Part shown: positions 1-64,000 of the stretch, in pieces | Layout: every line of letters starts with the position of its first letter | How positions within the stretch are numbered: position 1 is the first letter of the stretch | DNA from: Sandaracinus amylolyticus | GTDB lineage: Bacteria > Myxococcota_A > Polyangia > Polyangiales > Sandaracinaceae | Length of the DNA stretch: 64,000 nucleotides | Direction: 5' to 3' | NCBI RefSeq assembly: GCF_000737325.1 | Contig: NZ_CP011125.1 | Span: 2,976,001 to 3,040,000 of the forward strand | Translations under genes and position numbers: made by a program | The notes under the pieces: model-generated | Told to the model about the DNA's origin: nothing | The model's input: only the letters and a program-made list of their open reading frames with translations | The model's database searches: none

Positions 1-14
1 GGGGTCCTTAGGTG

Positions 15-35
15 ACCACCACAACCCGTGGTGGT
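15..35. terminator. inverted repeat, possible weak terminator
   Basis: A perfect 8-bp inverted repeat (accaccac at 15-22 and gtggtggt at 28-35) with a 5-nt loop lies 24 nt beyond the stop of the minus-strand gene ending at 60. There is no T-tract, so Rho-independent termination is only a possibility. Confidence 0.3.
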
Positions 36-59
36 GGATCCCGGTCGCTACCGCAGCCG

Positions 60-647
60 CTACCGGAGGCGAGTCGCCATGTCGCAGGGGGCGATCTCGA
101 GGTCCGAGTGCTCGGGGCGGGGGCTCTCGACCCGCTCGAGGTCGAGCGCGCCGAAGCCGGCGTCGGTGAACACGAAGAGGCCGTCGACCCAGAGCGCGAC
201 GCGGCGGCCCCCCGGGCGCTCGGCGGCGACGAGGACGCGGCGGAAGGTCCATCCGTCGGCGCGCAGGCCGAGCGGGCCGTCGGCGGGCTCGTCACGCGCG
301 TCCTGGAGGCACACGCCGAGGTAGTGCGAGCCGTCGAGGCCGAGCGGGACGCGCCCGACGTCGGCCCCGAGCCGCATCGCGACGGTCGCGCGGTGGGCGC
401 CGATGCGCGTCGCGGCGTCGCTCTCGAGGAGCACGCGGAGCTCGTCGTCGCCGAGCATCACGTCCGCGGGGCGACCGGCGGCGAGGGCGGCGAAGAGGCG
501 CGCGCCGAACGCGTCCATCGCGGCGTGGCGCGCCGCGATCTCGGTCGGCATGACGAGCGGTGTCGTGGGGCGCGCCGGCGCCGCAGCGCCTGGTCCGCTG
601 CACGCGGCGACGAGGAGGACGAGCGCGAGCGCGGCGCGCGGAGCCAT
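60..647 (-). CDS. putative lipoprotein of unknown function
   Basis: 195-residue protein. The start at 647 gives a compact signal peptide with a lipobox ending VAAC near residue 15, so it is probably an acylated envelope protein. The mature part shows no domain I recognise; it has a conserved-looking beta-rich C-terminal half with a single Trp-Thr-Phe strand region. The open frame continues upstream, but those residues are Arg-rich shadow sequence and the signal peptide fixes the start. There is no Shine-Dalgarno; a TACGTT hexamer lies 8 nt upstream, as at other possibly leaderless genes here. The next gene upstream (755-2029) is co-oriented, 107 bp away. The function is unknown. Confidence 0.7.
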   Translation of the reverse strand: MAPRAALALVLLVAACSGPGAAAPARPTTPLVMPTEIAARHAAMDAFGARLFAALAAGRPADVMLGDDELRVLLESDAATRIGAHRATVAMRLGADVGRVPLGLDGSHYLGVCLQDARDEPADGPLGLRADGWTFRRVLVAAERPGGRRVALWVDGLFVFTDAGFGALDLERVESPRPEHSDLEIAPCDMATRLR

Positions 648-754
648 GTCGCGCGAACGTAGAGCACGTGGGCGCTCGGGCGCCAAGAACGAAACAGCCC
701 GCGGCGCCGGAGCGCGCGCGGGCTGTCGTCGCGGATGCACGTCGAACGTACGGC

Positions 755-2029
755 TCAGGGCGTCGGACGGATCGACATCGGGTACTGCACCCGGAACTGC
801 GTCTGGCGGAACGCGGGGAACTGCGCGCCGCGGAGCGCGCCTTCCATGCACTGACCCTGGGGCGTACCGCCGAACGGGCTGCCGCCGATCGCGACGCTCG
901 CCACGGTCCCGTCGTTGCGGACCATGATCGTCGCGACCGCCATGCCCGCCTGCTCGCCCGCGCACTCGCGGATGCGGGGCATCAGGCCGCCGAGGATGCG
1001 GCGCACGTCGGTCTGGCTCGGCGTCTCCGGGAGATCGCCGCGCGGCGCGGCGGCGGCCGCGGTGGGCGGCGCGCTCGCGGTCGTCGTCGGGACGGTGCGG
1101 GTGCCGCTGCGGTCGGGGCGACCGCCGAGCGCCTGATCGAGCACCGAGTCGAGCGCGGCGCCGCCGCGGGCGCTGGTCGACGCGGTCGCCGTGGCGGTGG
1201 CGGTCGGGGCGGGCTCGGCCGCGGGCGCGGTGCGCTCTTCGCGGGCGGGCGTCGGGGTCGCGGCGGCGACGGGCGCGCTCGCGGTCGTCGTGGCGCTCGC
1301 GGTCGCGGTCGTCGTGGTGGTGCGCTCACGGGTGCGGGCGCCGCGACGATCGTCGGCAGGCTGAGCGGCGGCCGCGGGCTCCGCGGCGGCGACGGCGGGC
1401 GTCGGCTCGGCGGCGGGCGTGGGCTCGGCCGCGGGCGCGGGCTCCGCGGCCGCGACCTCGGCGGGCGTGGGCTCCGCGGCCGCGACCTCGGGCTCGGCGG
1501 CGGGCTCGACGGCCGGCGCGGGCTCGTCGGGCTCCGCGGCGCTCGGCGCGCTGGCGGTCTCGACGATGCTCGTCGTCGTCGACGGCGTCGCGGCCTGCGC
1601 GGTGGGCTGCGCGGTCTGCGAGCTCATGAAGACGTAGAGGCCGACGCACGCTGCGGCGCCGATGCCGAGGCCGATCCACAGCCCGTTGCCGCCGCTCTTC
1701 GCGGGCGCGGGCTCGACCGGCTGCGCGACCTCGGCGACCGGGGCCGCCTCGACGCTCGCCGCCTTCTTCTTCGGCGCGGCGCTCTTCGCGGCCTTCGCCG
1801 GCGCGGGCTCTGCCGCCTTCGTCGCTTCGCTCTTCTTCGCCGGCTCGGCCGCGGCGACGACGGGCTCGTCGGGCGCGGGCGGGGGCGTCGACGCGACGAG
1901 CGCGCGAAGGTCGATCTTCCCGTCGTCGTCCTGCTCGTCGTTCGTCGGCGACGGGGCGAGCGAGGGGCGCACGAGCGCGGCGAGCGCGCTCTCGTCGAAG
2001 TCCTGGTCCTCGGTCTTGTTCTGGCTCAC
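755..2029 (-). CDS. envelope protein with one TM and an AgmX/TonB-like C-terminal domain
   Basis: 424 residues from the GTG at 2029. Order: acidic, Lys/Ala/Pro-rich cytoplasmic N-terminus (1-112), one membrane helix (about 115-135), a long low-complexity Ala/Pro/Glu then Thr/Ala linker (about 140-330), and a folded C-terminal domain of about 85 residues with conserved Cys residues. That layout resembles myxobacterial AgmX/PglI-type and TonB-like proteins that span the periplasm; an energy-transducing or gliding-related role is inference. The linker DNA carries imperfect 30-bp tandem repeats near 1435-1495. Start choice: the GTG at 2029 is preceded by a GAGG-containing sequence; a second GTG at 2077 would add 16 residues of unlikely composition. 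Confidence 0.72.
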   Translation of the reverse strand: MSQNKTEDQDFDESALAALVRPSLAPSPTNDEQDDDGKIDLRALVASTPPPAPDEPVVAAAEPAKKSEATKAAEPAPAKAAKSAAPKKKAASVEAAPVAEVAQPVEPAPAKSGGNGLWIGLGIGAAACVGLYVFMSSQTAQPTAQAATPSTTTSIVETASAPSAAEPDEPAPAVEPAAEPEVAAAEPTPAEVAAAEPAPAAEPTPAAEPTPAVAAAEPAAAAQPADDRRGARTRERTTTTTATASATTTASAPVAAATPTPAREERTAPAAEPAPTATATATASTSARGGAALDSVLDQALGGRPDRSGTRTVPTTTASAPPTAAAAAPRGDLPETPSQTDVRRILGGLMPRIRECAGEQAGMAVATIMVRNDGTVASVAIGGSPFGGTPQGQCMEGALRGAQFPAFRQTQFRVQYPMSIRPTP

Positions 2030-2176
2030 GTCCTCGACCTCTCGGCGCGGAAGCCCATCCCCAACGAAAGCCGGCACCCTAGCACAGGCCCGCGCCGGGA
2101 AAGCACGCGCGCCGTGAGAAGACCCGGGGGTCTCGCCAGTCCTTGGAGAGCGATGAGTCGACCCGACGGAAACGAC

Positions 2177-2205
2177 GAGGGCGTCGGCTCGTCACCGACG
2201 CCCTC
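2177..2205 (-). terminator. terminator-like hairpin after the peroxiredoxin gene
   Basis: Perfect 11-bp stem: gagggcgtcgg (2177-2187) and ccgacgccctc (2195-2205), with a 7-nt loop. It lies 32 nt downstream of the peroxiredoxin stop on the minus strand. It lacks an obvious T-run, so it may act as an mRNA 3-prime stabiliser or a weak terminator. Confidence 0.55.
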
Positions 2206-2236
2206 CGATCCGTGTGCTCGACCCTGCCCGATCGGC

Positions 2237-2860
2237 TCAGCCGTGCTTCTTGAAGTACTCCTGCGAGCCCGTCGGGTCGGCCTTCATGCCCTCCTGGCCG
2301 GCCTGCCAGTTCGCGGGGCACACCTCGCCGTGCTTCTCGAAGAACTCGATGGCGTCGATCAGGCGCAGCGGCTCGTCGATGTTGCGGCCGAGCGGCAGGT
2401 CGTTGATCGTCACGTGGCGGACGTTGCCCTGCTTGTCGATCACGAACGTGCCGCGCGCCGCGACGCCCGCGTCGCCGCCGTCCTCGAAGAGCACGCCGTA
2501 GTCGCGCGAGATCGACTTCGTGATGTCCGCGACGAGCGTGTAGCGCACGTTGCCGAGACCGCCCTGCGCGCGCGGAACCTTCTGCCACGCGAGGTGCGAG
2601 AACTTCGAGTCCACCGACACGCCGATGACCTCGGCGTTGCGCTTCTTGTACTCCTCGAGCTTCTCGTCGAACGAGATGATCTCGGTGGGGCACACGAACG
2701 TGAAGTCGAGCGGGTAGAAGAAGAGGACGACGTACTTGCCGTCCTTGCCGCCGAGCTTGCCGCCCGCCTTGTAGTCCGAGAGCTTCACGTCGACGAACTC
2801 GAGGCCGCGAACGCCCTCTGCCTGGAAGTCGGGCGCCGGCTTCTGCACGCGAACGGTCAT
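2237..2860 (-). CDS. typical 2-Cys peroxiredoxin (AhpC/TSA family)
   Basis: 207 residues, normal family length. Reduces hydrogen peroxide and organic peroxides in the cytoplasm using a peroxidatic cysteine regenerated through a resolving cysteine. Visible motifs: TFVCPTE with peroxidatic Cys57, and EVCPANW with resolving Cys181 near the C-terminus, plus the FFYPLDF strand before the active site. The start at 2860 has a strong Shine-Dalgarno (aggtga, about 6 nt upstream); upstream in-frame codons are shadow. The gene stands alone between a co-oriented envelope gene and a divergent small membrane gene, with a hairpin just after its stop. The electron donor cannot be read from sequence; a thioredoxin gene lies far away at 60.2 kb. 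Confidence 0.95.
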
Positions 2861-3046
2861 CGAATCACCTCCCTGAGGGGAAAAACGCTGGACGACGGTG
2901 GATCGGAGCCCGCTTTCTGGTCCCGTCGCGTTCTGGTGGCAAGCACGAACGTGGTGCATCGCGCCCCGCGTGCGTGAACGCTCCGTCCCACGCGATGGGC
3001 GCGAGCGGCGATGACGTGACCCGCGGCGCGCGCTAGGGTCGGCGCG

Positions 3047-3352
3047 ATGTCGGCGAACGATGGGGACGATCGGCGCAAGCGGCTGACGACCGTCTTCGGC
3101 TGGATCGCGGGCGGCGCGCTCGGGCTGCTGCTCAACTACGTCGGGTTCCTCGTGGTCGGCGAGGGATATCCCACGGTGCCCACGACGTTCGTCGCGTTCC
3201 TGCTCGGCGCGTTCGGCGGGATGGCGCTCGCGGACAAGCTCGGGGTGCGCGGCTTCCGGCCGCTCGGGATCGCGGCGGGCGTGTTGCTCGCGCTGTTCCT
3301 CGCGCTCGTCGTCGCGGTGCTGATGTCGCCCGCGCCCGAAGCACCGCTCTGA
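3047..3352 (+). CDS. small membrane protein
   Basis: 101 residues with a charged N-terminus (about 1-13) followed by three hydrophobic stretches (about 15-38, 44-62 and 70-93), so a probable three-helix inner-membrane protein. No family is recognised with confidence. There is no Shine-Dalgarno at the ATG; instead TAGGGT lies at 3034-3039, seven nt before the start, consistent with a leaderless transcript. Its stop codon is embedded in a 15-bp tandem repeat shared with the stop of the convergent kinase gene. It is divergent from the peroxiredoxin gene. The function is unknown. Confidence 0.65.
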
Positions 3353-3382
3353 TCAGCGCCGCTGTGATCAGCGCCGCTCTGA

Positions 3383-3390
<8 letters not shown>
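3346..3390. repeat. three tandem 15-bp units carrying TGATCA stops for two convergent genes
   Basis: Units at 3346-3360, 3361-3375 and 3376-3390 share the pattern gctctgatcagcgcc with few changes. Each contains the palindrome TGATCA, which offers TGA on both strands. The first supplies the stop of the 3047 gene and the third the stop of the kinase gene at 3383. Duplication has apparently set the spacing between two convergent 3-prime ends. Confidence 0.8.
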
Positions 3391-4795
<1,405 letters not shown>

Positions 4796-5106
4796 GCTCG
4801 GTCCTTCGAGGGGCGACGCAGAGGTCCGCGCCTCGCCGCGGCTCCCACGGCGAGCGCGCGCGTCGTGCTCGCGTGCTCGGACGAGCGAGCTCCGCGAGCA
4901 CGACGCGCGGCCCGCGCTCGCGCGTCAGCCCCCCGGCAGACGCGACGATCGCGGTCGCGGGCTCCCGTTCAGCAACGGATGTGCCGTTTTGACCAAAGGC
5001 GGAATCTCACGCCCGCGACGGATTGCCTGGTGTCCCCACCGGAGTCCCGCGTCGCGGCGATTCGTCTCATGCGAGGCATGCCGTCACGCGCTCGCTCGCG
5101 CGCCGC
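4796..5106. other. intergenic region upstream of the kinase gene
   Basis: 311 bp between the rimI stop and the kinase start. Its one clear structure is the perfect 17-bp inverted repeat at 4857-4909 (listed separately). I see no credible coding sequence, tRNA or strong sigma70 promoter. The kinase promoter should be here, read on the minus strand. Confidence 0.5.
4857..4909. repeat. perfect 17-bp inverted repeat in the kinase 5-prime region
   Basis: Left arm 4857-4873 and right arm 4893-4909 are exact reverse complements (cgcgcgtcgtgctcgcg and its complement), with a 19-nt spacer that contains a smaller gctcg/cgagc repeat. It lies about 60-115 nt upstream of the kinase start. It could be a cruciform, an operator for a large dimeric regulator, or a 5-prime UTR hairpin; nothing here discriminates between these. 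Confidence 0.75.
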
Positions 5107-5559
5107 TCAACGCGGGTCCGCGATCGGAGCGCGCAGGATCCACGCGTCCTCGCCGTCGTCGTAGTAGCGCGCTCGGACGTCGAAGCGCTCGAAGCCGAGG
5201 CTCCGATACAGCGCGATCGCAGGCGCGTTCGAAGGGCGCACCTCGAGGAAGCACGCATCGGCGCCGCGCGCGCGTCCCTCGTCGAGCATCTCGCGCAGCA
5301 GCGCGCGGGCGAGGCCGTGTCGTCGCGCATCGGGCGCGGTCGCGACGGTGAGCAAGCTCTGCTCGCCGGCGACGAGCCACCAGACGGCGTATGCGCGGAT
5401 CGGACCGCCGTGCTCGGTGCGCGCGACCCGGCAGCGCGCGACGTCCCGCGCGAGCTCGTCCGCGAACGCGTCGCGCGTCCACGCGTGCTCGAAGCCGCTG
5501 CGCGCGACCTCCGCGACCTCGTCGAGGTCACGCGCGCGCATCTCCTCGAGCAGGATCAC
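5107..5559 (-). CDS. rimI: GNAT acetyltransferase, RimI-like
   Basis: 150 residues, matching RimI length (about 148). GNAT fold: beta strands with a LLTVATAPDARRHGLARALL acetyl-CoA-binding segment (motif A) at about 68-87, followed by the FLEVRPSNAPAIALYRSLGF motif typical of ribosomal-protein-alanine N-acetyltransferases (about 104-123). It is expected to acetylate the N-terminal Ala of ribosomal protein S18 in the cytoplasm. The GTG start at 5559 overlaps the upstream stop (GTGA), implying translational coupling; an ATG at 5541 is possible. It is the last gene of a four-gene overlapping operon. Assignment to RimI rather than another GNAT rests on this motif and the length. Confidence 0.82.
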   Translation of the reverse strand: MILLEEMRARDLDEVAEVARSGFEHAWTRDAFADELARDVARCRVARTEHGGPIRAYAVWWLVAGEQSLLTVATAPDARRHGLARALLREMLDEGRARGADACFLEVRPSNAPAIALYRSLGFERFDVRARYYDDGEDAWILRAPIADPR

Positions 5560-6545
5560 TTGGTGAAGCCGCGGACCGGCACCGGGCGCTCGGGATCGCG
5601 CTCGAGCAGATAGTCCGAGTCGGGCTCGACGAAGATGAAGCGCATGTGCGGCAGCACCTCGCGGATGCGCGACTCGAGCGCATCGATCGCGGCCTCGACT
5701 CCGTCGATCGCGAGGCCGCGATCGAAGTCGACCTTCAGCGCGAGCAGCACGTGCTGCGGGCCGAGGTGCATCGAGAGCATCTGCGTGATCGCGTTCACGC
5801 CCGGGACCTCGCGCGCGATGATCTCGACCTGCTCGCGATCCTCGGGGCTCGCCGCTTCACCGAGGAGCAGCGAGTGCGTGCGGCGAGCGAGCACCCACGC
5901 GACGCCGCCGAGCACGCAGCCGATCAGGAGGGAGCCGATCGCGTCGAAGCCGGTCCAGCCGGTGACGTGGCTCAGCGCGACCGCGGCGAGCGCGATGCCC
6001 AGGCCGAGGAGCGCGGCGGTGTCCTCCATGAGCACGACGGGGATCGTCGGATCCTTCGCGTGCATCAGCGTCTCCCACACGCTGCGGCCCTTGCGCATCT
6101 TCTGGAACTCGCGCGCCGCGACGAAGCACGAGTAGCTCTCGAACGCGAAGGAGGTGCCGAGGACCGCGTAGCTCCAGAGGCGCGAGCCGTGCGGCTCCTC
6201 GGGGTGGCCCGCGTAGAGCGCGTGGAGATCCTCGATGCCCTCGTAGATCGCGAACGCGCCGCCGAGGAGGAAGATCATGATCGAGACGAGGAACGGCCAG
6301 AAGTAGCTCTCGACGGCGTGCCCGAACGGATGCAGCAACGTCGGGCGACGCGCGGCGCGGCGCAGGCCGACCATCAGCAGCACTTGGTTCACGGTGTCGG
6401 CGACGCTGTGCACCGCCTCCGCGAGCGTCGCCGCGCTGCCCGAGAAGAACGCCGCGACGAATTTGCTGATCGCGATGAGCAGGTTGCCGATCAGCGCTGC
6501 GATGACCACGCGAAGGCTGTCGCCTTCACCGCTCGGAGCCGACAT
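5556..6545 (-). CDS. cation diffusion facilitator family transporter
   Basis: 329 residues. CDF (cation efflux) transporter: about six membrane helices in residues 12-235 and a cytoplasmic C-terminal ferredoxin-like domain (about 235-315). Helix 2 has the HSVADTVNQ motif, with the metal-site His/Asp pattern related to HxxxD, and helix 5 the GFDAIGSLLIG motif. Such proteins export divalent metals (Zn, Fe, Mn, Co) by proton antiport. The substrate cannot be set, because the second site pair reads LMEDTAAL, an ED rather than the common HxxxD. Its start overlaps the preceding SurA-like gene by 20 bp and its stop overlaps rimI. Confidence 0.9.
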   Translation of the reverse strand: MSAPSGEGDSLRVVIAALIGNLLIAISKFVAAFFSGSAATLAEAVHSVADTVNQVLLMVGLRRAARRPTLLHPFGHAVESYFWPFLVSIMIFLLGGAFAIYEGIEDLHALYAGHPEEPHGSRLWSYAVLGTSFAFESYSCFVAAREFQKMRKGRSVWETLMHAKDPTIPVVLMEDTAALLGLGIALAAVALSHVTGWTGFDAIGSLLIGCVLGGVAWVLARRTHSLLLGEAASPEDREQVEIIAREVPGVNAITQMLSMHLGPQHVLLALKVDFDRGLAIDGVEAAIDALESRIREVLPHMRFIFVEPDSDYLLERDPERPVPVRGFTK

Positions 6546-7311
6546 CTCCTCGTTCCTCCGCCTCCTCGACGCCGCGATCCGCAGCGTCTTCTTCGAAGAG
6601 GGCGGCGAAAGGTACGACGACGCGCACCGGCGTGCGACTGCGAAGGACCTCGACCCAGCGGCGCACGTCGCGCTGCAGCGCGCTCTGCGCGAGCCACGCG
6701 CGGAGCGGCTCGCGCACTTCGTCGAGCGGGCGATCGGTGAACGGATGATCGCCGCTCGCGTAGGTCTCTTCGACGCGCGCGTCGGAGATCAGCGTGCTGC
6801 CCTCGAGGTTCGCGCGGAGGAACGCGTCGACGAGCGCGCGGCGGCGCGCGATGCTGTCGATCTCGGAGGCCGCGACGGCGTGGCGCTCGAGCAGTCGCGC
6901 GAAGCGATCCTCGCCGCCGACCGATCGCACGAGCTCCTCGCGGTGGCGCTCGACCTGCGTCTCGGTGGGCTCGGGCGCGTGAAGGCGCGTGGCCTCGCGC
7001 GCGATGACGAGCTCGCCGACGATCTCCTGGAGCGTCGCGGCGAGGAGCTCGGGCGGGAGCTCGTCGGGCGCGGGATCGTGGGTGCGCGCGGCGAGCGCGA
7101 GCACGGCGCGCAGCTCGACGTCGCTGCGCAGCACGACGTCGGTCGTGGGCGAGGGCGCGTGGCCGCCGACGATCGCGACGATGCCGTCGATCGCGCGGGC
7201 GGTCTCGCCGCTCTGCGCGCGCGCCGGGAGCACGACCGCGAGCGCGTGCAGCAGCAGCGCGCTCGCGGCGAGGAGGGCGCGGATCGCGTCAGGCCTGCGG
7301 CTCGTCCGCAC
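6526..7311 (-). CDS. exported SurA-N-like protein without a PPIase domain
   Basis: 261 residues from a GTG at 7311. A signal peptide (hydrophobic core about 9-30, cleavage near ARAQ) is followed by a SurA/PrsA-like N-terminal chaperone segment: a self-identifying VAIVGG strand, helical region, and a final strand region containing LRSRTPVRVVVP. SurA proteins normally carry one or two parvulin domains; none is visible, so this would be a chaperone-only relative acting on outer-membrane proteins in the periplasm. The start is inferred from the signal peptide and overlaps the UPF0158 gene by 23 bp; the 3-prime end overlaps the CDF gene by 20 bp. Confidence 0.72.
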   Translation of the reverse strand: MRTSRRPDAIRALLAASALLLHALAVVLPARAQSGETARAIDGIVAIVGGHAPSPTTDVVLRSDVELRAVLALAARTHDPAPDELPPELLAATLQEIVGELVIAREATRLHAPEPTETQVERHREELVRSVGGEDRFARLLERHAVAASEIDSIARRRALVDAFLRANLEGSTLISDARVEETYASGDHPFTDRPLDEVREPLRAWLAQSALQRDVRRWVEVLRSRTPVRVVVPFAALFEEDAADRGVEEAEERGDVGSER

Positions 7312-8134
7312 GTTCGTCGTTCGCGCCGTTCGGCCCGCGAGGGGGCGGCTCGGACGCGAGGTCGAGCGAGGTCTCGCTCGACGCGGTGGTGTCGGCGCCG
7401 GCCTCGACCGTGCCTTCGCCCTTCGCCTTCGGACGCGGCAGGTGCTTGCGCTCGCGCAGGAACTCGAGGAACGCGACGGCCGCGTCGAGCTCGCGCGCCG
7501 GGAGCTGATCCGCGAGCTCGTGGAGACGACGGCGGTGCGCTTCGGCGATCGCGGCACGGTTGCGGCGCGCGGGCTTGTCGCTCTCCTCGGCCGCGGGACG
7601 CACCTCATCGGCCGTGGGCACGCGCCACTGCTGGCGCTGCACCGCTTCGATCGCGTGCGCCTGGAGCCAGCCCTCCATGCAGGCGCGCAGGCGCTCGCTG
7701 CGGAACGCGAACCAGCGCTCGCGATCCACCGGGTAGCTCATCAGCACGTCCTTGAAGCGGCGGAACGCGCCCTTGCCGTCGATCGCCTGGACGAGCTTGT
7801 CGCGGAACTCGCTCTCCTCGACCGTCGCGATGAAGCGCTCCATCCAGCGGTACTGCTCGCGCGAGCTCACCGGCTCGACCCGCAGATAGGTCGTGTCGTT
7901 CATCACGCGCTGGTGCATCTGCGGATCGGCGATGCCGTCGACGATGCGGATGACCTCGCCGGTCTCGAGGTGCAGGTAGCTGTGGACCTCGGGCGCGTTG
8001 TTCTCGAACGCGTCCTCCAGCGCTTCCCACGCGATCGGGACCTGACGGATCGGCGTACCAGGCGCGACGGCCGTCGCGGGTTTCTCGTCTCGGGTGTCGT
8101 GGTCGTCCCGGCTCATCACGCGCTCGATCCGCAT
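7289..8134 (-). CDS. UPF0158 family protein
   Basis: 281 residues from the ATG at 8134 (275 from the ATG at 8116, also plausible). The N-terminal part (about 25-180) has the UPF0158 features: a W-E-A-L-E-DAFEN segment, a HSYLHLETGEV strand pair, the YLRVEPVSSREQYRWMERF block and a KDVLMSYP...RWFAFR segment. The family is widespread but of unknown function. The C-terminal third is helical then low-complexity with acidic and Pro residues. It is the first gene of the overlapping operon UPF0158 - SurA-like - CDF - rimI. The start is uncertain because neither ATG has a good Shine-Dalgarno. Confidence 0.83.
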   Translation of the reverse strand: MRIERVMSRDDHDTRDEKPATAVAPGTPIRQVPIAWEALEDAFENNAPEVHSYLHLETGEVIRIVDGIADPQMHQRVMNDTTYLRVEPVSSREQYRWMERFIATVEESEFRDKLVQAIDGKGAFRRFKDVLMSYPVDRERWFAFRSERLRACMEGWLQAHAIEAVQRQQWRVPTADEVRPAAEESDKPARRNRAAIAEAHRRRLHELADQLPARELDAAVAFLEFLRERKHLPRPKAKGEGTVEAGADTTASSETSLDLASEPPPRGPNGANDERADEPQA

Positions 8135-8249
8135 CGTACCCCGAACGAGGCCGCCGGGTGAGTGGCGTCCGGCCCCTCGTTCAATTGTTCGTCCCCGCCG
8201 CGGGCTCGGACAACCCCACCTGCGAGGCGGTTTCGCGTGCGCGCGGCGC

Positions 8250-9743
8250 TCATGCGAGCTTCCCGCGCGCGCGTCGCACGCCGTCGGTCCAGCGCGCGAG
8301 GTGCTCGCGCCGCTCACTGTCGCGCATCGCCGGCTCGATGCGCCGCGCGATGCGATGCGCGCGCTCGATGGCCGAGAGATCGGGGAACACGCCCACCGCG
8401 AGGCCCGCGAGGTACGCCGCGCCGAGCGCGGTCGTCTCGGTGTTCGCAGGGCGCTCGATCGCGACGTCGAGCACGTCGGACTGGAACTGCATCAGCAGCT
8501 CGTTCTGCGACGCGCCCCCGTCGACGCGCAGGCGCGCGATGCGGCGGCCCATGTCGGCCTCCATCGCGCGGCCGAGCTCGGCGACCTGGAACGCGATGCC
8601 CTCGAGCGTGGCGCGCGCGATGTGCGCGGCGCTCGAGCCGCGGGTGAGCCCGAAGAGCGTGCCGCGCGCGTCGGGGTCCCAGTGCGGCGCGCCGAGGCCC
8701 GAGAGCGCGGGCACGAACACCACGCCGCCGCTGGTCGGGACCTTCGCGGCGAGCGCCTCGATCTCGACGCTGTTCTTGATGATGCCCAGCTGATCGCGCA
8801 GCCACTGCACCGCGGCGCCCGCGACGAACGCCGAGCCCTCGAGCGCGTAGCGGACCTGATCGCCGACCTTCCACGCGACCGTGGTGACCAGGCCGTTCTT
8901 CGACTCGGGCGCCTGATCGCCGGTGTTGACGAGGAGGAACGCGCCGGTGCCGTAGGTGCACTTCGCGTCGCCGACCTCGAAGCACGTCTGGCCGAAGAGC
9001 GCGGCCTGCTGATCGCCGGCGATGCCCGCGATCGGGATGCCGTCGGGGAGCACGCGCAGGCCCTTGGTGCGCGCGTAGACCTCGCTCGAGCTCTTCACCG
9101 CGGGAAGCACCGCGCGCGGCACGTGGAGGTGACGGCAGAGCTCGTCGTCCCACGCGAGGCGATGGATGTCGAAGAGCAGCGTGCGCGACGCGTTGGTCAC
9201 GTCCGTCACGTGCACGGCGCCGCCGCTGAGGCGCCACACGAGGAACGAGTCGACCGTGCCGAACGCGAGCTCGCCGCTCTCTGCGCGCTTCCGTACGCCG
9301 TCGACGTTGTCGAGCAGCCACTCGAGCTTCGTGCCGCTGAAGTACGGATCGAGGACGAGGCCCGTCTTCTTGCGGTAGAGCGGGAGGAGGCCCTCCGCTT
9401 CCATTCCGCGACAGCGCGCGGCGGTGCGGCGATCCTGCCAGACGATCGCGCGGTGCACGGCCGCGCCCGTCTTGCGATCCCACAGCATCGTGGTCTCGCG
9501 CTGGTTCGTGATGCCGATGCCCGCGCACTGCTTCGGGTCGACGCCCGCCTCGCGATACGCGCCTTCGATCGCGTGCTCGACCGACGCCCAGATCTCCTCG
9601 GCGTCGTGCTCGACCTGGCCCGGCGTGGGGAAGTGTTGCGGGAACTCGCGGGTGGCTCGACCCAGCACGCGAGCCTCGGTGTCCAGCACCAGGACGGTGC
9701 TGCCGGTCGTGCCCTGATCGATCGCGAGCAGATGGCGCGTCAT
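8250..9743 (-). CDS. glpK: glycerol kinase
   Basis: 497 residues, matching GlpK (about 500). Phosphorylates glycerol to sn-glycerol-3-phosphate with ATP in the cytoplasm. FGGY-kinase fold: N-terminal ATP-binding [10 protein letters not shown] (7-16), glycerol-contacting GITNQRETT and W-Q-D-R-R-T segments, [25 protein letters not shown], and the C-terminal [14 protein letters not shown] nucleotide site. The start at 9743 has a GGAGG Shine-Dalgarno about 9 nt upstream. No glpF or glpD is adjacent; the co-oriented upstream gene is an unrelated protease 78 bp away, so it is probably transcribed alone or by read-through. Confidence 0.97.
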
Positions 9744-9821
9744 GTCGATCCCCCTCCGGCGCCGCGAGCCGGGCCGGACGTGCTCCATACCACAGGTCGC
9801 AAGGGGTGAAGGTCCGGGCGA

Positions 9822-11261
9822 TCAGGAACGGCGCGCGCGGATCGCGAGCGCGACGAGCGCGAGCAGGGCGACGAGCGCGGCCGACGGCGCGCGGCGCGGC
9901 GCGACACCGCACGCGCAGCCTTCGTCGCGCGCCGGGACGATCACCGGGCCCGCGTCGCGCGTCGTCGCGGCGTCGGTGGAGATCGATGCGTCGTCGCGCG
10001 CGGCGCCGCCGGCATCGCGCGGCGTGGTGCCGGCGTCGGGCGCGGGCGCGCACACGCCCTCGACGCACGTCTCGCCGCGCTCGCAGTTCACGACGCGGAG
10101 GCGCCCGCTCTCGCAGTCGGGATCGGGCGCGCCGCACGCGCAGTCGCAGTCGTCGAGCGCCGCGTACCAGCGGACCTCGCACGTCCACGCGTCGGGCACG
10201 ACGCGGCCGCAGTCGGCCTCGCACGTCGCGCTCTCGCCGCGATCGCACACGTCGTCTCCGCAGCGCGGCGCGTCGCAGTCGTCGGCGCACGTCTCGCTGG
10301 TCTCGGTGCCGCTGCAGAATCCGTCGCCGCACGTCGCGGCGCGGTCGCACAAGCGCGCGCTGGGCCAGCCGCTCGCGCAGAGGTCGTCGATCGCGTTCTG
10401 CGCGTAGCCGACGTACTCGCCGTGGCGCGTGCAGTCGCCGCCGGGGCACGCGTCGTCGAGCACGTTCACCACGCTGCAGTCGCCGCGGCGCACGTAGTCG
10501 TCCTCGCCGCCCGAGAGCACGCCGACGAGGCGGCCCTCCGCGTCGAGCACGCCGGAGCCCGAGTTGCCGCCGAACGCGTCGACGCTCGCGTAGAAGCGAT
10601 CGAGCACCTCGGCGCGCGCGTCGTTCACGTGCCCGCTCGCGTCGATCTTCATCGGGATCGTGTCCGGGTACCCGATCAGCACGAGCGGCTCGCCCGGCGT
10701 GAGCGCGCCGCGGCGCAGCGTGGCGGGCGTACGTCCCACCACCGGACGATCGAGCTGGATGATCGAGTGATCGCGCCACGGCGCGTCCTGGTCGCGATGC
10801 GCGACGAGGCGGCGACACGCGTACACGTCGTCCTCGCCGATCGTCTCGAGCACGCCGTCGCTCGCGTACGCGTAGTCGAAGACGAAGCGCAGCCCGCGGC
10901 ACTCCTCCTCGGTCTCCACGCAGTGCCCGGCCGTGAGGTACAGGTCGTCGTCGATCAGCGTGCCCGAGCACGATGCGGCGGTGGGCTGATCGAGGAAGCG
11001 CTGATCGTCGCAGAGGTCCTCGTCGCTCTGGAGGCGCCGGCCCGAGGGGACGATCGCGCTCGGGTCGCGCACGTCGAGGTTCTCGGGATCGAAGATCGCG
11101 GCCGAGCTCCCGAGCGCGAGCGCGCGCAGCGTCGCGTCGACCTCGTAGGCCTCGCGCCGGCCGTCCTCGCCGTAGACGACGGGCTCGGTGGCGAGCGATG
11201 GCTCGGGCACGCACGCGGCGAGGGCGAGCGCGGCTCCGAGGGCGATGCGGCGGTCGAGCAT
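9822..11261 (-). CDS. secreted trypsin-like serine protease with MYXO-CTERM tail
   Basis: 479 residues. N-terminal lipoprotein-like signal (lipobox LAAC near residue 17). Chymotrypsin-fold peptidase domain (about 70-300) with catalytic triad His113 (LTAGHC), Asp164 (RDHSIIQ) and Ser234 (GGNSGSG), all present. This is followed by two disulfide-rich repeats of the CGDGxC...C..DC type (about 300-350), a further Cys-rich segment, an Ala/Asp/Thr linker, and a C-terminal MYXO-CTERM signal: GCAC, a hydrophobic helix, then Arg residues. That tail marks proteins sorted to the myxobacterial cell surface. Having both a lipobox and MYXO-CTERM is notable. The substrate is unknown; a degradative or predatory role is inference. 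Confidence 0.9.
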   Translation of the reverse strand: MLDRRIALGAALALAACVPEPSLATEPVVYGEDGRREAYEVDATLRALALGSSAAIFDPENLDVRDPSAIVPSGRRLQSDEDLCDDQRFLDQPTAASCSGTLIDDDLYLTAGHCVETEEECRGLRFVFDYAYASDGVLETIGEDDVYACRRLVAHRDQDAPWRDHSIIQLDRPVVGRTPATLRRGALTPGEPLVLIGYPDTIPMKIDASGHVNDARAEVLDRFYASVDAFGGNSGSGVLDAEGRLVGVLSGGEDDYVRRGDCSVVNVLDDACPGGDCTRHGEYVGYAQNAIDDLCASGWPSARLCDRAATCGDGFCSGTETSETCADDCDAPRCGDDVCDRGESATCEADCGRVVPDAWTCEVRWYAALDDCDCACGAPDPDCESGRLRVVNCERGETCVEGVCAPAPDAGTTPRDAGGAARDDASISTDAATTRDAGPVIVPARDEGCACGVAPRRAPSAALVALLALVALAIRARRS

Positions 11262-11317
11262 GACCGCACGGCGTAGCACGTGCGCGGGCTCCGTATCGCG
11301 GGTACGCCGGCCTCGGA

Positions 11318-11323
11318 TATCCT
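11318..11323 (+). promoter_or_regulatory. candidate -10 hexamer TATCCT
   Basis: TATCCT lies 22 nt upstream of the ATG at 11346, leaving room for a short leader that includes the GAGAGGGG Shine-Dalgarno-like run. No convincing -35 is visible. Confidence 0.35.
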
Positions 11324-11345
11324 GACGGCAGAGAGGGGACACTGC

Positions 11346-11717
11346 ATGTTCGAGTTCGACTCCGGCGCCGTTCGAGATGCAGCGAAGGCCTACGAGAGCA
11401 TCCAGCTCCAGCCCGCGCAGGAAGCGCTCGTGAAGGATCTCGGGAACCTGGTCGGGCCGAAGATCGGGCTCGATCCGTTCCCGTGCCGCGGCTTCTGGCT
11501 CATGGCGGTGCGCGCGTGGCAGGTCGAGCACGCGACGACCGCCGACAGCATCGGCGCGATGCCGCCCGAGAAACGCGCCGCCGCCGCGCGCGAGATCGCG
11601 AAGCACTTCCGCGACATCGTCGGCAAGCAGCTGCGTGATCCGCGCGAGCAGTCGCGGCTCGATCGCGTGCTCGACGACGCGTTCGCGCACTACCTCGCTC
11701 GCTACAACAAGAGGTGA
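11346..11717 (+). CDS. conserved-looking helical protein of unknown function
   Basis: 123 residues, soluble and mostly alpha-helical, with one Cys in an FPCRGFW motif. No signal peptide or family is recognised. The ATG at 11346 is preceded by a purine-rich gagagggg sequence at suitable spacing; codons upstream in frame belong to the intergenic region. It lies 30 bp upstream of the ABC ATPase gene, but that gene appears to have its own TAGAAC hexamer, so co-transcription is uncertain. Confidence 0.65.
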   Translation: MFEFDSGAVRDAAKAYESIQLQPAQEALVKDLGNLVGPKIGLDPFPCRGFWLMAVRAWQVEHATTADSIGAMPPEKRAAAAREIAKHFRDIVGKQLRDPREQSRLDRVLDDAFAHYLARYNKR

Positions 11718-11747
11718 CGCAGCGGCCCGTGGTAGAACGCCGGGCGC

Positions 11748-12647
11748 GTGGATCCCGACGTGATCGAGGTGCGCGGGCTGGCGAAGCGCTACGGCGCCGT
11801 CGAGGCGCTGCGCGGGCTGGATCTCACGGTGCGGCCCGGTGACGTCTACGGGTTCCTCGGACGCAACGGCGCGGGGAAGTCGACGACCATCCGGATCCTG
11901 ATGGGCATCACGCGGCCGAGCGGAGGCTCGGTGCGGATGTTCGGCGAGCCGGGCGGGCACGACCTCGTGTCGTGGCGACAGCGCATCGGGTACGTCGCGC
12001 AGGAGCAGTCGTTCTACGGCTGGATGACGCCCGTCTCGATCGCGCGGTTCGTGCGCGCGTTCTTCCCGCGGTGGGACGACGCCGAGTACACGCGCCTCTT
12101 GCGCGTGCTCGACGTGCCGAGCGCGCGACGCATCGGCACGTTCTCGGGCGGCACGAAGGTGAAGCTCGCGCTCGCGCTCGCCCTCGCGCACCGGCCGCCG
12201 CTCTTGCTGCTCGACGAGCCGACCGCGGGGCTCGATCCCGTCGCGCGGCGCGAGTTCCTCGAGATCGTGCGGCACGAGGCGGAGCACAGCGGGCGCACCA
12301 CGTTCTTCTCGAGCCACCTCGTCGACGAGATCGAGCTGGTCGCCAACCGCGTCGGCGTCGTCGACGAAGGCAGGACGCGCTACGAGGGCACCATCGACGA
12401 CCTCGTGCAGCGCGTGCGCGTCGTGCGCGCGAGCGAGCTCGCCGATCCCGCGCCGCTGCACGCGGCGATCGCGGAGCTTCAGCTCGCGGTGCGCCACGAG
12501 GAGGTGCGCGAGGGCGAGCGCCGCATCGTCGTCGAGAGCGACGATCCCGCGCGCTTCGATGCGCTCGCGCCGACGATCCCGGACGCGGTGATCGAGCTCC
12601 TGCCACTCGAAGAGGTGTTCATCGCGATGGTGCGGCGACGCGCATGA
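11748..12647 (+). CDS. ABC transporter ATP-binding protein
   Basis: 299 residues. Nucleotide-binding subunit: Walker A GRNGAGKST (38-46), Q-loop YVAQEQSF, signature FSGGTK (132-137), Walker B LLLLDEPTAGLDP (152-164) and switch His in SSHL. The C-terminal extension after about 215 is of the type seen in ABC-2 (DrrA/CcmA-like) exporters. It pairs with the two downstream permeases, whose genes overlap in ATGA and GTGA arrangements, so one transcript and one complex are expected. Start is GTG, without Shine-Dalgarno, with TAGAAC 9 nt upstream. The signature loop has T-K instead of Q-Q/R, a minor deviation. Confidence 0.95.
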   Translation: MDPDVIEVRGLAKRYGAVEALRGLDLTVRPGDVYGFLGRNGAGKSTTIRILMGITRPSGGSVRMFGEPGGHDLVSWRQRIGYVAQEQSFYGWMTPVSIARFVRAFFPRWDDAEYTRLLRVLDVPSARRIGTFSGGTKVKLALALALAHRPPLLLLDEPTAGLDPVARREFLEIVRHEAEHSGRTTFFSSHLVDEIELVANRVGVVDEGRTRYEGTIDDLVQRVRVVRASELADPAPLHAAIAELQLAVRHEEVREGERRIVVESDDPARFDALAPTIPDAVIELLPLEEVFIAMVRRRA

Positions 12648-14536
12648 AGCGCATCGCCGCGCTCGCGCTCAAGGACCTCGCGGAGCACGCGGTCGCGCTC
12701 GCGATGCTCGTGCTCTTCATGGGCGTCGCGTGGGCGCTGCTCTCGCTGATCGTCCTCGCGCAGCCCGCGACCGTGACGTACCTCGAGGTGCACGCCTCGC
12801 TGATGCGCTTCTTCCTGCCCGTCGCGGGGCTCGCGCTCGGCAATCGGCTCGTGGTCGCCGAGTACCACGGGCGCACCCAGCGCTTCCTCGAGTCGCTGCC
12901 GCTCGGGCGCGCCGACGTGATCCTCGTGAAGCTCGCGCTCGGCGTTCTCGTGATCGAGGCGCTCGCGCTCGGCTCGCTCGGCGCGACGCTCGTGCTCGCC
13001 ATCACGCGCGAAGCGATCGACGCGCGGTTCGTCGCGATCATCGCGGCGCGGACCGCGACGTACGCGCTCTTCGGCATGTGCTGGTTCACCGCGATGGGCA
13101 TGCTCGGCCGGCTGCGCGTGCCGCTCTACATCGCGATCGGCGTCGCGTTCGCGCTCGTCGCCAACGGGACCGAGCTCGAGGTGTCGCGCTTCGGGCCGAT
13201 CGCGCTGGTCGCCGACGACTTCGTGCTCGAGCGGACGCGCTGGCCGGTCGAGCCGCTGCTCGTGACGCTCGCGCTCGCGGCCGGATGGGCGCTCCTCGCC
13301 ATCGGGCTCGCGACGGTGCGCGAGGGATCGGTCGCGGAGACGCTCGCGAAGCGCATGAGCTTGCGCGAAGGCGTGACGCTCGTGATCGTGGTGATCGCGA
13401 TCCTGATCGCGTGGATGAGGCTCTCGCCGCCGAACCAGCGTCCGCCGTACGAGTGGGAGGACGGCGGCGTGCTGCGCGCCGGCGATGCGCCGATCGAGAT
13501 CATGTACGGCCTCGAGGACGCGCGACCCGATGCCGAGGCGCTCATGGCGCGCCTGAGGAGGGAGCTGCCGCCGCTGCGCGACGCGATGGGCTGGGCGCAG
13601 CTGCCGACGGTGCGCGTTGCGCTCTCGGAGCGGCTCGACGGGTCCACGTTCGAGCGCGTGACGCTCGGCGAGGACGACGGGATCCTCGTGCGCGCGAACT
13701 ATCGCCGCGGCCCGGAGTGGGACGAGGACGCGCTGCTCTCCGAGCTCGTCGGGCTCGTGATCGACGACGCGACCGGCGGGCGCGCGCTCTGGGAGCCGAT
13801 CGAGTGGCCGCGCGATGGGATCGCCGCGTGGTGGCCGCGTCGCGACGAGCCCGAGCTTCCGGAGACCATCGAGCTGCGCGCGCTGTGGGCGACGCGCGAG
13901 CGCGGGCCCGACGCGTCGCGGCTGCGCGCGTGGGATCGCACGATCCAGCGCGAGGGAGAGCGCGTCGCGGGCGCGCTCGCCGCGGTGGGCATCGACGTGC
14001 TCGAGGAGCAGCGCGGGCGCGACGCGGTCTTCGCGCTCGGGCGCGCGCTCTACGGGCACGAGCCGCCCGACGACTTCCGCGCGGTGGTGCACGGCTGGCT
14101 GCACCCGCTCTCGCGCACGCTGCGCGAGGCCGCGGGGATCGACGAGCGCGCGCTGATCGAGGCGTGGTACGCGCGCCTCGCGTCGCTGCGCGCGAGCCAT
14201 CGCGGCGCGTGGATGCCGCGCGTCGAGGCGCGGATCGACGTGGAGACCGCCGACGGGCTGCCGACCATCGTCGCGCGCGCGACGCTCGATCGTCCGCCGC
14301 CGCCTGGCGCGACCGTCTCGCTCGCGCACTTCGACGACGGGCCCTTCGACGACTTCGTGTGGCCGTGGGAGCCGCAGCGCGAGGAGCGCGCGTGGCCCGA
14401 CGGCGAGCGCTCGATCGAGATGCGCCTGCCCGGTCGCTACGGGCCGGGCTCGCGGGTGTGGGTCGCGCTCGATCTCGAGGGCACGCCGCTCGGCGCGCCG
14501 ATGCGCCTCGCGGAAGCGCGCGTGGAGGTGCCGTGA
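12644..14536 (+). CDS. ABC-2 permease fused to a peptidase-like domain lacking zinc ligands
   Basis: 630 residues. Residues 1-258 hold an ABC-2 type membrane domain with about six helices; residues 265-630 form a large soluble domain that should face outside the cytoplasm. The soluble part aligns by eye with the C-terminal domain of the next gene: similar strand pattern, an ELVGLVIDD segment where the partner has the AHESTH zinc motif, and RDGIAAWW where the partner has VEGSAEWV. So it looks like an inactive copy of a Peptidase_MA-type domain. The start overlaps the ATPase stop (ATGA). The role is unknown; an extracytoplasmic substrate-handling subunit of the exporter is inference. Confidence 0.85.
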   Translation: MKRIAALALKDLAEHAVALAMLVLFMGVAWALLSLIVLAQPATVTYLEVHASLMRFFLPVAGLALGNRLVVAEYHGRTQRFLESLPLGRADVILVKLALGVLVIEALALGSLGATLVLAITREAIDARFVAIIAARTATYALFGMCWFTAMGMLGRLRVPLYIAIGVAFALVANGTELEVSRFGPIALVADDFVLERTRWPVEPLLVTLALAAGWALLAIGLATVREGSVAETLAKRMSLREGVTLVIVVIAILIAWMRLSPPNQRPPYEWEDGGVLRAGDAPIEIMYGLEDARPDAEALMARLRRELPPLRDAMGWAQLPTVRVALSERLDGSTFERVTLGEDDGILVRANYRRGPEWDEDALLSELVGLVIDDATGGRALWEPIEWPRDGIAAWWPRRDEPELPETIELRALWATRERGPDASRLRAWDRTIQREGERVAGALAAVGIDVLEEQRGRDAVFALGRALYGHEPPDDFRAVVHGWLHPLSRTLREAAGIDERALIEAWYARLASLRASHRGAWMPRVEARIDVETADGLPTIVARATLDRPPPPGATVSLAHFDDGPFDDFVWPWEPQREERAWPDGERSIEMRLPGRYGPGSRVWVALDLEGTPLGAPMRLAEARVEVP

Positions 14537-16422
14537 TCGCGCTCTTGCGCAAGGAGCTGCGCGCGCTGGTGCCGCACGCGCTCCTCTGCTTCCTCGTGAT
14601 CAGCGGCGACGTGATCTCGCGGCCGCTCACCGAGCAGCTCGACATCCAGACGTGGTCGTCGATCTCCGCCGTCGATCCCGGAGAAGGCGGCGGGCTCGCG
14701 TTCATGCTCGCGCTGGTCGCGTTCTTCGTCGCCTACGCCGCGTTCCCGCGCGAGCACGACGACGGAACGATCGACTTCCTGCGCTCGCTGCCGGTGACGC
14801 GCCGCGCGATCTTCTCCGCGAAGATGCTCGCGGGCGCGGGCGTGCTCGTGCTCTTCACCGCGCTCGGCCAGGTGACGAACTGGCTGCTCCAGCTGCCGAA
14901 CCCGCAGAGCTTCAGCGGCGATCAGTTCCGGCTCGACGTCGCGCTCGGCGTGGCCGCGCTGCAGTCGACGTTCGTGCTCGTCCTCTACGCGCACGGCGTG
15001 CTCGCCTCGACGATGCGGCGCTTCGGGCTCCTGCCGTACGCGCTCGTCATGTTCGTGCTCCTCGCGGCGGAGGAGATCGAGCCCTCGCTCGCGTGGCTGA
15101 ACCCGGCGTCGATCTGCCGGCTCGCGTACCGGGGTCAGGTGCTGCTCGTGCCGTGGGGCGACATCGCGGTGCACGTGCCGATCGCGCTCGTCGCGCTCGG
15201 CATCTCGTACCTCGTGTGGATGGGGCCGTTCGAGCAGCTGCGCGACGCGCTCGCGCCGAAGCGCGACGGGCGCGCGGCGATCGCGTTCGGGTGCGGCACC
15301 GCGGTGGTCGTCTTCGTGGGGCTCGCGGTGATGACAGTGCTCGCGGTGCGCTCGGTGCAGGAGAACGGGCTGCCGAGCGACGAGCCCGAGGGCATCGACT
15401 GGCAGACCGCGGAGGCGCGCACCGAGCACTACGCGTTCGTGTACCCGACGAACCTGCGGGCGCGCGCGCTGCGCCTCGTGGGGAGCGCGGACGACATCGC
15501 GGAGTCGGTCGCGCGTGTGGTCGGTGCGCGCGAGGTGCCGTTCATCACGGTCGATCTCGCGGAGACGAGCGCGCACCACGAGGGCATCGCGGCGGGCACG
15601 CGCATCCGCATGGGGCTCGTCGGGCAGGACGACGACGCGCGACTGCGCCACGTGCTCGCGCACGAGAGCACGCACGTGCTGCAGGGGCGCGAGTCGGATC
15701 GGCGTCTGATGACGCAGCGCGGGACGCGCGCGTTCGTCGAGGGCTCGGCGGAGTGGGTCGCGTACCGGGTGGTGCCGAACGACGCGGCGCAGACCGAGTC
15801 GCGCATCGTCGCGGCCGCGGGATGGACGCGTCATCGGCTGCAGCTCGAGGACGTGCTCGACGACGAGTCGCTGCGGCAGCGCTTCGACACGTCGCTCGCG
15901 TACTCGCTCGGCGAGGTGCTCACCGAGGGCATCGCGCGCGCGTGCGGCGAGCGCGCGGTCGGCGACGTGATGCGCGCGATCGGGCGGAGCGACGCGCCGC
16001 AGGATCTCGAGCCGCTCGCGCTGTGGCAGGACGCGCTGCAGTCGATCGGGTGCAGCGAGGTCGCGGCGCGCGCGCAGATGGAGCGGGTGATCGACGACGT
16101 CGCGCGCGATCACGCGGACGCGATCGCGGCGCTGCCGCGCGCGGGCGCGGCGGTGACGGGGCGCGACGAGGAGACGACGACGGTGGTCGCGACGCTCGAT
16201 CGCGACGCGCCCGAAGGCGCGACGTGGACGCTGCGGGTGCGGCGCGATCGGATGGTGAGCGACACCGAGATCCGATCGGTGCGCGGAGTGGTCGACGCGG
16301 CGCGTCGGCGGGTGACGTTCCTCGTGCCGAGGGGGTGGAGCTGGCCTCGGTTCGATCTGCAGGTCTGTATGGTTCCCGTTGGCGGGAACTGGTCTTGGTG
16401 TGAAGGGTGGACGTCGGGATAG
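14533..16422 (+). CDS. ABC-2 permease fused to a gluzincin metallopeptidase domain
   Basis: 629 residues from a GTG at 14533 overlapping the previous stop (GTGA), with GGAGGTG just upstream. Membrane domain about 15-275 (roughly six to seven helices). The C-terminal extracytoplasmic domain has a complete zinc motif HESTH (His377, Glu378, His381) and a third-ligand candidate Glu403 in VEGSAEW, the arrangement of Peptidase_MA_2 gluzincins. A final beta-rich segment (about 530-629) ends with paired Cys and Trp residues. It is paralogous to the preceding gene. The pair suggests an exporter whose permease subunits each carry a peptidase-like domain, one active and one degenerate. Its substrate is unknown. 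Confidence 0.88.
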   Translation: MIALLRKELRALVPHALLCFLVISGDVISRPLTEQLDIQTWSSISAVDPGEGGGLAFMLALVAFFVAYAAFPREHDDGTIDFLRSLPVTRRAIFSAKMLAGAGVLVLFTALGQVTNWLLQLPNPQSFSGDQFRLDVALGVAALQSTFVLVLYAHGVLASTMRRFGLLPYALVMFVLLAAEEIEPSLAWLNPASICRLAYRGQVLLVPWGDIAVHVPIALVALGISYLVWMGPFEQLRDALAPKRDGRAAIAFGCGTAVVVFVGLAVMTVLAVRSVQENGLPSDEPEGIDWQTAEARTEHYAFVYPTNLRARALRLVGSADDIAESVARVVGAREVPFITVDLAETSAHHEGIAAGTRIRMGLVGQDDDARLRHVLAHESTHVLQGRESDRRLMTQRGTRAFVEGSAEWVAYRVVPNDAAQTESRIVAAAGWTRHRLQLEDVLDDESLRQRFDTSLAYSLGEVLTEGIARACGERAVGDVMRAIGRSDAPQDLEPLALWQDALQSIGCSEVAARAQMERVIDDVARDHADAIAALPRAGAAVTGRDEETTTVVATLDRDAPEGATWTLRVRRDRMVSDTEIRSVRGVVDAARRRVTFLVPRGWSWPRFDLQVCMVPVGGNWSWCEGWTSG

Positions 16423-16434
16423 GTCTCGGCGAGA

Positions 16435-16620
16435 GGCGCGAGGGGGTGGGTCTGGCGGCCGGAGTGCTCGCGGGCTGCTGGACGGAACGGCGCGAGCGTC
16501 GGGAAGCGGTGGGCGCATCGCGGCGCGCGCTTCGCGCTCTGCCGCGATGCTGTGATCAGTCCGTGGTCGGCCTCTGCGAGCCCCCGTCGCACGAGGCCGC
16601 CAGACCCACCCCCTCGCGCC
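16435..16620. repeat. 26-bp perfect inverted repeat enclosing a hairpin
   Basis: Arms at 16435-16460 and 16595-16620 are exact reverse complements over 26 bp, with 134 bp between them. Inside lies a smaller stem, gcatcgcggc (16515-16524) with gccgcgatgc (16541-16550). It begins 13 bp after the permease stop. It could fold as a large transcript-end structure; no transposase is present, so an insertion remnant is not supported. Confidence 0.85.
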
Positions 16621-16705
16621 GGGCACCGCGGTTCTGCCGTCTCACTCGGTTGGGCTGAGGCGGCTCGCGACCGGTCCGCGCTTCGCCGCGGCCCGGACGC
16701 TCGCG

Positions 16706-16761
16706 ATTCGGGCTCTGCTTTGCATTCGCCCTGACCGGTCGGGCTCTGCTTCGCATTCGCC
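16706..16761. repeat. two direct copies of a 23-bp sequence
   Basis: tcgggctctgctttgcattc (from about 16708) recurs with one change at about 16739, a 32-33 bp period. Part of the non-coding repeat mosaic 16435-17400. Confidence 0.6.
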
Positions 16762-16773
16762 TCGATGGGCGCG

Positions 16774-16969
16774 GAGTCGACGGCACGCGCGTGAGCGCGG
16801 GACGGCGACGGTGGTGGGTGATGAGTCGACGGCACGCGCGAGAGCGCGGGACGGCGACGTTGGTGGGTGATGAGTCGACGGCACGCGCGAGAGCGCGGGA
16901 CGGCGACGTTGGTGGGTGATGAGTCGACGGCACGCGCGAGAGCGCGGGACGGCGACGTTGGTGAGTGTC
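16774..16969 (+). repeat. four tandem 49-bp units with GNRA-type hairpins
   Basis: Unit starts at 16774, 16823, 16872 and 16921; the units are almost identical. Each contains a 5-bp stem, cgcgc and gcgcg, closing a tetraloop: GAGA in units 2-4 and GTGA in unit 1. Both loops fit the GNRA class when read on the plus strand and neither does on the minus strand, which hints at transcription of the plus strand. No coding function is supported. Confidence 0.85.
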
Positions 16970-16997
16970 GTTCCAGCGGGGCTCATGAGCACGAAGC

Positions 16998-17143
16998 GCC
17001 GGTCGGCGATCGCTGGCGCCGGCCTCGTAAGCCGCCGGCTCCGGTCGGCGTTCGTTCGGTGGTCTTCGTGAACCGCCGGCGCCGGTCGGCCATTGCTGCC
17101 CGGATTTTCGTGGACCGGAGGCTCCGGTCGCCGTTTTCCGGAT
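16998..17143. repeat. degenerate 41-42-bp tandem repeat
   Basis: Units starting at about 16998, 17040, 17081 and 17123 each begin with (g/t)ccggtcgg and contain an accg(c)cgg block about 33 bp later. Divergence is higher than in the neighbouring arrays, so this is probably an older duplication. Confidence 0.6.
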
Positions 17144-17150
17144 GGTTTTC

Positions 17151-17310
17151 GCCATTGCGCTGAAGGAAACGGCGTTTCTCGTGCGGTTTTCGCCATTGCG
17201 CTGAAGGAAACGGCGTTTCTCGTGCGGTTTTCGCCGATGCGCTGAAGGAAATGGCGTTTCTCGTGCGGTTTTCGCCGATGCGCTGAAGGAGATGGCGCTT
17301 GCCGTGCCGC
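17151..17310. repeat. four tandem 41-bp units
   Basis: Units start at 17151, 17192, 17233 and 17274. Each has gccattgcgctgaagg followed by a small stem, gaaac-ggc-gtttc; unit 3 has gaaat-ggc-gtttc, which keeps pairing through a G-U. The last unit decays. Related GGAAATGGCG and GGAAACGGCG pieces continue to about 17385, close to the 3-prime end of the D-aminoacylase gene. Confidence 0.8.
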
Positions 17311-17437
17311 GCTCCGTCGTTTCCGTGTCGGAAATGGCGTTCCGGAGCGTGGATTTCGTCGTTTCCATTCCGGAAACGGCGCCGCCGAGCCTCGCGCCGT
17401 CGTCGCGTCGACGGAAGTGCTCGTGCTCGCGCGGTCG

Positions 17438-19069
17438 TCACCCCGCGCGATGCAGCACGCGCCCGCCGCGCGCTCCCGTGTGCTTCCCGTTCTTCACCGT
17501 GTGCACGCCGTTGACGAACACGTGCACGATGCCCTCGGGGTGGTTCTTCGGGCTCGCGTACGTCGCGCGGTCCTTCACCCTCGCCGCGTCGAGCACCACC
17601 ACGTCCGCCTTCGCGCCCGCGCGCAGCACGCCGCGATCGCGCAGGCCGAGCTTCTTCGCGACCATGCCCGTCATCTTGTGGATCGCGGTCTCGATCCCGA
17701 AGAGCCGCCGCTCGCGCACGTAGTGCTCGATCACCCGCGCGTACGTGCCGAACGCGCGCGGGTGCGGCTTGCCCTCGCGCTGCGGGAAGCCGTCGGTGCC
17801 GATCATCGTCGCGTCGTGCGCCATCACGCGCTGCACGTCGTCCTCGCTCATCACGTGCGCGATCGCCGCGATCGCGAGCTCCTCCTCGACCAGCAGGTCG
17901 AGCAGCATGTCGTAGAGCTTCTGCTTCCGCGCCTTCGCGATCTCGCGCAGCGTCATGCCCTCGTACTGCTGCTGGTTCTTCAGCGAGCTCACCACGACGA
18001 GGCGGCTCAGCTCGAAGAGCACGAAGGGCAGGATCAAGCGCTTCGGCACGATGCGATCGAGCACGCCCGGCAGCGTCGCGAGCTTCATCATGCGCTCCTT
18101 GCTGCCCTCGACGATCTGCTCGCGCACCTTCGGATCGCGCAGCCGCTCGAGCAGTCGATCCTGCGAGCCCTCGAACGCCCAGAGCGGCAGGAACATCGCG
18201 CTCAGCACCGTCGATCCCGCGGTGTACGGGTAGACGTCGCTGTGCACGTCGAGGCCCTCGGCGCGCGCGCGATCGACCATCGCGAGCGTCGTCTCGACCT
18301 TGCCCCAGTTCCAGCGATCGGCCGCCTTGTGATGCGAGATCTGCACCGGGATCTTCGCCTCGCGCCCGATGCGCAGCGTCTCCTCGACCGACTGCACGAG
18401 GCGCGATCCCTCGTCGCGCATGTGCGACGCGTAGATGCCGCCGTGCGCCGCGCTCACCTTCGCGAGCTCGACGATCTCCTCGGTGTCGGCGAACGCGCCC
18501 GGCGCGTAGACGAGCCCGGTCGAGAGCCCGAACGCGCCCTGCCGCATGTTCGTGTCGACGCTGTCGCGCATGCGGGCGATCTCGTCGGGGCGCGCGGCGC
18601 GCTCGGCGAGCCCCATCGCCTGGCAGCGCACGTTGCCGTGCGGGACGAGCGGCACGACGTTGACGCTCACGCCGCGCTCCTCGAGGCGCGCGCGGTACGC
18701 GTCGATGTCGCGGAAGCACCCGCCTCCCGGCTCGCCGAAGAGCATCGGCGAGAGCAGCGCGTAGAAGCGCTCGACCGTCTCGTTCGACGGGAAGAGGCCG
18801 AGGCCGCAGTTGCCGACGACCTCGCTGGTCACGCCCTGCATCACCTTCGCGCGCGCCTCGGGATCGCCGGGCAGCGTGAAGTCGGAGTGCGAGTGCACGT
18901 CGATGAAGCCCGGCGTGACGACGAGGCCGCGCGCGTCGATCACCTCGTCGGGCGCGAGCGTGGTCGCGCCGAGCTCGGCGATGTGATCGTCTTCGAGCAG
19001 GACGTCGCCCGCCTCGGCCTCGGCGCCGGTGCCGTCGATGATCGTCGCGTTCCGCAAGAGCAAGCGCAT
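17438..19069 (-). CDS. N-acyl-D-amino-acid deacylase (D-aminoacylase)
   Basis: 543 residues. Amidohydrolase-superfamily enzyme that hydrolyses N-acyl-D-amino acids (or N-acyl-D-glutamate/aspartate) in the cytoplasm. A beta-rich N-terminal segment (1-50) is followed by the metal-binding strand DVHSHSDF (His59, His61), the NCGLGLFP motif whose Cys is the D-aminoacylase-type ligand, ASHMRDEG, QISHHKA, and the late TDGFP Asp, then a C-terminal segment with ADVVVLD and a SPKNHPEGI motif typical of this subfamily. No signal peptide. There is no Shine-Dalgarno; TAGGCT lies 9 nt upstream of the ATG. It is divergent from the secreted protein gene at 19255, and its 3-prime side abuts the repeat mosaic. 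Confidence 0.9.
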   Translation of the reverse strand: MRLLLRNATIIDGTGAEAEAGDVLLEDDHIAELGATTLAPDEVIDARGLVVTPGFIDVHSHSDFTLPGDPEARAKVMQGVTSEVVGNCGLGLFPSNETVERFYALLSPMLFGEPGGGCFRDIDAYRARLEERGVSVNVVPLVPHGNVRCQAMGLAERAARPDEIARMRDSVDTNMRQGAFGLSTGLVYAPGAFADTEEIVELAKVSAAHGGIYASHMRDEGSRLVQSVEETLRIGREAKIPVQISHHKAADRWNWGKVETTLAMVDRARAEGLDVHSDVYPYTAGSTVLSAMFLPLWAFEGSQDRLLERLRDPKVREQIVEGSKERMMKLATLPGVLDRIVPKRLILPFVLFELSRLVVVSSLKNQQQYEGMTLREIAKARKQKLYDMLLDLLVEEELAIAAIAHVMSEDDVQRVMAHDATMIGTDGFPQREGKPHPRAFGTYARVIEHYVRERRLFGIETAIHKMTGMVAKKLGLRDRGVLRAGAKADVVVLDAARVKDRATYASPKNHPEGIVHVFVNGVHTVKNGKHTGARGGRVLHRAG

Positions 19070-19254
19070 GCGCGCGAGAGCCTACGCGCTCCGATCGGCC
19101 CCGGCGATCACGGACGCAGCGCGCTGGGCGGCACGACGCCTGCTCTGGACTGCCTGCGCCGGTGCGCGCGTCCCGTGCGGAGCGCGCGCGCGGCGGTTCG
19201 GGCGCGCAGGAGTTGCGCGAGGTGGGCGGGCCCGCACGCGGGCGGAGGGGGAAC

Positions 19255-21003
19255 ATGGGGACGACGAGGAGAATCGCGGCGGCGATCGTGCTCGCGTTGG
19301 GCAGTGGACCATCGTGCGCGCCTGGCGAGCCCGTGCTCGCGTCGGCGATCGTCGGCGCCGAGGGCGGGCGCATCGAGGGCGACGGCATCGTGCTCGAGAT
19401 CCCCGCGGGCGCGCTCGAGGGCGCGACACGGATCACGGTGAGCGTGGAGGACGCGCCCTCCGACGAGCGGTACGCGCTCCGCTCGCCGCTGTATCGCTTC
19501 GAGCCCTCGGGGCTGGTGTTCGCCGAGCCGGTGCACGTCGTGCTCGAAGCGCCGGCGGCCGCGCCGGGCAGCGTGCTGCTGTGGTCGCGCGAGGGCGACG
19601 AGACGTCGTTCGACTTCGCGGGGTTCGTCGAGGACGGCGTCGCGGCGGCGGCCGTCCGGCACTTCAGCTACGGGGCGATCGCCGACGGCTCGACGTGCTC
19701 CGACGCGCCGGGCGCGTGCACGGGGCCGACGTGCGAAGCGGGACCCGCGCCCGACGCGGAGTGCGCCGGCGAGGAGAGCGCGGGCAGCTGCCCCGATGCG
19801 TGCGCGGCGGGTGGCGGCGACTGCACGGGCGCGTGCGCCGGAGACGCGACCTGTCAGGGGAACGTCGAGCCGTGTCGCCGCCTCTGCGTGTGCGACGGGA
19901 CGGAGCCTCCGCGCGGGATGCTGTGCGCGAGCGATCCGACGCAGAGCGGCGATCGGCCGTTCGATCCGAGCGAGTGTCCCGAGACGAACGCGCAGATCGG
20001 CCCGGTCCTCGCGAACGGCCTGGTGGAGCGACCGACCGACGGCCACGAGATCCTCGGGCTGCGAGACGGCGAAGCGTGCACGGGCTGGGCGCTCCGCTCG
20101 ATCGACCGCCACCTCTGCTCGTGCGAGTACCGCGGTCGGACGCTGTGCCGGCGCCCGTGGGACGATCCCGGCGGCACGCCGTCGTGCTCGACGACGCTCG
20201 ACGGGCTCGTGCCGACCGACGCGCTCGAGGAGTTCGCGACGCGCGCGTACACGCAGGAGGAGGGCGCGTGCAGCGGCTACTACGTGGTCGGATCGGCGAA
20301 CAGCGCGCGCGTCGAGGGCGTGCTGACGGCGTGTGACGCGACGACGACGAGCGTGGGGAACGAGTGGCGCGAGGAGGCCGGCACGACGCGGGCTTGTCAG
20401 CTCTTCGGCTGGCCGGGAGCCATCCCCGAGAGCGTCGAGATCGATCGCGCGCGCTGTCGGCTCGCGGAGCAGGACTGGGCGCGGCTCCAGCAGCGGCGTG
20501 AGGACTGTGGGCTGCCGCCGCGCACGCTCGTTCCGAACGACGGGCACACGGTCGCGATCCTGACCACGCCCGGCGAGGACGAGATCACGGGGCTGAACGG
20601 TCGGACGGGCGGCGCGCAGCCGTACCGCGCGCGCGCGGTCGAGGAGGGAACGTGCCCGCCGCCGCTCACGCGGACGTACGGCGAGGACGCGACGCGCTAC
20701 CGCGGCGCGGGCCCGACCCACTGTCACGCCGAGGGTGACGCGCTGGAGCAGCTGTCGGTGCTGCGCATGCGAGAGCCGGGCACGCCGGGCGCGGGCGATC
20801 CCCGGCAAGGTGCGACGGGCGGGCGGACCACGGGCTCGGCGGAGCTGATCGTCGATCGCGACCCGTGCGCGATGAGCTGCGCGCCGCGAGGCGTCGATCG
20901 CATGCGGTCGATCGCGGGTCTGGAGGAGCTGATCGTGCGATCGCCCCAGGGGACCCGCCGCTACGCGGACGGTCTGCCGGAGACGGGCGTACCGCTCGAC
21001 TGA
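19255..21003 (+). CDS. exported Cys-rich protein with a ZU5-like domain
   Basis: 582 residues. Signal peptide (about 1-25, possible lipobox before Cys21). Residues about 30-150 contain the ZU5-like pattern GGRIEGDGIVLEIPAGALEG followed by beta strands, common in myxobacterial surface proteins. A Cys-rich stretch (about 155-240) and a longer C-terminal region with many Cys pairs and no family I recognise follow. GGAGGG lies about 9 nt before the ATG, which supports this start over upstream in-frame codons. Probably a cell-surface protein; the function is unknown. It is convergent with the MepA-like gene, 10 bp away. Confidence 0.75.
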   Translation: MGTTRRIAAAIVLALGSGPSCAPGEPVLASAIVGAEGGRIEGDGIVLEIPAGALEGATRITVSVEDAPSDERYALRSPLYRFEPSGLVFAEPVHVVLEAPAAAPGSVLLWSREGDETSFDFAGFVEDGVAAAAVRHFSYGAIADGSTCSDAPGACTGPTCEAGPAPDAECAGEESAGSCPDACAAGGGDCTGACAGDATCQGNVEPCRRLCVCDGTEPPRGMLCASDPTQSGDRPFDPSECPETNAQIGPVLANGLVERPTDGHEILGLRDGEACTGWALRSIDRHLCSCEYRGRTLCRRPWDDPGGTPSCSTTLDGLVPTDALEEFATRAYTQEEGACSGYYVVGSANSARVEGVLTACDATTTSVGNEWREEAGTTRACQLFGWPGAIPESVEIDRARCRLAEQDWARLQQRREDCGLPPRTLVPNDGHTVAILTTPGEDEITGLNGRTGGAQPYRARAVEEGTCPPPLTRTYGEDATRYRGAGPTHCHAEGDALEQLSVLRMREPGTPGAGDPRQGATGGRTTGSAELIVDRDPCAMSCAPRGVDRMRSIAGLEELIVRSPQGTRRYADGLPETGVPLD

Positions 21004-21013
21004 GCCGGGGGCG

Positions 21014-21832
21014 TCAGTCGCCGGCGTCTTCGGCGCTCGCGTGCTCGGTGCGCGGCGGCGTGCCCGGGTACCACGCGTGGAAGGGCTCGCGGTCCTCGCA
21101 GCTCGGGCGATCCGCGGGCGGGCAGTAGATGCGCACGTGGAAGTGGTTGCGGTGCGGGTGCCCGTGCGAGGGCTGCACGAGGAGCTGCTCGGCGCGCGCG
21201 ACGATCGACGCCGGCGCGCGGCGGCGGCGCGCGGTCGCGAGCAGGCGACGGCGCAGCGTGTCGGCGACGAAGACGTACTGCACGCGCGCATCGGGATCCG
21301 AGACGAGGCGCGCGACGAGCTCCCAGTTGCGCGCGTCGTCGAAGCGCAGCGCCTCGTTCGGCGGCATGCCGTTGCCGTGGCGATCGAACGCGGCGAAGCC
21401 CCACGGGTCGTAAGGGCGACCGTCGCGATCGATCATGTAGAACGCGATGTCGACGTCGCGCCCGTTCTGGTGCGAGCGATGCCCGCTGACGCGACCTCCC
21501 TGTCGCGCGGAGAGCTCGCCGACCGAGAGGCGCGCGCCGGGGAGGCGCTGCGAGACGCGCGCTGCGGCGCGCTCGATGAGCTGGACGAGCTCGTCGGTGC
21601 CGTAGAAGCGCCCGCCCTCGCGGTACTCGCCCGCGTAGCGCACGTGCTCGGACTCGCGGAGCAGCACGCCGTGGCGGAGGCGCCCGCGGAAAGGAAGGCC
21701 GACTGACGTGGACGGCGTCGCGCGCCGCGCGCGTCGCGGGCGGGGATCGTCGTGATCGCCGGGCGTGGCGCGCGCGACCGTCGCGAGGAGCGCGATCGCG
21801 ATCGCGAGGAGCACGGCGGCACTGCGACGCAT
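21014..21832 (-). CDS. MepA-type penicillin-insensitive murein endopeptidase
   Basis: 272 residues. Signal peptide (about 1-22). LAS-family zinc peptidase: the GHRSHQNGRDVDIAF segment supplies a His and an Asp zinc ligand, and the C-terminal SHGHPHRNHFHVR segment supplies the active-site and third-ligand His residues, as in E. coli MepA. It should cleave D-Ala-meso-DAP cross-links of peptidoglycan in the periplasm. Length matches MepA (274). The start at 21832 gives a good signal peptide; more upstream codons are Arg-rich shadow. It is divergent from the lipoprotein gene at 21893 with 60 bp between, so promoters overlap. Confidence 0.88.
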   Translation of the reverse strand: MRRSAAVLLAIAIALLATVARATPGDHDDPRPRRARRATPSTSVGLPFRGRLRHGVLLRESEHVRYAGEYREGGRFYGTDELVQLIERAAARVSQRLPGARLSVGELSARQGGRVSGHRSHQNGRDVDIAFYMIDRDGRPYDPWGFAAFDRHGNGMPPNEALRFDDARNWELVARLVSDPDARVQYVFVADTLRRRLLATARRRRAPASIVARAEQLLVQPSHGHPHRNHFHVRIYCPPADRPSCEDREPFHAWYPGTPPRTEHASAEDAGD

Positions 21833-21892
21833 CGCGACCCGGGGTACTGCGCGCGAGCGCGACGGCGCAAGAAAACGGACTACGCTCGGCGC

Positions 21893-22984
21893 GTGCGTGC
21901 CCATCACCTCGCGCTCGTCCTGATCCTCGCTGCATGTGGCGGTGCGCCGCCCGCGACGTCGACGAGGACGCCCGACGCGCCGCAGCCTCGCGAGCACCGC
22001 GCGAGCACCGTGCCGACGTCGCCGCGCACGCTCGCGCGTGACGCGACGTTCGCCGATCTCGTCGCGGCCGCGCGCACGCTCGACGACCGGCGCGATCAGG
22101 AGTCGGACGCGGCGTGTCTGATCGGCGTGACGCCGAGCGGCTTCGAGCTGCGCGCGGATCTCGCCGTCGCGGTGCGCCCGCTCGCGGAGCCCGAGGGCGA
22201 TCTCGACGCGCGGCTCGCGAACGATCCGGGCCCGGTGCGCGTGCTGACCCGCTACGGCAGCTACGGCACGGGCGCGGCGCAGATGGGTCTCGTCGCGACG
22301 AGCACGACGCTGCCGCCGACGCGCGGGACGGCGCTCGCGCTCTTCGTCACGCCGGAGGGCGTCTACACGCGGCGCAGCGATCAGCCGGGCGGCGAGCGCG
22401 ATGCGTCGCGCGTGGCGTGGGTCGTCGAGCACACCGACTGGAGCGCGTTCGATCTCGTCGTGGTGACCGCGGAGGCGCGCGTGCCGCTGACCACGCTCGT
22501 CGCGTTGCTGGAGGCGCTGCCGGCGTCGCTCGCGGGGCGCATCACGCTCGCGGTGCCGCTCGCGGCGGGCACGCGCCTGCCCGACGCGCCGCCCGCGGTC
22601 GACGGAACGGCGGAGCGCGGACAGCTCTGCCCCGACGGGCTCCCCGAGCTCACCGAGGACGCGGCGCTCGGGGATCTGCCCGCGTCGTCGATCCGCGCCG
22701 CGCTCGCGCCGCTGCAGTCGAGCGCCGAGCTGTGCGTCGGGACGAGCAGCGGTCCGGGCGCGGCGGGCGGTCGTGTCGCGCTCGCGGTGCGCATCGCGCC
22801 CGACGGTCGGGTGAGCGACGCCTGCGTGATGGAGGACTCGACCGGGGACGCCGCATTGCGGGCGTGTCTGTCGCGCGCGGCGCTCGAGCTCGCGTTCGAC
22901 GCTCCGAGCGGCTACGTCGACTTCGCGCTGCCGCTCGTGCTCGAGCCCGGACGCGCGCAGCGGCAGGTCGCCGTCTGCCGCTGA
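21893..22984 (+). CDS. lipoprotein with TonB/AgmX-like C-terminal domain
   Basis: 363 residues from a GTG at 21893. Lipobox ILAAC gives an acylated Cys at about residue 14. Central region (about 60-270) of unknown fold, resembling a sequence of paired beta segments; C-terminal about 85 residues show the pattern VALAVRIAPDGRVSDACVMEDST ... LRACL, as seen in TonB-like and AgmX C-terminal domains (also in the 755-2029 protein). TACGCT lies 6 nt before the start and no Shine-Dalgarno is visible, so the mRNA may be leaderless. Function inferred only as envelope-associated. Confidence 0.75.
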   Translation: MRAHHLALVLILAACGGAPPATSTRTPDAPQPREHRASTVPTSPRTLARDATFADLVAAARTLDDRRDQESDAACLIGVTPSGFELRADLAVAVRPLAEPEGDLDARLANDPGPVRVLTRYGSYGTGAAQMGLVATSTTLPPTRGTALALFVTPEGVYTRRSDQPGGERDASRVAWVVEHTDWSAFDLVVVTAEARVPLTTLVALLEALPASLAGRITLAVPLAAGTRLPDAPPAVDGTAERGQLCPDGLPELTEDAALGDLPASSIRAALAPLQSSAELCVGTSSGPGAAGGRVALAVRIAPDGRVSDACVMEDSTGDAALRACLSRAALELAFDAPSGYVDFALPLVLEPGRAQRQVAVCR

Positions 22985-23050
22985 GGGGCCCAGGTCGTGG
23001 GCATTTAAGTCCTGGCGTCGTCGCGGGTGATCCAGCATCGTTCTCCGTCG

Positions 23051-23731
23051 ATGCGTCTCGCTCGCCGCGCGGCCGTGATCGCGGCCCTCGCCTGCGCCCT
23101 CGGCGTGCTGTTGCCGCTCTCCACCGCGCAGACCATCGGCGCACAGGATCGCGGGTTCTCGGACGCCGAGCGCTCGGTGCTCGCGGCGGGGCGATTGATC
23201 GCGCGGCGTCGCGTGGAGCAGCGCGGGAACCTCGTGCACTTCGGCGGGACGAGCTTCCAGACGGTCGATCGTCCGCTCACCGAGGTCTGGCGTGCGGTGC
23301 GCGACCCCGCGAACTACCGGAACCTGCTGCCGCAGGTCGAGTCGGTGTCGGTCGTCTCGCGCGGCGAGCACGAGGGCGTGATCCGGATCGAGCACGCGTA
23401 CGGGCTGATTCGCGCGGCCTATCATCTGCGCCTGCGCTTCGCCGACGGACGGCACGATCTGACGTTCGATCTCGACGCGACGCGGCCCAACGACGTGCGC
23501 TCGGCGCGAGGCTTCATGACGCTGAGCGAGTGGCCGGGCGATCCCGGGCGCACGCTCGTGACGTGGGGGATCCTCGCGGCGGTCGACGAAGGGATCCTCG
23601 GCGGGCTCGTGCGCCCGCAGCTGCACGCGTGGATGCTGCGCGTGCCGACGACGATGCGCTCGTACCTGCAGGGCCGCGGTCGCTCGCGGTTCCTCGCGGA
23701 CTCGGGCCACGCGTCGACCGCGACGCACTGA
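23051..23731 (+). CDS. exported SRPBCC (START/polyketide-cyclase-like) protein
   Basis: 226 residues. Signal peptide about 1-28 (cleavage near SAQTIGAQ is plausible). The rest matches a SRPBCC lipid-binding fold: TSFQTVDRPLTEVWRAVRDP...YRNLLPQVESVSVVS early strands, and a C-terminal amphipathic helix after DEGILGGLVRPQ. It probably binds a hydrophobic ligand in the periplasm. An in-frame GTG at 23027 would add 8 polar residues before the signal peptide; the ATG at 23051 is preferred. Next to it, 67 bp upstream, is a lipoprotein gene in the same direction. Confidence 0.75.
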   Translation: MRLARRAAVIAALACALGVLLPLSTAQTIGAQDRGFSDAERSVLAAGRLIARRRVEQRGNLVHFGGTSFQTVDRPLTEVWRAVRDPANYRNLLPQVESVSVVSRGEHEGVIRIEHAYGLIRAAYHLRLRFADGRHDLTFDLDATRPNDVRSARGFMTLSEWPGDPGRTLVTWGILAAVDEGILGGLVRPQLHAWMLRVPTTMRSYLQGRGRSRFLADSGHASTATH

Positions 23732-23739
23732 ATTTCCTG

Positions 23740-23756
23740 GGGGGGCTCCGCCCCCC
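23740..23756 (+). terminator. GC hairpin GGGGGGC-TCC-GCCCCCC
   Basis: Nine nt after the stop at 23731 a 7-bp G/C stem with a 3-nt loop (ggggggc tcc gcccccc) is followed by a C/T-rich stretch. This motif is common at 3-prime ends in high-GC bacteria. It may serve the SRPBCC gene; no T-run follows. Confidence 0.5.
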
Positions 23757-23830
23757 TCTCGACCCCCGGCCGCTCTGCGCTGGCGCGGGGGCCCCTACGC
23801 CCCCTTGCGTCTCAGGCGGTGAGGCGCGTG

Positions 23831-23990
23831 TCGGCTGGCGGGCGTCTCGTGCGCTGAGGCGGACTCGGCTGGCGGGCGTGTCGGCGCTGAGGCGGACTCG
23901 GCTGGCGGGCGTCTCGGGCGACTCGGCGGGCGGGCGTCTCGAGCGGGGCAGAGCGACTCGGCTGGCGACGTCTCGAGCGGCGTGTCGACG
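23831..23990. repeat. variable-period tandem repeat in a convergent spacer
   Basis: Five copies of a core tcggctggcgggcgtctcg begin at 23831, 23865, 23898, 23923 and 23958 (periods 34, 33, 25 and 35). It fills most of the 291-bp spacer between the SRPBCC gene and the MerR gene. No coding potential is supported. Confidence 0.7.
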
Positions 23991-24022
23991 GATGCGCGTC
24001 TCGGGCGGCGCGCGCGTGTCGT

Positions 24023-24799
24023 TCACTCGGCCTTGCGGCGCGGGGTGCGCTTCTTGGGAGCGGGCGGCGGCGCGCTGCGTGAGCGCTTCGCTTGCTCGGC
24101 GAGGGCGCGCATCGTCGGGACGAGCATGCGGCGTCGCAGCACGATGACGAGGCGCTCCGAGAGCGTCGTCGCGGCCTCGGTGAGCGCGGGCAGATCGTCT
24201 CCCGCGCGCGGCATGACGCCTTCGCGGAACATGCGCACCTCGATCTCGACGAGCGTGCGCAGCGCCTGCGCGTACTCGCCGAGGATCGTGACCGGGAGCA
24301 TCTCCGCGGTGATCCCCGCCTTGCGCGACGCGCCGAGCACCCGCAGCAGCTCGAGGTCGTCGCCCGCGTAGACCTCGCGCTTCGAGTCGGGCTGCGGCGT
24401 GATCAGCCCCGCGCCGCGCAGCCACACGAGCTGCTCCTCGGGCATGCCCGACGCGATGAGCTCCTCGCGCGTGCGGCGCTCGGTCGGCGCCGTCTGCTCG
24501 AGCACGCGCGCGATCGTCGCGCCGACGGTCTCGTCCTCGCTCTCCAGCTCGGACTCGTCGAGGATCGACTTGATCACCTTGAGCGGGAGGAACCTCGTGC
24601 GCTGGAGCTCCTTGATCTTCTTGATCCGAGGGACCAGTGACACGTCGTAGTACGCCATGTTCTTGCTGGTCCGCGACGGCTCGGGGAGCAGGCCTTCGCG
24701 CACGTAGTGCTTGATCGTCGCCGCCGGGACACCCGACATCTTCGCGAGCGCGCTGACCTTCACGCTGCGCCCGCCTTCGAGCTCCGACTCTTCGTCCAT
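24023..24799 (-). CDS. MerR family transcriptional regulator
   Basis: 258 residues. N-terminal winged-helix HTH of MerR type (about 12-80): VSALAKMSGVPAATIKHYVR, then the YYDVSLVPRIKKIKELQ wing-helix and FLPLKVIKSILD. Residues 90-240 are helical with a second HTH-like segment (IASGMPEEQLVWLRGAGLI) and probably hold the effector-binding part. The C-terminus is basic (Lys/Arg/Pro). No cluster of Cys is present, so a metal sensor is unlikely; the effector is unknown. It lies 65 bp downstream of the exported-protein operon, same strand, and may be co-transcribed or regulate it (inference). Confidence 0.88.
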   Translation of the reverse strand: MDEESELEGGRSVKVSALAKMSGVPAATIKHYVREGLLPEPSRTSKNMAYYDVSLVPRIKKIKELQRTRFLPLKVIKSILDESELESEDETVGATIARVLEQTAPTERRTREELIASGMPEEQLVWLRGAGLITPQPDSKREVYAGDDLELLRVLGASRKAGITAEMLPVTILGEYAQALRTLVEIEVRMFREGVMPRAGDDLPALTEAATTLSERLVIVLRRRMLVPTMRALAEQAKRSRSAPPPAPKKRTPRRKAE

Positions 24800-24864
24800 C
24801 GACGGTTCGACGTCTCGCTTTCGCGCGCGATGATGGCGTCGCCTCGCGAGGACGTAAAGCCTCG

Positions 24865-25281
24865 TCACTCGGGGTCGACGAGCTCGACGTCGACGTCGTG
24901 CGTGTCGCCCTCCACGACGATCCCGTCCGTCGGGAAGCTCCGCGGATCTTCGGCGCCGGGGATCGTCGGGTGGTTCGCGCCGATGTCGAGCACGACGCCG
25001 AGGTAGTACGTGCCCGCGGCGAGCCCGCGGAGCTCGTAGTCGATCGGGAACGTCGGATCGTCGCGCACGAAGATCTCGCTCGGTGGTCCGGCGGGCGGCG
25101 TCTGGGGCCACACGCCCACCGTGAGGCGACCGGCGCCGCTGCCGTCGTAGGTGATCGTCCCCGCGATCGTGCCGCGCGTCGACGACGCACGCGCGTCGTC
25201 TCCGGCGTCGGCCGTCGTGGTGGCGCGCTCGTCGCACGCGCTCAGCACGAACACGAGCGCGAGCATCGTCCTCGTCGTCAT
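24865..25281 (-). CDS. small lipoprotein, carboxypeptidase-regulatory-like
   Basis: 138 residues. Lipobox LSAC with acylated Cys about residue 16, a short Ala/Asp linker, then a single beta-sandwich (about 38-135) with the GTIAGTITYDG...TVGVWP pattern of carboxypeptidase regulatory-like or prealbumin-like domains. GGAG lies upstream of the ATG. It is the last of five exported-protein genes on one strand, 10 bp after the amidohydrolase. Confidence 0.72.
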   Translation of the reverse strand: MTTRTMLALVFVLSACDERATTTADAGDDARASSTRGTIAGTITYDGSGAGRLTVGVWPQTPPAGPPSEIFVRDDPTFPIDYELRGLAAGTYYLGVVLDIGANHPTIPGAEDPRSFPTDGIVVEGDTHDVDVELVDPE

Positions 25282-25291
25282 CGTCGTCTCC

Positions 25292-26353
25292 TCACTCGCT
25301 CTGCAGGTACAGCCGGTAGAAGGTCCCGCTCATCACGCGGCGGATCTGGTCGAGCGAGTACCCGGCCTCGCGCATGCCCAGCGCGATGCGCTGCACGTAG
25401 CTGCGCACCATCCCCGAGAACTGCGGGCCGTCGGTCGCGAAGAGCGTGCGCTCGACGAGGCCGCGCTCGAGGATGCGGCGGAGCACGCTCGGGTACTGCG
25501 GCTCGGTGCTCGCGATCGGCTCGCCGTCGTCATCGAGCAAGAAGGGCCGATTCAGCGCGCTGATCTCGAGCCACACGTTCTCGTGCGCTTCGGCGAGCGC
25601 GAGCGCGTGCTCGACCGCGCGCGGATCGCCCTGGCCCACGTGCGAGAGGACGAAGTCGACGCGCGGCGCGCCGTGCGCGCCGTCGTACGCGGTGACGACC
25701 GCTTCGAGCCCCTCGGGGTCGTAGTACGCCGGATCGGTCTGCGTGCCGGGGAACGGGCTGAGCCCGGTGTGGAGCAGCACCGGGACGCCGAAGCGCGCCG
25801 CGACGTCGTACACGCCCAGGTAGCGCGCGTCGTCGAAGGTCACGGCCTGGTGCGCGTGCGCGAGCTTGATGCCGACGAACAGATCGCGGCGCTGCTCGAA
25901 GTACGAGGCGAGCGCGTCGAGGCGCTGCTGCGCGATGCCGTCGTCGAGGAACCCTTCGTAGTCGATGCTGGCCATGCCCCACGCCCAGCCCGCGTTGCGC
26001 TCGTCCGCGAGCACGCGCTCGAGCTCGTCGTTCGTGTAGAAGCCGGTGGAGCGCGAGGCGTACACCGCGAAGAGCACCGCGTGATCGACCCCCGCCATCT
26101 CGGTCTCCGCGCGGATGCCGACGTGCTCGGCGTAGGGATCGAGCAGCACCTCGATCAGCGCGGGCGCGTACAGCCGCGCGAAAGGCGGCAGGCTCGCGCC
26201 GATGAAGCGGCGACCCTCGATCGCCATGTTCGCGTAGTGCCCGGGGTGGAGGTGCATGTCGACGACCTCCACGCGCTCGCCGTCGATCTCGATGTCGGCG
26301 CGCGCGTCGCTCGCGATCGCGACGACCGCGACGAAGAGGACGATGCGCGTCAT
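25292..26353 (-). CDS. exported amidohydrolase (Amidohydro_2 family)
   Basis: 353 residues. Signal peptide (about 1-19). TIM-barrel metal hydrolase: DMHLHPGHY (His34, His36) after strand 1, a GIKLAHAHQAVTFD strand, LLHTGLSPFP, DFVLSHVGQGDP and late ATDGPQFSGM, which are the expected metal and catalytic positions of the PF04909 type. Such enzymes decarboxylate or hydrolyse cyclic or aromatic acids and lactones; most are cytoplasmic, so an exported one is unusual. The substrate is unknown. It overlaps the upstream lipoprotein gene by 4 bp. Confidence 0.83.
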   Translation of the reverse strand: MTRIVLFVAVVAIASDARADIEIDGERVEVVDMHLHPGHYANMAIEGRRFIGASLPPFARLYAPALIEVLLDPYAEHVGIRAETEMAGVDHAVLFAVYASRSTGFYTNDELERVLADERNAGWAWGMASIDYEGFLDDGIAQQRLDALASYFEQRRDLFVGIKLAHAHQAVTFDDARYLGVYDVAARFGVPVLLHTGLSPFPGTQTDPAYYDPEGLEAVVTAYDGAHGAPRVDFVLSHVGQGDPRAVEHALALAEAHENVWLEISALNRPFLLDDDGEPIASTEPQYPSVLRRILERGLVERTLFATDGPQFSGMVRSYVQRIALGMREAGYSLDQIRRVMSGTFYRLYLQSE

Positions 26354-26859
26354 CGCGTCCCCGTCGCGCGCGCCATCGCGGGGGGCGTCGGCTCGTGCGT
26401 GTAGGGCCGGAAGACGCCGACCTTCGACACCACGTCGCCGTCGTGCTCGACGCCGAACCCCTCGCGATAGAGGGCGGTCTCGCCCGCTTCGTCGTCCGGC
26501 TCGCCGTACGCGGCGACGAGCGCGTCGCGCCGCATCCCGGGCACCACCGGTCCGACGAAGCCTTCGCTCTGCAGCGCGCCCACGCCGATCACGATCGCGT
26601 CGTCGCTGACGCTCGCGTCCTCGCTCGAGACGAGGACGACCTCGAGCCCGAGCGACGTGTAGCGACCGAACGCGACACGCTCACTGGTGAACGCGCCCTC
26701 GAGCGGGCCGAGCGCCTCGCGCACGTCCGCGTAGCGCATGCCGACGTGCACCGGGCCGATGCCTTCGCCGGGGCGCACCTCGAGCCCGGCGTCGAGCGCC
26801 GGCGCGACCTCGGCCTCGCACGCGACGAGGACGAGCGCGATCGTGATCGACGCGCGCAT
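26350..26859 (-). CDS. putative lipoprotein of unknown function
   Basis: 169 residues. Lipobox LVAC with Cys about residue 14. The mature part starts with GEGIGPVHVGMRYADVREALG, a motif of small periplasmic domains (SmpA/OmlA-like YxDVxxxLG pattern), then repeats a similar PGMRRDALVAAYGEP element at about 115-130, so it may contain two related copies. No known function. The start overlaps closely with the preceding gene; a GTG four codons earlier (overlapping that stop) is possible. It overlaps the amidohydrolase by ATGA. Confidence 0.7.
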   Translation of the reverse strand: MRASITIALVLVACEAEVAPALDAGLEVRPGEGIGPVHVGMRYADVREALGPLEGAFTSERVAFGRYTSLGLEVVLVSSEDASVSDDAIVIGVGALQSEGFVGPVVPGMRRDALVAAYGEPDDEAGETALYREGFGVEHDGDVVSKVGVFRPYTHEPTPPAMARATGTR

Positions 26860-26864
26860 CGTGA

Positions 26865-27503
26865 TCACAGCGACGTGTACGAGCCGGGGCAGCTCGCGCC
26901 GGTGTTGCAGAGGCCGACGACGCCGCCCATGCCGCCCGGCGGACGACACGTGTGGCACGTCGCGCCGCCGCTGCAGTCCGCGTCCGTCTGGCACATCGCG
27001 TGGCGCGAGCCGCACGACGCCGCGCACGTGGTGCCGGTCGTGAGATCGGCGAAGCCGCTCGGCGCGCAGCAGAGCTGACCGTCGCTGCAGTCCTCGGGGC
27101 CGTCGCAGTTGCCGGGCGCGGCGAGGCCTCCGCTGCACGAGGACGGCGCGACGCAGGTCTGTCCCGAGAGCTGCGTGCAGCACGTCTGCGCGGGCACGTT
27201 GCACGTCATCGACCCGCAGCCGACCTGGCCCGGATCGGGATCGGTCTCGAGGCGCGGATCACGCTCGTCTCCGCCGCCGCCACCGGCGTCGGTGCCGGGC
27301 GGGACGTACGCGTCCGCGCCGCCCGCATCGGTGCCGGGCGCGACGTACGCATCGGGCTGCGTGCCCGAGTCCACGCCTGGAGCGACCTGCGCGTCGATCC
27401 CGCTCCGACCCGCGTCGAATCCGGCGGTGCCGTCGCCGTCGTCATCACCACCGCACGCGACGAGCGCGAGCGAGCACAGCCACGCGAGCGCGACCTTCTC
27501 CAT
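26865..27503 (-). CDS. Cys-rich lipoprotein
   Basis: 212 residues. Signal peptide with lipobox LVAC (about residue 17), an Asp/Gly/Ala/Pro linker with repeated VAPGTDAG-like units (about 20-75), and a Cys-rich C-terminal half (about 93-205) with about 20 Cys in CC and CxxxC patterns, as in myxobacterial secreted small proteins. Two ATGs in tandem exist; the second (27503) is better spaced from the GGGAGG Shine-Dalgarno. It lies 22 bp after the alpha/beta hydrolase gene in the same operon. Function unknown. Confidence 0.75.
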   Translation of the reverse strand: MEKVALAWLCSLALVACGGDDDGDGTAGFDAGRSGIDAQVAPGVDSGTQPDAYVAPGTDAGGADAYVPPGTDAGGGGGDERDPRLETDPDPGQVGCGSMTCNVPAQTCCTQLSGQTCVAPSSCSGGLAAPGNCDGPEDCSDGQLCCAPSGFADLTTGTTCAASCGSRHAMCQTDADCSGGATCHTCRPPGGMGGVVGLCNTGASCPGSYTSL

Positions 27504-27525
27504 CATTCCCTCCCATGCGCGCTCC

Positions 27526-28617
27526 TCAGCGCGCGTCGTTGCGACCGATGCGCGCGCCGAAGCACGTCGCGGCGTCCGGCTCGAGCCCGGTGATCGGCGT
27601 CGCGGGCGTGCTCACGCCGAGCGCGTCGCGCAGATGCGCGACGGCGTAGTGCCCGACGATCGGCCACGCGTCTTCGGCGGGCAGCGCCTGCGGCTGACAT
27701 CCGTCGGTCGCGAGCGTCACGACGAGCTCGTCGATCTCGAGCCCTGCGTCCTGCGCGATCGCGAGCACGCCGCCGCGCTCGCGGCCGATCACGCAGATGT
27801 CGCTGAAGGCGAGGTGCCCGGCGCCCTCGATGCGCACGAGGCGCGCCGGCGACGCGACGATCTCGTGATCGAAGAGCTCGTCCATCGACGCGACGGTCGC
27901 GAGCTGATCGAGGCTGCCGCCGAGCAACAGGCCGGGCACCGTCGACGCCTGCGGCGCGGCGACGGTCGCCATCCCGATCCACGCGTCCGCCTCGAGCGGT
28001 GAGCGATCGACGAGCGCCTGCACCGCGCCGCCGCCCGCCGAGTGGCCCATCACCGCGACGCGCGAGAGATCGAGCGCGCCCGCGAAGCGCGCTTCGCTCG
28101 CGAGGTGCGCGTGCGCCGCGAGGATCTGCGCGTACGCGTCGTCGCTGATCGACGCGCCCTCGGTGCCCATCGCGACGCGCAGCACCGTCGCGAGGTTTCG
28201 CTCCGCGTGCTCGGGCGCCGCGACGACGAAGCCCCACGACGCGAGGTGCGCCGTGATCGCCGACGACTGCCGGCGATATCCGCCGAGGCCATGGCTGAAG
28301 TAGACGACCGGGAACGGACCGCTCGCGACCGGCACGTCGCGATGCGCCGGCGTGGTGAACGTGGTCGGCGCGTCGTCGGGGATCGCGGGCGCGAGCTCCG
28401 ACGGCAGGTGATCGCGCAGGTCGTAGACGTCGCGCGGCGTGCCCGCCTCGCTCTCCGCGGGGTACCAGACCTCGACCGCGAGCCCGTCGACGTCGAGCGT
28501 CGTGACGCCCGCCACGAAGGGCCCCGGCGACGCGAACGGCGCGGCGGCACACGCGTCGTCTTCGGGGGCGCATGCGACGGCGACGACGAGCAAGAGCGCC
28601 GGGAGAGAGCGGGGCAT
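27526..28617 (-). CDS. exported alpha/beta hydrolase (PAF-acetylhydrolase-like)
   Basis: 363 residues. Signal peptide with lipobox AVAC (about residue 16). Alpha/beta hydrolase fold: oxyanion segment YFSHGLGGYRR, nucleophile elbow GHSAGGG, an Asp in LLGGSLDQL and a His in EGAGHLAF. Resembles the platelet-activating-factor acetylhydrolase/dienelactone hydrolase group, so an esterase or lipase acting outside the cytoplasm is expected; the substrate is unknown. AGGAG precedes the ATG. It is the promoter-proximal gene of the five-gene exported-protein operon and has a 9-bp inverted repeat touching its Shine-Dalgarno. Confidence 0.87.
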   Translation of the reverse strand: MPRSLPALLLVVAVACAPEDDACAAAPFASPGPFVAGVTTLDVDGLAVEVWYPAESEAGTPRDVYDLRDHLPSELAPAIPDDAPTTFTTPAHRDVPVASGPFPVVYFSHGLGGYRRQSSAITAHLASWGFVVAAPEHAERNLATVLRVAMGTEGASISDDAYAQILAAHAHLASEARFAGALDLSRVAVMGHSAGGGAVQALVDRSPLEADAWIGMATVAAPQASTVPGLLLGGSLDQLATVASMDELFDHEIVASPARLVRIEGAGHLAFSDICVIGRERGGVLAIAQDAGLEIDELVVTLATDGCQPQALPAEDAWPIVGHYAVAHLRDALGVSTPATPITGLEPDAATCFGARIGRNDAR

Positions 28618-28625
28618 CGCGGCTC

Positions 28626-28651
28626 CTGAAAGTTGGAAGTCGAACTTTCAG
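28626..28651 (-). promoter_or_regulatory. 9-bp inverted repeat abutting the Shine-Dalgarno
   Basis: ctgaaagtt (28626-28634) and aactttcag (28643-28651) are exact reverse complements with an 8-nt spacer. Read on the minus strand, the repeat ends within caggag, so its last three bases overlap the ribosome-binding site of the hydrolase gene. It could be a repressor operator or a hairpin that gates translation. Its AT content is high for this genome. Confidence 0.6.
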
Positions 28652-28746
28652 CGCCTAGCGCGCGCAGATCAAGAACGCCCCACGGGCGCGGGTGAGCGCG
28701 CTCACGAGGAGCAACGCCCGCGCGGTGAGAAGCGAGCCGGAGCGGA

Positions 28747-29391
28747 TCAGCTCGAGGGCGTGACGTCGGCGGGCGCGATCCCGGCCGCGGCGATGAGTCG
28801 CGACCACAGCCGGTCGCGACCATCACCGGTCTCCGAGCTCACGCCGACCACGGGACGTCCCGCGCTCGCTTTGATCTTCGCGACCTCGAGCATGCGCTGG
28901 CTCGCGGGCAGCTTGTCGAGCTTCGTCGCGACGAGCACCGCCGGGCGCCGGATGTGATCGAGGAACTCGAGCAGCTGTCGATCGTCGTCCTCGAGCCCGC
29001 GTCGCACGTCGACGATCACCACGACCGCGCGCAGCCCGACGCGGTTCTCGAGGTAGCCCTCGATCATCGGGCCCCACGAGCGGCGCTCGATCTTGCTGCG
29101 CTTCGCGAACCCGTAGCCGGGCAGATCGACGAGATCGAGCGTCGCGAGCTGCGGCTCCTTGCCCGCGCGCTGGATCGCGAGCGCGGTGCGGAAGAGGAGC
29201 AATCCGCGCGTGGCGCCGGGCGTCGAGCTGGTGCGCACGAGCTTGCGGCGCACCACGAGTTGGTTGATCAGGCTGCTCTTGCCGACGTTCGATCGACCGG
29301 CGAACGCGATCTCGGCGAACGCGGGCGGCGGGAGCTGATCCTGCCGCATCGCGCTCGCGACGAAGCGAGCATCGCGGATGTCGACCTGCAT
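28747..29391 (-). CDS. engB: ribosome-biogenesis GTPase EngB (YsxC/YihA)
   Basis: 214 residues, family length. Translation-factor-class GTPase needed for large ribosomal subunit assembly. G1 GRSNVGKSSL (32-41), switch I region with TPGATR, G3 DLPGYGFA (about 89-96), G4 TKLD and G5 SSETG. All nucleotide-binding motifs are intact. The start gives a normal N-terminus (MQVDIRDARFV...). It lies 9 bp downstream of hutH, so the two are co-transcribed. Confidence 0.96.
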   Translation of the reverse strand: MQVDIRDARFVASAMRQDQLPPPAFAEIAFAGRSNVGKSSLINQLVVRRKLVRTSSTPGATRGLLLFRTALAIQRAGKEPQLATLDLVDLPGYGFAKRSKIERRSWGPMIEGYLENRVGLRAVVVIVDVRRGLEDDDRQLLEFLDHIRRPAVLVATKLDKLPASQRMLEVAKIKASAGRPVVGVSSETGDGRDRLWSRLIAAAGIAPADVTPSS

Positions 29392-29400
29392 CGCGCAGTC

Positions 29401-30954
29401 TTAGCTCAGCCGACCGACGACGCGCTCGGCCGCCGTCACGAGCACGCCGCGATCGACGAGCTCGCAGCAGCGGAGGATGTCCGGGTGCAGCACGCGATCC
29501 TCGACGAGCGTGGGCACGTGCTCGCGCAGCGCGACGTGCGCCGCGCGCACGCCGACGCCGGGCTCGAGCGGAAGCCGCAGATCGAGGCCCTGCGCCGCGA
29601 CCATCGCCTCGATCGCGAGCACCGTGCGCACGTGCTCCGCGACCTGCATGCACTTGCGCGCGGAGATGCTGCCCATCGAGACGTGGTCTTCCTTGCCGGC
29701 GCTGCTCGGGATCGAGTCGACGCTCGAGGGATGGCAGAGGACCTTGTTCTCGCTGACCAGCGCGGCCGCGGTCACCTGCGCCATCATGAAGCCCGAGTCG
29801 AGCCCGCTGCGCGGCGCGAGGAAGGGCGGCAGCCCGCTCGACATCGCGGGGTTCACGAGCTGCTCGAGGCGGCGCTCCGCGCAGTTCGCGAGCTCCGCGA
29901 TCGCGATCGCCGCGGTGTCGAGCGCGATGGCGAGCGGCTGGCCGTGGAAGTTCCCGCCGCTCACGAAGTCGGCCTCGCCGCGCTCGTCGACGAACACCAG
30001 CGGGTTGTCGACCGACGCGACGATCTCGCGCTCGATCACCTGGCGCGCCCACGCGAGCGCGTCGCGCGTCGCGCCGTGGATCTGCGGCATGCAGCGGAGC
30101 GAGTAGGGGTCCTGCACCTTCCCGCAGTCGCGGTGGCTCTCCATGATCGCGCTGCCCTCGAGGAGCGCGCGGAGGTTCGCGGCGGTCGTCGCCTGGCCGG
30201 GGTGCGGGCGGACCTGCTGCACGCGCGGATCGAAGGGGCGACCGGTGCCCTTGAGCGCCTCGAGCGACATCGCGCCGACCACGTCGGCGTTCGTGCAGAG
30301 GCGCTCTCCGCGGAGCACGGCGAGCGCGCCGATCGCGGTGATCAGCTGCGTGCCGTTGATCATCGCGAGGCCTTCTTTCGCCTCGAGCTCGACGGGCGTG
30401 AGGCCCGCCGCGGCGAGCGCCTCGTGGCCCGGCATGATCGCGCCCTGGTGCTCGGCCTCGCCCTCGCCGATCAGCACCAGCGCCAAGTGCGCGAGCGGCG
30501 CGAGATCGCCCGACGCGCCCACCGAGCCCTGCGAGGGGATGCACGGATGCACGCCGCGCTCGAGCATCGCGATCACGAGATCGACGATCTTCGCGCGCGC
30601 GCCCGAGTTGCCCATCGCGATCGTCTGCGCGCGCAGGAACATCATCGCGCGCACCGCCTCGCGCGGGAGCAGCGGGCCCACACCGCACGCATGGCTGCGC
30701 ACCAGGTTGCGCTGGAGCGCGCGGATCTGATCGTGCGCGATGCGCGTCTCGGCGAGCGCGCCGAACCCGGTGTTCACGCCGTAGACGTTGGGCGCGCGAT
30801 CACCGCCATCGGCGAGGCGATCGACCGCGGCGCGCGCACGATCGATGCGGGCGCGCACCTCGTCGGTCAGCACCACCGTCGCATCGCCGCGCGCGACGAG
30901 GTCGAGGGTCTCGAGGGAAATCGCGTCTCCGAGGCGCACCTGAGGCCGGGTCAT
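29401..30954 (-). CDS. hutH: histidine ammonia-lyase
   Basis: 517 residues (family about 510). Converts L-histidine to trans-urocanate and ammonia, the first step of histidine degradation. The MIO cofactor triad Ala147-Ser148-Gly149 lies in [15 protein letters not shown]; Tyr58 is in the VYGVNTGFG loop; the RSHACGVG segment has the Ser-His pair typical of histidine-selective enzymes rather than the LH or FL of tyrosine/phenylalanine lyases; KEDHVSMG supplies the catalytic Glu. No other hut gene is adjacent; it is coupled to engB. The start at 30954 was chosen over upstream in-frame codons, which are Arg-rich. Confidence 0.95.
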
Positions 30955-31005
30955 GGGCCGGCGAGCCTGCCGCGCGTGCAGGGCAGGAGCAACGCGTGGG
31001 CCCCG

Positions 31006-31035
31006 TTGACGCTGCGAATCCGCACTGCCTATCCT
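31006..31035 (+). promoter_or_regulatory. sigma70-type promoter
   Basis: TTGACG (31006-31011), 18-nt spacer, TATCCT (31030-31035). Only 10 nt separate the -10 element from the ATG at 31046, so transcription should start 0-4 nt before the start codon and give a leaderless mRNA. It faces away from hutH. Confidence 0.65.
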
Positions 31036-31045
31036 CGCCCGCGAA

Positions 31046-32437
31046 ATGCGCGTGATCACACGGATCGTGGCCCTCGCCTCGGTGCTCTTCGCGGCAGGTC
31101 CAGCGCTGCTCGTGCCGACACGCGCGATGGCCGACGACGACGAGCTCGTGCTGATGCGCGAGCCGGCCGCGTTCGTCGACGTGATCGACGCGTTCGACGA
31201 TCACGACCCGTTCGATCTCGACATCTCGATCGGCTACGTGCGCACGTGGGAGCTCGGACGCATCCAGCGCGAGCCGGGGATGGGCGATCCCGAGGATCGC
31301 CGATCGCGCGAGTGGCTCGACGTCGCCGACTACTCGCGCGAGGTCAACCAGCTCGTCTTCGGGCTCGACGTCGGCATCTTCCGCGACCTCGCGCTCTACG
31401 GGCGACTGCCGCTGATCCTCAGCGACGATCGCTCGCTGAGCCGCATCGGGAACGACGATCCCTCGTCCGTGCTGCTCGATCGCAGCTCCGCGCCGATGCC
31501 GCTCTTCGACGTGCCCGCCGGCGAGGGCTTCCGCTCGCCGACGCGCTCGGGGCTCGACTGGGTGAGCGTCGGGCTCGCGTGGTCGATCCTGAACCAGCAG
31601 CGCGATCCCCACGTGCCGACGTGGCTGATCATGCTCGAGGGCCGCTTCAACATCGACGAGCCGATGCGCGCGTGCCGTCGCGCCGGCGGCGACGTCGTGT
31701 GCCAGGGCGGCGGGAGCGAGCCGGGGATCTCGCGCGGCACGAACGCGCTGCGCTTCGAGACGCGCGGCTCGTGGCGCGATCGTTACGTCGAGCCGTACGC
31801 AGGTCTCGCGTTCCAGATCGAGTTCCCGGGCAACGCGGCGGACCTCTTCACGCAGGGCGGCAACCTCGCGGGCTACATCAACCAGCGCCCGCCGATCCAG
31901 GGCCGCCTCACGGCCGGCGTCGCGATCATCCCGTGGGAGGATCGCCAGCACTGGCAGCGCTTCTCGATCGACCTGCGCTTCACGGGCGACTACGTGAGCG
32001 AAGGGCGCGACTACTCGCCGCTCTTCGACGCGCTCGGCTCGTCGACGAACCCGTACCTGACGAGCCCGGCGTGCGAGGGCGTGACCGGCGGCGCGACGTG
32101 CCAGGCCGCGGGCTACGAGCAGGTCGACTTCACGGGGCTCACCGACACACAGGCGCACGCGCGCCTCGGTGGTCAGATCACGCTGGAGCTGCAGGCCGCG
32201 CGCTACGTGCGCTTCGGCATCACGACCGCGATCTTCCACTCGCCGTCGTACGGGCTGACCCAAGCGGATGCGTGCAATCCGAACGCGAGCAGCGACGATC
32301 CCGGCCGCAGGGGAACGTGCCGCAGCGGGATCATCAACCCGCACCATCGCGCGGTGATCGACCTGCCGGGCCAGCGTTTCCGCATCGAGAGCCTCACGCA
32401 GATCGACGTCGCGGCGAACGTCACGGCGCAGTTCTGA
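31046..32437 (+). CDS. putative outer-membrane beta-barrel protein
   Basis: 463 residues. Signal peptide about 1-29 (cleavage near RAMADDD). The rest alternates amphipathic strands (for example [61 protein letters not shown]) with polar loops, and ends in a strand finishing with Phe, as in outer-membrane proteins. Four Cys could form two disulfides in outer loops. I recognise no specific family. The start follows a good promoter with no Shine-Dalgarno. Divergent from hutH; a large hairpin follows its stop. Confidence 0.78.
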
Positions 32438-32459
32438 GGAGAGAATTCCTCTAAAGAGT

Positions 32460-32521
32460 GCAGGAAGTCAGGAGAGGGGAGGACATCGACGCTGCAATCT
32501 CCTGCTTTCCTGACTTCCTGC
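32460..32521 (+). terminator. long purine/pyrimidine hairpin after the barrel gene
   Basis: gcaggaagtcagga (32460-32473) and tcctgacttcctgc (32508-32521) form a 14-bp perfect stem; the inner arms gaggggagga and tctcctgctt extend it imperfectly. It starts 22 nt after the stop at 32437. The arms are almost pure purine and pure pyrimidine and are less GC-rich than surrounding DNA. Terminator or mRNA-protecting structure. Confidence 0.6.
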
Positions 32522-32596
32522 TCTCCTCAGAGATTCTGTTTCCGATCCGAGTGCCGCGGCATGGCGCATGCGTTCTTCCTCGCCGGAGGTCGCACC

Positions 32597-32989
32597 ATGT
32601 CCCGCGTCGGAATCGTGCTCGCGCTCATCGGGGCGTTCTCGTGCGCCGCGTGTGACTCGGAGGCGGAGAACGCGTTCGAGCGTCGCATGGACGAGCGGCG
32701 CGCGCGGCTCCAGCAGCGCTACGAGGCGCGCGAGCAGCAGGTCGCCGAGGACAGCGAGGTGCAGATCGGCGAGATCGATCAGCGCATCGAGCAGCTCCGG
32801 GCGCGGCGCGAGGCCGAGCTCGAAGAAGAGCTCGCGCGCGAGCGCGTCCGCATGGAGGACACGATCGAGCGCCGTCGCGATCAGCGGCTCGAGGCGCTCT
32901 CGCAGGAGCGCGATCAGCGCCTCGATCAGCTGACCGAGGATCGCCAGCGCGGCGAGGATCGCATCGAGGAGGGACTCTCGCCCGAGTGA
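32597..32989 (+). CDS. coiled-coil lipoprotein
   Basis: 130 residues. Signal peptide with Cys near residues 18-22 (SCAAC; the exact lipidated Cys is unclear), then an almost continuous charged coiled coil (about 25-125) of Glu/Arg/Gln heptads, such as RRMDERRARLQQRYEAREQQ. Probably an envelope tether or scaffold. GGAGGTC about 8 nt before the ATG supports this start over the upstream ATG at 32561. It stands alone. Function unknown. Confidence 0.72.
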   Translation: MSRVGIVLALIGAFSCAACDSEAENAFERRMDERRARLQQRYEAREQQVAEDSEVQIGEIDQRIEQLRARREAELEEELARERVRMEDTIERRRDQRLEALSQERDQRLDQLTEDRQRGEDRIEEGLSPE

Positions 32990-33091
32990 GCAGGCCTCCC
33001 GGCGCAACCGAGCGGGTCCGTGACGAACCCGTGCGCCGCTCGTCACCGGCGTGATGCGCGTGCGCCGCGCGACGCGCGGAGAGTGCAGCGC

Positions 33092-34705
33092 GTGACGCTG
33101 ATCCTGCACCTCTCGGATCTCCACCTGCTCGGCGAGCCGCGCGAGCAGGACGCGATCCTCGCATCGTTGATCACAGCGCTCGAGAAGGAGCGCGCGCGTC
33201 GTGGCCGCCGCGTCGATCTGATCGCGATCACCGGTGACGTGTTCGACAGCGCGACGATCGATCCGCGCGTCGCGGTGCGCGAGCTCGAGGCGCTCCACAA
33301 GTGCATCACGCGCGCGCTGGGCGACGACGTGCCGACGATCGTCGTGCCCGGCAACCACGATCGCCGGCGCATCGGGCTCTTCGGGCCGCACGACGAGTCG
33401 CTCTTCCGCGCGGTCCGCGAGGCGCTCGGCGCGCGCATGTTGATCCACGGCTGCGACACGCCGTTCCTCGCGAAGGTGGTCCCGCCCGCGTTCCACGCGC
33501 AGCCCCTCTGGGCGATCGCGTACGACTCGACGTACCTCCCGCACGGCTGGCTCAGCGCCGGCGGCGTGGTGCGCCACGAGGATCTGCTGCACGCGGCCGC
33601 GCAGATCGGAGACGCCGAGCCCGACTGGCCGCTGCTCTTCTTGTTGCACCACCACCTCGTGCCGACGCCGCTCACCGACGTCGGCCCGATCGAGACACAC
33701 CGCATGCACCCCGCGCTGTGCTGGATGCTTCATCGCGTGCTGCCGGTGCTCGTCGCGCATGCCGATCGCGAGGAGCTCACGATGACCGCGCTCGGCGCGG
33801 GCACCGCGCTCTCGACGCTGCACGATCTGCGACGCGCCGTGCTCGTGCTGCACGGGCACAAGCACTACGCGACCGCACGCAAGCTCGACGCGACCGAGGC
33901 GCGGCAGGGCGACGTGCTGCTCGTGTCGGCAGGGAGCGCGGGGACCGCGCAGCGCTGGAGCCCGACCTCGCCGCGCGACACGGCGCGCCTGTGGCCGTCG
34001 TTCAACGTGATCGAGCTCGAAGGCGACGCGATCACGATCGAGGCGGTGTCGTTCGGGTGGAAGGGACGCTCGGCGGGCGAGACCGCGTATCGCCCATTGG
34101 TCTGGGCGTCGCGCGAGGGCGCGAAGTGGCGCCTCCACCCGATCGAAGGCGCGGAGCCGCACAGCGGGCCGAAGCTGATCGCGAACGAGTCGCGGGTGCG
34201 CCTGATGAACGCGCGACGCTTCGGCGCGCGGCGCTGGGACTACGAGTGCGAGCGCCGCGTCGAGCCGAACGGGCGGGGCCCGCGGCGCTACGTCGAGACC
34301 ATCGAAGGCGCGCGCGGTGCGCTCCTCGAGCCGCTCGATCGCGCGGCGCCGGTGCGCGCGACGCCGGCGCAGCTCGAGCTCGGGCTCGGCGCGCTGACGA
34401 GGTACCGCGTCGACGGCGGCGTGTGTCGGAGCCTCGACGAGGCCACGCGCGTGCGCGGCGCCGCGAGCTCGCCCTTCGAGTGGATCGGCCTGATGAACCG
34501 CTATCGCGCGCGACGATCGCGGCTGGTGCTCGAGGGCCTCGGCGCCCATGCGAACAGCGCGTTCGCGAGCACGACCGATCTCGCGACCGGACAAGAGACG
34601 CCGCTGCGTTGTCACCGCGACGTCGGCGGCGATCGTGTGGTGCTCGAGCTCGACGACTGCCCCGCGCGCACGCTGCTGCGCGTGTACTGGCCGCTCGAGG
34701 CGTGA
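33092..34705 (+). CDS. calcineurin-like metallophosphoesterase with large C-terminal extension
   Basis: 537 residues from a GTG at 33092 (ggagag 8 nt upstream; a GTG at 33083 is also possible). Dinuclear-metal phosphoesterase motifs, in order: HLSDLHLLG, GDVFDSA, GNHDRRR, LLHHHLV and HGHKHYA, all complete. The catalytic domain ends near residue 300; the remaining about 235 residues are of unknown type. No signal peptide. It is 96 bp upstream of btaA on the same strand. In other bacteria a metallophosphoesterase-type phospholipase C (PlcP) frees diacylglycerol from phospholipids for BtaA, so a role as a PlcP analogue is possible, but PlcP is about half this length. Confidence 0.85.
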   Translation: MTLILHLSDLHLLGEPREQDAILASLITALEKERARRGRRVDLIAITGDVFDSATIDPRVAVRELEALHKCITRALGDDVPTIVVPGNHDRRRIGLFGPHDESLFRAVREALGARMLIHGCDTPFLAKVVPPAFHAQPLWAIAYDSTYLPHGWLSAGGVVRHEDLLHAAAQIGDAEPDWPLLFLLHHHLVPTPLTDVGPIETHRMHPALCWMLHRVLPVLVAHADREELTMTALGAGTALSTLHDLRRAVLVLHGHKHYATARKLDATEARQGDVLLVSAGSAGTAQRWSPTSPRDTARLWPSFNVIELEGDAITIEAVSFGWKGRSAGETAYRPLVWASREGAKWRLHPIEGAEPHSGPKLIANESRVRLMNARRFGARRWDYECERRVEPNGRGPRRYVETIEGARGALLEPLDRAAPVRATPAQLELGLGALTRYRVDGGVCRSLDEATRVRGAASSPFEWIGLMNRYRARRSRLVLEGLGAHANSAFASTTDLATGQETPLRCHRDVGGDRVVLELDDCPARTLLRVYWPLEA

Positions 34706-34719
34706 TCCTCACGCACGCT

Positions 34720-34756
34720 CCATTCGCGATTCACCTCCGCGCCATCCGCGATTCAC
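34720..34756 (+). promoter_or_regulatory. 15-bp direct repeat, 22-bp period, upstream of btaA
   Basis: ccattcgcgattcac (34720-34734) and ccatccgcgattcac (34742-34756) differ at one base and are two helical turns apart, 46-82 nt before the btaA ATG. That geometry suits a tandem-binding activator. Whether it is a Pho-type box cannot be decided by eye; the bases do not match the enteric consensus closely. Confidence 0.45.
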
Positions 34757-34801
34757 GCGCGGGCGATAGCTCTTCGAAGTCCAGGAGAGAGGAGAGCCCG
34801 C

Positions 34802-35932
34802 ATGCAGCTCCGCGACGTCGCGTTCGAGCACACGTTCCAGCGCCTGTTCGTCTACAACATCCTCTTCGAGGACGCGGAGGTCGACGAGACGCACCTCGGG
34901 GTCGACGAGCGCTCGCGCGTGCTCTCGATCACCGGCGCGGGGTGCGGCGTCGCGGGGATGTTGAGCCGCGATCCGCGCTCGATCGACGCGGTCGACATCA
35001 ACCCGCACCACCTCGCGCTCACCGCGCTGAAGTGCACCGCCGCGAAGTCGATGCGCTCGTACTCGCGCTTCTACGATCTCTGCGGGCGCGGCTGGCAGCC
35101 CGATCCGGAGCGCACGATCGCGACGCTCGCGCGCGCGATGCCTTCGTGGATGCAGCGCTACTGGTCGCGCCACCACGGGCGCTTCGAGCGCAGCGTGTAC
35201 CGCGAGGGGCTCACCGCCGTGATGCTCGGCGCGTTCCGCCGCTTCACCGGGCTCGACGCGGAGTGGCTGCGCTGGGCGATGCGCCTCTCGCCCGACGCGC
35301 GCGTCGCCGCGGTGGACGAGCACATCGCCCCGGTGCTGCAGAGCCCGCTCGCGCGCGCGTACTTCGCGTCGCCCGCGCAGCTCGTCGCGCTGGGCATCAA
35401 CTTCTCGCAGCGCGACCGCATCCTCGCGACCGAGGACCAGCCCGATCTCGCGGCGTTCGTGCTCGATCACCTGCGGCGGCTCGCGCGCACCGACGTCGCG
35501 ACGAACTGGTTCGTCTGGTGGGCGATCGCGGGGCACTTCGATCACGAGCGCACGACCGACGCGGTGCCTCCGTACCTTCGTCCGGATCGTCACGCACGCT
35601 CGATCGAGGCGAGCACCGACGTGCGCTACCACCGCGCGAACCTCTTCGACGTGCTCGAGCGCTCGCCGCAGCGCGCGTACACGCACTACACGCTGTGCGA
35701 CGCGCCCGACTGGATGCCCGAGCGCACCCAGCGCCGGCTGCTCGACGAGATCCTGCGCACCAGCGAGGACGGCGCGATCGTCCTCTATCGATCCGTCGAG
35801 GACGAGTGCATGGCGACGCGTCTCGGCTATCAGCGCCGCTTCGTCCCGCTGCGTGATCGCACCGAGCACGCGACGCAGGCCGACCGCTCGCGCCAGTACC
35901 GCGCGGTGCGCTTCTACCAGGTGGCGCACTGA
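34802..35932 (+). CDS. btaA: BtaA-like diacylglycerol 3-amino-3-carboxypropyltransferase
   Basis: 376 residues. DUF3419/BtaA family: transfers the 3-amino-3-carboxypropyl group of S-adenosylmethionine to diacylglycerol, giving diacylglycerylhomoserine, the first committed step to the betaine lipid DGTS. Visible: the SAM-binding VLSITGAGCGVAGML (40-54) with VDINPHHL, FYDLCGRGW, and a C-terminal TLCDAPDWMPERTQRRLLDE block. AGGAGAGAGGAG upstream of the ATG. btaB overlaps its stop (TGATG). Family assignment is from remembered motifs and the neighbouring methyltransferase, which fit together well. Confidence 0.87.
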   Translation: MQLRDVAFEHTFQRLFVYNILFEDAEVDETHLGVDERSRVLSITGAGCGVAGMLSRDPRSIDAVDINPHHLALTALKCTAAKSMRSYSRFYDLCGRGWQPDPERTIATLARAMPSWMQRYWSRHHGRFERSVYREGLTAVMLGAFRRFTGLDAEWLRWAMRLSPDARVAAVDEHIAPVLQSPLARAYFASPAQLVALGINFSQRDRILATEDQPDLAAFVLDHLRRLARTDVATNWFVWWAIAGHFDHERTTDAVPPYLRPDRHARSIEASTDVRYHRANLFDVLERSPQRAYTHYTLCDAPDWMPERTQRRLLDEILRTSEDGAIVLYRSVEDECMATRLGYQRRFVPLRDRTEHATQADRSRQYRAVRFYQVAH

Positions 35933-36555
35933 TGGAGATCGTCTCGCCGGTCTCGCGCGACGAGCACAAGCGCTTCCTCGACGCGTACTACGGCTGGGCG
36001 CGCGACGTGTACGACGTCACGCGCCGCTACTACCTGCTCGGTCGCGACGTCGTGACCGCGCAGCTGCTGCGCGAGCCGTGGAACCGGCTCGTCGAGATCG
36101 GGCCGGGAACGGGACGCAACCTGCGCAAGCTCCACGCGGAGCGCCCGGTCGCGCTCTACGGCGGGATCGAGGCCTCGAGCGCGATGCTCGAGCGCGCACG
36201 CGCGCGATGCCCGTGGGCGCTCCTCGAGGAGGGCTTCGCCGAGGACGCGGACTACCGCGAGCTGCTCGGCGCGCCGCCCGATCGCGTGCTCGTCTCGTAC
36301 ACGCTCTCGATGGTCCAGGACGTCGAGCGCGCGATCGAGAACGCGCGCGAGATGGTGTCGCCGCGCGGCGAGATCGTGGTCGTCGACTTCGGCGATCTGC
36401 GCGGTCTGCGCGGCCCGCTCGCGCCGGCGCTGCGCGCGTGGCTCGACGCGTTCCACGTGACGCCGCTGCCGCAGGGCGTGCTCGAGCGGCACGCGCGCAC
36501 CATCGAGGACGGTCCGCTCGGCTACTACCGCATCGCGCGGATCCCGCCGCGCTGA
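35932..36555 (+). CDS. btaB: BtaB-like SAM-dependent N-methyltransferase
   Basis: 207 residues. Class I methyltransferase: SAM site LVEIGPGTGRNLRKLH (53-68), acidic loop GIEASSAML, and the VSYTLSMVQD motif IV region. BtaB-type enzymes methylate diacylglycerylhomoserine three times to form DGTS. Its ATG shares one base with the btaA stop, which indicates translational coupling and argues for this role over other small-molecule methyltransferases. An inner-face membrane association is expected, but no helix is visible. Confidence 0.85.
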   Translation: MEIVSPVSRDEHKRFLDAYYGWARDVYDVTRRYYLLGRDVVTAQLLREPWNRLVEIGPGTGRNLRKLHAERPVALYGGIEASSAMLERARARCPWALLEEGFAEDADYRELLGAPPDRVLVSYTLSMVQDVERAIENAREMVSPRGEIVVVDFGDLRGLRGPLAPALRAWLDAFHVTPLPQGVLERHARTIEDGPLGYYRIARIPPR

Positions 36556-36564
36556 GCTCGACGT

Positions 36565-37008
36565 TCACGCCCGACCGGTCGCGCCCGCCCGCTCCTCCGC
36601 GGCGCGGGCCGATCGCGCGCGGCGCGCGAGCTTCGCGTCGTACTTGTCGCGTGCCTCCTCGACGGCATCGCGGTTCTGCCGCGCCCACGCCGCGAGCGCA
36701 GTGATCGGCGCGAGCAGCGTGCGGCCGAGCTCGGTGAGCTCGTACTCGACGCGCGGCGGGATCGTCGGGTACGCGGTGCGCGTCACGAGCCCGTCGCGCT
36801 CGAGCGCCTTCAGCGTGAGCGTCAGCATGCGCTGCGAGATCCCGTCGATGGATCGCTTCAGCTCGTTGAAGCGCATGCGCTCGATCCCGAGCATCGCGAC
36901 GACGAGCACGCTCCACTTGTCGCCGATGCGATCGAGCACGTCGCGCATGGCGGGGCACGCCTCGCTCGAGAACGGCTCGTGCGACGGCGGTTTGTGCCTC
37001 GGTGACAT
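36565..37008 (-). CDS. HxlR family transcriptional regulator
   Basis: 147 residues. Winged-helix HTH of HxlR type (about 18-105): a Cys18 in SSEACPAMRDVLDRIGDKW at the conserved N-terminal position, the RMRFNELKRSIDGISQRMLT recognition region, and the YELTELGRTL wing. A Cys at this site can make HxlR proteins respond to thiol stress or electrophiles. AAGGAGG sits at correct spacing before the ATG. It is divergent from a glutathione transferase gene, which is a plausible target and fits detoxification control. Confidence 0.92.
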   Translation of the reverse strand: MSPRHKPPSHEPFSSEACPAMRDVLDRIGDKWSVLVVAMLGIERMRFNELKRSIDGISQRMLTLTLKALERDGLVTRTAYPTIPPRVEYELTELGRTLLAPITALAAWARQNRDAVEEARDKYDAKLARRARSARAAEERAGATGRA

Positions 37009-37037
37009 GAATGTGCCTCCTTGCGGGCCGATCCGAC

Positions 37038-37082
37038 GGTCACGAGAGTAGCGTCGGTCACAAACGGGAACCACCCGTGACC
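37038..37082. promoter_or_regulatory. GGTCAC half-sites between hxlR-type gene and GST gene
   Basis: ggtcac occurs at 37038-37043 and 37056-37061 in the same direction and inverted as gtgacc at 37077-37082, inside the 89-bp divergent promoter region. HxlR regulators bind repeats of this kind with GTNNAC-like cores; a role as its operator is inference. Confidence 0.45.
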
Positions 37083-37097
37083 AGGAGGACCGACACG

Positions 37098-37706
37098 ATG
37101 ATCAAGCTCTACTACGCGCCCGGTGCCTGCTCGCTCTCGCCACACGTCGCGCTGCGCGAAGCGGGCCTCCCGTTCGAGCTCGTGCGCGTCGACTTCATGC
37201 GCGGCAAGCGCCTCGAGACCGGCGGCGAATTCGTCGACGTGAGCCCGAAGGGCTACGTGCCCGCGGTGGTGCTCGACGACGGACAGCTGCTCACCGAGGG
37301 CGTCGCGATCGTGCAGTACATCGCGGACCAGAAGCCCGAGCTCGGCCTCGCGCCGCCGCCGGGCACGCTGGAGCGCGTGCGCCTGCAGGAGTGGCTCGTC
37401 TTCATCGCGACCGAGCTGCACAAAGGGCTCTCACCGCTCTTCATGCCGCAAGCGTCGGACGAGCTGAAGCAGGCGGTGAAGGCGAAGGTGCGATCGCGTC
37501 TCGAGCTCGTCGCGCGGAGCCTCGGCTCGAAGCCGTACCTCATGGGCGATCGCTTCACGATCGCCGACGGCTATCTCCTCTACGCGCTGCGCGCGTTCCA
37601 GCGCTTCGACAGCGGTGCGTTGCCCGGCGAGCTGCCCGCGTACCTCGAGCGTGTGTCGTCGCGCCCGGCGGTGAAGGCGGCGCTCGAGGCCGAAGGGCTC
37701 GCCTGA
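37098..37706 (+). CDS. glutathione S-transferase, beta class
   Basis: 202 residues. Thioredoxin-like N-terminal domain (1-77) with the beta-class active site YYAPGACSLSPH (Cys10), the cis-Pro strand KGYVPAVVLDDG and the glutathione-binding LTEGVAIVQYI; an all-helical C-terminal domain (85-200) with the FTIADGYLLYALR helix containing the N-capping motif. Conjugates glutathione to electrophiles in the cytoplasm. AGGAGG precedes the ATG. It is divergent from an HxlR regulator. The IS110 element lies downstream, starting very near its stop. Confidence 0.94.
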   Translation: MIKLYYAPGACSLSPHVALREAGLPFELVRVDFMRGKRLETGGEFVDVSPKGYVPAVVLDDGQLLTEGVAIVQYIADQKPELGLAPPPGTLERVRLQEWLVFIATELHKGLSPLFMPQASDELKQAVKAKVRSRLELVARSLGSKPYLMGDRFTIADGYLLYALRAFQRFDSGALPGELPAYLERVSSRPAVKAALEAEGLA

Positions 37707-37903
37707 GCGCGGGCTCGCTTGTATCTACCCCAGTCATCGGCGGCTGGTTCGTGATAGCAGGCCGCCACGCGGTTTCGGGAGAGGGTCGCCGGGCATCGCT
37801 TGGGGCAACGTCCCCGTGAGTGAGATTGGCGCCCTCGACCGAGTTTCTTTGCTCGAACGGTATCCAGAGGCGTGGCTCGTCCACCGTCCTCGCATGGACA
37901 AGC
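37707..37903 (+). ncRNA. candidate IS110 bridge-RNA region
   Basis: IS110 elements encode a guide (bridge) RNA in the non-coding end upstream of the recombinase. This stretch has two local stems: ggcggc/gccgcc (37739-37744 and 37761-37766, 16-nt loop) and gggg/cccc (37802-37805 and 37812-37815, 6-nt loop), where recognition loops would sit. The RNA assignment rests on position and family knowledge; its target cannot be read here. Confidence 0.35.
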
Positions 37904-39097
37904 ATGGGCACGAAGCTCGGCTCCGAGGCTCCCGGGCACGCGATCGACATCGGTTCGGAGAAGCACGTCGTCGCCATCGTGGACGAGACGGGCAAGCCGC
38001 TGCGCAAGCCAATACCGTTCTCCGAGGACGCATCGGGCTACGAGCGACTGCGCTCGATGCTCGGTGAGGCGGCAGACGCATTCGTCGCGATGGAGGCGAC
38101 CGGGCACTACTGGCAGAACCTGTTCGCGTTCCTCCACGCGGCGGGCTTCCAGATCGCGCTGCTGAACCCGACGCGCACGTCGCGGTTCGCGGCTGAGGAC
38201 CTGCGCCGCGCGAAGACGGACGCGCTGGATGCGCTCGGCATCGCGCGGTTCGCGCAGCAGAAGCGGCCTGCCGCGACGCCGATGCCCGATGCAGCGACGC
38301 TCGAGCTGCGGGAGCTGATGCGTCTGCGCGACCGGCTGGTGCAGGACCTCGGTGACCGCGCGCGACAGGTCCATCGCGCGCTGGACCTGAGCTTCCCGGA
38401 GCTCACCGACCACGTGCGCGACGTGGCATCGGCCAAGGCCACTACGCTGCTCGTCGTGTGCCCGACCGCCGAGAAGTTCCGAGCAGCTGACCCGAAGGTC
38501 CTGGCCGAGCTGAAGTACGACGGGCGTCACGTCATCGGTCTCGAGCTCGCAAAGGCGCTCTGCGAGGCCGCCAAGACCAGCGTGGGCCGGCACCAGGGCA
38601 CGCCCTACGAGCTGCAGATCCGCTACGCGTGCGAGGACATCGCGACGCTCCGGGCGCGCATCAAGAAGCTCGACGAAGACATCAGCCAGAGCCTGGATCG
38701 GCATGAGGTCGGCAAGCTGCTGACGACCATCGACGGCATCGGAGACAACACTGCGGCGCGCATGATCGCCTCGATCGACTTCGACGGCTTCAAGAGCGCC
38801 GCCGCGCTCGCGGCGTACGTCGGCGTCGCTCCGCTCGTGAACCACTCGGGCAAACGCCAGCCGCTGCGAGGCCACGCCTGCGCGATGGGCGACGCCGACC
38901 TGCGCGCCAAGCTCTGGATGCCGACGCTGCGGGCCGTGACCCACAACCCGTGGCTCAAGGCGTTCTACCAGCGCCTCGTGGCCGCCGGAAAGCCGAAGAA
39001 GCTCGCGATCATCGCTTCGATGCGCAAGCTTCTCGGCGCCATGATCAGCGTGGCGCGCACGCGCACGCCCTTCGTGCCGAAGCTCGCGGCGGCCTGA
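37904..39097 (+). CDS. IS110-family transposase (DEDD recombinase)
   Basis: 397 residues from the ATG at 37904 (a GTG at 37820 would add 28 residues with no similarity to the family start). RuvC-like DEDD domain: Asp15 (AIDIGSEKH), Glu64 (AMEATGHYW), Asp106 and Asp109 (KTDALDA). Helical middle (about 140-260). The C-terminal Transposase_20 domain has TIDGIGDNTAARMIASI and the GVAPLVNHSGK segment with the catalytic Ser candidate. All four acidic residues and the Ser are present, so it may be active. No frameshift seen. Confidence 0.93.
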   Translation: MGTKLGSEAPGHAIDIGSEKHVVAIVDETGKPLRKPIPFSEDASGYERLRSMLGEAADAFVAMEATGHYWQNLFAFLHAAGFQIALLNPTRTSRFAAEDLRRAKTDALDALGIARFAQQKRPAATPMPDAATLELRELMRLRDRLVQDLGDRARQVHRALDLSFPELTDHVRDVASAKATTLLVVCPTAEKFRAADPKVLAELKYDGRHVIGLELAKALCEAAKTSVGRHQGTPYELQIRYACEDIATLRARIKKLDEDISQSLDRHEVGKLLTTIDGIGDNTAARMIASIDFDGFKSAAALAAYVGVAPLVNHSGKRQPLRGHACAMGDADLRAKLWMPTLRAVTHNPWLKAFYQRLVAAGKPKKLAIIASMRKLLGAMISVARTRTPFVPKLAAA

Positions 39098-39133
39098 CGG
39101 CCGCGCTTCGAGCTTGCACCGGGTCACGGTCGC

Positions 39134-39381
39134 TCACTCCGCGATCACCTCGAGCGCGATCTCGCGCGCGACGTCCTCGAGCCACTCGTCGAGCTCGGCC
39201 TCGCGATCGGTGGTGGTCACGAGCACCACCACGCCGGTGCGATCGCCGTGCGCGCTCGCGAGCCCGTCGTAGCCCGCGAGGATCCCGCGCAGTCGCACGA
39301 TGTCCGACGGTTGCATACGCAACCGTCGGACGACGAGCCCCTCGCCGAGCGGGACGTGCGACGCGCCGTCGGTCGTGTCGC

Positions 39382-39385
<4 letters not shown>
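39134..39385 (-). CDS. small DUF4911-like protein
   Basis: 83 residues. Pattern LRMQPSDIVRLRGILAGYDGLA, then strands and a REAELDEWLEDVAREI helix, is similar to DUF4911 proteins (small alpha/beta, unknown function); this is a weak recollection. The start overlaps the lhr stop (ATGA), so it is translationally coupled to the helicase. The IS110 element lies immediately downstream (36 bp), without disrupting it. Confidence 0.65.
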
Positions 39386-43647
<4,262 letters not shown>

Positions 43648-43702
43648 GGGACTGAACACCATACCAGGTGTTCCGTCAGCGGGAGCGCTCGCCGGCGCAG
43701 GC

Positions 43703-43720
43703 CCGCACGCGAGCGTGCGG
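43703..43720 (-). terminator. short hairpin after the glutaredoxin-like gene
   Basis: ccgcacgc (43703-43710) and gcgtgcgg (43713-43720) pair with a 2-nt spacer (7 bp with a cgag tetraloop). It lies 52 nt downstream of the stop at 43772 on the minus strand, between that gene and lhr. No T-run. Confidence 0.3.
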
Positions 43721-43771
43721 AGCACGCAGACAGAGGGGCCCGGAGCGGGCGAGCCGACTCTTGGTCCCCGC

Positions 43772-44140
43772 TCAGCGCCCGAGCGTCTTCGCGAGCTCGC
43801 CGCTCTCCGCGAGCTTCTCGAGATCGTCGGCGCCCCCGATGAGCGTGCCCTTCACGAAGATCATCGGGAACGTGGGCCAACCCGTCCACATCTTCAGCGC
43901 GTTGCGACGCCGCCAGAGCGAGAAGTAGCCGCCGTACTCGAGGTACTCGTGCTCGATCCCGAGCTTCTTCAGGAGCGCGCGAGCGCGCCGCGGGTTCGCG
44001 TTCACCGACATCCCGACCACCACCACGTCGTGCTTCGCGACGGCGGCTTTCACCTCGTCGACGATGTCGCGGTGATGCGTGGCGATCTTCTCGCGCACTG
44101 CGGGATGGATCTTCGACTCGTCGAGCACCTCACGCGGCAT
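43772..44140 (-). CDS. glutaredoxin-fold protein lacking all cysteines
   Basis: 122 residues. C-terminal part (about 33-120) matches the monothiol glutaredoxin layout: strand VVVVGM, helix, KMWTGWPTFPMIFVKG with the TFP/glutathione segment, and GGADDLEKL. The active-site position reads SVNANPRRAR, with no CxxC or CGFS, and the protein has no Cys at all. Related proteins with NPFP at this site seem to occur in other proteobacteria (recollection), so this is a conserved non-catalytic family rather than a recent loss. It may bind a partner or glutathione. Its start is 71 bp from the divergent peptidase gene. Confidence 0.72.
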   Translation of the reverse strand: MPREVLDESKIHPAVREKIATHHRDIVDEVKAAVAKHDVVVVGMSVNANPRRARALLKKLGIEHEYLEYGGYFSLWRRRNALKMWTGWPTFPMIFVKGTLIGGADDLEKLAESGELAKTLGR

Positions 44141-44211
44141 CTCTCACACCCCCTGGCTGGAAGTCGCGCTGTGCTTGTCTTCGCGATTCTGCGTTGGCAA
44201 GTTCGCGCGCC

Positions 44212-46032
44212 ATGCGTTCACGATTCTTCGCAGTGATCGCGGCGCTCGCGAGCGTCGCGTGCGCCGGTAGCGCGCCCGCTCCACGTAGCGCGGCCGACCT
44301 CTCCCCGCAGGCCCAGGCCGACGAGCTGCTCGCGCTCTACGATCCGATCTACGTCGCGCTCTACACCGAGTCGGCGCGCGCTGCCTGGGTCGCGGCGACC
44401 GACGTCTCCGAGGAGCACACCGGCCAGCGCACCGGCGCGGACACCGCGTTCGCCGCGTTCGCCGGCAACGCCGAGGTCATCCGCCGCGCGCGCGCGCTCC
44501 TCGAGGTGCAGGACCAGCTCGATCCGCTGACGGTGCGCCAGCTGCGGCAGATGCTCTATCTCGCCGCGTCCGCGCCCCAGACGCGTCCCGATCTCGCGCG
44601 TGCGCGCGTCGCGGCCGAAGCGCAGCAGAGCGCGCGGCTCGACGGGTTCCAGTTCTGCCTCGCGCGTCAGGGCGACACCTGCACGCAGCCGGTCACGACG
44701 AACGATCTCGATCGCGTCCTGCAAACGTCCACCGATCTCGACGAGCGACTGCGAGCGTGGCAGTCGAGCAAGGAAGTCGGCGCGGTCCTGCGCGACGGCC
44801 TCGTCGAGCTGCGCGGCCTGCGCAACGGCGTCGCGCGCGAGATGGGATATCGCGACTTCTTCGCGTTCCAGGTCGACAACTACTCGCTCACGACCGAGGA
44901 GATGATGGCGCTCCTCGATCGTCTCGTGGACGAAGTGCGCCCGCTCTACGCGCAGCTCCAGTGCTGGGCGCGTCACGAGCTCGCGCAGCGCTACGGCCAG
45001 AGCGAGGTCCCGACGCTGATCCCCGCGCACTGGCTGGGCAATCGCTGGGGCCAGAGCTGGCCCGGCTTGGTCGAGGGCATCGACATGGACTCGCTCGTCT
45101 CGTCGCGCGAGCCCGAGTGGATCGTGCAGCAGGCGGAGCGCTTCTACGTCTCGATGGGCTTCCCCAATCTGCCGCAGTCGTTCTGGGAGCAGAGCGACCT
45201 CTATCCGGTGCCCGAGGGCGAGACGCGCCGCAAGAACGCGCACGCGAGCGCGTGGCACGTCGACCTGCAGAGCGACGTGCGCTCGCTGATGAGCGTCGAG
45301 CCCACGTGGGAGTGGTTCACGACGACGCACCACGAGCTCGGGCACATCTATTACTACATCTCGTATTCGCGCCCCGAGGTGCCCTATCTGCTGCGCGAGG
45401 GTGCCAATCGCAGCTACCACGAGGGGATTGGCGATCTGATCTCTCTCGCGGCATCGCAGGAGCCTTATCTGCGCGAGATCGGTCTCCTCGCCGAGGGCCA
45501 GGAGATCGACGAGATGCGCTGGCTGCTCGACTCCGCGCTCACCGGGCCGATCACGTTCCTGCCGTGGTCGGCCGGCGTGATGAGCCACTTCGAGCGCGAT
45601 CTCTACGCGGGCGAGCTCCCGCCCGAGGAGATCAACCGCCGCTGGTGGGAGCACGTCGCGCGTTATCAGGGCATCGCGCCGCCGACCGAGCGCCCCGCCG
45701 AGGGCTGCGACGCGTGCACGAAGACGCACATCAACGACGATCCCGGGCAGTACTACGACTACGCGCTCGCCAACGTGGTGCTCTATCAGCTCCACGATCA
45801 CATCTGCCGGAACATCCTCCAGCAGGATCCGCGCGCGTGTAACTACTACGGTCGTCGCGAGGTCGGCGACTTCCTCCGTGCGGTGATGTCGCCCGGCGCG
45901 AGCCGCGACTGGCAGGAAGTGCTCGTCGAGCACACCGGCCGCGAGCTCACGGCGGAGCCGATGCTCGAGTACTACCGCCCCCTGATGCAGTACCTCGAGG
46001 AGCAGAACCGCGGCCGCACCTGCGGCTTCTGA
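44212..46032 (+). CDS. M2-family (angiotensin-converting-enzyme-like) zinc peptidase lipoprotein
   Basis: 606 residues from the ATG at 44212. Lipobox VACAG (Cys about residue 17). Almost the entire mature protein matches the all-helical M2 peptidyl-dipeptidase fold: zinc site THHELGH (His374, Glu375, His378) and third ligand Glu404 in YHEGIGDL, with ACE-like YYDYALANVVLYQLHDHICR near the C-terminus. Expected to release dipeptides or small peptides from peptide C-termini outside the cytoplasm. A TTG start at 44194 is possible but gives an unusual signal peptide. It is monocistronic, followed by a two-component system. Confidence 0.93.
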   Translation: MRSRFFAVIAALASVACAGSAPAPRSAADLSPQAQADELLALYDPIYVALYTESARAAWVAATDVSEEHTGQRTGADTAFAAFAGNAEVIRRARALLEVQDQLDPLTVRQLRQMLYLAASAPQTRPDLARARVAAEAQQSARLDGFQFCLARQGDTCTQPVTTNDLDRVLQTSTDLDERLRAWQSSKEVGAVLRDGLVELRGLRNGVAREMGYRDFFAFQVDNYSLTTEEMMALLDRLVDEVRPLYAQLQCWARHELAQRYGQSEVPTLIPAHWLGNRWGQSWPGLVEGIDMDSLVSSREPEWIVQQAERFYVSMGFPNLPQSFWEQSDLYPVPEGETRRKNAHASAWHVDLQSDVRSLMSVEPTWEWFTTTHHELGHIYYYISYSRPEVPYLLREGANRSYHEGIGDLISLAASQEPYLREIGLLAEGQEIDEMRWLLDSALTGPITFLPWSAGVMSHFERDLYAGELPPEEINRRWWEHVARYQGIAPPTERPAEGCDACTKTHINDDPGQYYDYALANVVLYQLHDHICRNILQQDPRACNYYGRREVGDFLRAVMSPGASRDWQEVLVEHTGRELTAEPMLEYYRPLMQYLEEQNRGRTCGF

Positions 46033-46153
46033 TCCGCGTGGACGCGGCGCGCGCCGAGGTGCGCGCCGCGTCGTCGTGTCGGCGCGAACGGTCTTCCGAG
46101 CTGCCCGAACGGCGGGCTCGCTGCCCCGGGCCGCTGCTACGCTGTGCTCTCGA

Positions 46154-47425
46154 ATGACGCCGCCGACGCTGCTCGTCGAGCTCGCGGAGAAGATGGGGCT
46201 CCTCGCGGCCGCCGCGCTGGTGGCCGTGCTCTTCCCGCCGCTGCGCAATCGACTCCTCGGCGTCGGTCGCCGCGTCGACAAGCTCGCCGCGGTGGGCCTC
46301 GGGTTCGGGCTCTCGGTGTGGGGCGCGACGCTCGGCCTCCACGTCGCCGGCGAGGACATCAACGTGCGCGCGATCGGGATCCTGATCGCCGCGATCCTCG
46401 GCGGCTGGAAAGCGGGTCTGCTCGCCGGCCTCGGCGGCGGCCTCTTCTACGCGTTCCAGGTCGATCCGCAGACCGCGCCCTACGTGCTGATCGCGTCGGT
46501 GGTCGACGGAGTGCTCGCGGGCGTCGTCGCCGAGCGCAAGCCCGAGTGGGTCGAGGGCCCGCGTGTCTTCTTCACCGCGATCGCGGTGCAGGGCGTGCAC
46601 CTCTTCGTCGTCGGCGTCGGCCTCGTCGCGTTCGGCTACGCCGAGCGCTACCTGCCCGCGTGGCCCGCGCACCTGGTGAAGCTCGTCGTCAACGGCGCGG
46701 GCGTCACGCTCTTCGTGATGGTCGCGCGCCTCGTCATCTCGCGCGAAGAGCGCGGCGTCGCGCTCGCCCACGCACGCGCCGCGGCCGACAAAGCCGCGCT
46801 CGAAGCGTTGCGCCGCCGGCTCGAGCCGCACTTCCTCTTCAACGCGCTCACCGCGATTCGCGCCACGATCCGGCGCGATCCCGAGGCCGCGCGCGAGCTC
46901 GTCAGCGACCTCGCCGATCTCTATCGCTACCTCCTCTCGCACCCCGACGACGCGCCGCTCTCCGCGGAGATCGATCACGCGAGCGCGTACCTCGCGATCG
47001 AGCGCGCGCGCCTCGGCGAAGGCCGCGTGCGCGTCGACATCGACGTGCCCGCGGCGCTGCGCGCGCATCGCGTGCCCGCGCTCCTGCTCCAGCCCCTCGT
47101 CGAGAACGCGGTCCGCCACGGCGTCGCGCGACGGAGCGGTGCCGGCACGATCCGCATCGGCGCGCACGAGGACGGCGACTCGCTCGTGATCGAGGTCGAG
47201 GACGCGTGCGAGGGCGATCCCGTCCCCGCGAACGAGAAGGGCAGCGGCATCGCGCTCGCCACGCTGCGCGAGCGTCTCGGTCGTCTCTTCGGTGATCGCG
47301 CCGCGATCGACCTCGACGTCGGCGCGATGGGCGCGCGCGCGTCCGTGAAGCTGCCGCTCGAGGCGCAGACCACGTCGAGCGGCGCTCGGGTGCTCGCATC
47401 GATCGAAGAAAGGGCGAACGCGTGA
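46154..47425 (+). CDS. LytS-type sensor histidine kinase
   Basis: 423 residues. N-terminal 5TM-LYT-like membrane region (about 13-198) with repeated short helices, then a His_kinase domain: phospho-acceptor His226 in LEPHFLFN, and the HATPase region with PLLLQPLVENAVRHGVARR N-box and a GSGIALATLRERL G-box. This type pairs with LytTR response regulators, and the downstream gene overlaps it. Signals of LytS-type sensors include membrane state and extracellular small molecules; here unknown. TACGCT lies 10 nt before the ATG, no Shine-Dalgarno. Confidence 0.93.
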   Translation: MTPPTLLVELAEKMGLLAAAALVAVLFPPLRNRLLGVGRRVDKLAAVGLGFGLSVWGATLGLHVAGEDINVRAIGILIAAILGGWKAGLLAGLGGGLFYAFQVDPQTAPYVLIASVVDGVLAGVVAERKPEWVEGPRVFFTAIAVQGVHLFVVGVGLVAFGYAERYLPAWPAHLVKLVVNGAGVTLFVMVARLVISREERGVALAHARAAADKAALEALRRRLEPHFLFNALTAIRATIRRDPEAARELVSDLADLYRYLLSHPDDAPLSAEIDHASAYLAIERARLGEGRVRVDIDVPAALRAHRVPALLLQPLVENAVRHGVARRSGAGTIRIGAHEDGDSLVIEVEDACEGDPVPANEKGSGIALATLRERLGRLFGDRAAIDLDVGAMGARASVKLPLEAQTTSSGARVLASIEERANA

Positions 47426-48186
47426 TGAGCACGACGATCCGCGCACTGGTGGTCGACGACGAGCCGCTCGCCCGCGACGAGCTCGTCTTCACGCTCGAGC
47501 AGATCGGCGGCGTCGAGGTCGTCGCGCAGGCCGAGAGCAGCGCGAAGGCGCTCGCGCTGCTGAGCGAGCACGCGCCGGACGTGGTGTTCGCCGATCTGCG
47601 CATGCCCGGGCCCGACGGCCTGGCGCTCGCGGAGGCGGTGATCGCGCGTCGTCCCAGCACCGCGATCGTGATGGTCTCGGCGCACGACGACGGAGCGCTG
47701 CGCGGCTTCGAGGTCGGCGTCGTCGACTACCTGCTCAAGCCGGCGCGCCTCGATCGCGTGCGCAAGGCGATCGAGCGAGTCCGCGCCCGCCTGACCGAAG
47801 GCTCGGGAGCGAGCCCGAGCGAGCCCCCGCCGCGCGAAGGTGCGCCGCTGACGCGGCTCGCGGTGCGCCGTCGCGGCGCGTACGTCGTCGTCGACATCCA
47901 CGACGTCGTCTGGTTCGAGGTGAAGGACGAGCTCGTCTGGGCCGTCACCGAGAACGATCGATACGCGCTCGACCTCACGCTCTCCGCGCTCGAGCAGCGC
48001 CTGCCCGACGGCGTGTTCTTCCGATCGCACCGCGGCTTCCTCGTGCGCCTCGATCGCATCGCCGCGATGGAGCCGAGCGGCGCAGGCACGTTCGAGCTCA
48101 CGCTCAGCCATCCCGAGAAGCCGCGCATCCCGCTCGCCCGCGAGCGCGCGCGCCTGCTCCGCGATCTGATCCCGATCGCCGGCTGA
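47425..48186 (+). CDS. LytTR-type response regulator
   Basis: 253 residues. Receiver domain (about 5-120) with acidic pocket VVDDEP, phosphorylatable Asp57 in FADLRMPGPDG, Ser in MVSAHDD and the conserved Lys in LLKPAR. A Pro/Glu linker then a LytTR DNA-binding domain (about 148-250) with VWFEVKDELVWAV and FFRSHRGFLVRLDRI. It should bind promoter DNA when phosphorylated by the preceding kinase. The ATG shares one base with the kinase stop; a GTG three bases earlier is equally possible. Confidence 0.94.
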   Translation: MSTTIRALVVDDEPLARDELVFTLEQIGGVEVVAQAESSAKALALLSEHAPDVVFADLRMPGPDGLALAEAVIARRPSTAIVMVSAHDDGALRGFEVGVVDYLLKPARLDRVRKAIERVRARLTEGSGASPSEPPPREGAPLTRLAVRRRGAYVVVDIHDVVWFEVKDELVWAVTENDRYALDLTLSALEQRLPDGVFFRSHRGFLVRLDRIAAMEPSGAGTFELTLSHPEKPRIPLARERARLLRDLIPIAG

Positions 48187-48204
48187 GGCCCGCGGGCTCC
48201 ACGC

Positions 48205-48225
48205 GCGGAGCGCAGAGCGCTCCGC
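48205..48225 (+). terminator. hairpin after the response-regulator gene
   Basis: gcggagcg (48205-48212) and cgctccgc (48218-48225) form an 8-bp stem with loop cagag, 18 nt after the stop at 48186. No T-run follows. Confidence 0.4.
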
Positions 48226-48346
48226 ATGCGCAGCGCACGCTCCGCACCCCGCAGATTTCCGCGAATGCTCGCGTCCGCCGGGCTGGACGCACCTTTGCAA
48301 CGCGGTCGCCGCGCGCGCTGCTCTCCCGCGCGCGAGGAAAGGGCGA

Positions 48347-50257
48347 ATGCGCCACCTGCTCGTGCTCGCGCTGCTCGGTGTCTCGATCGCGTGCGCTCCA
48401 GGGAACATCGGCGACCTCGAGCGCACCGACGCCGGTGGGCTCGTCAGCCCGCGCGCCGATGGCGGACGTCTCGAGAGCGACGGAGGCTCCGCGCCGAGCG
48501 ACGACGACGCGAGCGCGCTCGACGACGTCGACGGCGGCGGCGCTCCGCTCGACCCCGACGGCGGTGGCCCAGTCGTCCCGCCCGTCGGTCGCGGCGCCAC
48601 GATCGCCTGGGACGAGTACGAGGCCGAGGCCGGCCGCACCAACGCGACCGTTCTCGAGGATCGACGCGACGTCGGCACCATCGAGGCCGAGTCCTCCGGA
48701 CGACGTGCGGTGCGACTCGACGACACCGGCGACTACGTCGAGTTCACCGCCGCTCGCCGCGCGAATTCGATCGTCGTGCGATATTCGATCCCCGATTCGC
48801 CCACCGGCGGCGGGATCGACTCGACCATCGGCATCTACGTGAATGACACCCTGCGTCACCGACTGCCGGTCACGTCTCGATATTCGTGGTTCTACGATCT
48901 GAATTCATGGCTGAACGGAGGCCCCAATCATCCCTCCGACGATCCCGCGCGCGGTAGTCCGTTCCACTTCTACGACGAGTCGCGCGCGCTGATCGGCGAC
49001 ATCCCCGCTGGCGCCACGGTCCGCATCCAGATGGATGCGGAGAGCACGGCCGACCACTACGTCATCGATCTCGTCGATCTCGAGCTCGTTCCCGACCCGC
49101 TGCCGCGTCCCGACGGCTTCCTCTCGATCGTCGACGATTGCGGCGCGACGCCGAACGACGCGACCGACGACGGCGACGCGATCCAGACGTGCCTCGACCG
49201 AGGTCGCGCCGAGTCGCGTGGCGTGTGGATCCCCGCGGGCACGTTCGAGACCTCGTATGCGCCCGCGCGCGACATGGGCTTCTTCACCGACCGCAACACG
49301 ATCCGCGGCGCCGGCATGTGGCACTCCACGATCCACGGCTCGGGCGCGCGCTTCTACTGCGCAGGCAACGAGTGCGTGTTCTCCGACTTCGCGCTCTTCG
49401 GCGACACACGCGTTCGCGACGGACAGAAGCGCAGCAATGGATTCAACGGCAGCGCGGGCTCCGGCTCGCGCCTCGATCGCATCTGGATCGAGCACGTCGA
49501 GGTCGGCTATTGGGTCGGTCTCGACAGCCCTCCGAATGGCCCGACGAATGGCCTCGTCATCTCCGACTGCCGCATTCGCAACACCTACGCGGACGGCGTC
49601 AACTTCTGCAACGGTACGAGCAATTCCGAGGTCGTGAACACGCACCTCCGCTACACCGGAGACGACGCGCTCGCCGTCTGGGCCTACACCGCGCCGGGCG
49701 CGGTCGCGACGAACAACGTGTTCCATCGCAACACCGCGCAGCTCCCTTGGCGCGCGAACTGTTTCGCGATCTACGGCGGCGCGGACAACCGCATCGAGGA
49801 CAACGTCTGCATCGACACGCTGACGTTCCCCGGCATCCAGATCGGTGGCCCGTATCCGCAGCATGCGTTCGGCGGCACCACGCGCGTCGCGCGAAACACG
49901 CTGCTGCGCGCGGGCGGCGTCTCGTTCGGGCAAGAGCACGGCGCGCTCAAGCTCTTCTCGTTCCAGGTCGACCTGAGCCAGATCGCCATCGAGGACGTCG
50001 ACATCGACGATCCCAGCTACTTCGGGCTCGACCTGCAGTCGTGGGGCGCCGACGGGAGCCGCATCGCGCAGGCCTCGATGTCGCGCGTGACGATCACCTC
50101 GCCCACGCGCCACGGCATCCACGTGCGCGGCGACGCGCGCGGCCGCCTGTCCCTGAGCGACGTCGTCGTGCGCGACGCGCCCGCGGGCGGCCTCCTACAC
50201 GAAGGTCCCGCCGGGCAATTCACGATCGAGCGCGGCACCGGCAACGAAGGCTGGTAG
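48347..50257 (+). CDS. lipoprotein with CBM6/35-like and GH87-like beta-helix domains
   Basis: 636 residues. Lipobox SIAC (Cys16). Asp/Gly/Ala-rich linker (about 25-82). Residues 88-250 resemble a CBM35/6 carbohydrate-binding module (YEAEAG, then VRLDDTGDYVEF). Residues 258-620 form a right-handed beta helix. Asp416 in YADGVN and Asp439-Asp440 in YTGDDALAVW reproduce the 23/24-residue spacing I recall for the three catalytic Asp of GH87 alpha-1,3-glucanase Agl-FH1. A secreted mycodextranase/alpha-1,3-glucanase attacking fungal cell-wall glucan is therefore likely. No adjacent sugar genes. Confidence 0.82.
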   Translation: MRHLLVLALLGVSIACAPGNIGDLERTDAGGLVSPRADGGRLESDGGSAPSDDDASALDDVDGGGAPLDPDGGGPVVPPVGRGATIAWDEYEAEAGRTNATVLEDRRDVGTIEAESSGRRAVRLDDTGDYVEFTAARRANSIVVRYSIPDSPTGGGIDSTIGIYVNDTLRHRLPVTSRYSWFYDLNSWLNGGPNHPSDDPARGSPFHFYDESRALIGDIPAGATVRIQMDAESTADHYVIDLVDLELVPDPLPRPDGFLSIVDDCGATPNDATDDGDAIQTCLDRGRAESRGVWIPAGTFETSYAPARDMGFFTDRNTIRGAGMWHSTIHGSGARFYCAGNECVFSDFALFGDTRVRDGQKRSNGFNGSAGSGSRLDRIWIEHVEVGYWVGLDSPPNGPTNGLVISDCRIRNTYADGVNFCNGTSNSEVVNTHLRYTGDDALAVWAYTAPGAVATNNVFHRNTAQLPWRANCFAIYGGADNRIEDNVCIDTLTFPGIQIGGPYPQHAFGGTTRVARNTLLRAGGVSFGQEHGALKLFSFQVDLSQIAIEDVDIDDPSYFGLDLQSWGADGSRIAQASMSRVTITSPTRHGIHVRGDARGRLSLSDVVVRDAPAGGLLHEGPAGQFTIERGTGNEGW

Positions 50258-50323
50258 CGGAGCCCCTCCGTTCGTGCGGGCTCCGCGCGAGCGCGCGCGT
50301 GAACGCGTTATCCTCGTGCTCGC

Positions 50324-51535
50324 ATGCGCCTGCCGTTCGTCGCGCTCCTCGCGCTCTCGCTCGCGGCCTGTGGCGACCTCGAGCTCGCGTCGCTCGACGC
50401 ATCGGTCCCGACCGACGCCGTCACGCCTCGCGCGGTCGACGCGACCCCGTTCGACGCCGGTCCGCCGCCCGCCGATCTCGAAGGCTTCGTCGACTGGCAG
50501 ATGCGCGCCGGCGGCATCCGCGGTCTCGCGGCCGCGATCACGACGCGCGAAGGCACCGCGCTCACGATGCTGCGCGGCGAAGCGAGCGAAGGTGTTCCCG
50601 TCGCCGAGGACACGCTCTTCGTGCTCGCGTCGATCTCGAAGACGTTCACCGGGATCCTCGTCGTGCAGCTCGTCGAGGACGGCCTCCTCGATCTCGATGC
50701 GCCCCTCGACGAGTACCTCCCGTACGCGGTGCGCAACCCCGCGTTCCCCGACGTGCCCGTCACCGCGCGCATGCTGCTCACGCACACGTCGGGCCTCCGC
50801 GATCAGCTCACGGTGCTCGGCATGGCATCGACCGCGGGCACCGATCCCGACGTCGCGCTCTCCGACTTCTCGCGCGACTACGTCGGGGTCCCGGATCACT
50901 GGGACGCGCGACCCGGCGCGCAATACCAGTACTGCAACGCAGGCTTCGCCGTCCTCGGCGCGCTCGTCGAGGCGATCACCGAGCAGGACTTCCGCGCGCG
51001 CAGCGATGCGCGCCTGCTCGACCCGCTCGGGCTCGACGGCTCCGGGTGGTTCCTCGCCGACGTCGACGTCTCGATGATCGCGACGCCGTACTCGTGGAGC
51101 GAGCGACGCGGCTTCACCGCGCTCCAGCACGGCGGCTACGCGTTCTATCCCGCGGCCTCGATGCGCGCGTCGATCGTCCACATGGCGCGCTACGCGCGCG
51201 CGGTGTCGCGCGGCCTCGAGCTCGACGGCGTGCGCGTGCTGCGCGAAGCCCTCGCCACCGAGATGCGGCGCGTCCCGTTCCCGGAGATCGCCGGCGATCG
51301 CTCGCTCGCGTGGGAGATCGAGACGATCCGCGGCCGCGCGTACATGCACCACTCGGGCGCGACGAACGGCGGCGCGACGCTGCTCTACGTCGGCGACGAC
51401 GGCGTGAGCATCATCGTGCTGACCAACAGCGACGCGTACATCCGCTCGCGCTTCGGGCTGCGCGAGGGCGCCGACGCGCTGCGCGAGATCGTGCTGCGCC
51501 TCGACAGCGAGGCCGACGCGCTGGTGCGCGAATGA
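50324..51535 (+). CDS. beta-lactamase-fold serine hydrolase, lipoprotein
   Basis: 403 residues. Lipobox SLAAC (Cys16). Class C beta-lactamase/DD-peptidase fold (about 52-395): catalytic SxxK with Ser103 and Lys106 (LASISKTF), second motif YCN in YQYCNAGFAVLG, and a late HHSGATNGG triad-like segment (the KTG position reads HSG). Such proteins are esterases, peptidases or amidases. The TATCCT hexamer 9 nt before the ATG suggests a leaderless mRNA. Its stop overlaps the downstream dioxygenase (ATGA). Confidence 0.88.
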   Translation: MRLPFVALLALSLAACGDLELASLDASVPTDAVTPRAVDATPFDAGPPPADLEGFVDWQMRAGGIRGLAAAITTREGTALTMLRGEASEGVPVAEDTLFVLASISKTFTGILVVQLVEDGLLDLDAPLDEYLPYAVRNPAFPDVPVTARMLLTHTSGLRDQLTVLGMASTAGTDPDVALSDFSRDYVGVPDHWDARPGAQYQYCNAGFAVLGALVEAITEQDFRARSDARLLDPLGLDGSGWFLADVDVSMIATPYSWSERRGFTALQHGGYAFYPAASMRASIVHMARYARAVSRGLELDGVRVLREALATEMRRVPFPEIAGDRSLAWEIETIRGRAYMHHSGATNGGATLLYVGDDGVSIIVLTNSDAYIRSRFGLREGADALREIVLRLDSEADALVRE

Positions 51536-52308
51536 TCACGAACGAACAGCGCACCGCGTTCGCGCGCGACGGCTATCTCGTGCTCCGCGCGTGCGTTCCC
51601 ACCGAACGCATCCGCGCGGCGCGCGCGCGGATCGCCGACGCGCTCGATCGCGACGAGTCGATCGGCGAGATGCCGCGCTTCCTCGCGAGCACGTTCTGCC
51701 CGTCGATCACGCGCCATCCCGACATCGTCGGGCTGCTCGATCCGGCGTACCCCGCGATCGCCGCGCTCTTCGGCGTCCCCGAGTCACCGCGCGCGAAGAG
51801 CGGCCAGATCGCGCTCCGCTTCCCCGAGCGCGCGCGCGTCGACGCACGCCACGGGTTCCACCTCGACGGCTTTCCCACGTCGCTCAACGACGTGCCGCAC
51901 GGCACCGTGCACCGACACACGCTCCTCTGCGGCGTGTACCTCACGCCGCTGCGCGGCCCCGATCGCGGCAACTTCGTCGTGTGGCCCGGCTCGCATCGCC
52001 ACTTCGCGCGCATGCTCCGCGAGCTCGACGCGCCCGCGTTCCTCGCCGCGAACGGCGCCGAGGCGCTGCTCGATCGCATCCGCGCCGAAGACGCCGGCCC
52101 TCCGCGCCAGCTCGAGGTCGAGCCGGGCGACGTCGTGCTCGCGCATCACCTGCTCGCGCACGGCGCGTCCGACAACCTCTCGCTCCGCACCCGCGAGACC
52201 GTCTACTTTCGCCTGCTGCACCCGCGCGACGGCGCGCACGATCCGAGCCCCCTGATGGACGAGCGCGCGATGTTCGACGGAGTTGATTGGTCGACCAACC
52301 AAGAATGA
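51532..52308 (+). CDS. phytanoyl-CoA dioxygenase family (PhyH) oxygenase
   Basis: 258 residues. Fe(II)/2-oxoglutarate oxygenase of PhyH type: N-terminal FARDGYLVLRACVP, metal ligands His110 and Asp112 (HLDG) and distal His210 (HLLAHGASDN), and 2-oxoglutarate-binding Arg221 eleven residues after it. The WPGSHRH segment is also typical. Acts as a hydroxylase on an unknown substrate. The start overlaps the hydrolase stop and the stop abuts the stop of the minus-strand SRPBCC gene with no gap. Confidence 0.88.
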   Translation: MITNEQRTAFARDGYLVLRACVPTERIRAARARIADALDRDESIGEMPRFLASTFCPSITRHPDIVGLLDPAYPAIAALFGVPESPRAKSGQIALRFPERARVDARHGFHLDGFPTSLNDVPHGTVHRHTLLCGVYLTPLRGPDRGNFVVWPGSHRHFARMLRELDAPAFLAANGAEALLDRIRAEDAGPPRQLEVEPGDVVLAHHLLAHGASDNLSLRTRETVYFRLLHPRDGAHDPSPLMDERAMFDGVDWSTNQE

Positions 52309-53475
52309 CTACCCGAGCACGCGCACGAGCCCGACCGCGCGCTCGAACGCCTCGCGCCGCCGGCGCGCGATCGGGTAGTAGCGCTTCTCGATCAGCGCGC
52401 CGCGCATCCCGTCGGGCGTGAGCACGTCGAGCACGCGCGCCCGTCGCGTCCACGCCTCGCGCGGCAGCACGTCGCGGATCTTCGCCGATGCGTCGAGGAA
52501 GATGTCGCCCATGCGCAGGTAGTCCGCGCGGAAGCGCGCGAGGTCCGCGCGCCCCGCGTAGCTCGACAGGTGCACCTTCGCGATCGCGCGCGGCAGATCG
52601 TCCTCGATGTGCGCGCGCATCCCCGCGTGGATCGATCGCATCGCGCGCACGAACATCGTCGCCTCGCCGCGCGACGCCGTCTCGGCGCGACGATGCGCCT
52701 TCACCCAGTGCGCCTCGACGTCTCCGCTGCGCTCGCCGAGCCGGATCGCGAGGTTCTCCTCCCACAGCGCGTGGAACGCGATCACGAGCCGCAGCACCCA
52801 CGCCGGATGATCGAAGCGCCCCGCCGCGCACGCGACGAGCTGACCCTCGGTGACGTGCTCGTAGACGCGCGCGAACCACCCGCGATCGTCGTCGCGCTCG
52901 AGCAGCTCGTCGGCGTACGCGCGCTGCGACTCCATGCACGCCTCGGCCTCGCGCGCCAGCGCGCGCGACTCCGCGAGCTCGTCGAGCGAGCGCGGCGGGG
53001 GCAGCGTGACCTCGACGTGATCGCCCATCTCCGTCGCGACCTGCGCCATCGCATCGAGGCTGCGCTCGAGCGAAGGACGCAGCGCCGCGCGCGCCGCCCA
53101 CTCGAGCGGCAACGCCGCGAGCGTCGCCTCGACGCGCCAGTGCACCCGCGACCCGCGCGCGCTCGGCGTGATCGTGATCGTCCCGCGATGCTGCTTCACG
53201 CCGCCGCCCGCGAGCACGCGATAGACGAGCAGCCCGGGCGCCTCGGCGCGCTCGATCACCTCTTCGAGCACCACCTCGCGGCCCATCATCCGCGGCCGCA
53301 CGCGCCGCAGCGCGCCGGTCCCGCCGGGATGTCCGGCGTCGCCCCCGAGCACGCGCTCGACGCGCGCCTCCGACCAGCGGTTCATGCGATCCGGCTCGGA
53401 CACCAGCGCGAACGCGACGGCCGGCGGCACCGAGAGCTCTCGCTCGAGATCGAGAACGAGCACGCCGCTCATCAT
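52309..53475 (-). CDS. SRPBCC/DUF5995 two-domain protein
   Basis: 388 residues. N-terminal SRPBCC-like lipid/aromatic-binding domain (about 5-150; LDLERELSVPPAVAFALVSE, GALRRVRP) and a helical C-terminal DUF5995-like domain (about 180-385) with FARVYEHVTEG, a FHALWEENLAIRLGE helix and AGMRAHIEDDLPRA, the family hallmark (there GMNAHINNDLPLA). Function unknown. Start: the tandem ATGs at 53475/53472 lie inside a perfect TATGAT hexamer, and a GTG at 53463 (giving LVLDLEREL) lies 7 nt after it, so the true start may be 53463. Confidence 0.75.
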   Translation of the reverse strand: MMSGVLVLDLERELSVPPAVAFALVSEPDRMNRWSEARVERVLGGDAGHPGGTGALRRVRPRMMGREVVLEEVIERAEAPGLLVYRVLAGGGVKQHRGTITITPSARGSRVHWRVEATLAALPLEWAARAALRPSLERSLDAMAQVATEMGDHVEVTLPPPRSLDELAESRALAREAEACMESQRAYADELLERDDDRGWFARVYEHVTEGQLVACAAGRFDHPAWVLRLVIAFHALWEENLAIRLGERSGDVEAHWVKAHRRAETASRGEATMFVRAMRSIHAGMRAHIEDDLPRAIAKVHLSSYAGRADLARFRADYLRMGDIFLDASAKIRDVLPREAWTRRARVLDVLTPDGMRGALIEKRYYPIARRRREAFERAVGLVRVLG

Positions 53476-53491
53476 AGGCGCCGAAAACGAA

Positions 53492-53521
53492 GAGGCCGGC
53501 GTCGTCTCCGACGCCGGCCTC
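53492..53521 (-). terminator. strong Rho-independent terminator
   Basis: 13-bp perfect stem (gaggccggcgtcg at 53492-53504, cgacgccggcctc at 53509-53521) with a TCTC loop. On the minus strand it is followed by TTCGTTTTCGG, a T-rich tail. It ends the lipoprotein gene transcribed from 54455, 26 nt after its stop. Confidence 0.85.
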
Positions 53522-53546
53522 CGCGATGCTCACGTTGCCTCGGCGA

Positions 53547-54455
53547 TCAGCCGCCGCAGCCCGAGCCCGACGCGTAGTCGTTGCGCAGCGGGCCGACGTT
53601 CACGATCGTGACCGCGTCCGCGAAGACCTCGATCTCCTCGCACGCGACGCGCTCCGCGGGCATACCCTCGGTCCGCACGCCCCAGAGCTCCACGCGCAGC
53701 GGCTCGTCCGTCGCTTCGGCGTTCGCCGCCGCGAACAGGCCGTTCGTGTTGGTCGCCGTGCGATTGCTGTCCGGCAGGTTCGCGGCGTTGAAGTACCCGC
53801 TGAAGAAGTCGGTCGAGCCCGGACCCGTGACGAGCTCCGTGCCGCCGCGGAAGATCCGAACCTGCGCGTTCGCCGCCGGCGCGCCGGCGCAGTCGGTCAG
53901 CGTGCCCGACACGATGGCCGTGCCCGGAAGGCGCGAGCGCATGTACAGCGTCGGGATGAACCCGATCGTCATGCTCGAGACGCTCGGGAGCTGCGTCGTG
54001 CCGCCGTTCGCCGGGACCGCGCGGTTGTAGCCGACGGTCAGCACCGGCGTGGTGCCACCGCTACCGGTGCCAGCGGCCACGCGGTACGCAAACCACGCGT
54101 TCTCCATGCCCATCAGCCCCGCGACGTTCCCGTCGGCGCCCGGAGTCGTCCGGACGCAGGTGCCCGAGCAGCCCTCGGCCACGACGTTGTCGGGGAAGTA
54201 GTCGACGGCCACGCCACCGACGTTGCTGCTCATCCCGCTCTGGAAGTCGTAGACGTGAGCGGTGAACGTCGACGCGGCCCCGGGGGTCGGAGCAGTGCGC
54301 GAGCCGACGCACGACCAGTCACCCGTGAGCGCCGCAGGCGGCGGGCCCGAGTCCGGCGTGCCGGCGTCGTCGCCACCCGTCATGCCGTCGTCGTCACCAC
54401 CGCAGCCCGCCAGAGCCAGGATCGCACAGGCCAAGAAACCGAGCCGTTTCCGCAT
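53547..54455 (-). CDS. putative lipoprotein with carboxypeptidase-like beta domain
   Basis: 302 residues. Lipobox LAGC (Cys18). Short Asp/Gly linker, then a beta-rich domain with a [12 protein letters not shown] start and a second module (about 180-290) starting [19 protein letters not shown], the carboxypeptidase regulatory-like pattern. Eight Cys in the mature part may form disulfides. Function unknown. GGGGAGGA before the ATG. Ended by the strong terminator at 53492. Confidence 0.75.
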
Positions 54456-54544
54456 AATCCTCCCCTTCTTCCCACCGAAGGCGACGGCGAGTCTGACACT
54501 TTCCAGTTGTCACGCCACCGTCCTACCCGGCCACGGACCCGTGC

Positions 54545-54573
54545 TTGACGCCCAGGGGGGTGCCCCGCATACT
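54545..54573 (+). promoter_or_regulatory. sigma70-type promoter for rpsO
   Basis: TTGACG (54545-54550), 17-nt spacer, CATACT (54568-54573); close to consensus spacing. Transcription should start at about 54580, giving a leader of about 60 nt before the rpsO ATG. Confidence 0.7.
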
Positions 54574-54579
54574 CCGCCG

Positions 54580-54642
54580 ACTTTCAGGGCCCTGGACGTT
54601 CCCGGGCCGCTCGTTTTTGGCCCGTTTCCCGAGATTTTCCGC
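54580..54642 (+). promoter_or_regulatory. rpsO leader with hairpin, candidate S15 autoregulation site
   Basis: The leader carries gggcc (54604-54608) and ggccc (54619-54623) pairing around the loop gctcgttttt, and no clear Shine-Dalgarno (the sequence before ATG is gagattttccgc). S15 represses its own translation through leader structures in several bacteria; here that is inference from position. Confidence 0.35.
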
Positions 54643-54912
54643 ATGGCTCTGAACCCCGAGCGCAAGACGCAGATCATCGAGCAGTTCCGCCAGCACGAGG
54701 GCGACACCGGCTCGCCCGAGGTGCAGATCGCGCTGCTCACCGAGCGCATCCAGTACCTCACCGAGCACTTCAAGACGCACGCGAAGGATCACCACTCGCG
54801 TCGTGGTCTCCTGCAGCTCGTCAGCCAGCGCCGTCGTCTGCTCGACTACTTGCGTCGCGAGAGCGTCGACCGTTACCGCAAGGTGATCGGCGCGCTTGGC
54901 ATCCGTAAGTGA
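54643..54912 (+). CDS. rpsO: 30S ribosomal protein S15
   Basis: 89 residues, exact family length. Primary rRNA-binding protein of the 30S platform: four helices with the conserved [21 protein letters not shown] block (22-42), the [21 protein letters not shown] block (50-70) and the C-terminal IGALGIRK. A 17-bp exact duplication follows immediately: the last coding bases including the stop recur at 54916-54930. The gene lies upstream of pnp, the classic arrangement. Confidence 0.98.
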
Positions 54913-54930
54913 TGCGCATCCGTAAGTGAT
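54899..54930 (+). repeat. 17-bp tandem duplication of the rpsO 3-prime end
   Basis: gcatccgtaagtgat at 54899-54913 is repeated at 54916-54930, period 17. The copies contain the last codons and the TGA stop of rpsO. It looks like a simple slippage duplication without effect on the protein. Confidence 0.8.
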
Positions 54931-54959
54931 CCTCGGTCGTTGGAGCGTGTAGCGAGAGA

Positions 54960-55003
54960 GCGGGTCCCGGCACCGCAGATGGCGGTGAAGGGATCCGCTT
55001 TTT
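54960..55003 (+). terminator. Rho-independent terminator between rpsO and pnp
   Basis: A long stem, gcgggtcccggcaccgc (54960-54976) with ggcggtgaagggatccgc (54981-54998), pairs almost fully around an AGAT loop and is followed by TTTTT (54999-55003). In E. coli rpsO and pnp are likewise separated by a terminator with partial read-through. Confidence 0.8.
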
Positions 55004-55112
55004 CGTTTCCGTCTCCGCGACCATCTGTTCGTCGTTCCAACCATCCACCCAAGCGCCGGCGCGCGTCCGCGAGAGAAGGGACAGCGTTCGGACTTCGATT
55101 CGAGCCCTCGAG

Positions 55113-55134
55113 CACGACGACATCCCTCGTCGTG
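55113..55134 (+). promoter_or_regulatory. hairpin in the pnp leader
   Basis: cacgacga (55113-55120) and tcgtcgtg (55127-55134) form an 8-bp perfect stem with a 6-nt loop, 80 nt upstream of the pnp ATG. PNPase autoregulates through a leader hairpin in enteric bacteria; a similar role here is inference. Rest of 55004-55112 and 55135-55213 shows no other structure. Confidence 0.45.
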
Positions 55135-55213
55135 ATCTCGTTCGAGGCCTGGAACCGAGGACCGAGCACCCCTCCGCGTCGCGACACCGGCAACGTTCGA
55201 GGAGTGTCTCTTC

Positions 55214-57652
55214 ATGTCCCAGTTCATCCGAGAGAACGTCAAGGTCGGCGACCGCGTCATCACGCTGGAGACCGGCCGCATCGCGAAGCAGGCGCACGGC
55301 TCCTGCCTCGTCACGTGTGGTGAGTCGATCGTCCTCGTGACGGTCTGCGGCACCACCGAGCCGCGCCCCGGCATCGACTTCCTCCCGCTCAGCGTCGAGT
55401 ACGTCGAGAAGACGTTCGCCGCGGGCAAGATCCCGGGCGGCTTCTTCAAGCGCGAGGGTCGCCTGCGCGACGCCGAGATCCTCGTCTCGCGCCTGATCGA
55501 TCGTCCCTGCCGTCCGCTCTTCCCCGAGGGCTATCGCAACGAGGTGCAGGTCATCGCGACCGTGCTCTCGTTCGATCAGGAGAACCCGACCGACGTGCTC
55601 GCGATGCTCGGCGCGAGCGCCGCGCTGCACATCTCGTCGATCCCGTGGGCGGGCCCGATCGGCGGGCTGCGCGTCGGGCGCGTCGACGGCAAGTGGGTCG
55701 CGAACCCGACCTACGCCGAGCAGGAGCGCAGCGACTGCGAGCTCGTCGTCGCGGCCAGCAAGGACGCGATCGTGATGGTCGAGGGCGAGGCCGACGAGAT
55801 GAGCGAGAGCGATCTCGTCGAGGCGCTCTGGTTCGGCAAGAACGCGATCCAGCCCGCGATCCAGCTCGTCGAGCAGATGCGCGAGGCGGTCGGCACGCCG
55901 AAGTGGTCGTTCACCCCGCCCGCGAAGACGCCGGGCCTCGCCGAGCGCGTCGCGCAGGTCGCGAGCGAGGGCGTGAAGAAGGCGATCAACACGCCGGTCA
56001 AGCACCAGCGCTACGACCTCTTCAAGAAGGTGAAGAAGGACATCGTGGCGGCGCTCCTTCCCGAGCTCGGCGCCGAGAAGGAGAAGGAGATCAAGGAGGC
56101 GTACGAGGATCTGAAGTACGTCTCGATGCGCGAGCAGGTCCTCACGGACAAGCGCCGCGTCGACGGGCGTGACTTCACGACCGTGCGTCCGATCTCGATC
56201 GAGATGGGCCTGCTCCCGCGCGTGCACGGCTCGACGCTGTTCACGCGTGGTGAGACGCAGGGCATCGTCACCGCGACGCTCGGCACCACGAGCGACGAGC
56301 AGCGCATCGACGCGCTCGAGGGCAACACCTGGAAGCGCTTCCTGCTGCACTACAACTTCCCGGCGTACTCCGTCGGTGAGGTGAAGCCGATGCGCGGCCC
56401 CGGTCGCCGCGAGATCGGCCACGGCAACCTCGCCGAGCGCTCGCTCGCGAAGATGGTCCCGGGCAAGGAAGAGTTCCCCTACACGATCCGCATCGTCAGC
56501 GAGATCACCGAGTCGAACGGCTCGAGCTCGATGGCGACGGTGTGCGGCGGGACGCTCTCGCTGATGGACGCGGGCGTGCCGATCAAGGCGCCGGTCGCGG
56601 GCGTCGCGATGGGCCTGATCGCCGAGGGCGATCGCTACGCGGTGCTCACGGACATCCTCGGTGACGAGGACCACCTCGGCGACATGGACTTCAAGGTCTG
56701 TGGCACCAAGCGCGGCGTCACCGGCATCCAGATGGACATCAAGATCGCCGGCCTGAGCCGCGCGATCATGGAGCAGGCGCTCGCGCAGGCGAAGGACGCG
56801 CGGCTTCACATCCTCGACAAGATGCTCGAGGCGATGCCCGCGGCGCGCCCGGAGCTCAGCAAGTACGCGCCGCGCATCACGACGATCAAGGTCAAGCCCG
56901 ACCAGATCCGCCTCGTGATCGGCCCCGGCGGCAAGACGATCAAGGGCATCGTCGAGGCGACGGGCGCGCAGGTCGACATCGAGGACGACGGCACGGTGCA
57001 CGTGGCGTCGGCGGATCCGAAGGCGGCCGAGAAGGCGCTCGAGATGATCCGCGGCCTGACCACCGAGCCCGAGGTCGGCAAGACCTACAAGGGCATCGTG
57101 AAGCGCGTGGAGCCCTACGGCGCGTTCCTCGAGATCATGCCGGGCACCGACGGCCTCTGTCACATCTCGGACTTCGCGTGGGAGCGCGTCGAGAAGACCG
57201 AGGACATCATGAACCTCGGCGACGAGATCGAGGTGCAGGTCACCGACATCGATCAGACGGGCCGCGTGCGCCTGTCGCGCAAGGCGCTGCTGCCGAAGCC
57301 CGAGGGCTGGGTGGAGCGTCCGGCGCGCGAGCCCCGCGAGAGCCGCGGTGGTGATCGCGATCGTGATCGCGGCGGCCGCGATCGTGATCGCGGTGGGCGT
57401 GATCGGGATCGTGGCCCGCGCGATCGCGACCGTGGCCCGCGTGATCGCGATCGTGATCGCCCGCGTGATGATCGCCCGCGCGACGATCGCCCGCGCGATG
57501 ATCGTCCGCGCGACGATCGCCCGCGCGACGATCGCCCGCGCGACGATCGTCCGCGCGAGGATCGCCCGCGCGACGACCGCCCGCGTGAGGATCGCCCCCG
57601 CGAGGATCGTCCGCGCGACGACCGCCCGCGCGACGACCGCGACAGCGACTGA
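55214..57652 (+). CDS. pnp: polynucleotide phosphorylase with Arg/Asp-rich tail
   Basis: 812 residues; E. coli PNPase has 711. Degrades RNA 3-prime to 5-prime by phosphorolysis. Two RNase PH domains (about 12-140 and 320-540; FFKREGR, PRVHGSTLFTRGETQ, and the ESNGSSSMATVCGG and SDILG-type active-site segments), a helical linker, a KH domain (GPGGKTIKGI, about 575-585) and an S1 domain (GKTYKGIVKRVEPYGAFLE, about 620-695). An extra C-terminal tail from about residue 702 is almost entirely Arg, Asp, Pro and Gly, with twelve RPRDD/RPRED pentads. GAGGAG before the ATG. Coupled to rpsO by the usual gene order. Confidence 0.97.
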   Translation: MSQFIRENVKVGDRVITLETGRIAKQAHGSCLVTCGESIVLVTVCGTTEPRPGIDFLPLSVEYVEKTFAAGKIPGGFFKREGRLRDAEILVSRLIDRPCRPLFPEGYRNEVQVIATVLSFDQENPTDVLAMLGASAALHISSIPWAGPIGGLRVGRVDGKWVANPTYAEQERSDCELVVAASKDAIVMVEGEADEMSESDLVEALWFGKNAIQPAIQLVEQMREAVGTPKWSFTPPAKTPGLAERVAQVASEGVKKAINTPVKHQRYDLFKKVKKDIVAALLPELGAEKEKEIKEAYEDLKYVSMREQVLTDKRRVDGRDFTTVRPISIEMGLLPRVHGSTLFTRGETQGIVTATLGTTSDEQRIDALEGNTWKRFLLHYNFPAYSVGEVKPMRGPGRREIGHGNLAERSLAKMVPGKEEFPYTIRIVSEITESNGSSSMATVCGGTLSLMDAGVPIKAPVAGVAMGLIAEGDRYAVLTDILGDEDHLGDMDFKVCGTKRGVTGIQMDIKIAGLSRAIMEQALAQAKDARLHILDKMLEAMPAARPELSKYAPRITTIKVKPDQIRLVIGPGGKTIKGIVEATGAQVDIEDDGTVHVASADPKAAEKALEMIRGLTTEPEVGKTYKGIVKRVEPYGAFLEIMPGTDGLCHISDFAWERVEKTEDIMNLGDEIEVQVTDIDQTGRVRLSRKALLPKPEGWVERPAREPRESRGGDRDRDRGGRDRDRGGRDRDRGPRDRDRGPRDRDRDRPRDDRPRDDRPRDDRPRDDRPRDDRPRDDRPREDRPRDDRPREDRPREDRPRDDRPRDDRDSD
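57458..57637 (+). repeat. twelve 15-bp coding repeats in the pnp 3-prime end
   Basis: Tandem units of the type cgcgacgatcgcccg encode RPRDD or RPRED pentads. Length variation by slippage is expected because units are in frame and nearly identical. An upstream section (about 57350-57455) has related GDRDRDRGG units. Confidence 0.9.
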
Positions 57653-57676
57653 TCGCGCGACGAGCGCAATCCCGAC

Positions 57677-57717
57677 GAACGCCCCGGCGCGCAATGCTCC
57701 GGGGCGTTCGCCGTTTT
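57677..57717 (+). terminator. Rho-independent terminator after pnp
   Basis: gaacgccccgg (57677-57687) and ccggggcgttc (57699-57709) form an 11-bp stem with an 11-nt loop, followed by gccgtttt, ending in TTTT at 57714-57717. It sits between pnp and dut. Confidence 0.75.
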
Positions 57718-57734
57718 GATGAAGGGTGTCGACG

Positions 57735-58181
57735 ATGGAGCGACTTCGGATCCAGCGACTCCGCGAGGACGCGACGCTTCCCGTGTACGCGACCGAAGGC
57801 GCGGCGGGGCTCGATCTGTCGGCCGCGCTCGATGCGCCGCTCGAGCTGCGTCCCGGTGACGTCGTGCGCGTGCCGACCGGCCTCGCGATCGCGCTCCCAC
57901 CCGGCCACGAAGGGCAGGTGCGCCCGCGCAGCGGTCTCGCCGCACGTCACGGCATCACCGTGCTCAACGCGCCCGGCACGATCGACGAGGACTACCGCGG
58001 CGAGCTCCAGGTGATCCTCGTGCACCACGGCCGCGAGCCGCACGTGATCCGTCACGGCGATCGCATCGCGCAGCTCGTCGTCGCGCCGGTCACGCGCGTC
58101 GCGATCGACGTCGTCGATGCGCTCGACGCGACTGCGCGAGGCGAGGGCGGCTTCGGCTCGACCGGGCTCGGGCGGCGTTGA
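57735..58181 (+). CDS. dut: dUTP diphosphatase (trimeric dUTPase)
   Basis: 148 residues; E. coli has 151. Hydrolyses dUTP to dUMP, keeping uracil out of DNA and feeding dTMP synthesis. All five motifs are seen: [42 protein letters not shown] and GEGGFGSTG. The ATG at 57735 is preferred because GAAGGG sits 8 nt upstream; a GTG at 57726 would be too close to that sequence. The gene follows the pnp terminator and precedes the pseudokinase. Confidence 0.96.
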
Positions 58182-58298
58182 TGCGCTCCGCGGACGCCCC
58201 TCGACGGGGAGCGCGGCCCTCGAATACCCTCGAAGGCCCGATGGATGGGCTCACGCGAGCGGGCGGCGCGCGCCACGATCCCTCGAGGTCCTCGCTCC

Positions 58299-60185
58299 AT
58301 GAGTGACACGACGCTGGTGACCGGCGCGCCCGGCGGTCGTGCTCCCCGCAAGGGCGAGGTCCTCGCCGAGCGCTACGAGATCGTCGAAGCGCTCGCGAGC
58401 GACGCGCTCGTCCTCACCTACCGCGGCCTCGACCAGGAGAGCGACGCGCCGATCCTCCTGCGCTGCACCGCGCCCGGCCTCCTCGGCGAGCGCGATGCGC
58501 GCGGGATGGTCGAGCGCATGCGCCCGCTGGTCGGCGGCGGAGGTCGCGTGATCTCGCCGCTGCGCGACGTCGATCGCGAGGGCACGCTCGTGCTCACCGT
58601 CGAGCCGTGGCCGCGCGGCACCTCGCTGCGCGCGGTGCTCGATGCGCGACGTGCGAAGGGCGCGGGCACGCTCGAGCCCCGCGAGGTGCTCCCCGTCGTG
58701 GCGCGCCTCGCAGCCGCGATCGCATCGATCCCCGAGTTCTTCTGGCACGGCGACGTGCGCGCCGATCGCGTCTGGGTCGATCCCGACGGGCTCCTCCTGA
58801 CCGGCGGCTTCTTGCTCTCCGCGCTCTCCGGTGAGCTCGTGCAGAGCGCGCTCGAGCGCGAGCCCGGGCTGCGCCACGGCCTCGCTCCCGAGGTCGCCGA
58901 AGGTCTCGGCGGCCGCGCGTCGGATCGCTGGGGCGTCGCCGCGATCGCCTGGGAAGCGCTCATCGGGCGCGGCGTCGACATGCGCCGCGTCGCGCCGCCG
59001 CCGGCGCTCGGTCCGGTCGGTGTCGAGCTCGTGCGCGTGCTCGACGCGGATCCCGCCGCGCGGCCCCCGACGCTCGACGCATTGGTCTCGGCGCTCGCCG
59101 ATCTCGCGCGGCTCCCCATCCCGCAGGTCGACCGCGACAGCTTCCACGTCGCGGCGTCCACCACCACCGACGAGACCACGCAGGTCGCAGAGCTCGAGGG
59201 CTCGCCGACCGATCCGTCGCGCCGCACGAGCTCGTCGTATCCGACGTTCGGCGATCCGCCGACCGAGCGTCTCACGCGCTCGACCGAGGCGATGATCCAG
59301 AGCGACGAGCGCCTCCCCACCGATCCCGGCATGTCGGCGGTCGCGTCGCGCGACACCGCGCGCCACGTCGCGCTCGACGCCGACGGGAACCTCCCCGAAG
59401 CGGGCGATCTCGATCCGCGCCTCGTCCGCGCGGCGCTCGCCGCCGAGGCCGATCCGCTCGCGAGCGCCGAGCTCGAGCTGCTCGACACGAAGACCGATCC
59501 CGGCGCGAAGCTCGGCCCGCGCGACACGATGAGCGACGAGCTCGATCCGCGCCTCGTGCGCGCCGCGCTCGGCATCGCGCTCGACGCCCCGAAGCCCGAT
59601 GCTCCGCCGAAGCGACGCTCCGCGCAGATCACGCAGGAGCTCGCGCCCAACGATCTCGAAGAGCTGCGCGCCACCGCCCCCGCGGCGCGAGCACCGAAGA
59701 TCGCGAGCGCGAAGGCCACCGCCGTGGGCATGCCCGTCGTCGTCCCCGCGGTCGTCGCCGCGCCCGCGGCCGCGCCCGAGCCGGCACGTCCCGCGCGACG
59801 CCGCCCGGCGCGCGACCCCGAGCCGGTGCCGCTTCCCACCGACATCAAGCCCATCCCGCGTCCGCGCGCGATGGACAGCGGCGAGATCATCGCGCCGGGC
59901 CCCGTGCTCTTCGACGCATCGAAGCCCGCGCCGCGCGCGCCCGCGCCGCCTCCGCAGGCGCCGGTGCTCCCCGCCGTCGCGCCGGCCGCGCCTGCCGCGC
60001 CGCGCGCCCGGCCCGCGCGACGCGCGACCTCGTGGACGAGCTACGCGATCATCGCGGGCGCCGTCGTGATCGCGATCGCGATCGTCGCCGCGGGGTTCCT
60101 CTATCGCGCGTCGATGCAGCGCGAGCAGGAGCGCCAGCAGCGCATCGAGCAGCGGCTCCGCGAGCTCCAGAGCACGACGCCCTGA
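58299..60185 (+). CDS. membrane-anchored pseudokinase
   Basis: 628 residues. N-terminal kinase-like fold (about 15-280): the ATP Lys position reads ILLRCT (Arg55), the catalytic loop is WHGDVRADRVWVD instead of HRDxxxxN (Asp152 kept, Arg lost), and the DFG position reads LTGGF. No glycine-rich loop is evident, so catalysis is unlikely. A long disordered middle (about 290-575) contains two near-identical DLDPRLVRAAL and DELDPRLVRAALG blocks, then one TM helix (about 579-600) and a short basic coiled tail outside. It may be a scaffold or regulator of true kinases such as the one at 3383. The start at 58299 avoids an upstream in-frame ATG at 58245 with Arg-rich sequence. Confidence 0.8.
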   Translation: MSDTTLVTGAPGGRAPRKGEVLAERYEIVEALASDALVLTYRGLDQESDAPILLRCTAPGLLGERDARGMVERMRPLVGGGGRVISPLRDVDREGTLVLTVEPWPRGTSLRAVLDARRAKGAGTLEPREVLPVVARLAAAIASIPEFFWHGDVRADRVWVDPDGLLLTGGFLLSALSGELVQSALEREPGLRHGLAPEVAEGLGGRASDRWGVAAIAWEALIGRGVDMRRVAPPPALGPVGVELVRVLDADPAARPPTLDALVSALADLARLPIPQVDRDSFHVAASTTTDETTQVAELEGSPTDPSRRTSSSYPTFGDPPTERLTRSTEAMIQSDERLPTDPGMSAVASRDTARHVALDADGNLPEAGDLDPRLVRAALAAEADPLASAELELLDTKTDPGAKLGPRDTMSDELDPRLVRAALGIALDAPKPDAPPKRRSAQITQELAPNDLEELRATAPAARAPKIASAKATAVGMPVVVPAVVAAPAAAPEPARPARRRPARDPEPVPLPTDIKPIPRPRAMDSGEIIAPGPVLFDASKPAPRAPAPPPQAPVLPAVAPAAPAAPRARPARRATSWTSYAIIAGAVVIAIAIVAAGFLYRASMQREQERQQRIEQRLRELQSTTP

Positions 60186-60207
60186 TCCCTCGCGGGACCA
60201 GGGCGTC
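60176..60207. terminator. bidirectional hairpin between convergent genes
   Basis: gacgccctg (60176-60184) and cagggcgtc (60199-60207) plus an inner tccc/ggga stem make a long hairpin. It overlaps the pseudokinase stop and lies 27 nt before the trxA stop, so it may end both genes. Confidence 0.6.
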
Positions 60208-60234
60208 TCTCGCGCTCCACGGAGCGGCGATCGA

Positions 60235-60570
60235 TCAGGCGCCGATGCCGGTGTCGATCAGGCGCGCGAGGATCGTCTTCGGCGCCGCGCCCTGCTGCTG
60301 CGCGACGATGCGGCCGCCCTTGAACACGTAGAGCGTGGGCACGCCGCGGATGCCGAAGCGCGCCGCGGTGCTGGGGCTCTCGTCGATGTCGAGCTTCACG
60401 ACCTTCGCGCGCCCGGCGTACTCGTCGGCGAGCTGATCGATGAACGGCGCGATCTGACGGCAGGGCCCGCACCACGTGGCGGTGAAGTCCACCAGGACCG
60501 GCTGGTCCGAGTTCATCACCTCGCTCTCGAAGTTGAGATCGTTCACCACGAGCACGTTCTTGCCGGCCAT
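60235..60570 (-). CDS. trxA: thioredoxin
   Basis: 111 residues. Thioredoxin fold with the active site ATWCGPCRQ (CGPC at about 33-36), the Asp in VDFTATW and cis-Pro strand GVPTLYVFKGG. Reduces cytoplasmic disulfides with thioredoxin reductase. GGAGGTG before the ATG at 60570 supports this start over the upstream in-frame GTG/ATG. It has its own sigma70 promoter at 60592-60620 and terminates near the bidirectional hairpin. It could donate electrons to the peroxiredoxin at 2237. Confidence 0.97.
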   Translation of the reverse strand: MAGKNVLVVNDLNFESEVMNSDQPVLVDFTATWCGPCRQIAPFIDQLADEYAGRAKVVKLDIDESPSTAARFGIRGVPTLYVFKGGRIVAQQQGAAPKTILARLIDTGIGA

Positions 60571-60591
60571 GAGCACCTCCGAAACGCGGTG

Positions 60592-60620
60592 AACGTAGGG
60601 AACCACTCGGGGGGTGTCAA
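60592..60620 (-). promoter_or_regulatory. sigma70-type promoter for trxA
   Basis: On the minus strand TTGACA (60620-60615), 17-nt spacer, TACGTT (60597-60592). The -35 is a perfect match to consensus. It leaves about 21 nt plus a leader with GGAGGTG to the trxA ATG. Confidence 0.8.
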
Positions 60621-60675
60621 TCGAAGCGGCGCGCCTGCTGGAGCCCGGAGCGTGCGCGCCGAGTCTGGACGTGCC

Positions 60676-60915
60676 TCAGCCCATGGCGCGAAGCACCACG
60701 TAGAGCACCGCGAGCGCGGCCCACAGCACCGCGGACACGCGCGCGCCCGCCTTCCACGCGACGTACGGCGTGGCCAGCGGCACCAGCCCGAGCGACTTCG
60801 TGCGTCGATCGATCGCGTCCGATCGCAGCAGCTTCACCGTCGCGAGGACGTGCACGAAGAGCCACACGCCGGCGGTCACGATCCACGAGATCAGAAGCGC
60901 TGCGCCCGACGGCAA
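60676..60915 (-). CDS. small two-helix membrane protein with TTG start
   Basis: 79 residues, with two hydrophobic segments (about 4-29 and 58-77) and a basic loop KLLRSDAIDRRTKSLG between. The TTG at 60915 has AGGAGG 8 nt upstream, strong evidence for this rare start. Divergent from hom, 44 bp apart, and co-oriented with trxA 105 bp downstream. No family recognised. Confidence 0.65.
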   Translation of the reverse strand: MPSGAALLISWIVTAGVWLFVHVLATVKLLRSDAIDRRTKSLGLVPLATPYVAWKAGARVSAVLWAALAVLYVVLRAMG

Positions 60916-60959
60916 GATTGGAGCCTCCTACCAGCTTTCGTGAGCACGGCCCATGAGGT

Positions 60960-62273
60960 ATGTCAGCGCCCGTGACGAGGTCGATTCGGATCGGGATGCT
61001 GGGCTGCGGCGTCGTGGGGCAGGGCGTGCTCCGGACGATCGCGACCCGCCGTGAGAGCCTCGCGCGCCGCCTCGGTGCGCCGATCGAGGTGCGTCGTGTC
61101 GTCGCGCGCGATCCCGACAAGGAGCGCGGCGAGCACGCGCCGCGCGAGCTGCTCTCGTTCGACCCCGAGACCGTGCTCGGCGATCCCGAGATCGACGTCG
61201 TCGTCGAGGTGATGGGCGGGCTCGATCCCGCGGGCGCCCACGTCGTGCGTGCGATCGAAGCGGGCAAGTCGGTCGTCACCGCGAACAAGTTCCTGCTCGC
61301 CGAGCGCGGCTCGGAGCTCTTCGAGCTCGCGGAGGCGCGCGGCGTCGACCTCGCGTTCGAGGCCGCGGTGTGCGGCGGCATCCCGGTGATCCGCGTGCTG
61401 CGCGAGGCGCTCGTGAGCGACAACGTCGTCGCGCTGCGCGGCATCGTCAACGGCACGAGCAACTACATCCTCTCGCGCATGTACGACGAGAAGATCGACT
61501 TCTCGGTCGCGCTGCGCGGCGCGCAGGACGCGGGCTACGCCGAGGCCGATCCCACGCTCGACGTGAACGGCGGCGACGCGCTCCACAAGCTCACGATCCT
61601 CGCGTCGCTCGCGTTCGGCACGCGCGTGCTGCCCTCGCAGATCCACCAGGAGGGCATCGAGCACGTCGCGGCGATCGACATGCAGATGGCGGCGCGCTTC
61701 GGCTACGTGATCAAGCTGCTCGCGATCGCGCGCGCGCTGCCGAACGGCGCGCTCGATCTGCGCGTGCACCCTGCGCTCGTGCCCGACGACAGCGTCATCG
61801 CGAGCATCTCGGGCGCGCTCAACGCGATCTACATCGAGGGCGAGAGCCTCGGTCCGCTGATGATCTCGGGCTACGGCGCGGGATCGATGCCCACCGCGAT
61901 GAGCGTGGTGAGCGACATCGTCGACGTCGGGCGCAACCTGATGATGGGCTCGCGCGGTCGCGTCACGCATCGCTCGCTCGCGGCGCGCGAGGTGCGCGAC
62001 CCCGGGCACCACGTCGGGCGCTATTACCTGCGCTTCACCGTGATGGATCGCCCCGGCGTGCTCGCGCGCATCGCGGGCGTGCTCGGCGCGTTCGACGTGT
62101 CGATCGAGCAGATGATCCAGGAGGGCCGCGCCAGCGCCGACGGCGAGCCGGTGCACGTCGTGATGCTCACCCACGCGTGCAAGGACGCGAACGTGCGCAG
62201 CGCGCTCCGCGAGATCCACATGCTGAGCGGCATCTCCGAGCCGGCGCGCGCGATCCGCGTCGAGGAGGGCTGA
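60960..62273 (+). CDS. hom: homoserine dehydrogenase
   Basis: 437 residues. NAD(P)-dependent reduction of aspartate-semialdehyde to homoserine, the branch to Thr, Met and Ile. Rossmann fold with GMLGCGVVGQGVL (12-24), Lys in TANKFLLAE, catalytic-domain NGTSNYILSRMY, GGDALHKLTILASLAFG and a SISGALNAIYIEGE segment. A C-terminal ACT domain (about 358-430, FTVMDRPGVLARIAGVLGAF) probably gives feedback by threonine. The bactofilin gene follows by 5 bp. No thrC or thrB is adjacent. Confidence 0.96.
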   Translation: MSAPVTRSIRIGMLGCGVVGQGVLRTIATRRESLARRLGAPIEVRRVVARDPDKERGEHAPRELLSFDPETVLGDPEIDVVVEVMGGLDPAGAHVVRAIEAGKSVVTANKFLLAERGSELFELAEARGVDLAFEAAVCGGIPVIRVLREALVSDNVVALRGIVNGTSNYILSRMYDEKIDFSVALRGAQDAGYAEADPTLDVNGGDALHKLTILASLAFGTRVLPSQIHQEGIEHVAAIDMQMAARFGYVIKLLAIARALPNGALDLRVHPALVPDDSVIASISGALNAIYIEGESLGPLMISGYGAGSMPTAMSVVSDIVDVGRNLMMGSRGRVTHRSLAAREVRDPGHHVGRYYLRFTVMDRPGVLARIAGVLGAFDVSIEQMIQEGRASADGEPVHVVMLTHACKDANVRSALREIHMLSGISEPARAIRVEEG

Positions 62274-62278
62274 GCACG

Positions 62279-62689
62279 ATGCCCGCGCCTCGCGATCTCA
62301 CCGGCATCGGTGAGCTGCACGCGCTGCTCGGCCGTGGCGCGCGCTTCGAGGGCAAGCTCGCGTTCGAAGGGCGCGTGCGCATCGACGGCGCGCTCAAGGG
62401 CGAGATCCTCGGCGACGGAGTGCTCGTCATCGGCGACGGCGCCGAGGTCGAGGCGAACGTCGAGGTCGGCACGCTCATCGTGCGCGGCGGCGTGCTGCGC
62501 GGGAACGTGCTGGCGCGTCAGCTGATCGAGATCCACCCCGAGGGCGCGGTGTACGGCGACATCCAGGCGCCGGAGATCGACATCTCGAAGGGCTGCGTGT
62601 TCGAGGGCCGCTGCACGATGCTCCCGGTCGACCGCGACGAGGAAGAGGGCGAGACCGCCGAGACGGCCGTCCCCGATGAGCACGGGTGA
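62279..62689 (+). CDS. bactofilin
   Basis: 136 residues. Beta-helical cytoskeletal polymer protein (DUF583): GEGR-like start then repeating hydrophobic units such as KLAFEGRVRIDGALKGEIL, GDGVLVIGDGAEVEANVEVGT and GNVLARQLIEIHPEGAVYGDI. Tail acidic (DEEEGE). Bactofilins organise cell shape and chromosome or envelope machinery; M. xanthus has several. It is translationally close to hom (stop 62273, ATG 62279). Terminated by the strong hairpin at 62802. Confidence 0.9.
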   Translation: MPAPRDLTGIGELHALLGRGARFEGKLAFEGRVRIDGALKGEILGDGVLVIGDGAEVEANVEVGTLIVRGGVLRGNVLARQLIEIHPEGAVYGDIQAPEIDISKGCVFEGRCTMLPVDRDEEEGETAETAVPDEHG

Positions 62690-62700
62690 TACGGCGCGCG

Positions 62701-62779
62701 GGCCCGAGCCCTTCTCTCGCCGACGAACGTCCCTTCGCGCGGGCGAGAGCCTCGTTCGGACCAAAGAACGGCTCGGGCC
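62701..62779 (+). repeat. nested inverted repeats in the bactofilin 3-prime region
   Basis: Outer arms ggcccgagcc (62701-62710) and ggctcgggcc (62770-62779); inner arms tctcgcc (62715-62721) and ggcgaga (62742-62748). These could form one branched RNA structure before the terminator. Confidence 0.5.
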
Positions 62780-62801
62780 GGGGGAAAGCGGCGATCTTTC
62801 G

Positions 62802-62842
62802 CCAAAAAACGGCTCTGGCCCGGGGCCAGAGCCGTTTTTTGG
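62802..62842. terminator. bidirectional Rho-independent terminator
   Basis: Perfect 19-bp stem: arm 62802-62820 and arm 62824-62842, with a 3-nt loop; A6 flanks one side and T6 the other. It works in both directions between bactofilin (plus) and the minus-strand gene ending at 62906. Confidence 0.9.
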
Positions 62843-62905
62843 TGGGAAATCGAGGGTTGGTGCCCGGAAGCCTCGATCTTCACACGAAGATCGAGGCGTT
62901 CGGGC

Positions 62906-64000
62906 TCACCAGTAGCCGATGCCGGCGAAGATCCCGATGCGCACGCCGCCGTCGGTCCCGCTGTCGCCGGCGAACGCGACGTCCGGCGGATCCGAGAACG
63001 ACAGCCAGTAGTTCACGTAGCTCACCTGGAGCGCCCAGGTGATCCCGAACGTCCCCGCGAGCGTGAAACCGCCGCCGATGGAGCCGCCGACGTCGAAGCC
63101 GATCGTGTCGCCGGCGTTCCCGTACTGGTTCAGATCGCCGCGGCTCAGCACCGGGCGCACGCCGACCTCGGCGCCGATCACGAAGAGCTCGCGGTAGATC
63201 CGCATGCGCCCGCGCAGCGCGGGGCGGAGATAGACGTACTCCGCGCTCTCGAGGAGCGGGTTCTCGCTGAGGTTGTAGGTGTCCCAGCCGGCGCCGAACT
63301 CGACGCCGAGATCGAGCACGTCGGCGAGCGGGAAGAGCCAGCCCGCCGCGAAGTCGACGCGGTAGAAGGTGCTGTCGACCGGCTGTCCGGTGCTGTCGAC
63401 CTGCGACGACAGGCCGACCGCGTGGGCGAAGAAGCCGCGGGCGTAGATGCCCTGGATCACGCCGGGATCCGCGTTGAAGGGGCGCACCTCGCCGCGCACC
63501 GCGAGCTCCGGGTACCACGCGTTGTAGCGACCGTGGCGACCGTCCTGGAACGTCACGTCGGCCTCGCGCGATCGCGGGACCACGCCGAACTGCAGCTCGA
63601 GCAGCGGCGCGCGGCGATCCCACTCGGAGGTGCCGCCTTCCTCCTGCTCTTCCTCCTCGACCTCGTCCTCGACGACCTCTTCCTCGTCGGGCAGCGTCGT
63701 GGTGCGCACGGGCGGAGGCGCCTCCTGGACTTCCTGGCGCGGCCCGGGCAGGCGCGAGAGCCCGTCGTCGAGCAGCGATCGCGCGGCGCGCGCCACGCCC
63801 TGACCGCGCATCTGCGCGCTGGCGCTGGCGACCTGGTGCCCGTTCTCGTCGAGGGCGGTGAGCTGGAGACGCCGGCGACGGCCGCGGCCGGTCACGCGGC
63901 CCTGCACGACCATCCGGGCGCCGAGATCGCTCGCGACGCGGCTCGGATCGCTCCCCGCGGAGTCCACGCGATCGAGATCGACGACCGACACGCGCCCGTC
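62906..64000 (-). CDS. outer-membrane barrel protein with TolB/FlgO-like N-terminal domain (5-prime truncated)
   Basis: At least 361 residues; the coding frame runs off the right edge, and the only in-frame start seen (GTG at 63991) lies within the motif RVSVVDLDRV, so the true start is outside. N-terminal part resembles a TolB/FlgO-like nucleation domain (LGARMVVQGRVTGRG...LQLTALDENG). An acidic linker (about 95-125; E/D-rich) leads to a predicted barrel with strand pairs such as VDFAAGWLFPLADVLDLGVEFGAGW and a final aromatic end, YW. Such fusions occur in myxobacterial membrane proteins. Function unknown. Ended by the bidirectional terminator at 62802. Confidence 0.7.
   Translation of the reverse strand, partial: DGRVSVVDLDRVDSAGSDPSRVASDLGARMVVQGRVTGRGRRRRLQLTALDENGHQVASASAQMRGQGVARAARSLLDDGLSRLPGPRQEVQEAPPPVRTTTLPDEEEVVEDEVEEEEQEEGGTSEWDRRAPLLELQFGVVPRSREADVTFQDGRHGRYNAWYPELAVRGEVRPFNADPGVIQGIYARGFFAHAVGLSSQVDSTGQPVDSTFYRVDFAAGWLFPLADVLDLGVEFGAGWDTYNLSENPLLESAEYVYLRPALRGRMRIYRELFVIGAEVGVRPVLSRGDLNQYGNAGDTIGFDVGGSIGGGFTLAGTFGITWALQVSYVNYWLSFSDPPDVAFAGDSGTDGGVRIGIFAGIGYW

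Follow-up and report, generated by a model that had tools for sequence, protein, structure and literature searches.

Predicted active and degenerate gluzincin domains on the two permeases of a putative ABC-2 exporter from Sandaracinus amylolyticus

Why should a transporter carry a peptidase-like domain on each of its two permeases when only one of them retains a recognizable active site? This question is raised by three consecutive genes in the window (the whole stretch of DNA analyzed, 64,000 nucleotides), which encode an ABC ATPase and two permeases, here called P1 and P2, each ending in a large soluble domain (Table 1). The genome around the window is one contig of 10.3 Mb, and the relatives from its family are Sandaracinaceae MAGs (Myxococcota). 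The genes overlap by 4 bp at both junctions (ATGA between the ATPase and P1, GTGA between P1 and P2), and the trio is common to 37 loci, which bears out the proposal of the earlier note that the ATPase and the two permeases form a single ABC-2 transporter unit. The ATPase possesses a complete set of motifs, namely Walker A (GRNGAGKS, residue 38), the signature (FSGG, 132), Walker B (LLLLDEP, 152), and the H-loop (SSH, 188). Together with the ABC2_membrane domain in P2, these intact motifs identify the products of the three genes as a predicted ABC-2 type transporter.

Table 1. Positions in the window of the ATPase, P1, and P2 genes and of the domains and motifs discussed in the text
Feature	Position	Strand	Evidence
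ABC ATPase gene, 299 aa	11748..12647	+	PF00005, 96.5 bits; motifs; adjoins P1-P2 in relatives
P1, ABC-2 permease half with predicted C-terminal pseudo-peptidase domain, 630 aa	12644..14536	+	
P1 residues 1-261, membrane part with seven hydrophobic segments and the EYxGRTQxFLExLP coupling region	12644..13426	+	Weak match to NosY (7o0y)
P1 soluble domain, residues 262-630, predicted gluzincin fold and C-terminal β-sandwich, without zinc ligands	13427..14533	+	AF2 pLDDT 92.4; VIA matches to M1/M9 peptidases, Z 11-13
P1 LVIDD, from residue 371, in the helix opposite HExxH	13754..13768	+	
P1 RDGIAAW, from residue 390 (Asp391-Gly392), opposite P2 Glu403-Gly404	13811..13831	+	Many P1 relatives have WxxDG
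P2, ABC-2 permease half, 629 aa, GTG start, predicted gluzincin domain at the C terminus	14533..16422	+	PF12679, 35.2 bits (cut-off 27.2)
P2 residues 1-282, membrane part with seven hydrophobic segments	14533..15378	+	
P2 soluble domain, residues 283-629, predicted gluzincin fold and C-terminal β-sandwich	15379..16419	+	AF2 pLDDT 93.9; Foldseek and VIA matches to M1, LTA4H, M30
P2 HESTH, predicted zinc-binding and catalytic motif, residues 377-381	15661..15675	+	Conserved in 38/38 P2
P2 Glu403, predicted third zinc ligand	15739..15741	+	Invariant in alignment A4
P2 Tyr457, candidate transition-state Tyr	15901..15903	+	Invariant in alignment A4 and in added relatives

The membrane part of P2 exceeds the Pfam cut-offs for ABC2_membrane_2 (PF12679) and ABC2_membrane_4 (PF12730; 34.3 against 27.0), and P1 scores 16.9 with PF12679, under the cut-off. 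A P1 profile matches the membrane part of adjoining P2 genes with E values down to 3.5e-25, and full-length P1 and P2 align by hhalign with an E value of 1.2e-13, indicating that P1 is a paralogue of P2. The hydrophobic segments are clear in P2, and their peaks are partly split in P1. The loops of both permeases obey the positive-inside rule, with positive charges in the loop preceding the first segment and in that linking segments 6 and 7. Moreover, Cys-471 and Cys-507 of P2 occur together or are missing together in 29 of 30 sequences, the pattern expected of a disulfide, and L063, a relative of the P2 domain that stands alone, starts with a signal-like segment. Because of these features, both soluble domains are predicted to sit outside the inner membrane, in agreement with the extracytoplasmic placement suggested earlier. 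Their length had been given as over 350 residues, which applies to P1 (∼369 residues); the P2 domain has 347.

The P2 domain carries the full gluzincin site that the earlier note had described, His-377, Glu-378, His-381, and Glu-403, at exactly these positions. Tyr-457 is a further invariant residue, and its spacing from HExxH resembles that of the catalytic tyrosine of M1 and M30 enzymes, from which we assume a similar role. The AF2 model of P2 was matched by VIA to M1 aminopeptidases, LTA4 hydrolase, and the M30 peptidase lugdulysin (Z of ∼14, 217–224 residues, 3.5–4.4 Å). The M1 and LTA4 hydrolase structures (PDB codes 2gtq, 3fum, and 3cia) share with P2 the gluzincin fold, HExxH with a distal Glu, and a similarly spaced Tyr, and align over 217–220 residues at 3.5–3.6 Å with a Z of ∼14. 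Lugdulysin (PDB code 7bb8) forms the top row (Z of 14.2, 224 residues, 4.4 Å) but is a stand-alone enzyme with 12% identity to P2, not fused to a transporter. As to clan MA(E), its thermolysin-like fold was recovered with Z values up to 14.2 for P2 and 13.0 for P1, the top rows being almost all M1, M30, and M9 gluzincins, and its motif of HExxH plus a distal Glu is conserved in every P2. The P2 domain is most likely a working zinc peptidase. Alternatively, both soluble domains could serve as structural lids or docking platforms only, the zinc site of P2 being unused for proteolysis. P1 shows that the fold can be retained without the site, but His-377, Glu-378, His-381, Glu-403, and Tyr-457 are invariant in P2 although the mean identity between loci is 28%, and we regard this reading as highly improbable.

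P2 is a gluzincin by these features and is not, as judged from its sequence, a member of family M1. The M1 family model (PF01433) gives no match to P2 at E values up to 1, and among 21 relatives it gives one below-cut-off match (best E of 0.0012). The GAMEN (GxMEN) motif upstream of HExxH is absent in P2, and a single unconserved GAAEN was found in one scanned relative. The label “aminopeptidase” is therefore unwarranted for P2. P2 further differs from M1 enzymes in its fusion to an ABC-2 permease and in lacking their N-terminal domain. Among the other families scanned, M9 (PF01752) matches the P2 domain with an E value of 0.0057, under the cut-off, and a C39 cysteine peptidase domain is absent from the ATPase, P1, and P2. 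ABC-2 permeases fused to gluzincin peptidases occur in RefSeq naming as “ABC transporter permease/M1 family aminopeptidase”; by name only, they resemble P2 as permease–gluzincin fusions, whereas P2 is not M1 by sequence. The M1 genes elsewhere in the same genome, considered as comparable fusions, encode ordinary soluble or secreted M1 enzymes with no ABC fusion.

The soluble domain of P1 is homologous to that of P2. Profile–profile comparison of the two yields an E value of 8.2e-9 and a probability of 95.8, and the score of 54.9 exceeds both the 13.3 of the reversed profile and the maximum of 22.3 obtained from 60 column shuffles. In the AF2 models, the two domains show a near-identical order of elements, a gluzincin-like α/β part followed by the β-sandwich. 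Both models thus display one fold, which answers the AlphaFold check set by the earlier note and upholds its reading of two paralogous domains, one active-looking and one degenerate. Should the HExxH of P2 be accidental, or the likeness between P1 and P2 spurious, the pair would be an artefact. Neither soluble domain is covered by any Pfam family above cut-off, which would suit such a view; yet it is contradicted by the shuffled and reversed controls, the fold matches, and conservation in three phyla, and we consider it next to inconceivable. Foldseek also listed Brr2 and Kir channels as fold relatives of P1, but with low TM-scores that we dismiss as noise, VIA ranking gluzincins at the top. 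One VIA row for P1, 7edx_B (in TFIID), is presumably TAF2, a catalytically dead M1-like protein.

P1 has no counterparts of P2 His-377, Glu-378, His-381, Glu-403, and Tyr-457. LVIDD and RDGIAAW had been proposed to occupy the aligned positions. Both motifs are indeed present there, although the residues opposite HExxH are uncertain by a few positions: hhalign pairs P2 Glu403-Gly404 with P1 Asp391-Gly392 and the HExxH helix with P1 residues 361–376, with a gap inside the helix that is uncertainly placed. Sequence and model together describe the P1 domain as a predicted pseudo-peptidase with the fold retained.

Is this pairing particular to the window? An alignment scan of ∼85,000 species found relatives in Acidobacteriota, Granulosicoccaceae, Massilia, and Myxococcaceae, whereas a plain P2 scan of genome contigs had returned zero. 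Wherever the contig permitted, the alignment-scan relatives comprise ATPase, P1, and P2, the stand-alone L063 excepted. The scan used two patterns, one of which contained HExxH, and its finds are unusable as proof of conservation; because such a pattern biases toward the motif, the search was repeated with P1. The P1 profile revealed six further loci in the phylum, in a second Myxococcota family. P2 sequences with HELxH in that family and Massilia P2 sequences with HETVH lie outside the scan pattern. In total, the 37 loci with the trio belong to Myxococcota, Acidobacteriota, Gammaproteobacteria, and Massilia. HExxH, Glu, and Tyr are intact in 38/38 P2 sequences read, 22 of which were located via the P1 profile, the P1 protein, or whole P2 and hence without motif bias. 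HExxH occurs in 0/37 P1 sequences. The random scatter of zinc ligands that would have refuted the earlier note is thus not seen. The earlier note had called for other genomes with the same two fusions, and the pairing is found in every locus with both genes readable. The combination of an active-looking and a degenerate domain is, on these sequences, a fixed trait of the family and not a local accident.

A joint tree resolves P1 and P2 as one clade each (SH-aLRT of 100). Pairwise distances of P1 and P2 across 28 loci correlate with r = 0.935 (permuted maximum of 0.24), and mean identity is 28% in both. With the tree rooted by midpoint only, a single old duplication followed by a single loss of the site in P1 would explain the data, since each permease falls into a clade of its own and the distances of the two match. 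The correlated distances and equal identities also indicate that the dead copy drifts no faster than the active one; active and dead copies match one-to-one, accompany each other throughout, and evolve at equal rates. The P1 soluble domain is under purifying selection, with a dN/dS between two congeners of 0.21 (0.16 for the P2 domain). Because the pairing is kept in three phyla, the dead copy probably serves some function. Near the lost site (P1 residues 380–392, window 13781–13819), Arg-380 and Trp-388 are invariant among P1 sequences and Glu-384 and Gly-392 nearly so. As P1 has these invariant residues of its own, the region of the pseudo-site may have a new binding role.

What, then, could the pair do on a transporter? 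We put at about an even chance the view that the trio is an ABC-2 exporter with the active/pseudo-gluzincin pair at its exit, where an exported peptide is trimmed or gated. P1 and P2 would be the two membrane halves of a heterodimer, the ATPase presumably acting as a dimer, and the two paralogous gluzincin-fold domains would be displayed on the outer face of the inner membrane. The ATPase would push its cargo, a small protein or peptide, across the interface of P1 and P2. The soluble domains, each attached to its half immediately behind membrane segment 7, are assumed to pair above the exit, where the emerging substrate would be cut by P2. P1 might hold or orient the substrate or, alternatively, keep P2 inactive until the transporter state is right. 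In this scheme we infer peptidase activity, the heterodimer, a peptide substrate, and the coupling to transport. The M16 two-half peptidases of the mitochondrial processing peptidase type provide a precedent, because they combine an active half that holds the site with an inactive half, and both are needed (PMC12731061). The likeness is functional only, for M16 enzymes have another fold and are no relatives of P2, and their inverted HxxEH motif is absent from P2, whose motif is HExxH. A wider proposal is more tentative, at slightly under an even chance: the trio would represent an undescribed ABC-2 exporter family with an obligate active/pseudo-gluzincin heterodimer and ATP-coupled processing. 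The dead copy would be indispensable, and the arrangement would predate the spread of the family over at least three phyla.

The main alternative is an ATP-gated peptidase without transport. In such a mechanotransmission system, like FtsEX or NosDFY, ATP cycles would respace the soluble domains and switch P2 against an envelope substrate. NosY (NosDFY, PDB code 7o0y), an ABC-2 permease like P1 and P2, is the nearest solved permease by sequence, with a weak E value of 0.0073 for the P1 profile; PDB sequence searches with P1 and P2 gave only this weak match, for the membrane parts. NosY (276 aa) carries no fused peptidase domain, whereas P1 and P2 carry one each. By the prevailing view, the NosY system acts on a periplasmic partner instead of exporting a peptide, and its place as closest solved permease, however weak, counts against the export model. 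ATP gating is also favored by the rigid soluble domain that ends each half right after the last membrane segment, by the pseudo-partner, a natural regulator, and by the neighborhood, as no substrate or cargo gene was found beside the trio. On the other hand, no partner substrate was found either, and the usual ABC-2 features of the membrane parts fit export equally well. We assign this alternative a low but appreciable probability.

Among the loci compared, the trio has no conserved neighbors beyond close relatives. The 145-amino acid ORF directly upstream of the ATPase (11280-11717, + strand) was considered as a partner and rejected, since it stands beside the unit only in two congeners and elsewhere in genome G002; it has no Pfam match. 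Further upstream on the − strand (∼9822-11246), the window encodes a secreted trypsin-like protein, the C terminus of which resembles a MYXO-CTERM type sorting tail with a Cys-rich stretch, a hydrophobic segment, and an RARRS end.

The distribution of the trio bears on a third possibility, a defense or detoxification module in which membrane-active peptides would be expelled and then degraded outside by P2. The three-gene unit is self-contained, and its occurrence is patchy, comprising 11/62 genomes in a P1 search of the genus Massilia, few Myxococcota families, and Acidobacteriota. In the family of the window, however, both permeases are adjacent in 9/10 genomes, where the unit appears housekeeping-like. 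Furthermore, plasmids and phages searched for trio relatives gave zero matches, and no peptide biosynthesis or resistance genes were seen linked. Such a module therefore seems improbable.

If the preferred reading of a processing exporter is true, a zinc peptidase paired with a pseudo-enzyme paralogue on the two halves of an ABC-2 transporter would represent another coupling of ATP-driven export to maturation, and the family offers a clean natural system for asking what a pseudo-peptidase does. In most known ABC exporters that bear a peptidase, this is a cysteine peptidase in the cytosol, as in PCAT, an exporter with a built-in C39 peptidase that may trim its cargo. PCAT is a one-chain exporter with this domain at the N terminus, whereas the present unit is an ABC-2 pair with a predicted zinc peptidase outside and a pseudo-copy. 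A literature search of partial coverage, no proof of novelty, returned nothing on ABC-2/metallopeptidase fusions, including the M1 fusions with which the earlier note had compared the unit, and no experimental report on any member of the P1/P2 family.

Three genomes depart from the common arrangement. In one (G573, contig C579), the only locus seen with P1 and P2 not adjacent, two apparently secreted-protein genes lie between them (L095 4637-6109; L094:3745-4818), one encoding a lipoprotein with thrombospondin type 3 repeats; these genes may encode cargo or, alternatively, represent an insertion. In a Massilia genome (G636, contig C1, L113), frameshifts break both P1 and P2, reflecting either a decaying copy or sequence errors. 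Finally, MAG SJ496 (G595) encodes the stand-alone relative of the P2 domain (L063:5917-7686), which has a signal-like start, retains HETAH, and ends in a tail of Sel1 repeats. The same MAG also holds a full trio (L060), the P2 of which has a similar tail.

Follow-up and report, generated by a model that had tools for sequence, protein, structure and literature searches.

A Myxococcota metallophosphoesterase family with Pho-box-like upstream elements beside putative betaine-lipid genes in Sandaracinus amylolyticus

Results

In this work we analysed a locus in the window, by which we mean the whole stretch of 64,000 nucleotides of Sandaracinus amylolyticus DNA. Three genes follow each other there on the forward strand. 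The first (33092..34705) encodes a two-domain calcineurin-like metallophosphoesterase of 537 aa, here called MPE, which we characterised by its reading frame, Pfam, an alignment of homologues and structure prediction. It is followed by btaA (34802..35932, 376 aa) and btaB (35932..36555, 207 aa). As the sequence-only reading had stated, the MPE frame is complete and ends at 34705, with the btaA ATG 96 bp further downstream, and the coding sequences of btaA and btaB share a single base, which is the last of the btaA stop codon and the first of the btaB ATG. The GTG at 33092 is the favoured MPE start because the homologues begin there and GGAGAG is found just upstream. Other in-frame starts lie at 33083 and at 33020, the latter within a conserved upstream element.

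BtaA is a putative SAM:diacylglycerol 3-amino-3-carboxypropyltransferase that matches PF11899 (DUF3419) over its full length (200 bits across 362 residues) and is 28% identical to R. leguminosarum BtaA over 390 alignment columns (E 8e-40). BtaB, a putative SAM-dependent N-methyltransferase, is 35% identical to S. meliloti BtaB (E 8e-32). Enzymes of the BtaA family move the aminocarboxypropyl group from SAM to diacylglycerol, and those of the BtaB family N-methylate the product to yield DGTS, a phosphorus-free betaine lipid. Synthesis of DGTS by the window pair is likely, since both proteins are convincingly related to the rhizobial ones and are encoded in the same order, and the identity proposed for them earlier can be kept. 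The pair resembles that of rhizobia and Rhodobacterales, a DUF3419 protein and a small SAM methyltransferase encoded in this order by overlapping or adjacent genes, but it comes from Myxococcota and its activity is a predicted one. Each of the 12 inspected Myxococcota genomes with this BtaA type also encodes a BtaB relative, which lies about 4.7 kb away in G247 and is partial in G178. Among the papers listed by full-text searches of an open-access library, none visibly describes betaine-lipid synthesis in myxobacteria.

MPE consists of a catalytic domain (residues ~1-322) and a beta-rich C-terminal domain (~324-537). The calcineurin-type metal motifs D9, H11, D49, N88, H89, H186-H188, H256 and H258 are invariant across 14 aligned sequences, and Pfam coverage is limited to residues 4-189. 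The C-terminal domain, for which the sequence-only reading had suggested about 235 residues and no known type, is a little shorter at about 214 aa, and the window copy has indeed no match in our Pfam scan; a PDB sequence search gave no convincing one. Its structure is predicted with a pLDDT of 92.5. Since its fold matches are weak (Z up to 8.5) and scattered across beta-sandwich domains, among them oligosaccharyltransferase subunits and M1 aminopeptidases, we draw no function for MPE from them. The suggestion of a membrane-anchored lipase is not supported: the hydropathy scan of MPE detects no membrane-helix stretch (best 19-residue mean 1.03), and the protein is probably cytoplasmic. All strong matches to this two-domain architecture carry Myxococcota or deltaproteobacterial names, and a plasmid search found no relatives. 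By its strong matches the family is restricted to Myxococcota. The phosphoesterase is a previously undescribed one.

Nor is MPE a variant of PlcP. Our S. meliloti PlcP reference, which we take to be SMc00171, was recognised by its annotation and length and by the LuxR-type gene that lies about 2.8 kb from it. PlcP is a single-domain protein of about 280 aa (281 aa in this reference), so that MPE, with two domains, is 1.9 times as long, in line with the nearly twofold length noted earlier. Full-length homology is absent: the comparison with Sinorhizobium PlcP gives an E of 0.022 over 91 residues (22 of 91), and the profile match is confined to superfamily motifs at residues 3-101. A PlcP search found no match in the window genome (G000) or in nine other genomes of its family. 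A close match to DNA-repair nucleases, which the sequence-only reading had seen as a possible argument against its proposal, is likewise absent; similarity to SbcD/Mre11 is limited to the first ~100 residues, and the NCBIfam SbcD model TIGR00619 reaches 33.8 bits against a cut-off of 77.65, at residues 4-92 only. Matches to anti-phage phosphoesterases are weak, N-terminal and far below cut-offs, and this assignment was also rejected. The top fold match is 9a6c_B (Z 26.3), presumably a model of B. subtilis YydB, and acid sphingomyelinase (ASMase) and SMPDL3A are among the other matches (Z about 19-22). The fold is about equally near to purple acid phosphatases, SMPDL3A/ASMase, GpdQ/Rv0805 and SbcD. 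MPE shares with these calcineurin-like enzymes the catalytic fold and the metal-ligand motifs, but is only 10-23% identical to the fold matches listed and has the extra C-terminal domain.

Of the 32 MPE loci, four have btaAB nearby; these all belong to Sandaracinaceae, and in one the orientation is opposite. Direct adjacency occurs in two genera of this family, again with differing orientations. Of 15 MPE-bearing genomes that we compared, 10 have no strong BtaA, and the match in G005 has an intermediate score. The neighbours of MPE are not conserved, and inspection by eye of those listed picked out no partner of the Rad50/SbcC kind. MPE and btaA are 11 kb apart in G004, with a box of its own at each. 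In G071, a member of a different phosphoesterase family, PF04185, is encoded 188 nt upstream of btaA.

The region upstream of MPE in the window (33020..33057, forward strand) contains GTGAC-N17-GTCAC-N6-GATGC, one mismatch from the element of its relatives. When all 1024 5-mers are ranked, GTCAC comes first upstream of MPE, in 18 of 31 regions versus 20 of 238 in a background that excludes only genes within 700 bases of MPE starts (P 5e-10), and it stays enriched when four close relatives are dropped (14/27, P 1.5e-7), although these P values are too small because upstream regions of related genes are not independent. The enriched upstreams sit in otherwise unrelated neighbourhoods. Self-pairs fall at multiples of 11 bp for GTCA (12/12) and TCAC (14/18). 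Most GTCAC pairs are spaced 22 bp, with 11-bp pairs in G008 and G004 and unit positions of 0/11/33 in G007 and of 0/22/33 in L099. The element is missing in many MPE relatives: no [GT]TCAC pair is present upstream of MPE in L107-L111, L113, L115-L122, L095, L097, L100, L101 or the window. In eight genomes the extended element, a pattern derived from the MPE sites themselves, has five zero-mismatch sites, four of which are MPE upstreams, and of 23 other sites that we looked at most are in coding sequence. One intergenic site, upstream of a 365-aa gene, is common to G000 and G002.

The half-site and 11-bp pitch seen at MPE are shared by pst genes in Sandaracinus and in a sister genus. The pattern YGTCACN4YYGTCAC has 3, 4, 5 and 3 sites in G000, G002, G008 and G004 (1, 2, 1 and 1 for the reversed control); among them are pst-operon sites in each of the four genomes and, in G008 and G004, the region upstream of btaA. 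On a matrix of six pst boxes, which is dominated by spacer bases, the boxes themselves score 23-28.7, the btaA boxes of G008 and G004 11.8 and 11.3, little above the window chance maximum of 10.9, and the window gaps upstream of MPE and btaA at best 6.45 and 2.1. We afterwards scored by units, a scheme chosen once the sites had been seen and with a background still holding MPE and bta upstreams, whereas the 5-mer and pitch ranking covered all words. Six of seven pst-operon upstreams then score at least 11.5 of 13, and btaA upstreams 12.5-13 in G008, G004 and G001 (in the last, CCGTCAT-CGGG-CGGTCAC); none of seven btaA genes outside Sandaracinaceae reaches 11.5. No clear 11-bp GTCAC pair was seen in the fetched pst upstreams of G001, G007, G022, G043, G037, G052 and G013, and phoU upstreams have a single GTCAC at most. 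One 11-bp GTCAC pair is found near a G037 gene. G000 and G002 have only a degenerate array at btaA. In the window it consists of five YCAY half-sites at 11-bp pitch (34709..34756, forward strand), equally describable as a 22-bp tandem repeat, and is a candidate degenerate Pho-type operator of btaAB. This is the only place in G000 where the five-unit pattern occurs; it recurs at the same site in G002 and gives 0 in controls. Its uniqueness is weak evidence, however, since we derived the pattern from this very site and most of it can be accounted for by a 22-bp duplication.

Discussion

Our results revive the idea of phosphate control because the GTCAC lattice upstream of MPE matches the pst half-site and pitch in relatives. 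The Pho box is described in PMC4415409 as two 11-nt direct repeats with seven conserved bases each. Compared with that description of the PhoB/PhoP box, the elements found in relatives have 7-nt direct repeats, the 11-bp pitch and the TCAC/TCAT core in common, but the outer units at MPE are usually 22 bp apart and the middle unit is degenerate. The Pho-box-like elements of the relatives point to phosphate control of MPE and btaA, and this part of the phosphate-stress lipid-remodelling cluster first proposed for the locus finds support, whereas its operon-like linkage is weak (4/32 loci).

In the reading we prefer, which we consider somewhat likelier right than wrong, MPE is an intracellular phosphoesterase that is specific to Myxococcota and acts in the Pho response, and btaAB is a neighbour with a promoter of its own that also belongs to this response. 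Under phosphate shortage, a PhoB-type regulator would bind the GTCAC half-sites on the 11-bp lattice upstream of MPE, and MPE would hydrolyse an internal phosphoester and release phosphate. The btaAB genes, induced via a similar operator, would swap phospholipid for DGTS. For the window, this presumes that its weak elements would work as well.

It is doubtful, though worth considering, that MPE has nothing to do with btaAB, for example as a nuclease or nucleotide phosphodiesterase, and that the adjacency is coincidence. The unconserved neighbours, the weak N-terminal matches to SbcD/Mre11 and anti-phage phosphoesterases and the YydB model as top fold match would agree with this, but the half-site and pitch that the lattice upstream of MPE shares with pst boxes argue against it, and a nuclease partner of the Rad50/SbcC type was not seen among the listed neighbours.

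Another question is whether MPE stands in for PlcP, as a non-homologous intracellular phospholipase C passing diacylglycerol to BtaA. PMC4796936 describes the order plcP-btaA-btaB in Phaeobacter, and its type 1 cluster of Phaeobacter sp. MED193 has, like our locus, a phosphoesterase gene immediately ahead of btaA-btaB and predicted phosphate control; the window enzyme differs in not being PlcP, in its length and extra domain, and in a linkage seen only in Sandaracinaceae. The lack of a PlcP match in G000 and its nine relatives leaves a diacylglycerol source to be filled, MPE adjoins btaAB in two genera in different orientations and has Pho-type elements upstream, its fold matches include acid sphingomyelinase and SMPDL3A, and the PF04185 phosphoesterase of G071 takes a similar place before btaA. 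However, 28 of 32 MPE loci are not near btaAB, 10 of the 15 MPE-bearing genomes compared have no strong BtaA, the protein has no membrane segment, and acid phosphatases, nucleases and cyclic-nucleotide phosphodiesterases fit the fold about equally. Phosphatidate dephosphorylation is, moreover, another diacylglycerol source according to the same paper (PMC4796936). We regard such a stand-in as unlikely, and diacylglycerol release by MPE as no more probable. Slightly less probable still is the wider idea that MPE is a second, non-homologous Pho-controlled intracellular phospholipase C, a Myxococcota invention that would feed BtaAB in Sandaracinaceae and, in relatives that lack btaAB, other pathways to phosphorus-free lipids; the C-terminal beta-rich domain of MPE would then recognise the membrane surface or substrate.

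Least plausible is that the 22-bp GTCAC pairs are the -35 and -10 of an extracytoplasmic-function sigma factor promoter and not PhoB-type half-sites: a 22-bp pitch (17-bp spacer) is normal promoter spacing and most pairs have it, but the 11-bp pairs in G008 and G004, the units of G007 and L099 and the 11-bp pitch at pst argue against it.

If our preferred reading of MPE and btaAB as separately promoted members of the Pho response is true, phosphate-saving betaine-lipid synthesis would extend to myxobacteria. MPE would represent a lineage-specific phosphoesterase family, and its conserved promoter lattice makes a role in phosphate starvation directly testable.

Results

All three genes of the cluster lie on the forward strand at the positions that the sequence-only reading had assigned to them: MPE, a two-domain calcineurin-like metallophosphoesterase of 537 residues (33092-34705), btaA (34802-35932) and btaB (35932-36555). 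We also confirm that btaA and btaB overlap by one base, 35932 being common to both, and measure the claimed 96 bp between MPE and btaA. Between btaB and an 83-aa gene at 39134 the window holds an HxlR-type regulator, a glutathione S-transferase and a 397-aa gene that by eye is transposase-like (36565-39097). Since btaB directly adjoins the homologue of the 83-aa gene in the sister genome G002, this block is either an insertion in the window or a loss in G002.

The Pfam family PF11899 (DUF3419) matches BtaA with 200 bits across 362 residues, and BtaB belongs to the class I SAM methyltransferases. Searching plasmid records with BtaA gave 8 matches, in Rhizobium, Sinorhizobium and Shinella; in the R. 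leguminosarum pair the gene for a DUF3419 protein comes first and overlaps by 4 bases with that for a SAM methyltransferase. BtaA is 28% identical to this counterpart and BtaB is 35% identical to S. meliloti BtaB. Within the phylum, BtaA matches at E <= 0.001 occur in 38 of 282 genomes, with 50-100% identity in 8 of them, the window genome counted. We inspected the btaA loci of the 7 others and of the Sandaracinaceae G001, G002, G004 and G008. Every one of these genomes has a BtaB relative, called only in part in G178, and it adjoins btaA in all cases except G247, with a distance of about 4.7 kb. No MPE gene was found near btaA in the stretches fetched for the 7 non-Sandaracinaceae genomes; 3 of these stretches are shortened by contig ends. 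At a G071 locus (L142, 1-1257) a PF04185 phosphoesterase, of another family but in the same position, ends 188 nt upstream of btaA-btaB. Of 56 genomes searched, 14 (G012, G013, G015, G020, G037, G038, G040, G043, G045, G047, G049, G050, G052 and G055) have members of a second DUF3419 group, which is divergent, common in the order and matched by PF11899 mostly as two pieces.

The likening of the phosphoesterase to the phospholipase C-type PlcP is not borne out. Pairwise alignment with the 281-aa S. meliloti PlcP, whose record carries the annotation UDP-2,3-diacylglucosamine diphosphatase, spans 91 residues at E 0.022, and the profile match is restricted to residues 3-101 (probability 93.8), a similarity to be expected between two members of one superfamily. 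The same PlcP query had matches in 4 of 56 relatives and none in the window genome or its family; a diverged PlcP could escape a single query. The AlphaFold2 model of MPE has a pLDDT of 88.8 for the entire protein and 92.5 for the beta-rich C-terminal domain alone. Its catalytic domain falls among generic calcineurin-like enzymes, resembling the YydB model (Z 26.3), animal purple acid phosphatases (Z 22-23), SMPDL3A (Z about 22), GpdQ and Rv0805 (Z 21-22) and SbcD (Z 19-20); these matches do not settle the substrate.

MPE has strong matches in 15 of 56 relatives, some complete and others broken up where a contig ends; in another two genomes the matches are weak and confined to the N-terminal part. 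Across 84,980 species genomes a scan identified 43 loci, 14 weak and 29 strong (L094-L122), the latter all titled Myxococcota or deltaproteobacterial and 24 of them full length. Together with G002, G007 and the window this makes 32 MPE loci, some with flanks shortened by contig ends, and btaAB is near MPE in 4 of them, the window counted: tblastn of BtaA and BtaB on the flanks matched only in G002 (L021), G001 (L022/L094) and G008 (L024/L098). MPE and btaA are divergent in G008, and in G004 they share a contig with 11 kb between them. Other MPE neighbours are unconserved. Immediately upstream of MPE, G002 (L021 10166-12721) and G001 (L094 3210-5753) have a gene of about 850 aa in divergent orientation, and MPE should therefore have its own promoter there. 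The window lacks this gene, having instead a gap of about 100 bp (32989-33092) to a small lipoprotein-like gene. In two Sandaracinaceae an EAL-domain gene (PF00563, tested on L112) directly follows MPE (L098 7729-8484, L112 7731-8558), and relatives of it are near MPE in L099 and L035.

Upstream of MPE, GTCAC ranks first of 1024 5-mers (18/31 versus 20/238 in the background), and no word reaches a comparable enrichment except those that overlap with it. The enrichment stays when the close relatives G002, G004, L103 and L104 are left out (14/27, P 1.5e-7). In relatives [GT]TCAC lies on the coding strand, mostly 37-95 nt before the MPE start, and self-pairs are spaced by multiples of 11 bp (GTCA 12/12, TCAC 14/18). 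The more distant MPE genes lack the element. Perfect or near-perfect boxes also occur at btaA in G008 (shared with MPE), G004 and G001; the btaA upstream regions of the window genome and G002 have no more than five YCAY units spaced at 11 bp, an array that may represent a 22-bp duplication. An extra perfect GTCAC pair, common to G004 and G008 (L213 and L225, both 1501-1517), lies next to a membrane-protein-like gene of about 462 aa.

Discussion

YYGTCAC-N4-YYGTCAC or a close variant precedes pst-operon genes in Sandaracinus and its sister genus. In seven other genomes we saw no clear box upstream of pst, as far as the stretches were fetched, and this is the chief gap in the case for a PhoB lattice. 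In the parts of PMC9969633 and PMC11868695 available to us there is no mention of myxobacteria producing betaine lipids, and a full-text search for metallophosphoesterases and the Pho regulon in myxobacteria gave no match.

Sequence supports two steps of the mechanism: BtaA and BtaB are related to their rhizobial counterparts, and an operator-like lattice is conserved. We infer the others, namely the regulator, an induction when phosphate is short, the substrate of MPE and DGTS itself. A Pho-controlled cytoplasmic phosphoesterase with no lipid connection fits these data as well as a lipase does. The balance tilts slightly towards a lipid role for MPE, because btaAB adjoins it in two genera and in differing orientations.
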